Of a stretch of DNA of 44,762 nucleotides, positions 1 through 44,762 are shown piece after piece. Source of the DNA: Plantactinospora alkalitolerans (lineage in GTDB: Bacteria; Actinomycetota; Actinomycetes; Mycobacteriales; Micromonosporaceae); the NCBI RefSeq assembly GCF_015690345.1, contig NZ_JADPUN010000165.1:1-44762 (forward strand), in the 5' to 3' direction. Under the pieces are notes generated by a model. The model saw only the letters and a program-made list of their open reading frames with translations, was not told the origin of the DNA and did no database searches. Within the stretch, counting starts at the first letter, position 1. Each line of letters begins with the position of its first letter. The translations under genes were made by a program, and so were the position numbers.

Positions 1-483
1 GTGGCGTACCGGGTGGCGGTGGACGGGGCGGGGCCGTTCCTGATGGCCCGGGGCGAGGTCGACGCTGTGGTGCTCGGCGCCGACCGGATCTGCGCGAACG
101 GCGACGTGATCAACAAGATCGGCAGTTACGCGCATGCCCTCGGCGCACACCGGGCCGGCATCCCGTTCGTCGTCGTCGCGCCCGAGTCCACGGTGGACCT
201 GGCGACGGCCTCCGGTGCCGACGTCGAGATCGAGGACCGGGGCGCCGACGAGGTGCTGTCGCCCGCAGCGGACCAGCCGGCCGGAGCAGATGACCAGTCG
301 ACGCGACCGGATGACCAGCCGGCCGGAGCAGGGGATCAGTCGACGCGACCAGATGATCAGTCGACGCGGTGGACGACCGTCGGCGCGGTCAATCCCGCGT
401 TCGACGTGACGCCACACGACCTGGTCACCGCGATCGTCACCGAGCGACGCGTGATCAGGCTGGATCGTGGCGAGCGGGTCTGA
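1..483 (+). CDS. mtnA: S-methyl-5-thioribose-1-phosphate isomerase, C-terminal part (5' end outside window)
   Basis: Methionine salvage enzyme that converts 5-methylthioribose-1-phosphate to 5-methylthioribulose-1-phosphate. The visible 160 residues carry the hallmark GADRICANGDVINKIGSY (residues 26-43 of the fragment), the VVAPESTVDL segment and the terminal NPAFDVTPHDLVTAIVTE motif. The first base already lies inside the gene, so the N-terminal half is missing because of the window edge and the GTG at base 1 is not the start. Between the EDRGADEV and NPAFDVTP blocks, where the family usually has a short loop, there is an Asp/Gln/Arg-rich insertion made of a 42-bp tandem repeat. The last 29 bases overlap the convergent tyrA. 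The identification is sure; whether the enlarged loop affects activity is unknown. Confidence 0.93.
   Translation: MAYRVAVDGAGPFLMARGEVDAVVLGADRICANGDVINKIGSYAHALGAHRAGIPFVVVAPESTVDLATASGADVEIEDRGADEVLSPAADQPAGADDQSTRPDDQPAGAGDQSTRPDDQSTRWTTVGAVNPAFDVTPHDLVTAIVTERRVIRLDRGERV
271..369 (+). repeat. 42-bp in-frame tandem repeat inside mtnA
   Basis: Two near-identical 42-bp units (271-312 and 313-354) plus a 15-bp partial third (355-369). The period is 14 codons, so the frame is kept. The units encode an alternating DDQPAGA / DQSTRP pattern in a loop just before the conserved NPAFDVTP block. It looks like recent slippage or unequal recombination. Confidence 0.85.
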
Positions 484-1459
484 CGGCGGTGACCGTACGC
501 CGGTCGTCGGCGACCCGGGTCAGCCAACCGCCGGCCCGGCCGAGCCGGAGCAGGGCCTCGGGCTCGGCCGGCAGTTCCACCGGGGTACCGCCCCGGGGCG
601 GCCAGGCCAACCGGGCCGCCGAGCCGGGTCGGAGCCAGGTCCGCAGCGCGTCGATCGGATCCGCGGTGTCCAGCGCGGCTCGGGCCCGCGTCAGCGCGTC
701 GAGCACCGCGTCCAGGGCCGGACCGACCGCCGCGGCGTTGCCGCCGCACATCGCCGCCACCAGGTCCGGTCGGGTCGCCGCGACCCGCGTACCGTCCCGG
801 AACGAGCCGGCGCCCAGGGTGCCGGCGAGCGGATCGTCGGCGGCGACCGCGGCCAGCGCCGAGGCCAGCAGGTGCGGTACGTGGCTGACGGCGGCGACCG
901 CCCGGTCGTGTTCGTCGGCGACTGCCGGTACCACCCGGGCGTTCAGGCCGGTGATCAGTGCCGCCAGTTCGAGCCAGTCGGCCAGCGACGTCGACCCCGG
1001 TTCGAGGCAGAGCACCCAGGCGCAACCGGCGAACAGATCCGGATCGGCGGCACCGAAGCCGGAGGTCTCCCGTCCGGCCATCGGGTGTCCGCCGACGAAT
1101 CCGGCGAGGCGGTCGGATCCGGCGTGCAGGTGCCGGTCGACCAACGTCTGTACGGGCCCCTTGATCGACGTGACGTCGGTGACCAGGCCGGTGTAGCCGG
1201 CGCCGGCCAGTTCATCCAGCACTCCGGCGACGGCGGGCAGCGGAACCGCGACCACGACCAGTTCGACCCGGGCCACGGCGTCCCGTACGGTCCGGGCGAC
1301 CTGCCAGCGCCCGTCGACCGGGGCCTGTGCGGCGGCCGTCCGGGCCGTGGCCCGGGTCGCCGGATCGGCGTCATAGCCCAGGACCCGATGGCCGGCGGAG
1401 GCCAGTGCGCGTAGCACCGAGCCGCCGATGAGACCGAGCCCGATCACCGCGACGTCCAC
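455..1459 (-). CDS. tyrA: prephenate dehydrogenase
   Basis: Tyrosine biosynthesis: NAD(P)-dependent oxidative decarboxylation of prephenate (or arogenate) in the cytoplasm. The 334-residue protein opens with a Rossmann motif GLGLIGG (7-13). It has the prephenate-binding GGHPMAGRETSG motif (123-134) and the conserved segment ADEHDRAVAAVSHVPHLL (181-198). The start is GTG at 1459, because the Rossmann strand follows at once. Length is typical of a dehydrogenase lacking a mutase domain; the last ~60 residues are too short for a convincing ACT domain. It is convergent with mtnA and overlaps it by 29 bases. The tyrA - deaminase-associated protein - tadA cluster is also seen in mycobacteria, which supports orthology. 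Confidence 0.94.
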   Translation of the reverse strand: MDVAVIGLGLIGGSVLRALASAGHRVLGYDADPATRATARTAAAQAPVDGRWQVARTVRDAVARVELVVVAVPLPAVAGVLDELAGAGYTGLVTDVTSIKGPVQTLVDRHLHAGSDRLAGFVGGHPMAGRETSGFGAADPDLFAGCAWVLCLEPGSTSLADWLELAALITGLNARVVPAVADEHDRAVAAVSHVPHLLASALAAVAADDPLAGTLGAGSFRDGTRVAATRPDLVAAMCGGNAAAVGPALDAVLDALTRARAALDTADPIDALRTWLRPGSAARLAWPPRGGTPVELPAEPEALLRLGRAGGWLTRVADDRRTVTAVRPARHDPA

Positions 1460-1487
1460 GTCCGGAACTCTCGCACACCGGCGCCAG

Positions 1488-2264
1488 TTACGGTGCCTTC
1501 GGGCAGCCCTTGTCGGCGTGCCAGTCCTTCACCTTGGCGACCGGCGAGGTGTTGCGCTTCTTGCGCCAACCGTCCAGGAAGGTCGCCGGCCAGACCACGC
1601 CGCGCCGGATCCACCAGTCGCCGGTCTTCTTGCACGGCGGCGAGATGCCGAAGTGCAGATGGCAGACGTTGTTCGCGTTACCGGTCTTGCCGACCGTGCC
1701 GAGCTGCTGGCCGGCGCCTACCCGTACTCCCGCGTTGATTCCGGCGGCGACGTTGGTCAGGTGTGAGCCGTAGTAGCGCACCCCGTCGTCACCGAGCAGC
1801 GACACCGCCTTGCCGCCGTTGTTGGGACCCTGTGGACCGGACTTGCTGTAGTTGTCGACCCGGCTCACCTCCAGGATCCGGCCCGCCGTGACGGCGACGA
1901 CGGATGAGCCACAGTTGGCGAAGATGTCCGTGGCCGGGTAGCCCGAGTGCGTCGGATGGTACGAGACGTTGCTGGTCTGCACCGGGAACACGTACCGGTG
2001 GTTGCCGGGCTTCGGCGGCGGGGTGGTGGGCTTGCGGGACGGCGACGTGCTCGGGGTTGCCGGCGCGGTCGGCGTCGGGGCCGCCAGCGGCGAGCCGCCG
2101 GCCGAAGCCGACGTCGACGTGTCCATCGGTTCGAAGCTCGGTGCGTCCGGTTGCTGTCTCGTGTCGGCGCAGCCGGCGACGAGCGCCGTCGCCAGCAGGA
2201 CGACGACCGGGTACGTCTGCCGGCCGCGCCGCCGATCCCGCGCTGCGGGTGCTCCCCAAGACAT
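1488..2264 (-). CDS. M23-family metallopeptidase lipoprotein
   Basis: Predicted exported lipoprotein with a LytM/M23 endopeptidase fold that would act on peptidoglycan or simply bind it. The signal sequence ends in a lipobox ALVAGC with Cys32. A Ser/Thr/Pro-rich linker (about 45-88) precedes the catalytic domain. Zinc-ligand motifs are visible: HSGYPATD (His106, Asp113), GSH (His168) and HLHFG (His202, His204). The YPATDIF wording is typical of an actinobacterial M23 subgroup. The ATG at 2264 has only a weak ribosome site. It lies 28 bases downstream of tyrA on the same strand, so co-transcription is possible. Activity is inferred; the metal-binding residues appear complete. Confidence 0.88.
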   Translation of the reverse strand: MSWGAPAARDRRRGRQTYPVVVLLATALVAGCADTRQQPDAPSFEPMDTSTSASAGGSPLAAPTPTAPATPSTSPSRKPTTPPPKPGNHRYVFPVQTSNVSYHPTHSGYPATDIFANCGSSVVAVTAGRILEVSRVDNYSKSGPQGPNNGGKAVSLLGDDGVRYYGSHLTNVAAGINAGVRVGAGQQLGTVGKTGNANNVCHLHFGISPPCKKTGDWWIRRGVVWPATFLDGWRKKRNTSPVAKVKDWHADKGCPKAP

Positions 2265-2472
2265 CCGGCAATACTGGCAGACCGCCCCGCCGTGCGTCCG
2301 CCCGGAACCTCACCGTCATCGGGTTGTCCGGCCTGTGGGCCCACCACCGCCGCTGCGACCTGCCGGTGGTCCGTTGGCCGCGACTCGGTGGGTGCCCGGT
2401 GACCGCCGGGATAGGCTGCGGGCGGCGGACCGCGCGGAATCCGGCGCGGACGGTGGTGGAAGGAGCGGCGTC

Positions 2473-2982
2473 ATGGCGGAAGAGCCGGCGTTCCGACCCT
2501 GGCCGGACGCACCTGCGCCCGGTGGTCCGCACGCGGGTGTCCGCCAGCCGGACAGACCCGGGCCGGGCGCGGTTCCGCCGGGCGATGCGCTCCGGGGCGG
2601 CGGTCCACGGGTCGGGCCGGTCTGGGCGGCACGGCCGGCGGCGCACAGTCCGTCCGGTCTTTTTCCGGCCGGCCCGCCGCCGAACTCACACCCGACCTAC
2701 CGAGAACCCCATCCGGCCCGGGTCGGCGGCGTGTTCGCCGGTGCCGGTTCGGCGGCGGCCTGGTTGGTCGCCTTCGGTCTGCTCGGTCGTGACCTGCGCG
2801 GATATGTGCTGTGGACGCTCTTTGCCGGCGGGGTGGCCTGGTTGGTCGCCCTGGTGTTGACCGCGCGCGGTGATCGGGGGGTCGGCGCGGGAATCGCGTT
2901 GGCCGGGGCACTGGGCTGGGCCGTCGCGGCAGCGGCGGTCGCGGTCCGCTGGTCCTCCTCCGCCGACTGGCCGCTCTGGTGA
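2473..2982 (+). CDS. hypothetical membrane protein with Pro/Gly-rich cytoplasmic N-terminus
   Basis: I do not recognise this 169-residue protein. The ATG at 2473 is chosen because GGAAGGAG sits about 8 bases upstream; the open frame extends further 5' but that part reads as antisense of the M23 gene. Residues 1-80 are rich in Pro, Gly, Arg and Ala. Residues 84-165 contain three hydrophobic segments (around VFAGAGSAAAWLVAFGLL, VLWTLFAGGVAWLVALVL and GAGIALAGALGWAVAAAA). This looks like a small integral membrane protein with a disordered tail. It is divergent from the M23 gene with a 208-base gap that should hold both promoters. Confidence 0.7.
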   Translation: MAEEPAFRPWPDAPAPGGPHAGVRQPDRPGPGAVPPGDALRGGGPRVGPVWAARPAAHSPSGLFPAGPPPNSHPTYREPHPARVGGVFAGAGSAAAWLVAFGLLGRDLRGYVLWTLFAGGVAWLVALVLTARGDRGVGAGIALAGALGWAVAAAAVAVRWSSSADWPLW

Positions 2983-3099
2983 GGGGCCTGGTGGGCGAAA
3001 ACGGGCGAAATTCGCCCTCGCTGGCGGCGCTGGGTGAGCCTGCGACCGCATACCGCGACCGGCCTTGACGAACCGCGCGGGACTCGGCACCCTCGCGGT

Positions 3100-3267
3100 A
3101 TGGCCTGGACAGAGCATCGGCTCGACCCCGACCGCAGCCGCCGTCGGTTGCAGCTCCTCGCCGAGCTCGCCGGGGCGAAGTCGGTGCGGGAGCGTGAGCA
3201 TCCACGACGTGCCCGCGTTGATCGGCTGCGTGAGTTGATCGCGACCCGTCGTCGGTTGGTGAGCTGA
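3100..3267 (+). CDS. possible small basic protein, 55 residues
   Basis: A short ORF from ATG 3100 encodes a highly charged, Arg-rich, probably helical peptide (RRRLQLLAELAG, then RARVDRLRELIATRRRLVS). No strong ribosome site is seen, and no family is recognised. Amphipathic heptad-like spacing of Leu and Arg argues mildly for real coding. It fills the space between the membrane protein and the deaminase-associated gene. Confidence 0.35.
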   Translation: MAWTEHRLDPDRSRRRLQLLAELAGAKSVREREHPRRARVDRLRELIATRRRLVS

Positions 3268-3427
3268 CCGACCGCGCCACCCACCTCGATTCCCTGACCT
3301 GCTTCGGGGCGTTGCCTAGGCTCCCGTGGATGTGACCGGATACCGTTCCGCGTAACAGGGAGTCGGCCGTGAACGGGCACGTCGGCGGTGATCTGCGGCT
3401 GGGGGCCGAAGGGTAATTGGGGGGACC

Positions 3428-3964
3428 GTGTCGTACTTCGCTGCGGCCGTGGTGCGTCGGGCGTCCGGCTGGACTGCGGCAGAAGTTGATCTTAATGGCG
3501 CGGCGGACATCGACGAGGTTGCCGACCTGCTCCGCGACGTCGACCAGGACGCCGAGATCTCGTTGCTCTTCGTCGAGTCCGATGACGTCTACCTCGCGAT
3601 CATGCGGCTGGACGAGGGTGAGGACCTGCGCATCTTCGGTTCCGACTCGGCCTTCGCCGAGGAATCGCGGCTCGGTGCCCTGCTGGTCGGGGACATCAAG
3701 GCACCGGCGCTGGAGATCGACGACGTCGTCGAACCGGCGGCGCACGTCGCCGGGGCGTCCGGTGACGAGGATGACGACGACCCGGCGGTCGATCCCGACG
3801 CCGACCCGGTGGGTGACGCCGACCTCCTCGCCGACCTCGGCATCTCGGCCCATCGCCTGCTCGCGATCTGCTCCCGCGAGGGCATGCTGCCGGCCGATGT
3901 CACGGCGCAGGTCTGTCAGGTCATCGGCTGCGGCAACGAGGTCGAGGAACTTCGGGAAGCGTGA
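3428..3964 (+). CDS. tRNA adenosine deaminase-associated protein
   Basis: 178-residue acidic protein of the actinobacterial family found next to tadA. It starts MSYFAAAVVRR, has the LRDVDQDAEISLLFVESDD region, a strongly acidic middle (DEDDDD around residue 115) and ends with LLAICSREGMLPADVTAQV. The GTG at 3428 follows a G-rich stretch and matches the family N-terminus. It lies 46 bases upstream of tadA on the same strand, so the two are likely co-transcribed. Its biochemical role is unknown; the association with tadA is the only strong clue. Confidence 0.87.
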   Translation: MSYFAAAVVRRASGWTAAEVDLNGAADIDEVADLLRDVDQDAEISLLFVESDDVYLAIMRLDEGEDLRIFGSDSAFAEESRLGALLVGDIKAPALEIDDVVEPAAHVAGASGDEDDDDPAVDPDADPVGDADLLADLGISAHRLLAICSREGMLPADVTAQVCQVIGCGNEVEELREA

Positions 3965-4010
3965 CCGGCCCGGATTCGGAAGGTTCTGACGCGTCGGTCC
4001 GGCGGGCCGG

Positions 4011-4526
4011 GTGGTGACCGGCCGACGGCAACAGCACGAGGCGTGGATGCGGCGGGCGCTGGAGGTCTCCGGCACCAGTCCTGCCGGCCTCGGTGCGGTC
4101 GGCCCGGCGGAAGACGTCGCCGACCGGGCCAGGGAGGTGGCGGCCGAGGACGTACCGGTCGGCGCGGTGATCTACGGCCCGGACGGAACGGAACTCTCCA
4201 CCGCCCGCAACGAACGGGAACGTACCGGTGACCCCACCGCGCACGCCGAGGTCCTGGCACTGCGCCGGGCCGCCGACGTGCTGGGGGCCTGGCGGCTGAC
4301 CGGCTGCACCCTGGTCGTGACGCTGGAGCCGTGCACCATGTGCGCCGGGGCACTGGTGCTCGCCCGAATCTCCACCCTCGTCTACGGCGCGTGGGAGCCG
4401 AAGACGGGCGCGGTCGGGTCACTGTGGGACGTCGTACGCGACCGGCGGCTCAACCACCGGCCCGAGGTCTACGGCGGGGTCCTGGAAGCCGAGTGCGCCG
4501 CCGCGCTCCGCGCGTTCTTCCGCTGA
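4011..4526 (+). CDS. tadA: tRNA-specific adenosine-34 deaminase
   Basis: Deaminates the wobble adenosine of tRNA-Arg(ACG) to inosine. The zinc-dependent deaminase motifs are intact: HAEV (His78, catalytic Glu80) and PCTMCAGA (Cys108, Cys111). The 171-residue length is slightly long because about 20 extra residues (SGTSPAGLGAVGPAEDVADR) sit between helix 1 and the VPVGAV strand. The start is taken at GTG 4011; GTG 4014 is equally possible. It follows the deaminase-associated gene and is followed by a short intergenic region containing DnaA boxes. Identification is firm. Confidence 0.93.
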   Translation: MVTGRRQQHEAWMRRALEVSGTSPAGLGAVGPAEDVADRAREVAAEDVPVGAVIYGPDGTELSTARNERERTGDPTAHAEVLALRRAADVLGAWRLTGCTLVVTLEPCTMCAGALVLARISTLVYGAWEPKTGAVGSLWDVVRDRRLNHRPEVYGGVLEAECAAALRAFFR

Positions 4527-4550
4527 CCTCCCACGCTGCGGACTCAGGGC

Positions 4551-4612
4551 TTATCCACAGTTTGTGGATAACTTCAAAACCTGTGGAAAACTCCGGTACG
4601 GGCTGTGGACCG
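4551..4612. promoter_or_regulatory. DnaA-box cluster (two perfect boxes in inverted pair plus one or two weaker)
   Basis: Directly seen: TTATCCACA (4551-4559) and TGTGGATAA (4563-4571) form a perfect inverted pair with a 3-base spacer. TGTGGAAAA (4582-4590, i.e. TTTTCCACA on the minus strand) and a degenerate TGTGGACCG (4604-4612) follow. TTATCCACA is the classic high-affinity DnaA box. The cluster fills the gap between tadA and the next gene and is not an oriC: there is no dnaA or dnaN nearby and only three or four boxes. It could titrate DnaA or regulate the downstream gene. Confidence 0.8.
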
Positions 4613-4661
4613 GGTACGTGCCGAGGGGCGTCCGGCTGGCAGACTTCGATCCGTGCCCCGC

Positions 4662-5573
4662 ATGGTCATTCCCGCCACCCTCAGTCGCAATGTCGTCGAA
4701 ACCTGGGGCGAGGCCGGTAGACGGTGGCTGACCGAGTTGCCGGAGCTGGAGTCCTCGATGCTGCGCGACTGGGAGTTGGAACCCGGCACGCCGTTTCCGC
4801 TCAGCTTCAACTGGGTCACCTCGGTCAACCGGGCCGACGGCTCGCCAGCGGTGCTCAAGCTCGGCGTACCGCACACCGGCCATCTGGCGGAGGAGGCGGC
4901 GACGCTCGAGTTCTTCGCCGGCCAGGGGGCGGTACGTCTGCTCGCCCGGGACGCCGACCGGGGGGCGCTGCTCCTGGAACGGGCCAACCCCGGCATCCCG
5001 ATCAGCGCACTCGTTCCATCGCGTGACGAGGAGGCGACCACCGCCTTCGTCGACGTGCTGCGGCGACTGCACCGTACGGCCCCGCCGAGTTGGCCACTGC
5101 CGGAGTTGGCGGCCCGGAGCGCGTCCTTCTCGAATCACCTGCGCGTGCACCCCGACGGTGGTCTGATCCCCCGGCACCTGGTGGAGCGGGCGGGCCGGCT
5201 GTTCGACGAGTTGTGCGCGACCGCGCCGGACCGGGTGATCCTGCACGGCGACCTTCATCATGACAACATCCTGCGGGCCGACCGGGAACCGTGGTTGGCG
5301 ATCGATCCGCACGGGGTCATCGGTGATCCGGGTTACGAGATCGGCGCCCTGCTCTACAACCCCGACCCCGGCCGGCGTGAGGACGACCTCCTTGCCCTGG
5401 TCCCGCGCCGGATCGAGCAGCTCGCCGACATGTTGGGAATGCCCGTCGAACGAGTCGTCGGCTGGGGATTCGTTCAGGGCGTGCTGTCGGAGGTGTGGAC
5501 GGCGGAGGGCGGTGGCACGCCCGGAAGCCGCGCCCTGGACGTCGCGCTGCAACTACTGCCCCGGCTGCCCTGA
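4662..5573 (+). CDS. aminoglycoside/hydroxyurea-type antibiotic resistance kinase
   Basis: Resembles the APH(6)/hydroxyurea phosphotransferase family, cytoplasmic kinases that phosphorylate aminoglycosides such as streptomycin. It shows the catalytic-loop motif HGDLHHDN (195-202), the metal-binding Asp in AIDPHGVIGDPGYE (Asp215) and the N-lobe Lys in AVLKLGVP. ATG 4662 is preferred; GTG 4653 is possible, and the upstream GTG 4605 lies inside a DnaA-like box. At 303 residues the length fits the family. The real substrate cannot be read from sequence, and many chromosomal members confer no clear resistance. DnaA boxes lie immediately upstream. Confidence 0.85.
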   Translation: MVIPATLSRNVVETWGEAGRRWLTELPELESSMLRDWELEPGTPFPLSFNWVTSVNRADGSPAVLKLGVPHTGHLAEEAATLEFFAGQGAVRLLARDADRGALLLERANPGIPISALVPSRDEEATTAFVDVLRRLHRTAPPSWPLPELAARSASFSNHLRVHPDGGLIPRHLVERAGRLFDELCATAPDRVILHGDLHHDNILRADREPWLAIDPHGVIGDPGYEIGALLYNPDPGRREDDLLALVPRRIEQLADMLGMPVERVVGWGFVQGVLSEVWTAEGGGTPGSRALDVALQLLPRLP

Positions 5574-5587
5574 CTGGACCGGGAGGG

Positions 5588-6874
5588 TCAGGGGCGGTGG
5601 GCGCCGATGGCGGCCGGGACCGGGGTGTTGGCCGCCGCGCCGATGGTCGCCGCCGGAGACAGGTTCCACCGCGGTTCGCCCGCCGTCGAGAACCCGCCGG
5701 ACGATTCGGCCGGATCGGCCGGCAGGACGACCGTGACGACCAGCCCGCCGCCCTCCCGGGGCTCGGCCCGGACCGAGCCGCCGTGCGCGCCGGAGACCGC
5801 CCGGACGATCGACAACCCGAGACCGAACCCGCGCCCGCCGTCGACCCGCTCCTGACGTAGCCGACGGAACGGCTGGAACAGCGTCTCGATCTCGTACCCC
5901 GGCACCACCGGCCCGGTGTTCGCCACCACCAGGGTGGCCCAGCCGTCGACCGTGCCGGTGTTGATCCACACCTCGCCGCCGGTCGGGACGTTGTGCCGTA
6001 CCGCGTTCTCCAGCAGGTTCTGGGCCAGCCGCTCCAGCAGAATCGGATCGCCGGTGGTACGGGCCGGCGCCAGGTACCGGTGTACGGAGAGCTGCGTCCC
6101 GGCGGTGGCCTGGTCGGTGACGTGCGCGGCCACCTCGGCCAGGTCGATCGACGTACGGTCGACAATCTGCTGGTCCGAGTCGGCCAGGGTGAGCAGCCCG
6201 TCGATCAGCCGTTCGTGGCGTTCGTTGATCGACAACAGCGTCTCCCCGAGCTGCCGTAGTTCGGCGGGGGCCTCCGGCCGGGTGATCGCGAGTTCCAGCA
6301 GCGAGCGGTTCAGCGCCAGCGGGGTACGCAGTTCGTGCGACGCGTTGGCGATGAACCGGCGCTGCCCGTCGAAGGACTGATCCAGACGTTCCAGCATCAG
6401 GTCGAAGGTGTCGGCCAGTTCCCTCACCTCGTCCCGGGGCCCGCGCAGCGCGATCCGCTCGTGCAGCCCCCGTCCGGCCGCCCCGGCCCCGGCGATCCGC
6501 CGGGCGGTGCCGGTGATCTGGTTCAGCGGTTGCAGCGCCCGGCCGGAGAGCAGCCAGCCGAAGGCGATGGCGGTCGCCGACACCACTCCCAGGGCGATGC
6601 CGCCCTGGGTGAGCAGGGTTTCCAGTGCGTCCTGCCGGGCCTGGTCCTGGACCTGCCGGGCGTACATCCGGAGCTGCTCGGCGTCCTCGGGGGAGGCGAT
6701 CTGCCCTGGCAGCCCGTTCAGCGGCTGCCTGAAGGCGTTCAGCGACACCCCGAAGGTCGCGGGCAACTGCTGCTTCACCAGGACGTAGGTGACGCCGAGC
6801 AGGACGATGCCGGCGAGCAGGAAGAGGCCGCCGTAGACGATTGTCAGACGAGCTCGGATGGTCAGTCGCTTCAC
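5588..6874 (-). CDS. sensor histidine kinase (two-component system)
   Basis: Membrane-bound kinase. TM1 is about residues 11-33, a ~55-residue extracytoplasmic loop follows, TM2 is about 89-110, then HAMP (about 111-165), and a HisKA helix with the phospho-acceptor His180 in NASHELRTPLA. The ATPase domain has an N box (LAQNLLENAVRHN) and a G2 box (GRGFGLGLSIV). The C-terminal ~40 residues are an Ala/Pro-rich tail. The ATG at 6874 overlaps the stop of the response-regulator gene (ATGA), so the two are translationally coupled. The pair is transcribed away from the exporter operon that starts at 7659 and probably controls it (inference from position). Confidence 0.92.
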   Translation of the reverse strand: MKRLTIRARLTIVYGGLFLLAGIVLLGVTYVLVKQQLPATFGVSLNAFRQPLNGLPGQIASPEDAEQLRMYARQVQDQARQDALETLLTQGGIALGVVSATAIAFGWLLSGRALQPLNQITGTARRIAGAGAAGRGLHERIALRGPRDEVRELADTFDLMLERLDQSFDGQRRFIANASHELRTPLALNRSLLELAITRPEAPAELRQLGETLLSINERHERLIDGLLTLADSDQQIVDRTSIDLAEVAAHVTDQATAGTQLSVHRYLAPARTTGDPILLERLAQNLLENAVRHNVPTGGEVWINTGTVDGWATLVVANTGPVVPGYEIETLFQPFRRLRQERVDGGRGFGLGLSIVRAVSGAHGGSVRAEPREGGGLVVTVVLPADPAESSGGFSTAGEPRWNLSPAATIGAAANTPVPAAIGAHRP

Positions 6875-7527
6875 CGGATCTGATACCCCACTCCCGGAAC
6901 CGTCTCGACGACCTGCGGGTCGCCGAGCTTGCGGCGCAGCTTCATCACTGTCACCCGCACCACGTTGGTGAACGGGTCGATGTGTTCGTCCCAGGCCCGC
7001 TCCAGCAGCTCCTCGGCGGAGACGACCGCGCCGCCGGCCCGCATCAGCTCGGCCAGCACCGCGAACTCCTTGCGGGACAGCGCGACGTGCCGACCGTCGC
7101 GGTAGACCTCGTGCCGGGCCGGGTCGACCACCAGTCCGGCCCGGGTCAGTTTCGGCGGTGCCGCCGGCCGGGCCCGGCGGATCAGCGCGTGCACCCGGGC
7201 CGAGAGTTCGACAAGCGCGAACGGCTTGATCAGGTAGTCGTCGGCGCCCAGCGCCAGACCGGCCACCCGGTCCCGGACAGCGGCGGCGGCGGTGAGCATC
7301 AGCACCCTCGTCTCGGCCCCGCCGTCCATGATCGCCCGGCAGACGTCATCCCCGTGCACCACCGGCAGGTCCCGGTCGAGCACGACGACGTCGTAGTCGT
7401 TGACGCCGAGCCTCTCCAGGGCCGAGTCGCCGTCGTACACGACGTCGACCGCGAACGCCTCCCGACGTAACCACTCGGCGACGGCGTCCGCCAACAGCTT
7501 CTCGTCCTCGACCACCAGTACCCGCAC
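6871..7527 (-). CDS. OmpR-family response regulator
   Basis: 218-residue regulator: receiver domain with the acidic pair Glu7/Asp8, phospho-acceptor Asp51 (VVVLDRDLP), Thr79 and Lys101 (DDYLIKPF), then a winged-helix DNA-binding domain ending RVTVMKLRRKLGD...VPGVGYQIR. The start is set at GTG 7527 because the first receiver strand RVLVVEDE begins there; the open frame extends upstream to 7602 without homology-like content. It overlaps the kinase gene by four bases. The 131-base gap to the lipoprotein gene is the natural place for its binding sites. Confidence 0.93.
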   Translation of the reverse strand: MRVLVVEDEKLLADAVAEWLRREAFAVDVVYDGDSALERLGVNDYDVVVLDRDLPVVHGDDVCRAIMDGGAETRVLMLTAAAAVRDRVAGLALGADDYLIKPFALVELSARVHALIRRARPAAPPKLTRAGLVVDPARHEVYRDGRHVALSRKEFAVLAELMRAGGAVVSAEELLERAWDEHIDPFTNVVRVTVMKLRRKLGDPQVVETVPGVGYQIR

Positions 7528-7658
7528 CGTCCCATCGTGACTCGCTCCCGGGTAACCCCGCCGTAAACGTCGACGGTTACGCCCCGGATACGCGCCCCGC
7601 ACTTCACTTTGTCCGTATCGGCCGGCGAACCGCGCCGGCCCACGGAAGGAGTTGTGCC

Positions 7659-8201
7659 ATGCGCCGACGAATGTCAGGCACCTGGCTGGCCCTGCCGCTG
7701 ACTCTCGGTCTGGCCCTCGCCGGCTGCGGCGGCCCCGATTCCGGGACCGGAGTGGCGACGGCCGGCGGCGGAACCGGGGCCGAACCCACGGCCAGCGCCA
7801 GCGCCGCCGCCCTCAGCAACGAGGACCGGCAGCGGGAGTTCGCCAAGTGCATGCGGGAGAACGGGGTGGACATGCCCGACCCGGAGCCGGGTCAGGGCGG
7901 GATCCGCGTCCAGAGCGGTCCGGACGACCGGGAGAAGATGGGGGCGGCGATGGAGAAGTGCCGCAGCCTGCTGCCCAACGGTGGCGAGGGAATGAAGCTC
8001 GACGCGAAGCAGATCGAGCAGGTGCGCCAGATGGCCAAGTGCATGCGGGAGAACGGCGTACCGGACTTCCCGGACCCGGGCGCGGACGGCACCATCAACT
8101 TCCAGGCGGGGGCCGGGCTCGACCGGGAGGACCCGAAGTTTCAGGCCGCGATGGAGAAGTGCCGTGGGAACTTCCCGATCCGGGCCCGGGAGTCGCGATG
8201 A
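7659..8201 (+). CDS. lipoprotein with duplicated KCMRENGV domain, first gene of exporter operon
   Basis: 180-residue secreted lipoprotein; the signal ends in lipobox LALAGC. The mature part consists of two homologous ~50-residue units, each beginning with KCMRENGV, then an acidic Pro-Asp-Pro element, and ending AAMEKCR. Each unit therefore has a pair of Cys that could form a disulfide. The ribosome site GGAAGGAG is strong. The stop overlaps the ATG of the adaptor gene (ATGA). I know of no assigned function; such small Cys-paired lipoproteins occur beside MacAB-like exporters in actinobacteria and may bind the exported substrate or feed the sensor kinase (inference). Confidence 0.85.
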   Translation: MRRRMSGTWLALPLTLGLALAGCGGPDSGTGVATAGGGTGAEPTASASAAALSNEDRQREFAKCMRENGVDMPDPEPGQGGIRVQSGPDDREKMGAAMEKCRSLLPNGGEGMKLDAKQIEQVRQMAKCMRENGVPDFPDPGADGTINFQAGAGLDREDPKFQAAMEKCRGNFPIRARESR

Positions 8202-9451
8202 CGGCGGGAACCTCGGCAACCGCCGCCGGGCCCGCCCGGGAAGGCTCCGATGCGACCGGCGTGTCCCCTGCGACCGCTGTGACCGGAGCGGACCCGTCCG
8301 GCTCCCTGACCGGTGAACCGTTCGACGAGGCGGGGCCGGTCCCGGGCCCGCCGGTTGCGGCGAGTGCCGGCCGGGCCCACCGGCGGCGCGGCGGCGGTCG
8401 TACCAGGGTGGTGGCCGTCGCGACGACCGCCGCGGTCGCGGTCGCCGCCGGGGTGGCGGCAGCCGTCGGATTCGGCGGCGACAATCCGGGTACGGCGACC
8501 GCCGGCACCCTGCCTCCGGCGAACGCCCAGATCACCCGACAGACGCTGATCGACTCCGAGAGCGTCAGCGGTGAACTGGGGTACGGGGAAACCCGCACCG
8601 CCGCCGTCCGGGCGGGCGGCACCATCACCTGGATGGCCGGGACCGGTGCCCGGATCACCCGGGGCAAGCCGTTGTACTCGGCCGACAACGCCAAGGTCGT
8701 GCTGCTCTACGGTCGGCTGCCGGCGTACCGGACGCTCCGGTCGGGGGACACCGGTGCCGACGTCAAGCAGTTCGAGCAGAACCTCAGCGCGCTGGGGTAC
8801 GACGGGTTCACCGTCGACGACGAGTACACCTCGGCGACCGCCGACGCGGTCGAGGAATGGCAGGACGATCTCGGTCTCGACGAGACCGGGCGGGTCGAGT
8901 TGGGCCAGGTCGTCTACGCGGCCGGCGAGGTCCGGGTGGACAGCCACGAGGTGACCGTCGGCGACGCGGTCCAGCCCGGGGGCGGGGTGCTGACCTACAC
9001 CGGTACGGCCCGGGTGGTCACCGCGACCCTGGACGTGGACGACCAGGCGCTGGCCAAGAAGGGCGCCAAGGTGACCGTGACGCTCCCGGACGGCAAGGAG
9101 GTCGCCGGCACCATCGCCACCGTCGAGACGGTGATCGAGACCGGCAGCGGCGCGGAGGCGGAGCCGGAGACCAAGATCGAGGTGACTGTCACGGCGGCCG
9201 ATCCGAAGGCGCTGGCCGGATTCGACAGCGCCTCGGTCGACGTGGCGTTCACCGCCGACCAGCGCGCGGACGTCCTGACCGTGCCGATCGCCGCACTCCT
9301 CGCGCTCGCCGAGGGCGGGTACGGCGTCCAACTCGTCGAGGGCGGCACGACCCGGATCGTGGCGGTGCAGACCGGGCTGTTCGCTTCCGGTCGGGTGGAG
9401 ATCTCCGGCGCCGGGCTGGCCGAGGGCGCGACCATCGGGATGCCCAAGTGA
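8198..9451 (+). CDS. membrane-fusion (HlyD/MacA-like) adaptor with peptidoglycan-binding-like domain
   Basis: 417-residue adaptor for the ABC exporter encoded next. The N-terminal ~65 residues are a low-complexity cytoplasmic tail, then one TM helix (about 70-95). The extracytoplasmic part has a barrel-sandwich region, an inserted PG_binding_1-like domain ([20 protein letters not shown] onward) and beta-barrel segments ending [15 protein letters not shown]. The start at ATG 8198 overlaps the previous stop. Its stop overlaps the GTG of the ATPase gene. This architecture is common in actinobacterial MacA-type proteins, which have no outer membrane partner. Confidence 0.88.
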
Positions 9452-10269
9452 GCGGGAACACCGCCGTCACCGCCGGTGGGACCGTGCACCCGGCGCCCGG
9501 ATCCGACGGGGTCGTCGTGCTCGATGGTGTGACAAAGGTCTATCCGGGCGGGGTGACGGCGCTCGGCGGAGTCTCGCTGGCGATCCGGCACGGCGAACTC
9601 GCGGTGATCGTCGGCCCGTCCGGTTCCGGAAAGTCGACAATGCTGCACCTGATCGGCACCCTGGACCGGCCCTCGACCGGCCGGGTGCACATCGACGGGT
9701 ACGACGTGGCAAGGCTCACCGACCGGCAGTTGTCCGCGCTGCGGTCGTCCCGGATCGGGTTCGTGTTCCAGCAGTTCCATCTCGCGTCGGGCGTACCGGC
9801 GCTGGACAACGTGGCGGACGGGCTGCTCTATGCCGGCGTGCCCCTCGGGGAGCGGCGGCGGCGGGCGGAGGCCGCGTTGGACCGGGTCGGAATGGGTCAC
9901 CGGCTGGACCACCGGCCGCACGAACTCTCCGGCGGGGAACGGCAGCGGGTGGCGATCGCCCGCGCCGTCGTCGGCGGTCCGGCGTTGCTGCTGGCCGACG
10001 AGCCGACCGGCAACCTGGACTCCGCGTCCGGTGCGGGGGTGCTGGCCCTGCTGCGCGAGTTGAACGCCGCAGGGACCACCGTCGTGGTGATCACCCACGA
10101 TCGGGAGATCGCGGCGAGCCTGCCCCGGCAGGTCTACATGCGGGACGGCCTGGTCGTCGCCGACAGCGGTCCCGGATCCGGGCCCTCGGGGCTCTCCCCG
10201 CTCGGGCTCGTCCCGGCCGGGCCCGTACCGGCCGGCGCCGGTCCCACCACGTCGAACGGGGTGCGCTGA
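9448..10269 (+). CDS. ABC transporter ATP-binding protein, MacB/LolD type
   Basis: 273-residue ATPase. Walker [11 protein letters not shown]-loop FQQFHL, signature [14 protein letters not shown], Walker [13 protein letters not shown] and the switch His in ITHD are all intact, and ADEPTGNLD places it in the LolD/MacB/FtsE group. The GTG at 9448 overlaps the adaptor's stop (GTGA). The C-terminal ~35 residues are a Pro/Gly/Ala-rich tail after the ABC fold. It energises the permease encoded next; the two overlap by one base. Confidence 0.94.
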
Positions 10270-11492
10270 TGGCCGGAACGAGCGGCACGGACGGACGCCG
10301 GCTGGTGCCGACCCGGATGCGTCCACGCGACATCCTCCGGGTCGGCGGCGTCGGGCTGCGTACCCGACCGCTGCGGGCCTTCCTCTCCGCGCTGGGCATC
10401 GCCATCGGCATCGCGGCGATGGTCTCGGTGGTCGGCATCTCGTCGTCCTCCCGGGCCGAACTGGACCGGATGCTCGACTCCCTCGGCACCAACCTGCTGA
10501 CCGTCTCGCCCGGCAACACCATGTTCGGGGAAGACGCCCAGCTCCCGGAGGAGTCGGTGGCGATGGTCGGCCGGATCGGCCCGGTCGAACAGGTCTCCGC
10601 GACCGGGCAACTCTCCGACGCCAAGGTGTACCGCTCGGACAAGATTCCGGCGGCGGAGAGCGGCGGGATCGCCACCCGGGCGGCCCGGCTCGACCTGCTC
10701 GACACGGTCGGGGCGACCGTGACCAGCGGCACCTGGTTGAACGCCGGAACGGCCCGCTACCCGGCCGTGGTGGTCGGGGCCACCGCCGCCCAGCGGCTCG
10801 GGCTCGGCACCGCCGGACCCGACGTACAGGTCCAGGTCGGCGGTCGGTGGTTCACCGTCGTCGGGATCCTGGCACCGGTACCACTGGCCCCGGAACTGGA
10901 CCTGTCGGCGCTGATCGGCTGGGAGGCCGCCGCGTCGTACCTCGACTTCGACGGCCACCCGACGACGATCTACACCCGGTCGGCGGAGGAGTTCGTCGAG
11001 GCGGTGCAGGCGGTCCTCGGCGCCACCGCGAACCCGGAGGCGCCGAACGAGGTCAAGGTGACCCAGCCCTCCGACGCCCTCGCCGCACAACAGGCCACCG
11101 ACGAGGCGTTCACCGGGCTGCTGCTCGGCCTCGGCGCGGTCGCGCTGCTGGTGGGCGGGGTCGGGGTGGCGAACACGATGGTGATCTCGGTGCTCGAACG
11201 GCGGGCCGAGATCGGGCTCCGCCGCTCGCTCGGCGCGACCCGAGGACAGGTACGCACCCAGTTCCTCGCCGAGTCGCTGCTGTTGTCGGCTCTGGGCGGG
11301 ATCGGCGGGGTGCTGATCGGCATCGCCGTCACCTCGGGCTATGCCCTGTCCCGGGACTGGCCCACGGTCGTACCGGGCTGGGCGATGGCCGGTGGGGTCG
11401 GCGCGACCCTGCTGATCGGCGCCTTCGCCGGGCTCTATCCGGCGATCCGGGCCGCCCGGCTCGCCCCGACCGAGGCCCTCACCGCGCCCTGA
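10269..11492 (+). CDS. ABC transporter permease, FtsX/MacB type
   Basis: 407-residue permease with an N-terminal TM (about residues 35-58, AFLSALGIAIGIAAMVSVVG), a periplasmic-type MacB core domain, and the FtsX domain with three C-terminal TMs including GLRRSLGATRGQVRTQFL. It starts ATG 10269 in a TGATG overlap with the ATPase stop. Together with the adaptor and lipoprotein it forms a MacAB-like mechanotransmission exporter, probably for peptides, lipids or antibiotics. Substrate unknown. An inverted repeat at 11529 follows. Confidence 0.93.
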   Translation: MAGTSGTDGRRLVPTRMRPRDILRVGGVGLRTRPLRAFLSALGIAIGIAAMVSVVGISSSSRAELDRMLDSLGTNLLTVSPGNTMFGEDAQLPEESVAMVGRIGPVEQVSATGQLSDAKVYRSDKIPAAESGGIATRAARLDLLDTVGATVTSGTWLNAGTARYPAVVVGATAAQRLGLGTAGPDVQVQVGGRWFTVVGILAPVPLAPELDLSALIGWEAAASYLDFDGHPTTIYTRSAEEFVEAVQAVLGATANPEAPNEVKVTQPSDALAAQQATDEAFTGLLLGLGAVALLVGGVGVANTMVISVLERRAEIGLRRSLGATRGQVRTQFLAESLLLSALGGIGGVLIGIAVTSGYALSRDWPTVVPGWAMAGGVGATLLIGAFAGLYPAIRAARLAPTEALTAP

Positions 11493-11528
11493 TTCCGCGC
11501 CTCGCCGCTTCGGCTGCGGGGGGCGTAA

Positions 11529-11585
11529 CCAAGATTCTTGTCGGGTTGGGGTTCACCATCGACCCCGACCCGACAAGAATCTTGG
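11529..11585. terminator. bidirectional terminator-like 24-bp inverted repeat
   Basis: Arms 11529-11552 and 11562-11585 match over 24 bases with one mismatch, around a 9-base loop. The outer arm reads CCAAGATTCTTGTCGGGT. It lies between two convergent genes. The stem is longer and more A+T-rich at its base than a normal actinobacterial terminator, so it may also be a dispersed palindromic repeat. Confidence 0.7.
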
Positions 11586-11594
11586 CGCTGTCGG

Positions 11595-12302
11595 TCAGGC
11601 GATGATGGTGTCGAGGGCGATCTCGACCATCTGGCCGAACGTCTGCTCCCGCTCCTGCGCGGTGGTCTTCTCGCCACGCTTGATGTGGTCGCTGACGGTC
11701 AGCAGCGTCAACGCCCGGGCCTTGAACCGGGCCGCGATCGTGTAGAGCGCCGCCGACTCCATCTCCACCGCCAGCACGCCGTAGTCGGCGAGGGTGTCGT
11801 AGAGGTCGGGACGATCGGTGTAGAAGGCGTCCGCCGCCAGGATCGGTCCGACCCGCATCGCGATGCCGCGCCGCTCGGCCACCTCGACCGAGGTACGCAG
11901 CAGCCCGAAGTCGGCCACCGGGGCGTAGTCGATCAACCCGTCGAACCGCATCCGGTTCATGTTCGAGTCGGTGGACGAGCCACTCGCCGCGATCACGTCA
12001 CGGAGCTGGAGATCCTCCGCGAGCGCGCCGCAGGAGCCGACCCGGATCAGCGACCTCACGTCGTACTCGTTGATCAGTTCGTGGGCGTAGATCGAGGCGG
12101 ACGGCATGCCCATGCCGGAGCCCTGGATCGAAACCTCGGTACCGGACCACCGGCCGGTGAAGCCCAGCATGCCGCGGACCGTCGAGTAGCACTTGGCGTC
12201 CTCGAGGTAGGTCTCCGCGATCCACTTGGCCCGCAGCGGGTCACCCGGCATCAGGACCCGCTCGGCGATCTCGCCAGGCTTGGCGCCAATGTGCGTACTC
12301 AT
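11595..12302 (-). CDS. deoD: purine-nucleoside phosphorylase, DeoD type
   Basis: Phosphorolysis of purine (deoxy)ribonucleosides to base plus (deoxy)ribose-1-phosphate in nucleoside salvage. At 235 residues it has the hexameric DeoD-family length. Family segments seen include [40 protein letters not shown] and VEMESAALY with the substrate-binding Glu pair. ATG 12302. It is convergent with the exporter operon and divergent from tRNA-Ser. Identification is firm. Confidence 0.95.
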
Positions 12303-12378
12303 GTGAGGTGATCCTGCCAGGTCGGTTCGGCCGATACCGCCGCGACGTCCATCAGAAGCGTCGGGTACCCTACTCGGC

Positions 12379-12468
12379 GGTGGTGTGTCCGAGCGGCCTA
12401 AGGAGCACGCCTCGAAAGCGTGTGAGGGTTTACGCCCTCCAAGGGTTCAAATCCCTTCACCACCGCCA
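12379..12468 (+). tRNA. tRNA-Ser (anticodon CGA), 3' CCA encoded
   Basis: Acceptor stem GGTGGTG pairs with CACCACC (12458-12464). Discriminator is G12465 and CCA is encoded at 12466-12468. The anticodon loop CTCGAAA sits between stems CACGC and GCGTG, giving anticodon CGA (serine UCG codons). The long variable arm (GAGGGTTTACGCCCTC) and T arm GGGTTCAAATCCC fit class II tRNA-Ser. Its 3' side is followed by a terminator and an integrase remnant, a classic integration target. Confidence 0.97.
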
Positions 12469-12480
12469 CGGAACAGGCGA

Positions 12481-12517
12481 AACGCCCGGCAGGTCGGAGA
12501 CGACCCCGCCGGGCGTT
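12481..12517 (+). terminator. tRNA-Ser terminator (copy A of a repeated module)
   Basis: Perfect 10-bp stem AACGCCCGGC / GCCGGGCGTT around a 17-base loop, followed by CTGCTTG. A nearly identical copy occurs at 15302-15342, and a related hairpin at 13606-13640. Confidence 0.85.
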
Positions 12518-12797
12518 CTGCTTGTGGTCTCAGTTCTGGTCTCAGTTGCCGCTCAGCGGCCGGTACGCGTACCCCGGCGGCGCCCTGGTCGCCGTCCTCG
12601 GGCGGATCCTTCGGAGCCTCCCAGAGCAGCCCGCCGACCCGCTTCGCGATGTCCCGGCGGACCTGCGTCGTCAAGTGCTGGTAGCGGACGGCCATCGCTG
12701 AGTTGGACCAGCCCATGGGGCCCGCTCCGCCACGCCGAGGGTCAGCAGCACCGTGGCGGCCCTGTGCCGGGCATCGTGTAGCCGCCCGTCTCGGAGT
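12518..12797 (-). pseudogene. int: tyrosine integrase, C-terminal remnant with frameshift
   Basis: Read on the minus strand from about 12797: RDGRLHDARHRAATVLLTLG carries the catalytic box II (His/Arg of the HxxR motif). After a frame change near 12716 it continues as MGWSNSAMAVRYQHLT, the segment preceding and containing the catalytic Tyr, and RRDIAKRVGGLLWEAP. The N-terminal core-binding part and the first catalytic Arg are missing. Several residues normally between SERA and MGWS are lost with the frameshift. It sits directly downstream of tRNA-Ser in the usual orientation for an integrative element whose attachment site is the tRNA 3' end. It is non-functional as read. Confidence 0.82.
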
Positions 12798-12983
12798 CTT
12801 GATCGACCCCGAGGATGCCGCCCGGCAGATTGACAGCTACCTGAACACCATCGTCCAGGAACGCCGCAGGTTGCTTCCCCGCGTCAGGCGTTCCATCCCG
12901 CCCGGCCCCTCACCTGACGCCGGGCGGGTAAGGGCCCGGCTCCTGGCGACCTCCGGCGCGCAGCGCTGGCATAATCCCCGCCC

Positions 12984-13529
12984 GTGAGCGAGTACATGGT
13001 CCGCCCTGTCCGGGGCCACGAGTGGCGCGAGATTCGGGCGTTGCGTCTGAAGGCGTTGAAGGACGAGGCTGCCCCGTTGGCCTTCGTCGAGTCCTACGAG
13101 GAAGGTGCTGCCCAGCCCGAAGAGTTTTGGCGGGGGCGCGCACAGGGTTCCTCCAGCGACGCTGGACCAGCGGCGGGGGCATGCCAGTTCGTCGCGATCG
13201 CCGATGACGGCACCTGGGTGGGAACGTCGGTCGCACTGATCGAAAAGGCGGGCGAGCAGGACTTCGAGGGCCAGACGATCGAGCAGTCCGGCGGGCATGT
13301 GGTGGGCGTCTTCCTGCAGCCGCAGCACCGCGGCAAGGGTGTGATCGGGCGCTTGTTCGACGCAACACTGGATTGGATGCGTCAGCGGGACCTCACGAGG
13401 GCGCGTCTCTACGTGCATACGGACAACATCCGCGCGCAACGCGCTTACGAGAAGGCCGGGTTCAAGGCCACCGGGAGGAGTGTCCACGGATCCCTCGGCC
13501 CCGAGATCGAGATGGCACGAGCCCTCTGA
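12984..13529 (+). CDS. GNAT family N-acetyltransferase
   Basis: 181-residue acetyl-CoA-dependent acetyltransferase. Motif A is GVFLQPQHRGKGVIGRLFDA (the acetyl-CoA pyrophosphate loop), followed by LYVHTDNIRAQRAYEKAGF (motif B) and a final strand. GTG 12984 is the start. Substrate is unknown. It lies between the integrase remnant and the beta-lactamase-family gene, inside the segment flanked by repeated tRNA-Ser terminator copies, so it may be cargo of the decayed element. A terminator-like hairpin follows at 13606. Confidence 0.88.
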   Translation: MSEYMVRPVRGHEWREIRALRLKALKDEAAPLAFVESYEEGAAQPEEFWRGRAQGSSSDAGPAAGACQFVAIADDGTWVGTSVALIEKAGEQDFEGQTIEQSGGHVVGVFLQPQHRGKGVIGRLFDATLDWMRQRDLTRARLYVHTDNIRAQRAYEKAGFKATGRSVHGSLGPEIEMARAL

Positions 13530-13605
13530 CCCCAGAACCGGGCCGGACAATCCACGGGCCACAAGGTGGTGTCACCGGGCGCCGAACCAGGCTCGGTGGG
13601 GCGCG

Positions 13606-13640
13606 CGCTTGGCAGGTCGGAACGGACCAGCCAAGCGTTT
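13606..13640. terminator. terminator-like hairpin (copy B, diverged)
   Basis: Stem CGCTTGGC / GCCAAGCG with a loop beginning AGGTCGGA, the same loop start as in copy A; TTT follows. The 15-base string TTCTGGTCTCAGTTG shortly downstream also occurs after copy A (near 12533). It separates two convergent genes. Confidence 0.7.
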
Positions 13641-13669
13641 CGTCTTCTGGTCTCAGTTGGCTTCCGCCC

Positions 13670-15181
13670 TCAGCTCGCGGCTAGCTGGGGCGACGTGTTC
13701 GTTGCCGGCGCGTCCCTGGCCGGGCGTGGCCGTGACAGCGCGACGATGCGGGCGGTCAGCACGCTGGCGTTCAACACGGCCGCGACGGCCGTCCAGCTGA
13801 CCAGCGCAATCGAGTAGTAACAAAGCTGGATGAACGTGATGTCCCGCCCGCCGCCGACGATCCGACCGAGGAGGTCCGGCAGGACCACCAGCAGGGCGAG
13901 GGGGGTGAGCCGGGGCAGCAGCCGCAGGGCGAGCCGCCAGGGCGGCCGGGTGGCGAAACGGTCTGCCCAGATCCGGGCGCGTCGCAGGTTGCGGATGCCG
14001 AGAAGAAGGCTGAGCAGGGTGAGGCCGGCCAGCGTCAGGTCGACGATCAGCCGTACCGGTGCGCCGGTCGACGGCTCGCCCCCCGTCACGAGGGTGGCCA
14101 GTTCGTCGGCGAGCGGGCTGATGCCTTCGTTGGCGAGGCCGATTCCGCTGTTGCCGATCACCGCGATGCCGTAGCCGTCCGGGAGCAGAAGTGTGTCGGC
14201 GGTGTAGGTGAACCATATGCCACTGTGGTTGACCCGGCCCTTGCGGTCGGTGTCCCAGCCCATCCCGTACGTCCAGCGTGGATCCGACGAGGTGTGCATG
14301 GAGGCGATGCTCGTGGCCGAGACCAGACGTGTCCCATTCGCGGCCAAGCCGGCGTTGCTCTGCACGATCAGCCATTTCGCCATGTCCGACGCCGTGCTGA
14401 TGACGCCGTCGGATCCGTTGACGAACCGCTTCGGCTCGACGGCGGGAATCGACGCGCCGTAGGCGTAGACGTGTCCCTTTCGTACGTCGCGCGGCAGATC
14501 CCGTGGGGTTTGGTTGATCGTGGTGGTCGCCCCCATGCCGATCGGCTCGAAGACATGGCGGCGTAGATAGTCCGTGAAGGGCTCGCCCGCGACGACTTCC
14601 ACCAGCCGCGCAGCCAGGTGGTAGTTCGTGTTCGTGTAGAAATGTCTTGTGCCCGGCTCGACGGCCAACGTGGCGCTCCGGGCTCGGGTCGCCGCGCCAG
14701 CGAGCGAGTCGGGCTGAGGCAGGCTCTTCTCCGGGAGCGTGGAGTCGGTGATTCCGGAGGTCTGGTCCAGCAGTTGGCGTACCGTGATCTGCGCTCCTCG
14801 GGGGTCGGCGATCCGGAAGTCAGGCAGGTAGTCGCGCACCGGCGACTCCAACGTCACCTTGCCCGCCTCGACCAGTTGCATCACGGCGAGCGCGGTGAAC
14901 GACTTGCTGACGGAGGCGGCCGGCATCGGGGTCGTCGCGGTCACCGCGGCGCCAGCGGAGTCGTGGCCGTATCCGCCCGCGTACAACACCTGACTGCCTT
15001 TGGTGATCGTCACGGCGATTCCCGGATAGGCCGCCCTCCCCGCGTAGGCGGAAACCGCTCGCTCGATCGCGGCCGCGTCCGGTTCCTGCTTCGCACTCGC
15101 GGTGCCTGGCACCATCAGAACCACCAAACCGGCCGTAAGCGCTGCTACCGCACCCCACCGCGAGCCTTTGCCCTGCCACAC
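13670..15181 (-). CDS. beta-lactamase-family serine hydrolase with C-terminal membrane domain
   Basis: Secreted or membrane-anchored class C/PBP4*-like serine hydrolase. GTG 15181 is chosen because AGGGGG lies about 6 bases upstream; the open frame continues 5' only through repeat sequence. Residues 1-30 are a signal peptide ending TASA. The active-site SVSK (Ser90-Lys93), the YTN second motif in HFYTNTNYHLA and the HSG third motif are present. After the catalytic domain come about three TM segments (TLAGLTLLSLLLGI, LALLVVLPDLLG, YSIALVSWTAVAAVLNASV). Function may be peptide or ester hydrolysis rather than antibiotic resistance. It sits between copies B and C of the tRNA terminator module. 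Confidence 0.88.
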   Translation of the reverse strand: MWQGKGSRWGAVAALTAGLVVLMVPGTASAKQEPDAAAIERAVSAYAGRAAYPGIAVTITKGSQVLYAGGYGHDSAGAAVTATTPMPAASVSKSFTALAVMQLVEAGKVTLESPVRDYLPDFRIADPRGAQITVRQLLDQTSGITDSTLPEKSLPQPDSLAGAATRARSATLAVEPGTRHFYTNTNYHLAARLVEVVAGEPFTDYLRRHVFEPIGMGATTTINQTPRDLPRDVRKGHVYAYGASIPAVEPKRFVNGSDGVISTASDMAKWLIVQSNAGLAANGTRLVSATSIASMHTSSDPRWTYGMGWDTDRKGRVNHSGIWFTYTADTLLLPDGYGIAVIGNSGIGLANEGISPLADELATLVTGGEPSTGAPVRLIVDLTLAGLTLLSLLLGIRNLRRARIWADRFATRPPWRLALRLLPRLTPLALLVVLPDLLGRIVGGGRDITFIQLCYYSIALVSWTAVAAVLNASVLTARIVALSRPRPARDAPATNTSPQLAAS

Positions 15182-15301
15182 AGCGTGCCCCCTACGCCTC
15201 GGTTGTACCGGCCACGCTAGGTATCGCGACAGCCGAGGGCAGGACCCGAAGGACACCAGTGAGCCCTGACTTTCGTTGAGTTCGGACGAGTTCCCCAGCA
15301 C

Positions 15302-15342
15302 AACGCCCGGCAGGTCGGAGACGACCCGCCGGGCGTTCTGCT
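15302..15342 (+). repeat. second near-identical copy of the tRNA-Ser terminator (copy C)
   Basis: From AACGCCCGGC to GGGCGTTCTGCT the sequence matches 12481-12522 with a single 1-base deletion (CCCC versus CCC in the loop). No tRNA lies beside it. It directly abuts a second integrase-like C-terminal remnant. Confidence 0.85.
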
Positions 15343-15351
15343 CTCTGGTGC

Positions 15352-15440
15352 TCAGATCGTGCTGAAGGACGGGTCCGGCCGGTCCACCCCGTCCCACGGC
15401 CGTTCCAGCGGCAGCCCACCGACGCCCTGGGCGAAGCCCC
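15352..15440 (-). pseudogene. second integrase C-terminal remnant
   Basis: The minus strand reads GFAQGVGGLPLERPWDGVD and ends with a stop at 15352-15354. It aligns with the end of the first integrase remnant (VGGLLWEAP versus VGGLPLERP) and stands in the same relation to a terminator copy. Only about 28 residues remain. This is an inference from short similarity, but both position and sequence agree. Confidence 0.5.
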
Positions 15441-15457
15441 CGGCGGGCCCGCGATGG

Positions 15458-16071
15458 CTAGCGGCTGCGGAGCAGGTACGCCCGGATGATGGTCTGCTCG
15501 ACCTGGCTGCCCAGGCTGTCCGCGACGATGGCCCGCAACGACACGTGGCCGGCGTCAGCCGGATGCGTCACTGCCGCGACCCAGCTGCCGCCGTCCAGTT
15601 TGATCGGGGCGGTCCGCCAGGTCGTTCCGTCGTCGTAGGACACCTGCACGGTGAGTTTGCTGACCGATCCGCCGGTCGAGCCGGGCTGATGCTCGACCCG
15701 GATCGGGATGAGGAACGGTTTTCCGGCCGGTGCCGTCCTTCCCGCGCCCAGAACGGGCGCGTACCGGACCGCCAGCAGCGGCAGCGCCACCGGTAGGGTG
15801 CTCGCCTTCTGCCGGGAGCGGAACGTCCACACCGACGAGACCTGCTCTTCCGACCCATGCCGGGCCTTACCGAGATGGTGCCGTCGCCGCGGACCTCGAC
15901 GAGATCGCCGGTGATGAGCGTGACGGAGCGTGCTGTGGCATCCGTAGCAGCCGGTCCGGCGGCCCGCGCCGGAACGGGCGGCGTGGTCGTCGCGACAGCC
16001 GGCGCCGGTTGGCCGGTGGTGGACACGAGGGCAAGGCAGGCGGGGATCGCCAGCCACCGTAGACGTTTCAC
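15458..16071 (-). pseudogene. S8 subtilase reduced to its two ends by internal deletion
   Basis: The first ~74 codons from GTG 16071 encode a signal peptide (ends PAPAVA) and the pro-region typical of large actinobacterial subtilases (TLITGDLVEVRGDG, SVRPGMGR). Near 15850 the frame changes. The other frame then gives the usual C-terminal domain of the same ~1100-1200-residue proteins: SSVWTFRS, PVALPLLAVRYAPVL, LTVQVSYDDGTTWRTAPIK and a terminal VEQTIIRAYLL. The whole catalytic domain is gone. A ribosome site (GAGGA) precedes the start. It must have arisen by deletion of about 2.5-3 kb with an out-of-frame junction (size inferred from the family). Confidence 0.8.
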
Positions 16072-16091
16072 ACAAGGTCCTCAGGGAGAAG

Positions 16092-16123
16092 GATGGCCGG
16101 CCGCCTACTCGCGGCCGGCCATC
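16092..16123 (-). terminator. strong hairpin terminator
   Basis: Perfect 13-bp stem GATGGCCGGCCGC / GCGGCCGGCCATC with a 6-base loop, between the CU044_5270-type gene and the subtilase remnant on the same strand. It probably ends the sigma-factor operon transcript. Confidence 0.8.
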
Positions 16124-16142
16124 GGTACAGAACGGGGTGCCG

Positions 16143-17309
16143 CTACTCCTGCGGCAGGGTCGGTGCCTGCGGCGCGGCGTCGGACCACTCCGCCACCAGC
16201 ACCACGGTGCTGCTCTCCTTGGCGGGGACCTTCGAGCCCTTCGGCGTCGAACTGGTCTTCGTGCCCAGCAGTCGATGGGCCGAAGGGTCGACGATCAGCC
16301 GCACGGTGGCGCTGTCGTCGCGGAATTCCACGCCCTGCCCGGACCGTCCACTCTCGTCCCTGACGGTGCCGAGGCTGCGCACACCTGGAACGTCGGCGAG
16401 GATCCGGAACGCCGCGGCGCGCACCTCCGGCGGCGCCGGGGTGTCCAGCAGCATCCGGCTCAGGAAACCGAACAGCAGCTGATCGCTCACGGCGCTGCCG
16501 GCGGCCGCCCCCATCTCCGCCTTGATCCGGCCGGTCACCCACTCGCGGAGTGCACCCTGCTCGTCGGGCAGGTGCCGGACCTGCTCCAGGCTGAGCTGGC
16601 CGAGATCCTCCAGGTAGCGGGGTGCCGCACTGTCCCTGGTGAGCGTGCCCTCACCCGGTCGGGTGGACAGGATCAGCTTCTTCGGGCTGTCGGTGTCGAG
16701 AGCCCACTCGGTCGGGGAGCCGGCCGCGCGCCAGGCCTGCTCGTCGGCGGCGCTGTACGGCCGTACGCCGAAATCGCGGCGGCCCGTCCAACTGGCCTTC
16801 CGCGGATCGCTGGCGTCCCAGCTCTCGTTGACAGTGCGCCGGAGCAGCCGATACCCGCCGGAGGCGGCCCCGACCGGCTGCGGTCCGAAGACGTCGAGCG
16901 TCTTGACATGCCAATACGTGCCCGACTCGGCGGGTGCCTGCTCCGCCCGGGTCGCCGCAGCGAGCAGAATATCGCGCGCCGTCACCGGCGTCGCGCCTCC
17001 GATGGCGCTGTCCACGGCTCCCGGCTGCCCGCCGGCCGGCGGCGGATCGCCCACCCGCGCGCCCTGCGGAGCCGAGATCACCGACACCGCGAGCACCCCG
17101 GCCGCGGCCGCTCCGACCAACCCGGTACCGAGAAAGGACCAACGCAGCACCGGCCGCGACGCCCTCGACCGGCCCACCACACGACGACCGGACGAATCCC
17201 CGGCCGGATCGGACGCGACGACCCCGTCCAGCACCCGCCGCCCCATCTCGCCACGCGCCCACCCGGCCGATTCCGGCCGACCCCGACGCACCATCTCGTC
17301 GATGTTCAT
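16143..17309 (-). CDS. CU044_5270-type membrane protein, putative partner of the ECF sigma factor
   Basis: 388-residue protein with one TM (about residues 55-78, FLGTGLVGAAAAGVLAVSVI) and a large extracytoplasmic domain beginning near TPVTARDILLAAATRAEQAP. ATG 17309 is chosen because AGAGGA lies 6 bases upstream; it starts MNIDEMVRRGRP. This family is nearly always encoded just after an ECF sigma factor in actinobacteria, and here the gap is 10 bases. It may act as a sensor or unusual anti-sigma factor, though a cytoplasmic zinc-finger anti-sigma motif is not seen. Function is not established. Confidence 0.83.
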   Translation of the reverse strand: MNIDEMVRRGRPESAGWARGEMGRRVLDGVVASDPAGDSSGRRVVGRSRASRPVLRWSFLGTGLVGAAAAGVLAVSVISAPQGARVGDPPPAGGQPGAVDSAIGGATPVTARDILLAAATRAEQAPAESGTYWHVKTLDVFGPQPVGAASGGYRLLRRTVNESWDASDPRKASWTGRRDFGVRPYSAADEQAWRAAGSPTEWALDTDSPKKLILSTRPGEGTLTRDSAAPRYLEDLGQLSLEQVRHLPDEQGALREWVTGRIKAEMGAAAGSAVSDQLLFGFLSRMLLDTPAPPEVRAAAFRILADVPGVRSLGTVRDESGRSGQGVEFRDDSATVRLIVDPSAHRLLGTKTSSTPKGSKVPAKESSTVVLVAEWSDAAPQAPTLPQE

Positions 17310-17319
17310 GAAGTCTCCT

Positions 17320-17865
17320 CTACGCTGCCACTGGTTTGCGGACCGTCGGCGACGCTCCACCACTGTCTTCGGCGATCCGCTGGTAGGCGACGCGGAACCG
17401 GGTGCGGGCCCGGTGCAGCCGTACCGCGTAAGTGGGGCGCGAGACTCCGAGCACCCGTGCCGCCTCCGCCGCGGTCAGGTCGAACCAAGCCGCCGTCACC
17501 AACACCTCGCGGTCCCGCTCACCGAGCGCGTCCAGCGCCCGGCGCACCTGGTCCCGCAGCGCGACATCATCGGCGAGCCGATCCGGCCCGTCCTGCGCGA
17601 CTGTCGACGTGACCATCCGCTCGTCCAGCACGGCCGTCGCGGTGCCCTGCCGGCGGTGAGCCAGCACCACCCTGCGCGCCACCCCGAACAGCCAGCCCCG
17701 CTCCTCGCCGGCCCGAACCCGGTCCAGCGACCGCCACGCCACCAGGAACACCTCACCCACCACGTCCGCAGCGTCCTGCCGGCCGACCCTCCAGACCGCA
17801 TATGCGTGGATGTCGTCGGCATGTCGACGGAACAGTTCGGTCACCCGCTCTTCACGTTCTCGCAT
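17320..17865 (-). CDS. ECF RNA polymerase sigma factor
   Basis: 181-residue sigma-70 family protein. Region 2 includes FRRHADDIHAYAVWRVG and DVVGEVFLVAWRSLDRV; region 4 includes LGERDREVLVTAAWFDLTAA and VLGVSRPTYAVRLHRARTRF. ATG 17865 has GGAGG five bases upstream, preferred over the longer open frame to 17916. It is the first gene of a two-gene operon with the CU044_5270-type protein. Target promoters are unknown. Confidence 0.92.
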   Translation of the reverse strand: MREREERVTELFRRHADDIHAYAVWRVGRQDAADVVGEVFLVAWRSLDRVRAGEERGWLFGVARRVVLAHRRQGTATAVLDERMVTSTVAQDGPDRLADDVALRDQVRRALDALGERDREVLVTAAWFDLTAAEAARVLGVSRPTYAVRLHRARTRFRVAYQRIAEDSGGASPTVRKPVAA

Positions 17866-18137
17866 CGCACCTCCGCAGTTCGCCTTGTCGCGGGTACTTG
17901 TCGTCGACGGGGCCATGGATTACAGGAGCGGGAGCGGAGATTCCACGAGGCCCACGGCGGAGCGGGTACCCGACTGGCCTTCGGCGGGCGCGTCGACGCG
18001 ACGACGACGTCTTTGTGGTGCGGATTCAGGAGCCTGTCGCCCGGTCGACGACATCGCGGATCGCCTGGACCACGGCGTCGGCGCGCTCGACGATCAGCAG
18101 AGCCGAAGAAAGGCTGTTGATCGTTGTGCGGCGACTG

Positions 18138-20285
18138 TCAGCCGACGATCGTGCCACCCGGAACGTCCCGGGTAGCAGCTCGGTTCTGCTCTATCTGGGC
18201 CTGTGCGACGGCGCGGAACCGCAGCATCGGCATGTCCGCCTCCGCGCGGTCGGCAAAGTGCTCGAGCAACTCCCGGTGGACAAAGATGTAGCCGTCGCCG
18301 ACCTGGCGGAGGAACAGGCACTGCACGGCGTGGTCGAGGAACGGCAACAGCGGGTACGGCACCAGATCCTCCCGGGCGAGTCGCCGCCGTACGAGGGCCT
18401 GCTCGGCCATGGGGGAGAAGGCGACCACGCTGAGGAGTAGCAGCATGGTGCCGCCGCCGGCCAGCGCCGCGAAGCCGAGCGCCTCGGCGGTGCCCCGGGC
18501 CAGGGCGACGGGGAGGTAGCCGAGCCCGGCGACGAGGAGGCCCAGCCCGAGCAGCCCGCCCGCGATGAAGGTCAGCCGTTGCCGCAGCAGCGGGCTCGGC
18601 ACCTCGCGGCGCCCGGTGCGGGGTGGGGGCGGCCGGAAGTAGAGGGTCAACTGGGCGCTGTCGAGGGCGACGAGGGACACCAGTGTGGTGAGGAAGAATC
18701 CGGTTCCGTAGCCGAGTCCGGCGGTCCAGCTGGGCCCGCCGGGGGCGATGCAGCCGGTGAGTACTCCGACGACCACCCCGGCGGCGGTCGCCGCGACCAG
18801 GACGGACCGTTCCAGGTCGCGGAGGTCATGGATCCAGTCGGCGAGCCAACTCCTCGGGCGCCGATTCTCGTCCCGACTACGAATGGTCCAGGTCAGGTGG
18901 AACAGGTTGTCGTACTTGCTCCAGTACATCAGCGCCGCCAGGGCCAGCAGGCCGCCGCTGACCACCAGGCCGGACGGCGAACCCGACGTCCATGCCGTCG
19001 CGCCGAAGACGGCGGCGATGGCGGTCCAACTGAACAGCCGGGTAACTTCCGCCGAGGTCCACAGTGAGCCGGAGTACCGGGCCGACCAGGACTCGTCGAT
19101 CATGTCCAACACGAAGACCGTCTGGTTCCGCAGGCTCAGCGCCTGGGCGAGGATCGAGAGGTAGCCGGCGGTCCGCTCGGGCCGATAGTGCGGATGCGGC
19201 CGGCGACGCAGCATCGTGTCGACGTACCGGGCGAAGAGCCGGTCGCGGCCGGAGGCGGGTGGAGGTCCGCCGGCCGTGTCCGGGCGGTCGCCGGCCTCGT
19301 CCACGTACGCGAGCGCCATGATGCTGAGCATCAGCGGTGAGTCGGCGAGTTCCCACAGTTCGGGGTCGGCGTCGAGGGCGTCCCGCAGGTCGTCCAGTCC
19401 CGGCCGGTCGACGTACCGCTCGATCTGCGACCGGTCCAGCGGCTGGATGGCGACCGTGCCGTACAGGGACGGATCCGACCGGAGCCGCTCGTACTCCGCC
19501 TGCCGGCAGCAGATGGCGATCGGGGTCAGCAGGTGCCGATCGTGGAACGCGGCAATCGCCTCGGTACAGGCGTCTCGGTGCTGCTCGGCGACCTCGTCGA
19601 GGCCGTCCAGCAGCGGCAGGATCTCCCCCGCCGCCACCCAGGCGGCCGCCTGGGTGGCCGGAATGCCGTACCGCTCGGTGAGTTGCTCGGCGAGCCACTG
19701 GTCGATGGGCCGGCGGAGGGTCGCCCAGGAGGAGAGGTTGAACACCGCCGGGATCGGCGCCTCGGGGTCGTGTTCGGCGCGGTCGAGCAGGTCCCGGGCC
19801 AGCTCCAGCAGGGTGGTGGTCTTGCCGGAGCCGGGTGCGCCGATGATGACCACCGACTGGTCGAGCCGGTCGAACAGGGCCGACATCGACGTCCGGTCGT
19901 CGAGCGCGGTGGTGAAGCCGTCGCGCTGGCTGGCCCGCAGGCTCCACGGGTGATGCCGGTCGTCGGCGGTCGCGGCGATGCCCAGTTCGATCCGCGCCTC
20001 CTCGTGCAGGGAGCGGTCCAGAACGCTGGTGATCCAGTAGCGACGTACCCGTTCCAGCAACACTCGGCGGCCTCGTGCCGGTGCGGTCGCGGCGGCACGC
20101 CGGGGTTCCCGCCCACGCTGCGCCTCGATGACCACCAGGACCGTCACCAGCAGGACGAGCAGCGGCCAGGCCAACCACAGGTACGGAGTCCACTTCTCGG
20201 GCAACGCTCCCGTGGCGACGTTCGTGGCGACACCCAGCAGAGCCACGACGATCACCGACAGGGCAACTGTGACCACCCGATGCAT
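18138..20285 (-). CDS. membrane-anchored NACHT-domain NTPase
   Basis: 715-residue STAND NTPase. Two N-terminal TMs (about 4-26 and 35-54) are followed by a cytoplasmic NACHT module: Walker A GAPGSGKTT (149-157), Walker B LPLLDGLDEV (223-232) and the sensor-like segment TPIAICCRQAEYERL. From about residue 430 several more TM segments follow (SWTAIAAVFGATAW, GLVVSGGLLALAALMYW, VLVAATAAGVVVGVLTG, GLLGLGLLVAGLGYLPVALA, GGGTMLLLLSVVAF). A short soluble end contains FLRQVGDGYIFVHRELLEHFA. Bacterial NACHT proteins are known antiphage sensors, but this multi-TM actinobacterial type is uncharacterised as far as I know. ATG 20285; no strong ribosome site. A 270-base gap without a clear gene lies downstream. 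Confidence 0.87.
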   Translation of the reverse strand: MHRVVTVALSVIVVALLGVATNVATGALPEKWTPYLWLAWPLLVLLVTVLVVIEAQRGREPRRAAATAPARGRRVLLERVRRYWITSVLDRSLHEEARIELGIAATADDRHHPWSLRASQRDGFTTALDDRTSMSALFDRLDQSVVIIGAPGSGKTTTLLELARDLLDRAEHDPEAPIPAVFNLSSWATLRRPIDQWLAEQLTERYGIPATQAAAWVAAGEILPLLDGLDEVAEQHRDACTEAIAAFHDRHLLTPIAICCRQAEYERLRSDPSLYGTVAIQPLDRSQIERYVDRPGLDDLRDALDADPELWELADSPLMLSIMALAYVDEAGDRPDTAGGPPPASGRDRLFARYVDTMLRRRPHPHYRPERTAGYLSILAQALSLRNQTVFVLDMIDESWSARYSGSLWTSAEVTRLFSWTAIAAVFGATAWTSGSPSGLVVSGGLLALAALMYWSKYDNLFHLTWTIRSRDENRRPRSWLADWIHDLRDLERSVLVAATAAGVVVGVLTGCIAPGGPSWTAGLGYGTGFFLTTLVSLVALDSAQLTLYFRPPPPRTGRREVPSPLLRQRLTFIAGGLLGLGLLVAGLGYLPVALARGTAEALGFAALAGGGTMLLLLSVVAFSPMAEQALVRRRLAREDLVPYPLLPFLDHAVQCLFLRQVGDGYIFVHRELLEHFADRAEADMPMLRFRAVAQAQIEQNRAATRDVPGGTIVG

Positions 20286-20390
20286 GCGTCGTCTCTACCG
20301 TTCCCGGGCACGCCGCACAACCCCGCGCTCCGCCGGGTACCTGGCCCATGCCAGGTTGTCATGCCGGCGGTGGACGAATCTACGCGGCGG

Positions 20391-21908
20391 TCAGGTGCGG
20401 TTGGCCGCCTCGTACCTCACCCAACGGCCGGTGTAGGGACCGTTCGCCAGCCGGAGGTGGTCCACGCCGTTCAGCACGGCACGCCGGTCCAAGGTGACCC
20501 GGTCGCCTACCCGATAATTGGTGAGCACCGAGGTCATCGCGCCGGTCGCGTCGATGCTGTACGCCTCGGGCCGGGCCAGTGCGATCGACGCCGGGCGCGG
20601 AATTCGGTAACCGATGGGGGCGGCCTCACCGATCTGGTACGAATGCCCCGGCATCTCCTTGACGTGGTAGCCAGCCAGTTCACCGTCGCTGATCTCGTAC
20701 CAGATGTCGAGTTGGTCCTTCACCCGTACTCGCCCTTTCGAGGCTGCCTTATAGGGCTGGACCAGCCTGATCGGTTTGGTGGCGGTGACGACACCCTGGT
20801 TGTCGAACTGGTATCCGGTGTGATCACCCGGATGGAGCAGGACCGTCCCGGTTATGCCGTGCGGCGGAAAATCGTTGTAATACGAATCCGCGATCCGTGC
20901 GAAGGCGGTGTCACCGGTGATCGCGAAGCACTGGATGTGCTGGGTGATGTGGGTGGAGTGGTAATTGCCCCCGTCCTTGGCGTGCCGCAGGCAGTACTTG
21001 CTCCGCCACTGCCGGTTGGCGATGTCGCCGTACACGTCGCGAGTGGTTGTCAGGGCACCCTGCAACAGCACCTTCGCGCGCTCGTCCTTGGTCACCACCC
21101 AGTAGTCCCACAGCCCGTACGCCGAGAAGGTGTGCCCGTTGTAGGTCTGGTCACCCGTGACCTCCTTCGGATTCGGGTACTCCTCCAGCCAGAGCTTCCC
21201 GTCCACGACGTACACGCCCCAGGGCTTGCCCGCCACCGGGGTCACCAGATAGGACGCGAACGTCGCGTCGGCCGCCGCCTTCCATTTCGCCTCGCCGGTG
21301 ACGGTGAACAACCGGCAGAAGACGCTGAGCGCCTGGCCCTGGGCCATCATCGAGTACCACGGTGCCTCGTAGTACCCCTCGCTCCGGTGCAGTCGGTAGC
21401 GGAACGGGTACGGGTAGAACCAGCCGTCGCCCTCCAACACCCGCCGGTCGATCAGCCGTTGCGCCTGCTTCTTGGCCCGGTTCAGGTACTCGGCATTCTT
21501 CGTGAGCCGGTGGGCCTCGATCAGATGCAGGCCGTACTGCGCCTGGCCGACCGGATGGTCGTACAGTTTTCCGCCGAGCAGGGCCATCCGGACGCCCGAC
21601 GGGTCGTGTGTCCCCGGGTCGACAAGCGGCACGGCCGTGCTCATGTGGTAGGGACGGATTCCGTCCCGGAGTTCGCGGATCTCGAAGTCCTCGTAATCGA
21701 AATTGGCCTTGATCGGAGATCCGAGAAAGACGGCCGGACTGGGCTGGCTGGCCACGAGTTTCGGATCGATGGTCCGGCTCTCACTACAACCACTGGCCAG
21801 TCCGGCGACGGCCCCGAGTCCGCCGACCGCGATTGCGCCGCGTAACACGGCGCGACGCGAAAGTTCGGCATGCCGGACGGCATTCCCGATGCGGCGTTGC
21901 TTTTCCAC
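20391..21908 (-). CDS. Tat-exported lipoprotein related to D-glucuronyl C5-epimerase
   Basis: 505-residue protein. A twin-arginine signal (SRRAVLRGA) runs into lipobox LASGC, so it should be folded before export and lipid-anchored. The catalytic-like region matches the C-terminal (alpha/alpha-barrel) domain of glucuronyl C5-epimerases: EAPWYSMMAQGQALSVFCRL, LEEYPNP and a HTFSAYGLWDYWV block, with Tyr-rich motifs typical of the active site. These enzymes convert D-glucuronate to L-iduronate in polymers, so an exopolysaccharide substrate at the cell surface is plausible. The C-terminal ~140 residues form beta-rich sequence outside the core. GTG 21908 follows a G-rich ribosome site. The genuine substrate is unknown. 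Confidence 0.8.
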   Translation of the reverse strand: MEKQRRIGNAVRHAELSRRAVLRGAIAVGGLGAVAGLASGCSESRTIDPKLVASQPSPAVFLGSPIKANFDYEDFEIRELRDGIRPYHMSTAVPLVDPGTHDPSGVRMALLGGKLYDHPVGQAQYGLHLIEAHRLTKNAEYLNRAKKQAQRLIDRRVLEGDGWFYPYPFRYRLHRSEGYYEAPWYSMMAQGQALSVFCRLFTVTGEAKWKAAADATFASYLVTPVAGKPWGVYVVDGKLWLEEYPNPKEVTGDQTYNGHTFSAYGLWDYWVVTKDERAKVLLQGALTTTRDVYGDIANRQWRSKYCLRHAKDGGNYHSTHITQHIQCFAITGDTAFARIADSYYNDFPPHGITGTVLLHPGDHTGYQFDNQGVVTATKPIRLVQPYKAASKGRVRVKDQLDIWYEISDGELAGYHVKEMPGHSYQIGEAAPIGYRIPRPASIALARPEAYSIDATGAMTSVLTNYRVGDRVTLDRRAVLNGVDHLRLANGPYTGRWVRYEAANRT

Positions 21909-22207
21909 TACCGACCCCCCCGTCGAGACGCAACCAGGTGCGTCACCTTCTGCTGCCGATGACCTTGTGGTACTCGATCAGATACTTTCGGTCATCGCTC
22001 CTTGCCCGCCCGAAATTCGCGGGCCTTCTACCTACCAAAGGCCATCGGCGCCCAGATGGTTTCATCCGATCGCAAGATTTGTTTCGCAGCCCTGGGGGGT
22101 GGGGCAATCTCGGCCGGATATACCCGTTGCGATGGTTGGTGGGGACGCGCCCCGTTTGTGGCCCCGGTGGCGCGCTCCGATGGGGCGTCGCGCCGGCACG
22201 GTTTCGC
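21909..22207. other. intergenic region with no gene seen
   Basis: About 300 bases between the C5-epimerase-like gene (reading away, minus strand) and the chitinase terminator. It is less G+C-rich than its surroundings near 21960-22080. It should hold the promoter of the epimerase gene; I see no convincing coding region, tRNA or repeat. Confidence 0.5.
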
Positions 22208-22251
22208 GGAACGCCCGGCGCGATCCCGGGTGGGATCACGCCGGGCGTTCC
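22208..22251 (-). terminator. chitinase terminator
   Basis: 13-bp outer stem GGAACGCCCGGCG / CGCCGGGCGTTCC enclosing a second stem GATCCC / GGGATC, 22 bases past the chitinase stop. Confidence 0.85.
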
Positions 22252-22272
22252 GGCGCCGGTCGGTCGGGCCGG

Positions 22273-23652
22273 TTACCGCGTCCGGAGGCCGAGGTCGATG
22301 GTTCGGGTCAGCGTCGCCTGGTCGTCGTCGCCGTCGAGCGACCAGACCATCGCGCCGCCGAGTCGCTGGGACCGGATGAACAGGGTCTTCTGGAGTACGA
22401 CCGCGGGATCCTCGTACGTCCAGAAGGTCGTACCGTCGTAGAGCCAGGCGGTGCCGGCGCGGAGGTCGCGGTAGACCTTGAAGCCGTCCTGGCCGACCTT
22501 GGTCTTGAGGACCTTGTAGTCCTCGTAGCCGGCCTCGAAGGTCGCCGGGGCCGCGCCGCCGGTGGAGGTGCCGAGAAGGCCGTTGCGGCCGCCGGTCACG
22601 CCGGCCCATCCCCGGCCGTAGTACGGGATGCCGAGCACCAGTTTGCCGCGCTCGGCACCCCGGTCGAGCCAGGCGTCGATGGTCCGGTCCACCGCGAAGT
22701 CGGGTTCGGTGGCTCCGGCCGGTACCCGCAGCGCGGACTGCTGGTTGGCGACCGGTTCCCAGCTGCCGTGGAAGTCGTACCCCTGCACGGTGGCGAAGTC
22801 GAGGTTCTTGAAGACCTGTCGGACCTCGAAGCCCGCGTCGATCGCGGCCGGGTGGGCCGGTACGAAGGCGGTCAGTTCGTAGTGCTTGCGGGCCGGCCTG
22901 CCGGCCGCGTCGAGTTGCCGGCGGAATTCGGCGACCAGTGCGGTGAAGTTCTGCTTGTCCTCGGGTCGATGGACCGTGTCCACGTCGCCGGCCGAGCCCG
23001 GCCACTCCCAGTCGAGGTCGATGCCGTCGAAGACCCCGGCGAGTGAGCCCGGTCCACCTGCGCTGCCGTCCGGGTTGGGCAGGTTGCCCTTGATGTAGAG
23101 GTCGATGCAGGAGGCGACGAACTTCCGCCGAGACTCGGGGGTCAGCGAGGCGTTGGAGAAGTGCGTCGACCAGCTCCATCCACCGAGCGAGATCAGCACC
23201 TTCAGGTCGGGGTGGATCGCCTTGAGCTTCTGGAGTTGCCCGAAGTTGCCGTTCAGCGGCTCACCCCAGGTGTCGGCGACACCGTCGACGCTTTCCTGCG
23301 CCGGGACCGGCCGCTGGTAGTCGGCCCAGGCGTCGCCCTCGGGTGCCGCGCCGTCGACGTAGCAGCGGCCGTCCGGGCTGACGTTGCCGAACGCGTAGTT
23401 GAGGTGGGTGAGCCGGAGCGCGGCACCCGAGTCGTGAAGCTTCTTGACCGTGAAGGCTCGCCCGTAGATGCCCCACTGGGTGAAGTAGCCGACCTTGACG
23501 AAGCCGTCCCGCTGGCCGGCGTCGTGCTTGGACGGTGTGCCGGGGGCGGCCGATGCCGAGGGTACGGCGATGCCGGCCAGCAGGGCGGTGATCGCCGTGA
23601 CGGCGGTCGCGGCGGTCGCGGTGCTGAGTCGACGGAGGACGGATCCGCGCAT
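22273..23652 (-). CDS. secreted GH18 chitinase
   Basis: 459-residue endochitinase-like enzyme that hydrolyses chitin outside the cell. A signal peptide with an Ala-rich core ends at SASAAPG (about residue 36). The GH18 catalytic motif DGIDLDWEW (DxxDxDxE) is intact, with the substrate-site SLGGW strand, MVWSLDGDD at the barrel end and an inserted alpha+beta region around YPYYGRGW-like IPYYGRGWAG. ATG 23652 is preferred over GTG 23658, since AGGAG is properly spaced only from the ATG. There is no separate chitin-binding domain. A palindrome typical of secreted glycosidase promoters lies about 40 bases upstream. Confidence 0.93.
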   Translation of the reverse strand: MRGSVLRRLSTATAATAVTAITALLAGIAVPSASAAPGTPSKHDAGQRDGFVKVGYFTQWGIYGRAFTVKKLHDSGAALRLTHLNYAFGNVSPDGRCYVDGAAPEGDAWADYQRPVPAQESVDGVADTWGEPLNGNFGQLQKLKAIHPDLKVLISLGGWSWSTHFSNASLTPESRRKFVASCIDLYIKGNLPNPDGSAGGPGSLAGVFDGIDLDWEWPGSAGDVDTVHRPEDKQNFTALVAEFRRQLDAAGRPARKHYELTAFVPAHPAAIDAGFEVRQVFKNLDFATVQGYDFHGSWEPVANQQSALRVPAGATEPDFAVDRTIDAWLDRGAERGKLVLGIPYYGRGWAGVTGGRNGLLGTSTGGAAPATFEAGYEDYKVLKTKVGQDGFKVYRDLRAGTAWLYDGTTFWTYEDPAVVLQKTLFIRSQRLGGAMVWSLDGDDDQATLTRTIDLGLRTR

Positions 23653-23692
23653 ATGCACTCCTGACGGGGGTTGGAGCGACAGCTAATGGTTA

Positions 23693-23703
23693 GGAAAGTT
23701 TCC
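23693..23703. promoter_or_regulatory. palindrome upstream of chitinase
   Basis: GGAAAGTTTCC is a perfect 11-base odd palindrome 41 bases upstream of the chitinase start, within the context TAACCATTAGC on the gene strand. It may be an operator or part of the promoter. Many actinobacterial polysaccharide-hydrolase genes have similar GAAAGTTTC elements (recalled pattern, not checked). Confidence 0.5.
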
Positions 23704-23925
23704 GATGACGGCAAAGGTAGGGCCGCCGGTGTCGTACGGTCAAGGGCCGTTCGCGCGCTGTCATGGCGACCTTCCCCTGTGGTCCGGTGTGGACGCGTGA
23801 CGCGACCTTGGGCGCGCGACAGGACTTAAAAAAATATTTAGGAGTCTGAACTGATCTACTGGGATCCCCGCCTCCGTACCCATCGGTAGCTGCGACCGGG
23901 CAGCGGACGATCGAGGGAGCGGTGC

Positions 23926-24582
23926 ATGTACAGGCGAAGCAGGGCGAGCGGCCGGACGCGGAAGATCTTCCTGGGCGTCGCGGCGACGGCCCTGCTCGGC
24001 GGCGCGTTGGCCGTCGGCACCGGACTCGGCAACGCGGGCGAGAACTGCGCCGGCCTGGACACCGCACTGCGCAACAACCTGAACTTCATCGCCGGCCAGC
24101 AGGCCAACCCGGACGCCCAGTCCGACGCGCGGATCGCCAACCGGCAGGCCGTGGTCGACCTGATCCAGCAGCGTCGCGCAACGGCCGGCTGTACCGCCGA
24201 TGTCCGCGCCGACGCCCCCGCGCACCCGCCGGTCGCTGCCGACCCGACCACGGTCCCGCCTGCCGCGAAGCCGCCTGTGGTGAAGCCGCCGGCCACACCG
24301 CCCGCCAGCTCCGGCGGCGGGGCCGAACCGGCGGGCACCGTCGTCTGCAAGGGGTCGACCGTGACGCTGTTCAACGAGGATGCCGCACCGGCGGCGTCCA
24401 GCGGGACGTTCCCGATCGGTACCACGCTCAAGGTCACGAACCTGGACAACAACAGGAGCATCACGGTCAAGGTGACCAGCCCTTCGGGAAGTTGCGTGCT
24501 GCTCAACAGTGCGGCGTACGAGCAGGTCCGCGAGCCGGGCAAGTTCGTGATCCGGCGGCCCGTGGTCGAGCGGGTCGGCTGA
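23926..24582 (+). CDS. secreted protein with RlpA-like double-psi beta-barrel
   Basis: 218-residue exported protein. The N-terminal hydrophobic segment (about 14-31, IFLGVAATALLGGALAVG) follows a basic start. A Cys-containing helical region (CAGLDTALRNNLNFIAG) is joined by a Pro-rich linker (about 95-130) to a C-terminal domain: VVCKGSTVTLFNED, GTFPIGTTLKVTNL, SITVKVTSPSG and a final AAYEQVREPGKFVIR, which follows the RlpA / expansin-like barrel. The catalytic Asp of true RlpA lytic transglycosylases is not obvious, so it may bind rather than cleave glycan. ATG 23926 has GGGAG upstream. It is divergent from the chitinase. Confidence 0.75.
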   Translation: MYRRSRASGRTRKIFLGVAATALLGGALAVGTGLGNAGENCAGLDTALRNNLNFIAGQQANPDAQSDARIANRQAVVDLIQQRRATAGCTADVRADAPAHPPVAADPTTVPPAAKPPVVKPPATPPASSGGGAEPAGTVVCKGSTVTLFNEDAAPAASSGTFPIGTTLKVTNLDNNRSITVKVTSPSGSCVLLNSAAYEQVREPGKFVIRRPVVERVG

Positions 24583-24933
24583 CCGAAACCGCTTCCCGGC
24601 ACTCTGCCGTGCTGGGGGCGCGATCTCCGCTGCGGTCCTGTGGTCGGCGGACTCTGCGCAGGTCCTCCGACAGGACGCGCGGTGGCACGGGTCGTCGCGA
24701 GGCGGCCGGTCCGGAACTGCGGGTCGGCCAATCTCCGGCGCCCGTAACCGACCAAAGACACGCCGGCTATGCCCTGTTGCGCCATTTGTGGGGCATTTGA
24801 TGCAACTATGACCGCACTTAGGAATAAACTCCTGAAATCGCCCTCCAGTGCCGTCTGTCGACTCAGGGCTGATCAATAACTTTCACGTACTGAATCTTGC
24901 CCGGGGCAGGATCTTGATCGGTGGGGGAATTCC
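24583..24933. other. intergenic region upstream of the surface protein, no gene seen
   Basis: 351 bases. The part 24770-24910 is clearly A+T-richer than the rest of the window (AGGAATAAACTCCTG, TGATCAATAACTTTCACG), suggesting promoter or leader of the large surface-protein gene. A loose inverted pair GTTGC...GCAAC spans about 24777-24806. No ORF reads like protein. Confidence 0.5.
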
Positions 24934-27900
24934 GTGTCGGTGATCCGTTTGGCGTCTCCTGGACGACGCCGTTGGTTTACTGCGGTGCCGATGGCGGGGG
25001 CCATCGCCGCCACCATCATCTTTGTCGGGATGGTGGGGATGCCGGCGGCGTGGGCTCAGCCTCCGGTCCCCTTGGGAGTCGCCGAGACCTACGGAGTGCT
25101 GGGGGGCCAGGCGGTCACGGATGTCCCGCCCCCCGTCGGCCCCTCGGTCATCAACGGGGACCTTGGGGTCTGGCCAGGCACGTCGCTCACCGGCGCCCCC
25201 GTGGTGAACGGCGAGATACACGTCGGTGACACCGAAGCGATGCAGGCCCAGTCCGCGCTGACCACGGCGTACAACTTTGCCGCGGCGCAGCCGGCGACCA
25301 GTACGGTGAGTTCGGACCTCGGCGGCCAGACCTTGGTCGCCGGGGTGTACGAGTCACCCGACACCATGGCTCTGACCGGCACTCTCACGCTGGACGGGCA
25401 GAATGATCCCAACTCGGTGTTCATCTTCCAGGCGGGATCCAGCCTGATCACCGCGACTGACAGCCGGGTCAACCTGACTCGCGGGGCTCAGGCGTGCAAC
25501 GTGTTCTGGCAGGTGACCAGCTCGGCGACCCTGAACACCAGAACCATCTTCGCCGGAAGCATCCTGGCGCTGCAATCAGCGACGTTGGGCGAAGGAGCCA
25601 CCGTGATCGGACGGGTATTGGCTCGGAACGGTGCCGTCACGCTGATCCACAACACCATCACGCGACCGTTCTGCACCCCGTCCATCGCGCCGCCGACGAT
25701 CTCGAAGGCTTTCGGAGACCCGATCATTCCTCTGAACGGGACGACGTCGTTGGGTTTCACCATCACGAACCCAAATCCGGGTACGGGGTTGACCGGTGTC
25801 GGCTTCGGTGACGCGTTGCCTGCTGGGCTGGTGGTCGCGAGTCCTAATGGTGTGAGTGGTTCGTGTGGTGGTGGGACGATCACGGCTACGGCTGGTGGTG
25901 GCAACATCAGCCTGGCGGGTGCTGCCCTGCCGGCGGGTGGGAGTTGCACGTTCTCGGTCAACGTGACCGGCACGATCAGCGGTACGAAGGCGAACACGAG
26001 TGGCCCCGTCGACTCGAACCAGAGTGGTCCGGGTGCCCCGGCGGCCGCAAGCGTCACGGTGGCGGCTGCGGTCGTCGCGCCGCCGACGATCTCGAAGGCT
26101 TTCGAAGACCCGATCATTCCTCTGAACGGGACGACGTCGTTGGGTTTCACCATCACGAACCCCAATCCGGGTACGGGGTTGACCGGTGTCGGCTTCGGTG
26201 ACGCGTTGCCTGCTGGGCTGGTGGTCGCCACTCCTAATGGTGTGAGTGGTTCGTGTGGTGGTGGGACGATCACGGCTACCGCTGGTGGTGGCAACATCAG
26301 CCTGGCGGGTGCTGCCCTGCCGGGGGGTGGGAGTTGCACCTTCTCGGTCAATGTGACCGGCACGACCAGCGGTACGAAGGTCAACACGAGTAGCCCCGTC
26401 GACTCCAACCAGAGCGGCCCCGGTGCCGCTGCCTCGGCGAGCGTCGCGGTCGGCGCCGCGGTCGTCGCGCCGCCGACGATCTCGAAGGCTTTCGAAGACC
26501 CGATCATTCCTCTGAACGGGACGACGTCGTTGGGTTTCACCATTACGAACCCAAATCCGGGTACGGGGTTGACCGGTGTCGGCTTCGGTGACGCGTTGCC
26601 GGCGGGGCTGGTGGTGGCGAGTCCTAATGGTGTGAGTGGTTCGTGTGGTGGTGGGACGATCACGGCTACGGCTGGTGGTGGCAACATCAGCCTGGCGGGT
26701 GCTGCCCTGCCGGCGGGTGGAAGTTGTACGTTCTCGGTCAACGTGACCGGCACGACCAGCGGTACGAAGGTCAACACGAGTAGCCCAGTCGACTCCAACC
26801 AGAGCGGCCCCGGTGCCGCTGCCTCGGCGAGCGTCGCGGTGGCGGCTGCGGTCGTCGCGCCGCCGACGATCTCGAAGGCTTTCGGGGACCCCATCATCGA
26901 GGCCGATGGGACGACGTCGCTGAGTTTCGTCATCGCCAACCCCAATCCGGGTACGGCGTTGACCGGCGTTGGCTTCAGTGACGCGTTGCCGGCGGGGCTG
27001 GTGGTCGCGACTCCCAATGGTGTGAGTGGTTCGTGTGGTGGTGGGACGATCACGGCTACCGCTGGTGGTGGCAACATCAGCCTGGCGGGTGCTGCCCTGC
27101 CGGCGGGTGGAAGTTGTACGTTCTCGGTCAACGTGACCGGCACGACCAGCGGTACGAAGGTCAACACGAGCGGCCCCGTCGACTCCAACCAGAGCGGCCC
27201 GGGTGCTCCCGCGGCGGCAAGCATCACGGTCAGGATTCCCGTGGCACCGACGATCTCGAAGGCTTTCGGGGACGCCGTCATCGAGGCCGATGGGACGACG
27301 TCGCTGAGCTTCACCATCGCCAACCCCAACACGGGTACGGCGTTGACCGGTGTTGAATTCGCCGACGCGTTGCCGGCGGGGCTGGTGGTCGCCACTCCCA
27401 ATGGTGTGAGTGGTTCGTGTGGTGGTGGGACGATCACGGCTACGGCTGGTGGTGGCAACATCAGCCTGGCGGGTGCTGCCCTGCCGGCGGGTGGAAGTTG
27501 CACCTTCTCGGTCAACGTGACCGGCACGACCAGCGGTACGAAGGTCAACACGAGCGGCCCCGTCGACTCGGACCAGAGCGGCCCGGGCACCCCTGCGGCG
27601 GCAAGCATCACGGTCAGAGTCGCCGCAGCACCGACGATCTCCAAGACTTTCGGGGAAGCCACCATCCCCCTGAACGGGACGACGTCGCTGAGCTTCAGTC
27701 TCACCAACCCCAACTCGGGCAGGTCGCTGACCGGCGTCAGCTTTGTCGACAACCTCCCTTCGGGACTGGTGGTCGCCACGCCCAACGCCGCGCAGACCAA
27801 CTGCGCCTCCGGCACGATCGTCGCGAGTCCCGGCAGCAGCAGCATCAGCCTGTTCGGTGCCACCCTGCCGGCCAACGGGAGTTGCACGGTGTCGGTCAAC

Positions 27901-28140
27901 GTCACCGGCAAGACCACTGGAACGAAGGTCAATACGACGGTCGCGGTCACCTCGGTCGAGAGCGGCCCGGGTGCCCCCGCCTCGGCAAGCCTCACCGTCG
28001 GGAAGGTACGACCTGTTCTGCCCGTCACCGGTAGCCGAGGATCAATCTATGTCGCTGTCGCCCTGGCCATGATCGGCCTTGGTGTGGCGCTCCTGACGAT
28101 CAATAACCGGTTCACCCGCCGCAGACGCTACATCGCCTGA
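24934..28140 (+). CDS. LPXTG-anchored surface protein: ice-binding-like (DUF3494) domain plus six repeats
   Basis: 1068 residues. Signal peptide 1-41 (ends PAAWAQ). Residues about 45-245 form a DUF3494 ice-binding-like beta-helix (GVLGGQAVTDVPPP, INGDLGVWPGTSLTG, VAGVYESPDTMALTGTLTLD, FQAGSSLITA). Then come six Ig-like/DUF11-like repeats of ~130 residues, each starting PTISKAFG and including GLTGVGFGDALPAGLVV. A sortase signal LPVTG (1029-1033), a TM and a basic tail close it. GTG 24934 follows GTGGGGGAA. DUF3494 proteins include antifreeze proteins and adhesins; here a cell-wall-linked adhesin is most likely. Repeats are nearly identical in DNA, implying recent homogenisation. Confidence 0.88.
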   Translation: MSVIRLASPGRRRWFTAVPMAGAIAATIIFVGMVGMPAAWAQPPVPLGVAETYGVLGGQAVTDVPPPVGPSVINGDLGVWPGTSLTGAPVVNGEIHVGDTEAMQAQSALTTAYNFAAAQPATSTVSSDLGGQTLVAGVYESPDTMALTGTLTLDGQNDPNSVFIFQAGSSLITATDSRVNLTRGAQACNVFWQVTSSATLNTRTIFAGSILALQSATLGEGATVIGRVLARNGAVTLIHNTITRPFCTPSIAPPTISKAFGDPIIPLNGTTSLGFTITNPNPGTGLTGVGFGDALPAGLVVASPNGVSGSCGGGTITATAGGGNISLAGAALPAGGSCTFSVNVTGTISGTKANTSGPVDSNQSGPGAPAAASVTVAAAVVAPPTISKAFEDPIIPLNGTTSLGFTITNPNPGTGLTGVGFGDALPAGLVVATPNGVSGSCGGGTITATAGGGNISLAGAALPGGGSCTFSVNVTGTTSGTKVNTSSPVDSNQSGPGAAASASVAVGAAVVAPPTISKAFEDPIIPLNGTTSLGFTITNPNPGTGLTGVGFGDALPAGLVVASPNGVSGSCGGGTITATAGGGNISLAGAALPAGGSCTFSVNVTGTTSGTKVNTSSPVDSNQSGPGAAASASVAVAAAVVAPPTISKAFGDPIIEADGTTSLSFVIANPNPGTALTGVGFSDALPAGLVVATPNGVSGSCGGGTITATAGGGNISLAGAALPAGGSCTFSVNVTGTTSGTKVNTSGPVDSNQSGPGAPAAASITVRIPVAPTISKAFGDAVIEADGTTSLSFTIANPNTGTALTGVEFADALPAGLVVATPNGVSGSCGGGTITATAGGGNISLAGAALPAGGSCTFSVNVTGTTSGTKVNTSGPVDSDQSGPGTPAAASITVRVAAAPTISKTFGEATIPLNGTTSLSFSLTNPNSGRSLTGVSFVDNLPSGLVVATPNAAQTNCASGTIVASPGSSSISLFGATLPANGSCTVSVNVTGKTTGTKVNTTVAVTSVESGPGAPASASLTVGKVRPVLPVTGSRGSIYVAVALAMIGLGVALLTINNRFTRRRRYIA
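25691..28012 (+). repeat. six tandem ~390-bp repeats in the surface-protein gene
   Basis: Units start at 25691, 26081, 26471, 26861, 27245 and 27629, so the period is 390, 390, 390, 384, 384. Units 1-3 are almost identical in DNA, units 4 and 5 differ mainly at the first ~60 bases, and unit 6 is the most diverged. The core TGGTGTGAGTGGTTCGTGTG is shared by the first five units. Identity beyond what the protein needs (same synonymous codons) points to gene conversion or recent duplication. Confidence 0.92.
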
Positions 28141-28186
28141 CCTCGACGCAGGAGAGGGGCGGGAGGGCCGTCCGGGCGGACCGTCG

Positions 28187-28828
28187 TCAGGCGGAGGAGG
28201 CCACGGGCAGGTGGTGTGGCATGTTCCAGCCGTCGGCGAGCCTCGACGGGTGTACGTTCTGGCCACCGCCGAAGAACTCGCAGAATTTCATGATCAGCGG
28301 ATCCCAGCCGGCCGGGTCCACGTAGTGCGTCCCGGGGATGAGGAGACGCTCCTCGACGTGGGTTCGGAGCACCTCCACCTCGAAGGCGGTGCACTCCGGC
28401 CGGGGGTCGCCGAACGGGTGTGCCGAACGGACCCGGCACTCCAACTGGATCGGACACTCCGCGACCCGGGGTGCCCGGACCAGTTCCGATGCCTGCTCGG
28501 TCAGGCCCGCGGCCGAGAACTTGTCCGGCTCGTACCGGTAGCCCTGGCGTAGCTTGTGCTCCGGCACGGCCCGCTTTCCGGTGGTGAGGGCGATCCGGTC
28601 GACGGCGTCGACCATCGACGACGAAGGCAGGTTGAGTACACATTCGCGCTCGCGCAGCAGGTTCGCTGTCGTCTGGCCGCTGTTGCCGAGGCCGAGCATG
28701 GCCGACTGGTTGAGCCACCAGGCCGACGACATCGGCGCGAGGTTCGCGGTGCCGTCGGAGTTACGCGAGCTGATCAGCACCACTGGCGTGCCGAAGTACA
28801 ACACCTTGAGCCCTGGGACGATGTGCAT
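28187..28828 (-). CDS. flavin reductase-like protein (FMN-binding split barrel)
   Basis: 213 residues with the flavin-reductase-like fold: GTPVVLISSRNSDGTANLAP strand pair, LGLGNSGQTTANLLRERECV (FMN-contact helix region) and CRVRSAHPF. Members either supply reduced flavin to a monooxygenase or bind FMN with another role. No monooxygenase gene is nearby, so the partner is unknown. ATG 28828. It is convergent with the surface-protein gene, 46 bases away. Confidence 0.85.
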   Translation of the reverse strand: MHIVPGLKVLYFGTPVVLISSRNSDGTANLAPMSSAWWLNQSAMLGLGNSGQTTANLLRERECVLNLPSSSMVDAVDRIALTTGKRAVPEHKLRQGYRYEPDKFSAAGLTEQASELVRAPRVAECPIQLECRVRSAHPFGDPRPECTAFEVEVLRTHVEERLLIPGTHYVDPAGWDPLIMKFCEFFGGGQNVHPSRLADGWNMPHHLPVASSA

Positions 28829-28960
28829 GCGTCAACTCTCGCCAACACCGGGCGGGGCTGCTGGCGGGCATCGGACATCGCGCTCCGTACCGGTCGGGCC
28901 GGTCGGACGTGGTGTCGGGACGCCGGGTACCGGTCCGCCGCCTCCTCGACGTCGCCGTCG

Positions 28961-29497
28961 TCAGCAGGTGCCGAAGCCCTCGTCGAACAACTGTTGCGCG
29001 TAGTCGGCGTACCCGGCGACGGTCTTCCGGACCGTCCGACCGTCGTGCAGGAACAGGTACGCCCGGTCGCCCTGCCGGGCGAGCAGCCCGTCGAACCGGT
29101 ACGTCCCCGCCGGCGCGGTCAACCGGGTCGCGGCCGGATAGGCGGCCCGTACCTGCTCGACCGGGGTGCCTGCGGTGACGCCCTCCGGGGTTTTCACCGG
29201 TGGGCTGGCCCAGAGCAGCACCAGTCGGTCGTCGGCGAAGACCGGGCTGACCGCCGGAGGGTCGGTGAGGCTCGACCCGCAGGCCAGTTCCGGCTCGGGA
29301 TGCAACTGGCCGCGTCGCAGCAGCTCCTGTTCGGTGTCGCCGAACTCGACGTCGCGTACGCCCCGCAGGTTGAGGACGTCCGTACCGGAGGCCGGAGGCG
29401 TCGGCGGCTCATCGGACCCTGTCCGGTACGCGTGGCAGACCGCGATGGTGGCAGCCACCAGCACTGCGGCGATTCGTACGACTTTCCGTGCCTCCAT
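28961..29497 (-). CDS. hypothetical exported or membrane-anchored protein
   Basis: 178 residues from ATG 29497, chosen for the well-placed GGAGGG upstream. Residues 7-22 (VRIAAVLVAATIAVCH) form a signal anchor. The rest is a globular domain with the segment LNLRGVRDVEFGDTEQELLRRG, a Cys (CGSS) and PVEQVRAAYPAATRL, ending LFDEGFGTC. The wording (VxFGxT...L...G, then AxYP) resembles small secreted actinobacterial proteins with a duplicated BLIP-like half, but I cannot assign it. It is divergent from the GNAT gene at 29586. Confidence 0.7.
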   Translation of the reverse strand: MEARKVVRIAAVLVAATIAVCHAYRTGSDEPPTPPASGTDVLNLRGVRDVEFGDTEQELLRRGQLHPEPELACGSSLTDPPAVSPVFADDRLVLLWASPPVKTPEGVTAGTPVEQVRAAYPAATRLTAPAGTYRFDGLLARQGDRAYLFLHDGRTVRKTVAGYADYAQQLFDEGFGTC

Positions 29498-29585
29498 GTC
29501 ACCCTCCGGGCACACAGAGTAGTTTACTCCTGATTGGTCCGATTCGTCGGGGTGGTACCGCTGGCTCCACAGCAGAATCGACGCC

Positions 29586-30317
29586 ATGGCGATCGTCGCG
29601 CAACCGCTGCACGCCCGACCACGACCGGCAGACCAGTTGGCCTGGCTCACCGCCGGCTGGCCCGAGTTCGTCTTCCACGATCAGGAGACCTCCCGGCACC
29701 TCGGCCGGGTCCGCGAACTCTTCGCCGAGTTGGAGGTCGTACTGCTCGACGACGACGAGATCGTGGCGGCGGGCTGGGCGGTACCGCTGTGCTGGAGCGG
29801 CGAGGTCGACGACCTTCCCGCCGGCTACAACGACTCACTGGCCCGGGCCCTCGCCGCGTACGACACCGGGCGGCGGCCCGACACCCTTGCCATTCTCGCC
29901 GCTGCCGTCCGCCCCGACCGCCAGGGTCAGGGCCTCGCCGGCGAACTGCTGGGGGCACTCCGCGAACTCGCCGGACGGGCCGGTTGGCCGCGGGTGATCT
30001 GTCCGGTCCGGCCGACCCTGAAGTCCCGCTACCCGCTCACCCCGATCGACCGGTACGCCGGCTGGACCCGCACGGACGGAACTCCGTTCGACCCGTGGAT
30101 CCGTACCCACTGCCGGCTCGGCGCCCGGATCGTGGCGACGGCTCCCCGGTCGCAGGTCATCACCGGCACCGTCGCGCAGTGGCAGAGTTGGACCGGGATG
30201 GCGTTCCCCGACTCCGGGAGCTTCGTCATCCCGGACGGGCTGAGCGTCCTGCACATCGATCACGCCACCGACCACGGCGTATACGTCGAGCCGAACGTAT
30301 GGCTCCAGCATCGCTGA
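29586..30317 (+). CDS. GNAT-like acetyltransferase
   Basis: 243 residues. The acetyl-CoA loop is AAVRPDRQGQGLAGELLGAL (motif A, about 106-125). The flanking strands and the C-terminal half, with WIRTHCRLGARIVATAPRS followed by an extension to VYVEPNVWLQHR, are longer than a minimal GNAT. Substrate unknown. ATG 29586 is preceded only by a weak ribosome site. It is convergent with the orphan sensor kinase. Confidence 0.8.
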   Translation: MAIVAQPLHARPRPADQLAWLTAGWPEFVFHDQETSRHLGRVRELFAELEVVLLDDDEIVAAGWAVPLCWSGEVDDLPAGYNDSLARALAAYDTGRRPDTLAILAAAVRPDRQGQGLAGELLGALRELAGRAGWPRVICPVRPTLKSRYPLTPIDRYAGWTRTDGTPFDPWIRTHCRLGARIVATAPRSQVITGTVAQWQSWTGMAFPDSGSFVIPDGLSVLHIDHATDHGVYVEPNVWLQHR

Positions 30318-30353
30318 GGGACAACCCGGTCGGGCCGACTGACAGATCACCGG

Positions 30354-32045
30354 TCAGGACGGCCGGAGCACGTCCTTCGCCACCAGCCGTCCGTCCGCCG
30401 CGCAGATCCGGTAGACGTCGAACCGTGGCTGTAGGACGTCGCCGTGCGAGCGGTAGTACCGGCACTGCGCACCGGCCGGCCTCGGCAACGGATCCGGCTC
30501 CGGTGGTTCGAGAGTCTCCCGGCTGGGCAGCAACGGGGCCACCACGGTCCAGTTCTGCCCCACCTCCAGCCCCGCATACGTCGTCGGATCGAGTACCGAA
30601 CTGCTGGTCGCGTAGAGGTAGTAGCCGAGCGCCGTACCGCCCAGCGTCACCGCGAGAGTGGTCAGCACCATCGCGGCGCCGACCAGCCCGCGCCGCGCCT
30701 CCCGGTGGACCAGCCGGCGCCGGTCCAGCGCCGATCCGGGCTCCGGGCTCGGTGGACCGGCCAGCCCAGCCCGTCCGGCCAGCCCAGCCCGTCCGGCCAG
30801 CCCAGCCCGTCCGGCCTGGTTGGGCAGCCGCGCGACGACCTCGAAGCCGCCGTCCCGCTCGCCGGCGTGCAGGGTGCCGCCGGCGAGCCGTACCCGCTCG
30901 CGAAGCCCGACCAGACCGTGACCGCCGCGACCGCCACGACCACCGTGACCGGTCGCGGCCCCGGGTGCGGTCGCGGCCCCGGGTGCGGTCGGCGGCCGGG
31001 CGTTCACGACGCTGACCAGGACCGTCCCGTCGGCGTCGGAATCGAGCCGCACGGTGGTCGCGGCGCCCGGGGCATGCTTGTTGGCGTTGGTCAGCGCCTC
31101 CTGCACCACCCGGTGGACGGCCCGGTCCACCAGCGCCGGCGACGGCTCCGGCGGTTCCGGCGGTTCTGGCGGTTCCGACGGCTTCGGCGGTTCTGGCGGT
31201 TCCGACGGCTTCGGCGGTTCTGGCGGTTCCGACGGCTTCGGCGGTTCCGGCGGATCCGCCCGGTGCAGTTCCACCGGCATGCCCGCCGCGCGGGCCCGGC
31301 GCACGAGTTCGGCGACGCTCTCCCCGGCCGGCCGGACCGGCGCCTCGGCCGGTGGATCGTCCCGGAGCACGTCGATCACCTCCCGGAGCTGCCCGGTGGC
31401 CGCCGCCGCGCCCGCCCGCAACTGTCCGGCCACCGCGCGGGTCCGCTCGTCGAGCCCGGTGGTGAGTTCCAGTGCGCCGGCCCGGAGCGCGAGCAGGCTC
31501 AACTCGTGCCCGAGTGAATCGTGCATGTCCTCGGCTATCCGGGCCCGCTCGCGCAGCCGCACCTCCCGGGCCAGGATCCGCTGCTCACGCTCCAACTGCT
31601 CGGCCTGTTCCCAACCGGCGGCGAGCAGTTCGCGCTGCTGGCGCCGGTACCGCCCCAGCAGCCACGGAAACAGCCCGGCGTAGATCAGCGCACCGACCTG
31701 CGTCGCCCAACTGATGAAATCGTATTGGGCCAGCACCACCGGGGTACCGACCAGCGCCAGCCCGGAGAAGCTCGCCGCCGCCGGCCAGATGGTGGCCATC
31801 CGCCGGCCGAGCAGATAGCTGACCATCGGCAGGCCGAACGAGTAGTTGCCGTCCAGGACACAGAGCCCGACCACGACGAGGAGCGGAACCACCGGGGCCC
31901 GGCGGCTGACCGCCACCGCGCCGGCCCAGACCGCCAGCCCGACGACCAGAAGCCCGACCGGGTACGCCCGATGCCCGGTCCAGGAGAGTCCGACCAGGAC
32001 GGAGAGAGGCGTCCAGAGCAGGATGTCCATGGCAAGGCGCCGCAC
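30354..32045 (-). CDS. NarL-type sensor histidine kinase with internal tandem repeats (orphan)
   Basis: 563 residues. Five or so N-terminal TM segments (to about residue 130), a HisKA_3 dimerisation helix with the phospho-acceptor His in [20 protein letters not shown], and a HATPase with [12 protein letters not shown] (N box) and [17 protein letters not shown] (G box). Between helix and ATPase lies a repeat of PPEPPKPSE, and after the ATPase a repeat of GRAGLA, then a TM (about 468-488) and an extracytoplasmic tail with one Cys pair. No response regulator gene is adjacent. The GTG at 32045 is used; ATG 32030 is possible. The C-terminal TM plus tail is unusual for this family. Confidence 0.85.
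30759..31239 (-). repeat. three short tandem-repeat tracts inside the sensor kinase gene
   Basis: Tract 1: three exact 18-bp units at 30759-30812 (encoding GLAGRA). Tract 2: a doubled CGCGGCCCCGGGTGCGGT near 30953-30990. Tract 3: three 27-bp units at 31159-31239 (encoding PPEPPKPSE, written on the minus strand). All keep the frame. Confidence 0.85.
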
Positions 32046-32200
32046 CGTTCCGACGCTACGGCGCCGACCGGGTGTCCGCGATCGGGGAACGGCGCCCCGG
32101 TACCCGGAAAAACGGCGACGGCGACCCTGAGAAAGGTCAGGGTCCGGGGTCGACCATCGGCCGCATCGGTCGCCGGAGCCGGATTCGTATCTTCGACGGC

Positions 32201-34558
32201 ATGCTGACAGTGCAAGCCGGGCTGACTACGGCCCAGGTCGCCGAGCGGATCGCGACGGGCCAGGTGAACGACGTACCGGTCCGGTCCGGCCGAAGCGTCG
32301 GGGAGATCGTCAAGGCCAACCTGTTCACCCGGATCAACGCCATCATGGGCGTGCTGTTCGGGGTGATCCTCGCCGTCGGCCCGATCCAGGACGCGCTCTT
32401 CGGCGGCGTGATCATCGCCAACACGCTGATCGGCGTGATCCAGGAACTGCGCGCCAAACGGACCCTGGACCGGCTGGCGATCGTCAGCGCGGCCCACCCG
32501 GTGGTCCGGCGGGACGGGCAGGCCGTCGAGGTGGCCGCCGCCGACCTCGTGCTGGACGACCTGATCGAACTGGGACCCGGGGACCAGATCGCGGTCGACG
32601 GAGTGGTCACCGAGGCGGAACAGTTGGAGGTCGACGAGTCGCTGCTGACCGGCGAGGCCGATCCGGTGATCAAGCAGGCCGGCGATCCTCTGCTCTCCGG
32701 CAGCTTCGTCACCGCCGGCAGTGGGGCGTTCACCGCGACCAAGGTCGGCCGGGCGGCGTACGCGGCGCGGCTGGCCGAGGAGGCCAGCCGGTTCACCCTG
32801 GTCAACTCGGAACTGCGCGGCGGCCTCAACACCATTCTGCGGTTCGTCACCTGGCTGATCATCCCGACCGGACTGGCGCTGATCATCAGCCAGTACCTGG
32901 TCAACTCGGACAACCTGCCCGAGGCCGTCCGGCGGATGGTCGCCGGCCTGGTTCCGATGGTTCCGGAAGGACTGGTGCTGCTCACCTCGGTGGCCTTCGC
33001 GGTCGGCGTGATCCGGCTCGGCCGGCGGCGCTGCCTCGTGCAGGAACTGCCGGCGATCGAGGGGCTGGCCCGGGTCAGCGTGGTCTGCCTGGACAAGACC
33101 GGAACCCTCACCGACACCGCCATGGACGTGACCGAGGTACGCCGCCTCGCCCCGGACGCCCCGGTAGCAGAGGTACTGGGCATGCTCGGCGCTGCCGACG
33201 AGCGACCCAACGCCAGCCTGCGCGCGATCATCGAGGCGTACCCGGCACCGGGTGGTGGCTGGACCGTCCAGGACCGGACCCCGTTCTCGTCCGCCCGGAA
33301 ATGGAGCGGCGCCACCCTGACCGACCCGTCCGGCGACACCGCGCAGTGGCGGCTCGGCGCCCCCGACGTACTGCTCCCGCCCGGCCACCCGGCACTCGTC
33401 GAGGCCGACCATTACGGCGCCCAGGGACTCCGCGTACTGCTGCTGGCCCGGCAGGGATGTGAGGAGGGGGCCCTTCTTATACAGAAAGCGATAACAAGGG
33501 GCCCTTCCTTACATCCGGTCGCGATGGTGGTGTTGGGGCAGCGGGTGCGGGGGGAGGCGGCGCGGACGCTGCGGTACTTCGCCGAGCAGGGGGTGGCGGT
33601 CAAGGTCATCTCCGGGGACAACGCGCTGTCGGTGGGTGCCGTCGCCCGTAGCCTCGGACTGGCCGGGGCGGAGAACCCGGTCGATGGCCGGGAGTTGCCG
33701 ACCGATCCGGCGGAGCTTGCCGAGGCGGTGGACCGGCACACGGTGTTCGGTCGGGTCGGGCCGCAGCAGAAGCGGGACATGGTCGCGGCACTCCAGGCCC
33801 GGGGGCACACCGTGGCGATGACCGGCGACGGGGTCAACGACGTACTCGCGCTGAAGGACGCCGACATCGGGGTGGCGATGGGCTCGGGCAGCCCGGCCAG
33901 CCGGGCGGTGGCCCAGATCGTCCTGCTGGACAACAACTTCGCCGCGCTGCCGGCGGTGGTCGCCGAGGGCCGACGGGTGATCGGCAACATCGAGCGGGTC
34001 GCGAACCTCTTCCTGACCAAGACCGTCTACTCGGTGCTGCTCGCCGTCATCGTGGTGCTGACCCAGGTGCCGTACCCGTTCCTGCCCCGGCACCTGACCA
34101 TCATCTCGTCGCTGACCATCGGCATTCCGGCGTTCTTCCTGGCGCTCGCGCCGGGCAACGAACGGGCCCGGCCCGGCTTCGTCGGCCGGGTGCTGCGGTT
34201 CGCCGTACCGGGCGGGCTCGTGGCGATGGCGGCGACCATCACGTCGTACCTGCTGGCCCGGAATGTCTACGGCGGCGACCTGGCCGCGGAGACCTCGGCC
34301 GCGACGCTGACCCTGTTCCTGGTCGGACTCTGGGCGGTGGCCATCATCGCCCGCCCGTACACCTGGTGGCGGATCCTGCTCGTCGCGGTGATGGGTACGG
34401 CGTTCGTGGTCGTGCTGCTGGTGCCGTTCCTCCAGGAGTTCTTCCAGTTGAGCCTGGTCGGAACGACCGCACCGGGGATCGCGGTGGCGCTGGCGGTCGT
34501 CGCCGGGCTGCTGCTGGAGCTGATCCGGGCCGGGCTGCGTCCCCGCGCGGCCCGGTGA
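32201..34558 (+). CDS. P-type cation ATPase, CtpE-like
   Basis: 785 residues. TGEADP actuator motif, [11 protein letters not shown] motif (typical of the CtpE-type calcium ATPases of actinobacteria), phosphorylation motif with Asp298 in [17 protein letters not shown] hinge (541-547) and paired C-terminal TMs. ATG 32201 is chosen as the family start. Calcium transport is known for mycobacterial CtpE and is inferred here. Residues about 419-438 ([16 protein letters not shown] region) are an insertion encoded by a palindromic element; homologs go from the LLLAR strand to the HPVAMVVL strand with a short loop. The reading frame stays open, so the protein may still work. Confidence 0.9.
33457..33514. 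repeat. 58-bp REP-like palindromic element inserted in the P-type ATPase gene
   Basis: Ends ATGTGAGGAGGGGGCCCTT (33457-33475) and, on the other strand, ATGTAAGGAAGGGCCCCTT (33514-33496) form a 19-bp inverted repeat with three mismatches. The centre is A+T-rich (CTTATACAGAAAGCGATAAC). Local base composition differs sharply from the gene. GGGCCCTTC-ended palindromes recur in intergenic DNA of Micromonosporaceae (recollection, not checked). Confidence 0.75.
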
Positions 34559-34671
34559 ACGGGACATCATTCCTATTTGGATACATCGAAATGTAGCCTC
34601 GCGTCGATGGGTTCCGGCGCAACGGTCCACGGGGACCGTCACGCCGACCGATCGGAAGGGGACACGGGGAG

Positions 34672-35973
34672 ATGAGATCGTCGATGGACAATCGAGGTCG
34701 GTCCGGGAGGTTCGGCGTCGCCGTCGCGTTGGTCGTCGGGTTGGTCGTCGGGCCCGGGCTCGGGGTGGCCGGTCCGGCATCGGTCGCGTCGGCCGCACCG
34801 GCCGGACCGGCCGCACCGGGCTCCGGGGCGGGCGGGGGCGGGACGGTGGGCTCCGGCACGGCGGACGGAATCCGCAACGCCGCTGCGCCGACAGCGATTC
34901 CGAACAGCTATCTGGTGGTGTTGAAGGACGCCGGTGCCGCCCGCGCGGCCGTCGGCCAGACCGCCCGGGACTTCACCCGACGGTACGGCGGGGTCGTCGG
35001 CCACCAGTACACGTCCGCGTTGCGCGGCTTCTCGGTGACCGGCAGTGCGGCGCTGGCCCGGAAGATCGCCGCCGACCCGGCCGTCGCGTACGTCGAGCAG
35101 AACCAGGTCGTGACGCTCGACGACACCCAGCCGAACCCGCCATCCTGGGGACTCGACCGGATCGACCAGCAGGACCTGCCGCTGAGCAGTTCCTACACGT
35201 ACCCCTCGGACGGTGGTGAGGGCGTGCACGCGTACGTCGTCGACACCGGGATCCGGATGACGCACCAGGACTTCGGCGGGCGGGCGGTGCAGGGAATCGA
35301 CCTCGTCGACGGGGGAGCCGCCGACGACTGCAACGGGCACGGCACGCACGTCGCCGGAACGGTCGGCGGCACCGCGTACGGGGTGGCGAAGGAGAGCACC
35401 CTGGTCGCCGTACGGGTCTTCGACTGCATCGGCGCCGGGGACCTCGCCACGGTCGTCGCGGCGGTCGACTGGGTCACCGCCAACGCCGTCGCACCGGCGG
35501 TGGCCAACCTGAGCCTCGGCTACACGCCCGCCACGTCGGATCCGGGCGGGACGCTGGACAGCGCCATCGCCAACTCCATCGACGAGGGCATCACCTACGC
35601 GGTGTCGGCCGGCAACAACAGCAGTGACGCCTGCGCGAAGACCCCGGCCCGGCTGCCGGAGGCGATCACGGTCGGCGCCTCGGAGTCCGACGACGGCACC
35701 TGGCCCAGCACCAACCAGGGACCCTGCGTCGACCTGTTCGCGCCGGGGCTGAACGTGGTCTCCGCCGGGCACGCCAGCGACACGCAGCAGTACATCCGCA
35801 GCGGTACGTCGATGGCGAGCCCGCACGTGGCCGGGGCGGCGGCGCTGCTGCTCGCCGCACATCCGGGCTGGACGCCGGCCCAGGTACGCGACGAACTCGT
35901 CTCCACGGCCACCCCGGACCGGCTGGACTGGATCTACACGAACACCGTCAACCTGCTGCTGTACGTCGGCTGA
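34672..35973 (+). CDS. secreted S8 subtilisin-like peptidase
   Basis: 433-residue exoprotease precursor. Signal peptide (TM-like 14-33), a Gly/Ala-rich linker, an I9 inhibitor pro-domain (about 79-147, SYLVVLKD to AYVEQNQVV) and a proteinase K-like catalytic domain with Asp191 (VVDTGI), His223 (GHGTHVAG) and Ser380 (SGTSMASPHVAG); the oxyanion Asn lies in SAGNNSSD. All three catalytic residues are present. Length is that of a single-domain subtilase without a C-terminal extension. ATG 34672 follows GGAAGGGG. A hairpin terminator follows. Confidence 0.94.
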   Translation: MRSSMDNRGRSGRFGVAVALVVGLVVGPGLGVAGPASVASAAPAGPAAPGSGAGGGGTVGSGTADGIRNAAAPTAIPNSYLVVLKDAGAARAAVGQTARDFTRRYGGVVGHQYTSALRGFSVTGSAALARKIAADPAVAYVEQNQVVTLDDTQPNPPSWGLDRIDQQDLPLSSSYTYPSDGGEGVHAYVVDTGIRMTHQDFGGRAVQGIDLVDGGAADDCNGHGTHVAGTVGGTAYGVAKESTLVAVRVFDCIGAGDLATVVAAVDWVTANAVAPAVANLSLGYTPATSDPGGTLDSAIANSIDEGITYAVSAGNNSSDACAKTPARLPEAITVGASESDDGTWPSTNQGPCVDLFAPGLNVVSAGHASDTQQYIRSGTSMASPHVAGAAALLLAAHPGWTPAQVRDELVSTATPDRLDWIYTNTVNLLLYVG

Positions 35974-35992
35974 CCTGATTTCGCCCGGTCAA

Positions 35993-36026
35993 TACGGGAG
36001 TCGCCTCGGACGGGGCGGCTCCCGTA
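35993..36026 (+). terminator. subtilisin gene terminator
   Basis: Stem TACGGGAGTCGCC / GGCGGCTCCCGTA (13 bp, one G-U) with an 8-base loop, 20 bases after the stop codon, followed by CCATTTCGG. Confidence 0.85.
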
Positions 36027-36181
36027 CCATTTCGGCGTTGCTGATTCCGGGCATTTCTGCTCTCCGGCACCCTGGCACGAAATGGTGAGTCGACTGTAGA
36101 GCGTTTCTCGTACCGTCTTTTCTGACCGGGAGAACCCCAGGTCGGAGCAGGGTCAACCGCCGCATCGTCGAGCGCGACGGA

Positions 36182-36201
36182 ACTGTCATCGAATTGACAG
36201 T
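36182..36201. promoter_or_regulatory. inverted repeat upstream of the triple-repeat secreted protein
   Basis: ACTGTCA (36182-36188) and TGACAGT (36195-36201) form a perfect 7-bp inverted repeat with a 6-base A+T-rich spacer, 46 bases before the start codon at 36248. The geometry suits a dimeric repressor or a promoter element; there is no poly-T to make it a terminator. Confidence 0.5.
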
Positions 36202-36247
36202 ACGGGCGACCCGATTACCGAAGAGGCGAAAGAGAAGAGGCTGCCCG

Positions 36248-37117
36248 ATGAACGTACGTCAGAATGGTCCCGCACGTACCCGCCGGATCCTGGCCGGGGT
36301 GAACCTGGCCGCCGCCGCGGTCCTGGCGAGTCAGCTGGTGGTGGTCGCGCCGGCACAGGCGGTGCCCGGCCTGGTTCGGGTCCAGACCACCGGACCCGTC
36401 AACAGCGCATGGAAGACGACGAACGCGCAGTGCCCGGCCGGTACCACCGTGCTTGGCGGCGGCGGCCGGATCAACACGGCTTCCGGCCAGGTGGTGATGG
36501 ACACCATGCTGCCGCTGAACGACGGGAGCGCGTACTCGGTGACCGGTCGGGAGGACGACAACGGGTTCGCCGGAAGCTGGTCGATCACCACCGTGTCGCT
36601 CTGCGCCCCGGCTCCCGCCGGCCTGGAGACCGAGGCGATGTTCTCTCCGGACAACTCGACCAACAAGTCGGTCACCCTGCCCTGCACGGCCGGGAAGAAG
36701 GCGCTCGGCGTCGGCGGCGAACTGTCCGGCGGGCTCGGCCAGGTGATCCTGGAGGAACTGCGTCCGGACGCCAACCTGAGCAGCGTCACGGTGACCGGCG
36801 CCGAGGACGCGAACGGCTATGCCGCGAACTGGAGCATCGCCGCCAAGGCGATCTGCGTGACGCCGCCGGCCAGCCTGCAACGGGTGGCGGGGCCGTTCGG
36901 CCTGCTCGACTCGACCGGTGTCAAGACCAACACCGCCACCTGCCCCTCGGGCACGCGGGTGCACGGCGTCGGTGGGGAGATCGAGGGTGGTGCGGGCCAG
37001 GTCCGGATGACCGGGGTCCTCGCCACCTCGACGACCTCGGTCACCGTGACCGGGATGGAGGACGAGAACGGCTTCGCCGGCAACTGGGGCGTCCGCGCCT
37101 ACGCCGTCTGCGCCTGA
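36248..37117 (+). CDS. secreted protein of three homologous ~80-residue repeats
   Basis: 289 residues. ATG 36248 has GAAGAGG upstream. Signal peptide 1-38 (ends PAQAVPG). The mature part is three repeats. Each holds a Cys near its centre in a C(P/T)xG motif, the segment VxGVGGE(I/L)xGG(A/L)GQV (clearest in repeats 2 and 3; VLGGGGRINTASGQV in repeat 1), VTVTGxEDxNG(F/Y)AxNW and a terminal Cys. Each repeat therefore probably closes its own disulfide. No enzyme motif is seen. I do not know a named function; it could be an extracellular binding or adhesive protein. Confidence 0.85.
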   Translation: MNVRQNGPARTRRILAGVNLAAAAVLASQLVVVAPAQAVPGLVRVQTTGPVNSAWKTTNAQCPAGTTVLGGGGRINTASGQVVMDTMLPLNDGSAYSVTGREDDNGFAGSWSITTVSLCAPAPAGLETEAMFSPDNSTNKSVTLPCTAGKKALGVGGELSGGLGQVILEELRPDANLSSVTVTGAEDANGYAANWSIAAKAICVTPPASLQRVAGPFGLLDSTGVKTNTATCPSGTRVHGVGGEIEGGAGQVRMTGVLATSTTSVTVTGMEDENGFAGNWGVRAYAVCA

Positions 37118-37133
37118 CCGGTCGGTGCTGCCC

Positions 37134-37169
37134 AGGATCCCCGTTCGCCGGGAGGCGGTCGGGGATCCT
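37134..37169 (+). terminator. terminator of the triple-repeat protein gene
   Basis: Perfect 9-bp stem AGGATCCCC / GGGGATCCT with an 18-base G+C-rich loop, 16 bases after the stop. Confidence 0.8.
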
Positions 37170-37224
37170 CGCTGTTCCGAGGCATGCTCGGGTCAGCGGA
37201 AGACAAAATCTATCGTGGTTGCGG

Positions 37225-37253
37225 TAGACATTCGGCGCCGCGTCGGCTAACGT
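37225..37253 (+). promoter_or_regulatory. promoter candidate for the MerR leader, with palindrome at the start site
   Basis: TAGACA (37225-37230) and TAACGT (37248-37253) are separated by 17 bases, a good sigma-70-type pair. Immediately downstream (37255-37271) is the odd palindrome CTCTCTTG-T-CAAGAGAG, placed where a repressor would block initiation or where it would form the first RNA hairpin. Confidence 0.6.
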
Positions 37254-37254
37254 T

Positions 37255-37694
37255 CTCTCTTGTCAAGAGAGCAAGGATTACCAAAGACGCAGACGTACCA
37301 CCGCTCGGCCGTGAGGACACGACGAGCGGACGTGTCGGAGCCGCGCACCATCCGGACTCCGACCGGCAGGACGGTTCGTCGCAAGTGCATGGGGCCATGA
37401 GGTTGCAAGGGGCTCCGGCAGTGACGAACGCGAAGTAAAGAAGTGAAAGTGACAGTGGAAGCAGAGGAAAGGGAGGGGCTCACACCGTTGGATCGCCCGC
37501 TACCCGCGGTTGCGCGTGGAGCGGACACCGTAGTCCCATCGGAACGAAAGGTGGTCTCCGGTCACGATTATGCGATCCTCGCACCGCCAACCGCTTCGAG
37601 CGGTCGGTGCGGATACGACAAGCCGGCGGCAACGTCGGTAGATGGTGTTAAGACCCAAAACCCTGGGCCCCGGTGCATATATGCACCGGGGCCC
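37255..37694 (+). ncRNA. structured leader or small RNA upstream of MerR gene
   Basis: About 440 bases between the promoter and the MerR start with no convincing protein. Hairpins seen: CTCTCTTG/CAAGAGAG (37255-37271); a nested stem CGCACCG...ACCGCT-TCG-AGCGGT-CGGTGCG (37580-37611); and a perfect 30-base palindrome at 37665-37694 whose arm is GGGCCCCGGTGCATA. The last hairpin ends 16 bases before the MerR ATG, as an attenuator would. Composition is purine-rich (37430-37480) and lower in G+C than the genes. No known riboswitch class is recognised. Two short ORFs cover it but read poorly as protein. Confidence 0.5.
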
Positions 37695-37710
37695 TCGATG
37701 TGGAGGCTAG

Positions 37711-38031
37711 ATGGGCCAAGACGCGAACATGTTTCTCGATGACGAGGACTACCCCGCCTACACGATGGGGCGGGCAGCGGAAATTCTCGGCACCACCCCG
37801 GGGTTCCTGCGCAGCCTCGGCGAGGCGAAGCTGATCGAGCCGCAGCGCTCGGCGGGCGGCCACCGCCGCTACTCCCGGTACCAGCTTCGGCTGGCCGCCC
37901 GGGCCCGCGAACTGGTCGACCAGGGCACCGCCCTGGAAGCCGCCTGCCGCATCATCATCCTCGAAGACCAGTTACAGGAAGCCCTGAGGCTGAACGAGCA
38001 ACTCCGGCAGCAGGATTCAGCCGACGGATAG
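37711..38031 (+). CDS. MerR-family transcriptional regulator
   Basis: 106 residues. The helix-turn-helix begins YTMGRAAEILGTTPGFLRSL and continues through the wing (GGHRRYSRYQLRLAARAREL) to a short C-terminal coiled region (LEDQLQEALRLNEQLRQQ). There is no effector domain, so it is a minimal MerR protein of a type common in actinobacteria. ATG 37711 has GGAGG five bases upstream. Its long upstream region ending in a hairpin suggests RNA-level control in addition to any autoregulation. Confidence 0.92.
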   Translation: MGQDANMFLDDEDYPAYTMGRAAEILGTTPGFLRSLGEAKLIEPQRSAGGHRRYSRYQLRLAARARELVDQGTALEAACRIIILEDQLQEALRLNEQLRQQDSADG

Positions 38032-38076
38032 GTCGGGCGTCGCCCGGTCCGGTGGGGGCCTGCCGAATCTGGTTCC

Positions 38077-39180
38077 ATGGTCGGCGTGGCGGACAGCGAG
38101 CACTCCACCCGGTGGGCGGCACGGGCCATCGGGCGTCTGACAACCGAGTCCGAACAGGCGGGACCGACCCCGCTGGTGCCGTTTCGGCTGCCGCCCGAGT
38201 GGGGTGTCGCGCTATACCTCAAGGACGAGTCGGCGCAGCCCACCGGCAGCGTCAAGCACCGCGCGACCAGGGCGATGTTTCGGTACGCCATCGCGTCCGG
38301 CCGGATCACCGAAGGCACGACGGTGGTGGAGGCCACCGGAGGCAACGCCGCCGTGGCGCAGGCGTACTTCGCCCGACTGCTCGGCCTGCCGTACGTCGCG
38401 GTGATGCCGGGCAGGGCCGATCCGGCTCGGGCCGCCGCCGTCGAGGCGCTGGGCGGGCGGTGCGAGTTCGTCGTACCGCCGCTGGCGATCTACGAGACGG
38501 CCCGGCGCCTGGCGGCCGACGTCGGCGGTCACTACCTCGACCAGTTCACCTGGGCCGAGCGTGCCATCGACTGGCGCGGCGACAGCCTCGCCGGTGAACT
38601 CTTCGACCAGCATCGGGAGGTGGCCGGCGACGATCCGCAGTGGGTCGTGGTCGGAGCGGGTACGGGTGCCACCTCGGCGGCGCTGGGCCGGCACATCCGG
38701 TACCACGGGCTGCCGAGTCGACTTGCGGTCGTCGACCCGGAAAACTCCGCGTACTTTCCCGGCTGGGCCAGCGGAGCCGCCGACTACGGCACCGGGATGC
38801 CGTCCCGGATCGAGGGCATCGGTCGGCCCCGGATGGAGCCGGGCTTCGTACCCGCCCTGATCGACCTCGTGATCCCCGTCCCCGATGCGGCCAGCGTCGC
38901 CGCCGCCCGGGCGGTACGGGCGCGTACCGGGCTGGCGGTCGGCGGATCCACCGGGACCAACCTGTGGGGAGCGCTGCACCTTGTCGCCGAACTGCGGGAC
39001 CGGGGCGTCGGGGGCTCGGTGGTGTCCCTGGTGGGCGACGCCGCCGATCGGCACCTGCGTACGTACCACGACGACGGGTGGGTGGCGGGCAGGAACCTCG
39101 ACCCGGCCCCGTACGCCGCGGCGATCGAGGGCTTCCTCGCCGGTGGCCGCTGGTTGCCACCGGATCGCAGCGCGCACTGA
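38077..39180 (+). CDS. PLP-dependent cysteine synthase-family enzyme, Cds1-like
   Basis: 367 residues of fold type II PLP enzyme. The internal-aldimine Lys is Lys60 in GSVKHR. The Gly-rich phosphate loop is VVGAGTGATSA; family segments include EATGGNAAVAQAYFARLLGL, GGHYLDQFTWAERAIDWRG and VDPENSAYFPGW. The wording matches mycobacterial Cds1, an L-cysteine desulfhydrase making H2S, pyruvate and ammonia, more closely than CysK or CysM. ATG 38077. It lies 45 bases after the MerR gene on the same strand and may be co-transcribed. Activity by analogy only. Confidence 0.85.
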   Translation: MVGVADSEHSTRWAARAIGRLTTESEQAGPTPLVPFRLPPEWGVALYLKDESAQPTGSVKHRATRAMFRYAIASGRITEGTTVVEATGGNAAVAQAYFARLLGLPYVAVMPGRADPARAAAVEALGGRCEFVVPPLAIYETARRLAADVGGHYLDQFTWAERAIDWRGDSLAGELFDQHREVAGDDPQWVVVGAGTGATSAALGRHIRYHGLPSRLAVVDPENSAYFPGWASGAADYGTGMPSRIEGIGRPRMEPGFVPALIDLVIPVPDAASVAAARAVRARTGLAVGGSTGTNLWGALHLVAELRDRGVGGSVVSLVGDAADRHLRTYHDDGWVAGRNLDPAPYAAAIEGFLAGGRWLPPDRSAH

Positions 39181-39224
39181 GCCGGACTCCCGGAGCCCGG
39201 GTGCAGGGCCGAGGTCGGGCGCCC

Positions 39225-39839
39225 TCAGCGGTCGGGCGCTGTTTCGGCGGCGGGGTGCCGGGGACAGCCGCGCAGCGCGTACGCGAGCAGGCCGGTCACC
39301 CCCAGGACGGCGGCGCAGGTGGTGGCGGCGGTGGTGCCGGCCGGTTGCACCAGCCAGCCGAGGATCTGCATCGATACCTCCGGGCTGGCGTGTACCAGTG
39401 GCAGGACCGAGACGAGAGTCCAGGTCAACGGGGCGATCCAGGAGCGGGCGGTGCCGAACAGAGCGGCGCCGAGGGCGGCGAGTCCGAGCAGGCCGGCAGT
39501 GTTGCGCAGCACGAGGCCCACCGGTGCGAAGCGCGCGTCGGTGAGCGTGCTGAGCAGCAGCAGCGCGACGATCGCGGTGGCGACGAGGAGCAGGTGTCCG
39601 GCCCGGCGGGTCGGCCAGTTGATCGACGCGGTCTGGTCGAGGGCGTCGTCGGCGCCGCCGAGGGTGGGGGCGAGCGCGGCCACCGCGAGCATCACGGTGA
39701 GGCTCACCCCTTTAGCGTCGATGGTCGGGGTGTCGGAGTAGACCAGGCACAGTGCCCAGACACCCGTGATCGCCGCTGTCGCGGTGGCCAGCGCGAGGGG
39801 AACCCGGCGGGAGCGCAGGTACAGCCGGAGGAACCTCAT
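39225..39839 (-). CDS. membrane protein of ABC export operon (third gene)
   Basis: 204 residues, about six TM segments (LALATATAAITGVWALCLVY, VSLTVMLAVAALAPTLGG, LLLVATAIVALLLLS, LLGLAALGAALFG, WIAPLTWTLVSVLPLV, TAATTCAAVLGVTGLLAYA). The start is ATG 39837-39839; the longer open frame upstream is the antisense-phase reading of the permease. It overlaps the permease gene by four bases (ATGA). Probably the second membrane subunit of the transporter. No family name assigned. Confidence 0.8.
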   Translation of the reverse strand: MRFLRLYLRSRRVPLALATATAAITGVWALCLVYSDTPTIDAKGVSLTVMLAVAALAPTLGGADDALDQTASINWPTRRAGHLLLVATAIVALLLLSTLTDARFAPVGLVLRNTAGLLGLAALGAALFGTARSWIAPLTWTLVSVLPLVHASPEVSMQILGWLVQPAGTTAATTCAAVLGVTGLLAYALRGCPRHPAAETAPDR

Positions 39840-41218
39840 GGGCCGTCCGTGGGCAGGATCGACCTGAGGGCGTCGGTCCGGCAGGCCAGCGCCGCATCGC
39901 GGGCCTCCACCATCCGGCGTTCTTGCTCGGCCTCCGGCAGCCCGATGAGCGTCTGGTAGGCGGCGGACACCCGCTCGGGGTCCCCGGGTACCCACCAACT
40001 CTGCGCCACAGGCAGTTGACCGGTCAGCCAGGCGGCGGCCACCGTCCGCGCGAGGTACGCGTCCTGGTCCTCCTGCTGGCCGCCGCAGTCCTGCCGCCAG
40101 GCGGCCTCGAGCAGGCCCGGCAGGAAGTCCGCGTCCGTAAGGTCGGCGCGCCCGGTACGCCCGATCGGGGGAGCGTCGAAGACGAGCGTGTGGGCCCGAT
40201 CCGCCTTCGCCGCCGGGGCAGCGTCGTCCGGTTGCGCCCAGGACTGGACCCGGCGGGTTTCCACCGCTCGGCTGGGGGCGCCCGGCAGCTTCGCCGCCAT
40301 CATCGTCAGGGCCAGCCGGGCCGGGCCGACGACGTCGGGCAGCAGCCCGGCGTGTGCCCGGGTGACGCAGACCTGCCAGCCGTCGTTGTCGCAGACCAGC
40401 TCGGCGGCGTCCGGGTCGACGGCGGCGGCCGCGTCGTAGCCGCCGGTGGGCATGAGCGGTATCGCGACGGCGGCGCCGAGCACCGCCGGAAGCACGGCGA
40501 GCGTGATGGCGCGACGGCCGACCGCGCCGAGCAGCAGCAACCCGGTGGCCGCGAGGGCCGCCAGCCACAGCGCCTGGGTGAGGTTGACCCGGGCCACGAC
40601 CGTCTGGAGGTCGTCCAGGCCGCCGATGTAGACCGGGGTGAGCAGCAGGGCCGCCGGATCGGACCGATCCTCGACCATGGAGGCGACGGACAGGTAGTCG
40701 GGCAGCAGCGCCAGCAGGGCCACCGACACCACCGCGAGCGCGGGCGCGGTGACCAGCCGGGGCATCGCCCGGCCGGCTGCCATACCCAGCCAGCCGGCGG
40801 CGATCAGGGACAGCACGCCGACGGCGCTGACGGCGATCGCGGCGATCGGAAAGTACCCGGCGGTCGGCAGGACCCAGGCCGCCCCGATGAGGAGCATCAG
40901 GATGTACGCGGTCACCAGCGTGATCGCGAGCGCGCCCGCGGTCGGTAGGACGCGTTGCCACCGTGGCCTGGCGGTACTGGTGAACAACTCGTCGACCCGG
41001 CTGCGGCTGTCCCGCCGGCCCAGCCACGCCCCGCCGGCCAGCGCCAGCGGGCACATCACCATCAACAACGACCGGCCGGACACCGCGAGTTGCATCCACC
41101 GCCCGGCAAACCCCTCGGTGTACGACAGCAGCGTCGCCGTAGCGACCACCAGCGACAACAGGGCGACTCCCAGCGCCGCCGAGCGCCGCAGCTCGATGCG
41201 CAGAATCCGGCCCATCAT
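39836..41218 (-). CDS. ABC transporter permease-like membrane protein
   Basis: 460 residues. Around six TM segments lie in the first ~260 residues (VALLSLVVATATLLSY, LVTAYILMLLIGAAWVL, IAVSAVGVLSLIAAGWLG, LALLPDYL, LALAATGLLLLG, LPAVLGAAVAIPL), then a ~200-residue extracytoplasmic domain with Cys (VCDNDGWQVC) ends the protein. The start at 41218 overlaps the ATPase stop. The pairing of an ABC2-type TM region with a large soluble C-terminal domain is unusual. Substrate unknown. Confidence 0.82.
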   Translation of the reverse strand: MMGRILRIELRRSAALGVALLSLVVATATLLSYTEGFAGRWMQLAVSGRSLLMVMCPLALAGGAWLGRRDSRSRVDELFTSTARPRWQRVLPTAGALAITLVTAYILMLLIGAAWVLPTAGYFPIAAIAVSAVGVLSLIAAGWLGMAAGRAMPRLVTAPALAVVSVALLALLPDYLSVASMVEDRSDPAALLLTPVYIGGLDDLQTVVARVNLTQALWLAALAATGLLLLGAVGRRAITLAVLPAVLGAAVAIPLMPTGGYDAAAAVDPDAAELVCDNDGWQVCVTRAHAGLLPDVVGPARLALTMMAAKLPGAPSRAVETRRVQSWAQPDDAAPAAKADRAHTLVFDAPPIGRTGRADLTDADFLPGLLEAAWRQDCGGQQEDQDAYLARTVAAAWLTGQLPVAQSWWVPGDPERVSAAYQTLIGLPEAEQERRMVEARDAALACRTDALRSILPTDGP

Positions 41219-42018
41219 CCCGCCACCTGCCCCCGGTACGCGTGCAGCAACGCCGAGTAGCCACGTTCGGTGGCGCTGTCACCGGCGTTCCCGGCCCCGC
41301 CCTGCCGGGCCAGTTCCGCCGTACTGCCCTGCCAGACCAGCCGGCCCTCGTGAAGCAGCACCACGTCGGTGCAGGCCACCGCGACGTCCTCGACCAGATG
41401 GGTGGAGACCAGCACGCAACTGTCCATGCCCAGCTCCCGCAGCAGGTCACGGAAGCCCATCCGCTGCTCCGGATCCAGGCCGACGGTCGGCTCGTCGAGC
41501 AGTAGCACCTGCGGGTCGTTGACGAGGGCCTGCGCGATGCCGGCCCGCCGCAGCATGCCGCCGGACAGCGTCTTCATCCGGGAGTCGGCGCGGTCGGTCA
41601 GGCCCACCCGTTCGATGGCCCGCTGGACGGCACCGGGGACGACCGCGCTCGGCATCTCCTTGAGCCAGGCCATGTACTCGACGAACTCCCGGACGGTGAA
41701 GCGGGGGTAGAAGCCGAAGTGCTGCGGCAGGTAGCCCAGGCTGCGGCGTACCCGACGCGGGTCCGCGCGGCCGGTGAGGTCGTCGCCGAGCAGGGTCAGC
41801 CGGCCGCCGGCCGGCTTCACCACCGTGGCCAAGGCGCGCATCAGCGTCGTCTTGCCGGCGCCGTTGGGGCCGAGCAGCCCGTGCACGCCGGTGCCCAGCG
41901 CCAGGTCGAGCCCGTTGACCGCCAGATGTCGTCCGGCCCGGACGACCAGATTCTCGGCGTGCACCGTCCACGGGTAGGTGGTCGGTGCGATCTCCGCCGC
42001 GCTGACCGCGCGCATCAT
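41215..42018 (-). CDS. ABC transporter ATP-binding protein
   Basis: 267 residues. Walker A GPNGAGKTT, Q-loop LPQHFGFYPRFT, signature LSGGMLRRAGIAQAL, Walker B VLLLDEPTVGLD and the switch His in VSTHLVED are all present, as in the ABC-2-type drug or lantibiotic exporters. GGAG sits 5 bases before ATG 42018. It is the first gene of a three-gene ATGA-coupled operon. It starts 191 bases after the anti-sigma gene, which may put it under the same sigma factor. Confidence 0.93.
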   Translation of the reverse strand: MMRAVSAAEIAPTTYPWTVHAENLVVRAGRHLAVNGLDLALGTGVHGLLGPNGAGKTTLMRALATVVKPAGGRLTLLGDDLTGRADPRRVRRSLGYLPQHFGFYPRFTVREFVEYMAWLKEMPSAVVPGAVQRAIERVGLTDRADSRMKTLSGGMLRRAGIAQALVNDPQVLLLDEPTVGLDPEQRMGFRDLLRELGMDSCVLVSTHLVEDVAVACTDVVLLHEGRLVWQGSTAELARQGGAGNAGDSATERGYSALLHAYRGQVAG

Positions 42019-42144
42019 GATGTCTCCATTCGTCGGGCAGCGCGGATGCGCCACCTGGATGGGTTGTCGTGAAGATGTTCGGTGTCGCGGTCTGCCCCCG
42101 GCCGGGCGTCGGGGAGGGTGCTGGCCCGGCCGGGGGCGTTCCCC

Positions 42145-42225
42145 CCGGAACCGAATCGGGTACGGCCGGCGCCGGAACTGCCTCGGGTACGACTGACGCC
42201 GGAACCGTCTCAGGTACGGCCGGCG
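42145..42225. repeat. three 27-bp tandem units after the anti-sigma gene
   Basis: Units 42145-42171, 42172-42198 and 42199-42225 each start CCGGAAC and contain GGTAC; the last overlaps the final codons of the anti-sigma gene. They fill the space before the ABC operon. No hairpin or protein explains them. Confidence 0.7.
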
Positions 42226-43004
42226 CCGAGATGGCGGTGGTCGGCGGCCCGGACGAGCACCACGGCCAGCAACGCCACGGTGATCACCGCCCAGCCGGGC
42301 CAGCTTCCGCCGGCCAGGATCGCCGGCAGCCGCCTGCCGGCCAGACTCGGCGCCACCACGGCGGCGGACCAGGCGACCGCCAAGCCGAGCGCGGCGACGT
42401 CCACCCCCACCAGCCCGCCCAACGCCAGGCTTCCGGCGGTGAAGGCCAGCGCCGGCAGCAACCACAGGGCCGGCGACTGTCCGGTCCACCAGCCCGCCAC
42501 CGCCAGGACCGGAACGACCACCGCCAGCACCGCCAACGTACGGCGCAGCAGCAGCCACAGCCCGGCCCGGGGCATCGTGGCCAGTAGTTCCCAGGCCGGA
42601 TCGGTACGCCGGCTCCAGGCGGCGGCCACCGGCAGCAGCGGCGCCACCGGCGAGAGCAGCAGCACCAGCGACGGCAGGCTCTCGAAGGTCCGCTCGAAGA
42701 CGACGGCGGCCAGCATCAGTCCGGCCGCCGTGGCCAGCCAGGGCAGCACCCGGGCCGCGACCCCGGTACGCCGCAACCGCCGACGGCGCACCGGACCCGG
42801 GCCGGTGGCGATCCCGTCGGCGATTCCGTCGGCCACCCGGCCCAGCAGGTCCCGGGTGCCCGGGTCGACGGCGTCCGCCAACAACGTCCGGCAGGCGGCG
42901 CAGGACTCCAGGTGTGCCTCCACGGCCCAGACGGTCGCGTCGTCGACGTCGGCGGCGCCCACGGCGTACCGGGAGATCAGGGCGGAGGTCGGATGAGTGG
43001 TCAT
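42210..43004 (-). CDS. zinc-finger anti-sigma factor with membrane domain
   Basis: 264 residues. Near the start the ZAS motif HLESCAAC (HxxxCxxC) follows helical sequence that would bind the sigma factor. Then comes a long membrane part of about six TM segments (LPWLATAAGLMLAAVVF, LVLLLSPVAPLLPVAAAW, LAVLAVVVPVLAVAGWW, LALGGLVGVDVAALGLAVAW, AVITVALLAVVLV). Multi-TM anti-sigma factors usually sense envelope signals. ATG 43002-43004 overlaps the sigma-factor stop (ATGA). Confidence 0.88.
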   Translation of the reverse strand: MTTHPTSALISRYAVGAADVDDATVWAVEAHLESCAACRTLLADAVDPGTRDLLGRVADGIADGIATGPGPVRRRRLRRTGVAARVLPWLATAAGLMLAAVVFERTFESLPSLVLLLSPVAPLLPVAAAWSRRTDPAWELLATMPRAGLWLLLRRTLAVLAVVVPVLAVAGWWTGQSPALWLLPALAFTAGSLALGGLVGVDVAALGLAVAWSAAVVAPSLAGRRLPAILAGGSWPGWAVITVALLAVVLVRAADHRHLGAGRT

Positions 43005-43552
43005 GACAGCGCCTCCCGCAGGGCGATCCGGGCCCGCCGCGCGCGGGTCTTCACGGTCCCTTCCGGCATACCGAGCAGCAGCGAGGTCTCCCGGGCGGTC
43101 AACCCGTCGAGCACCATCGCCCGTAGCACCTGACGCAGCTCCGCCGGCAGCGCCAGCAGGGCCCGCTCCAGGTCGGCGTCCATTCCGCCGGCCAGTGCCT
43201 CCTCCTCGGCCGCCGGAGCCACCGGCTCGAAGGTCCGCACCGCCGGCATGCGCTCCCGCCGGGCCCGCTGCCGGAACGCGTCGACGAGTCGATGGGCGGC
43301 GATCGTCCACAACCAGCCCAGCGCGCTGCCGCCGGTCGAGGCGTGCGCCTGACTGCCGGCCGAGCGCCACACCGCCAGGTAGGTGTCCTGGAGCACCTCG
43401 GCAACCACGTCCTCGTCGGCGCACCGCCGACGCAGCCGTACGGTCAACCAGGGCGAGGTACGCCGGTACAACTCGTCGAAGGCACGCCGGTCGCCCCGAG
43501 CGACGCGGCGCAGCAGCTCGCCCTCGTCGAGTTCGTCCAGGCTTCGTCTCAC
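43001..43552 (-). CDS. ECF RNA polymerase sigma factor
   Basis: 183 residues. Region 2: FDELYRRTSPWLTVRLRRRC and VVAEVLQDTYLAVWRS; region 4: LPAELRQVLRAMVLDGLTAR and MPEGTVKTRARRARIALREA. GTG 43552 is preferred over TTG 43561, since neither has a clear ribosome site and the GTG gives the usual N-terminus. Coupled to the anti-sigma factor. Confidence 0.92.
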   Translation of the reverse strand: MRRSLDELDEGELLRRVARGDRRAFDELYRRTSPWLTVRLRRRCADEDVVAEVLQDTYLAVWRSAGSQAHASTGGSALGWLWTIAAHRLVDAFRQRARRERMPAVRTFEPVAPAAEEEALAGGMDADLERALLALPAELRQVLRAMVLDGLTARETSLLLGMPEGTVKTRARRARIALREALS

Positions 43553-43743
43553 ATCAGGCAAGACGACGGGTACCCCCGGATCGGTTCTCTCCTGCCAGTG
43601 ACCCGCGTCACATTCACGCTGTCGATGCGCGAGGCCTCGGCGCCCGCAACCAGGGTGCCATGGTGGTGAGACCCGACAGCATCAGAAGCTCTACCTGCAC
43701 AGCGGGCCCTCCTGAACCCGGTGCACAACCACAAGGTCCTCCG

Positions 43744-44133
43744 TCAATCCATTCCGGTGATGTCGCGTAGCTCGTCGTCGGTCGGCCGCCTGGACCGCAT
43801 CAGCGCCTGGATCGGCGGCGGTATGTACCCCGGGTCGTGGACTTCGAGCCACGGGCCGGCTGTCCGGATCCGGTCGCAGTCCGGCAGTCCGCAGGGGCGG
43901 CAGCCGTCGACGGCGCTGGGCCAGTGCGCGGCCATCACCTGACGGGCCACGACCGTGACCATTTGCCGGGCATCGGGGCGTGCCGCCGCCGGCTCAGCGA
44001 CGACAACCCACAGTGCCCACTCGGCGGTCGGGCACCAGTCGAGCCGGCAGGCTCCGCAGTCGCCGCCACTGGCGTGCGTGCTGATGATGTCGTACGCGGC
44101 GTCTATCGCCGCCCCGTGCGGACCCTCGGTCAT
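43744..44133 (-). CDS. small cysteine-rich protein with two CX2CX4C motifs
   Basis: 129 residues. The start is the ATG at 44133, because it overlaps the stop of the upstream small gene (ATGA). Two CX2CX4C motifs occur (CGACRLDWC at 26-34 and CRPCGLPDC at 78-86), good for two zinc or Fe-S sites. The rest is mixed, ending PTDDELRDITGMD. No family recognised. It lies beside a mobile-element edge, so it may belong to an integrative element. Confidence 0.65.
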   Translation of the reverse strand: MTEGPHGAAIDAAYDIISTHASGGDCGACRLDWCPTAEWALWVVVAEPAAARPDARQMVTVVARQVMAAHWPSAVDGCRPCGLPDCDRIRTAGPWLEVHDPGYIPPPIQALMRSRRPTDDELRDITGMD

Positions 44134-44282
44134 CCCCATGAGCGGGACCGGGCCATCTTGCGGCGTACGACGGCGAGTAGCGCCAGGCATCCGCCGCGCC
44201 GTCCACACTCGGTGCACCGGCCGCCACCCCGGTGCTGCCGTTCTATCCACCGGTCCGCCCGCCAACGGGCCCATGCATCCAT
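44130..44282 (-). CDS. small basic protein with a CX2CX5C motif
   Basis: 50 residues from ATG 44282 (GGAAGGGG upstream): MDAWARWRADRWIERQHRGG, then CTECGRRGGC and a basic end. It overlaps the cysteine-rich gene downstream by four bases, and the two share the Cys pattern style. Such tiny zinc-ribbon-like proteins occur in conjugative and phage modules of actinobacteria, but no function is known. Confidence 0.55.
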   Translation of the reverse strand: MDAWARWRADRWIERQHRGGGRCTECGRRGGCLALLAVVRRKMARSRSWG

Positions 44283-44559
44283 CGCTGTGATCCCCTTCCG
44301 GACGTGGCGCCCCGGATCACCGATCACGGAGCGCCACTCGCCACCTGTTCCGGCGCCGGTCCGGAGAGCCCCGTACAAGGCCCCGGACCGGCGGGGACGC
44401 GCACCCTGACTGCGACTGACCAGGCCCTACGGCCGGTCGGCACGTCCCACACGCAACGTAGGCGAGCTAGCTAGGTCGGGGAACGACGTTCTAGGGACGG
44501 ACTGGACGTTTATCGCTACGCTCCCAGAAACGTCCCAGACGTCCTAGCGAGGTGGCCAC

Positions 44560-44591
44560 GTGCCGAACCACGCACTACGAGATGCACTAGC
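44560..44591 (+). pseudogene. N-terminus of a helix-turn-helix-type gene cut by an insertion sequence
   Basis: GTG 44560 has GAGGTGG upstream and reads MPNHALRDALA, the usual first residues of a family of actinobacterial XRE-type regulators. After ACTAGC (44586-44591) the sequence switches to the insertion-sequence end. The rest of the gene would lie beyond the element, outside the window. Short match, so moderate certainty. Confidence 0.5.
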
Positions 44592-44653
44592 TGTACTGCC
44601 CAGGGAGGTTGGTCGAGATTGTGTGACGACACGACCTGATGTCGTAGGTAGGT

Positions 44654-44714
44654 GAAGGCCTCCGGTTGTGGAGTGGAGCTGTCTAGGAACCGCTCCGCCA
44701 ACCAGGAGGCCTTC
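44654..44714 (+). promoter_or_regulatory. hairpin masking the transposase ribosome site
   Basis: GAAGGCCTCC (44654-44663) pairs with GGAGGCCTTC (44705-44714), and inner GTTG / CAAC and GGAGC / GCTCC segments extend the stem. The AGGAGG ribosome site lies in the right arm. Such structures in insertion sequences block translation of transcripts that enter from outside. Confidence 0.65.
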
Positions 44715-44762
44715 GTGTCCCACGCTAACGCTGCCTTGACCCCGCGCGCACGTCTGCGTCTG
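44715..44762 (+). CDS. IS481-like transposase, N-terminal fragment
   Basis: Only 16 residues are visible: MSHANAALTPRARLRL. This is the standard opening of IS481-type transposases in actinobacteria (DNA-binding helix-turn-helix, then a DDE domain). GTG 44715 follows AGGAGG, which is enclosed in a long hairpin (44654-44714). Confidence 0.75.
   Translation, partial: MSHANAALTPRARLRL

Follow-up and report, generated by a model that had tools for sequence, protein, structure and literature searches.

The window analysed here is the whole stretch of 44,762 nucleotides. It comes from a 9.2-Mb draft genome of Plantactinospora alkalitolerans (G000; 441 contigs), and the element described below lies on contig C307, just 3′ of a tadA-like gene. 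The features of this part of the window are as follows:

4011–4526, forward strand: tadA-like deaminase gene (PF14437, PF00383), the upstream neighbour, outside the element
4551–4559, forward strand: DnaA box 1, TTATCCACA, read directly from the sequence
4560–4562: spacer of 3 bases between boxes 1 and 2
4563–4571, reverse strand: DnaA box 2, TTATCCACA, facing box 1 head to head, also read directly from the sequence
4551–4571: boxes 1 and 2 together, an inverted repeat that is the core of a longer palindrome in five relatives
4582–4590, reverse strand: DnaA box 3, TTTTCCACA, its start 19 bp from that of box 2
4604–4612, reverse strand: weak box 4, CGGTCCACA, as read from the sequence
4662–5573, forward strand: phosphotransferase gene (PF04655 APH_6_hur), a neighbour outside the element, its start set by inspection
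5588–6874, reverse strand: histidine-kinase gene, a neighbour outside the element
6871–7602: response regulator of the histidine kinase, a neighbour that follows the kinase gene

Two perfect boxes facing each other across three bases, with one further good box and one weak one, had been noted in a preliminary description of this DNA, and all four were found at the positions given there. In a second Plantactinospora genome (G058) the counterpart of weak box 4 is the better CTGTCCACA. In the draft genome the cluster (C307) and the dnaA match (C297) are on different contigs, and the cluster lies outside the dnaA–dnaN origin. The reading frame after the cluster has two possible starts, GTG 4605, which falls within the weak box, and ATG 4662, giving a gap of 78 or 135 bases; ATG 4662 is the likelier start of the phosphotransferase gene. 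The sole tRNA gene found in the window, tRNA-Ser(CGA), lies well downstream at 12379–12468.

Single boxes occur in the window near the chance rate (seven boxes with at most one mismatch against 4.7 expected, with 20 of 100 shuffles reaching seven), so that the evidence rests on their arrangement. Under an order-2 Markov model of the window, head-to-head pairs with a spacer of 0–10 bp are expected 2.6e-7 times in the window and 5e-5 times in a genome of 9.2 Mb. These values are perhaps several times too low, because the same model undercounts single control words: it predicts 13 perfect single boxes genome-wide, where the reversed control gives 30 and the real word 53. Even when corrected upward, the expectation for a pair is far below 1. 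The earlier statement that random occurrence is very unlikely therefore stands for the head-to-head arrangement and not for the boxes taken singly. Several near-perfect boxes lie close together here, beyond chance, which is the mark of a DnaA-box cluster.

The arrangement recurs throughout the genus. A pair pattern, TTRTSCACA-N2..6-TGTGGATAA, was searched with its reversal as control and occurs at exactly one place per genome in all seven Plantactinospora genomes (control 0/7), at most 180 bases 3′ of tadA in six of them. When stretches cut around this pattern from the seven genomes and from two of genus g11 were aligned, all 17 invariant columns proved to be letters of box 1 or box 2 or the C that follows box 2. 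Box 1 conforms to TTNTNCACA in 9/9 genomes and varies only at positions 3 (A/G) and 5 (C/G), the only positions of that box that the search pattern had left free; box 2 is invariant in 9/9, a result partly built in, since the pattern demands TGTGGATAA. A looser pattern, TTNTNCACA-N2..6-TGTGNANAA, returned the same single pair and no further one in four Plantactinospora genomes (G000, G058, G113 and G032), and over 18 family genomes it matched in nine, the control in one. Box 3 is TTTTCCACA in five of the nine aligned genomes, TTGTCCACA in one, ATATCCACA in two and degenerate in G113, with a spacing of 19–21 bp from box 2 across the alignment; weak box 4 is not retained in most. The boxes persist while the remainder of the gap beside tadA changes. 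Conservation in the corresponding gaps of related genomes had been proposed as a check on the site, and both position and sequence are indeed kept in the genus and its nearest relatives.

DnaA tolerates change at box positions 3 and 5 of the consensus, and the variation in box 1 fits a DnaA box because it is limited to those positions. The near-perfect boxes commonest in the dnaA–oriC loci of six genomes of the genus are TTGTCCACA (15 occurrences) and TTATCCACA (six). The DnaA proteins of G000, G058 and G113 carry in their C-terminal part the DHTT motif, which has a role in box recognition. Since the boxes are constrained, the changes they accept suit DnaA, the oriC loci share the same words and the DHTT motif is kept, we take the site as DnaA-binding: judged from sequence, 4551–4612 is very probably a DnaA-binding cluster.

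The neighbouring genes change more than the boxes do. Only in the window and in G058, two of the seven Plantactinospora genomes, does the phosphotransferase gene stand between the cluster and the histidine-kinase gene. It was not found in the stretches around the cluster of the other five, where the kinase gene has its 3′ end towards the cluster. That DnaA bound at the cluster regulates the downstream phosphotransferase gene would suit the placing of boxes 1–3, 72–111 bases upstream of ATG 4662, and the same order in G058. With the gene not found around the cluster in five of the seven genomes, and with no sigma-70-like promoter in window positions 4400–4800 by a scan covering that type only, we regard such regulation as very unlikely. 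The coupling of this gene to replication suggested in the preliminary description accordingly loses its footing, the gene being at the site in just two of seven genomes and the kinase 3′ end in five; ancestral control of the phosphotransferase gene was likewise considered and rejected, because no such gene was found there in five of the seven genomes with the cluster.

In four Plantactinospora genomes (G078, G092, G104 and G113) tadA and the kinase gene converge on the cluster, and a gap between convergent genes makes it ill-suited as a promoter element. The fifth, G032, has the kinase side only: its cluster lies beside the kinase and regulator genes and its tadA 5.9 Mb of coordinates away, the break between them being a rearrangement or an assembly join (G032:C1 2288588 and 8178172). 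Of the g11 genomes, G010 and G068 have the kinase gene after the cluster, and a 20-kb stretch of G048 yielded none. The idea that the cluster had crossed tadA in G068 was considered and rejected: once the orientation of the locus is accounted for, the order of tadA and cluster is the same as elsewhere.

Convergent genes bring up another reading, that the element is primarily a bidirectional transcription terminator or hairpin between them, with the boxes as its stem. The palindrome continues past the boxes, with arms of differing sequence, in G032, G078, G104, G048 and G068. Among the nine related sequences, a small set cut around the pair, the five arm pairs closest to the boxes are formed in 80 percent of alignment cells, as against 24–47 percent when the arms are slid, and their covariation score is 0.54 against at most 0.17, a value reached by 0/500 shuffles; nine arm pairs form in 69 percent as against 28–45 percent. 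Predicted RNA folding is well below that of shuffled sequences (z −5.7 to −4.0) in G104, G032, G078 and G058, four of the nine genomes, modestly so (−2.7 to −2.3) in G048, G068 and G092, and weak in the window (−1.6) and G113 (−0.6), where folding is little better than in shuffles.

A stem can form without any fixed sequence; the letters that do not vary are nevertheless those of the boxes, and the third box, retained in most of the nine genomes, lies outside the hairpin. Neither the window nor G092 or G113 has extended arms, and arm pairs with changes on both sides are not above shuffles, of which 193/500 and 113/500 reach the count. A scan for a G+C-rich stem with a T run after it revealed no intrinsic terminator in positions 4400–4800 of the window, the one sequence scanned, and an Rfam search of the gap gave no match. 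A hairpin thus seems, from these models, to be favoured in several species and not general, whereas the boxes are, and we consider a primary role in ending transcripts improbable, if worth keeping in view. DnaA binding alone would nonetheless leave the covarying arms unexplained. Extended palindromic arms also accompany some of the other head-to-head pairs of the family (L060–L089; for example L069, L078, L079 and L085).

On the chromosome the cluster mostly lies near the origin. Its distance from dnaA is about 300 kb in both G058 and G113, 230 kb in G048, and 210 kb in G068, so that in four complete genomes it is outside oriC yet close to it; a fifth, G032, is an exception, with the cluster 1.77 Mb from dnaA. 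G058 holds 56 perfect TTRTCCACA boxes (control 36). With a doublet defined as boxes within 100 bp and the pair at tadA counted in, there are ten doublets, all within 1.37 Mb of the origin; chance would give about 0.03 doublets. The single boxes of G058 are spread nearly evenly, with 13/36 within 1.4 Mb, or 29 percent of the chromosome. The contrast between doublets and singles in nearness to the origin has a Fisher P of 0.0006, or 0.0005 when sites under 25 kb are left out. In G113 each of the seven doublet sites is no more than about 1.4 Mb from dnaA, as are four of the six direct doublets of G032, whose other two are at 1.6 and 3.2 Mb.

Direct doublets (TTRTCCACA-N3..33-TTRTCCACA) occur in all 35 family genomes tested, which are mostly single-contig assemblies (control 0/35), and across the class in 91/197 genomes (control 1/197). 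In 14 family genomes, with genome sizes rounded, 90 of the 104 doublet sites more than 2 kb from dnaA fall in the origin-proximal third, against 35 expected, at a median of 0.10 of the half chromosome; P values for such placement are overstated, as many of the sites are probably orthologous between genomes. Within the 12–42 bp allowed by the pattern, spacings gather at 12–13, 17–22 and 31–33 bp. The commonest in the genus is 19 bp (23/45 matches), the spacing shared by boxes 2 and 3 at tadA. Tight head-to-head pairs are present in 60/150 family genomes (control 0), those of G036 and G080 about 2.6–2.7 Mb from dnaA. One further locus, G004:C1:2632540-2632647, about 384 kb from dnaA, has two identical TTATCCACAGGCTGTGGATAA pairs 87 bp apart.

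Beside tadA the distribution is patchier. DNA 3′ of tadA was inspected in at least one genome, and mostly in one, of each of 43 genera of the family; the stretches were mostly 1.5–4.5 kb long (0.7 kb in G041), and no match to tadA was obtained in genus g26. Seven of the 43 (g1, g11, g9, g16, g28, g29 and g37) have a cluster, pair or relic at most 3 kb 3′ of tadA. The form is a direct doublet of 19–21 bp in g1, g11 (3/3 genomes), g9, g16, g28 and g37, of which the last two have a single imperfect box in the doublet; the one genome of g29 has a head-to-head pair, again with one box imperfect; g9, g16, g28, g29 and g37 are each represented by a single genome with a two-box or pair form. The doublets of g9, g28 and g37 sit about 1 kb further on, and in G010 (g11) the boxes come 2.6 kb from tadA after other DNA, still ahead of the kinase gene. 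At L195 (G015) a DnaA doublet overlaps the 3′ end of tadA itself, its second box appearing by eye to supply the TAA stop.

No pair or doublet was present beside tadA in the remaining 36/43 sampled genera, most of them sampled by one genome, and three genomes (G004, G014 and G033) have one lone box 3′ of tadA. Whether the cluster travels with the kinase was also tested: there is no exact box beside the best response-regulator match in G003, nor in the kinase-bearing stretches 3′ of tadA in G005, G035, G057 and G112. From these sequences the site at tadA seems to be older than the genus, though often lost or moved. The suggestion that it may be the Micromonosporaceae counterpart of the Streptomyces clusters consequently fails for the place beside tadA, with no pair or doublet seen there in 36 of 43 sampled genera; doublets at other places occur family-wide and mostly near the origin. 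Scarcity at tadA is also what could be said for the cluster as a chance or neutral leftover without function. Against this stand the expectation of about 5e-5 pairs per genome and the boxes that stay while the gap changes; the conservation of the boxes disfavours such a reading, which we hold to be extremely improbable.

Another arrangement, three direct-order DnaA boxes at typical spacings of 32 and 21 bp, was noticed in 77/150 family genomes (control 0/150), with instances at:

G113:C1:319164-319225 (L120): three-box direct site
G058:C1:3082179-3082240: three-box direct site
G000:C250:6954-7015: three-box direct site

Nine of 11 mapped genomes have this site at 0.82–1.06 Mb from dnaA and two at 0.35–0.40 Mb, and a YgjP-like metallopeptidase gene lies 0.7–0.8 kb from it at the three loci scanned. 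Two perfect boxes 53 bp apart in G000 and G058 are, going by spacing alone, perhaps its outer boxes. This is perhaps the main datA/D78-like site of the family.

To our knowledge, the limits on initiation in filamentous actinomycetes have been worked out mainly in Streptomyces; the DnaA-box clusters of S. coelicolor, reportedly described by Smulczyk-Krawczyszyn and colleagues in 2006, are said to be H69, H24 and D78. Passages of PMC4585315 state that untimely initiation can be repressed by DnaA-box clusters lying near oriC, in S. coelicolor as in B. subtilis, and cite Okumura et al. (2012) for the oriC-proximal clusters of B. subtilis. The present cluster resembles those of S. coelicolor in having boxes outside but close to oriC on an actinomycete chromosome and differs from them in its core, a head-to-head pair with a 19-bp doublet, and in the covarying arms of some species. 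The clusters of B. subtilis, which belongs to another phylum, are likened to it by position, being near the origin. From its sequence, the cluster appears to be a further example of these already known origin-proximal DnaA-box clusters outside oriC. No report of the cluster at tadA came up in the largely open-access literature searched; the papers obtained for DnaA boxes with Micromonospora, Micromonosporaceae and Actinoplanes deal, by title, with genomes or genomics.

By analogy with what is reported for S. coelicolor and B. subtilis, we lean, on slightly better than even grounds, towards the cluster being part of an origin-proximal DnaA sink. DnaA would occupy both the head-to-head pair and the direct doublet of 19 bp; a cluster a few hundred kilobases from oriC would be copied soon after each initiation, and this early copying would double the strong sites, draw DnaA from oriC and so delay a second initiation. 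Its partners would be the roughly nine further doublets that lie near the origin on that chromosome. The boxes, how they are conserved, where they lie in relatives and the doublets that accompany them are observed; DnaA binding, titration and an effect on initiation frequency are what we infer for the site. The sink reading is weakened by the small number of boxes, four being few for a sink alone, by the 36 sampled genera that showed no pair or doublet at tadA, and by the clusters or pairs that lie far out in G032, G036 and G080.

The cluster might instead do more than bind, reactivating or inactivating DnaA by nucleotide exchange or hydrolysis in the manner of DARS or datA. The datA and DARS sites of E. 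coli have IHF and Fis as partners. A compact multi-box cluster outside oriC, kept in place, is like those sites as passages of PMC4585315 present them, and in PMC4585315 and PMC10950094 datA is said to promote hydrolysis of DnaA-bound ATP. The likeness to datA lies in a compact DnaA-binding site outside oriC, here putative; a regulatory role of that kind seems to us quite unlikely.

A more speculative extension of the origin-proximal sink, which we rate as doubtful, is a distributed timing device of Micromonosporaceae chromosomes, in which about ten spaced DnaA doublets would load DnaA successively with the passage of the forks and so gauge their progress, the tadA element being a composite unit. 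Its doublets would be those with the preferred spacings of 12–13, 17–22 and 31–33 bp, mostly near multiples of the helical turn, in the origin-proximal third. On this proposal the DnaA pair would also be the core of the covarying hairpin that lies where two genes converge, and DnaA occupancy and the ending of transcription would exclude or aid each other. The mapped, conserved set of doublets offers exact sites for testing DnaA titration in a second family of antibiotic producers, and the covarying arms raise the question of whether one element is shared by DnaA binding and transcript ending.

Several other sites were noticed in the course of the searches. In L128, around 1501–1540 (G000:C210:5410-5449), a three-box DnaA-like site with an imperfect middle box lies in the gyrB–gyrA gap and is identical over 40 bases in 7/7 Plantactinospora genomes; it may tie gyrA expression to DnaA. 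Genomes of family f20, such as G302 and G322, have doublets (seven and eight, respectively) at a nearly fixed spacing of 29 bp and spread over the chromosome, a layout unlike that of the window's family. A three-box pattern built from the tadA element also matched two Streptococcus records (L149 and L151). On contig C397 of the draft genome the boxes are placed symmetrically about one point (coordinate sums 97187), which suggests that much of the contig is an inverted copy of the rest, perhaps through an artefact of assembly.
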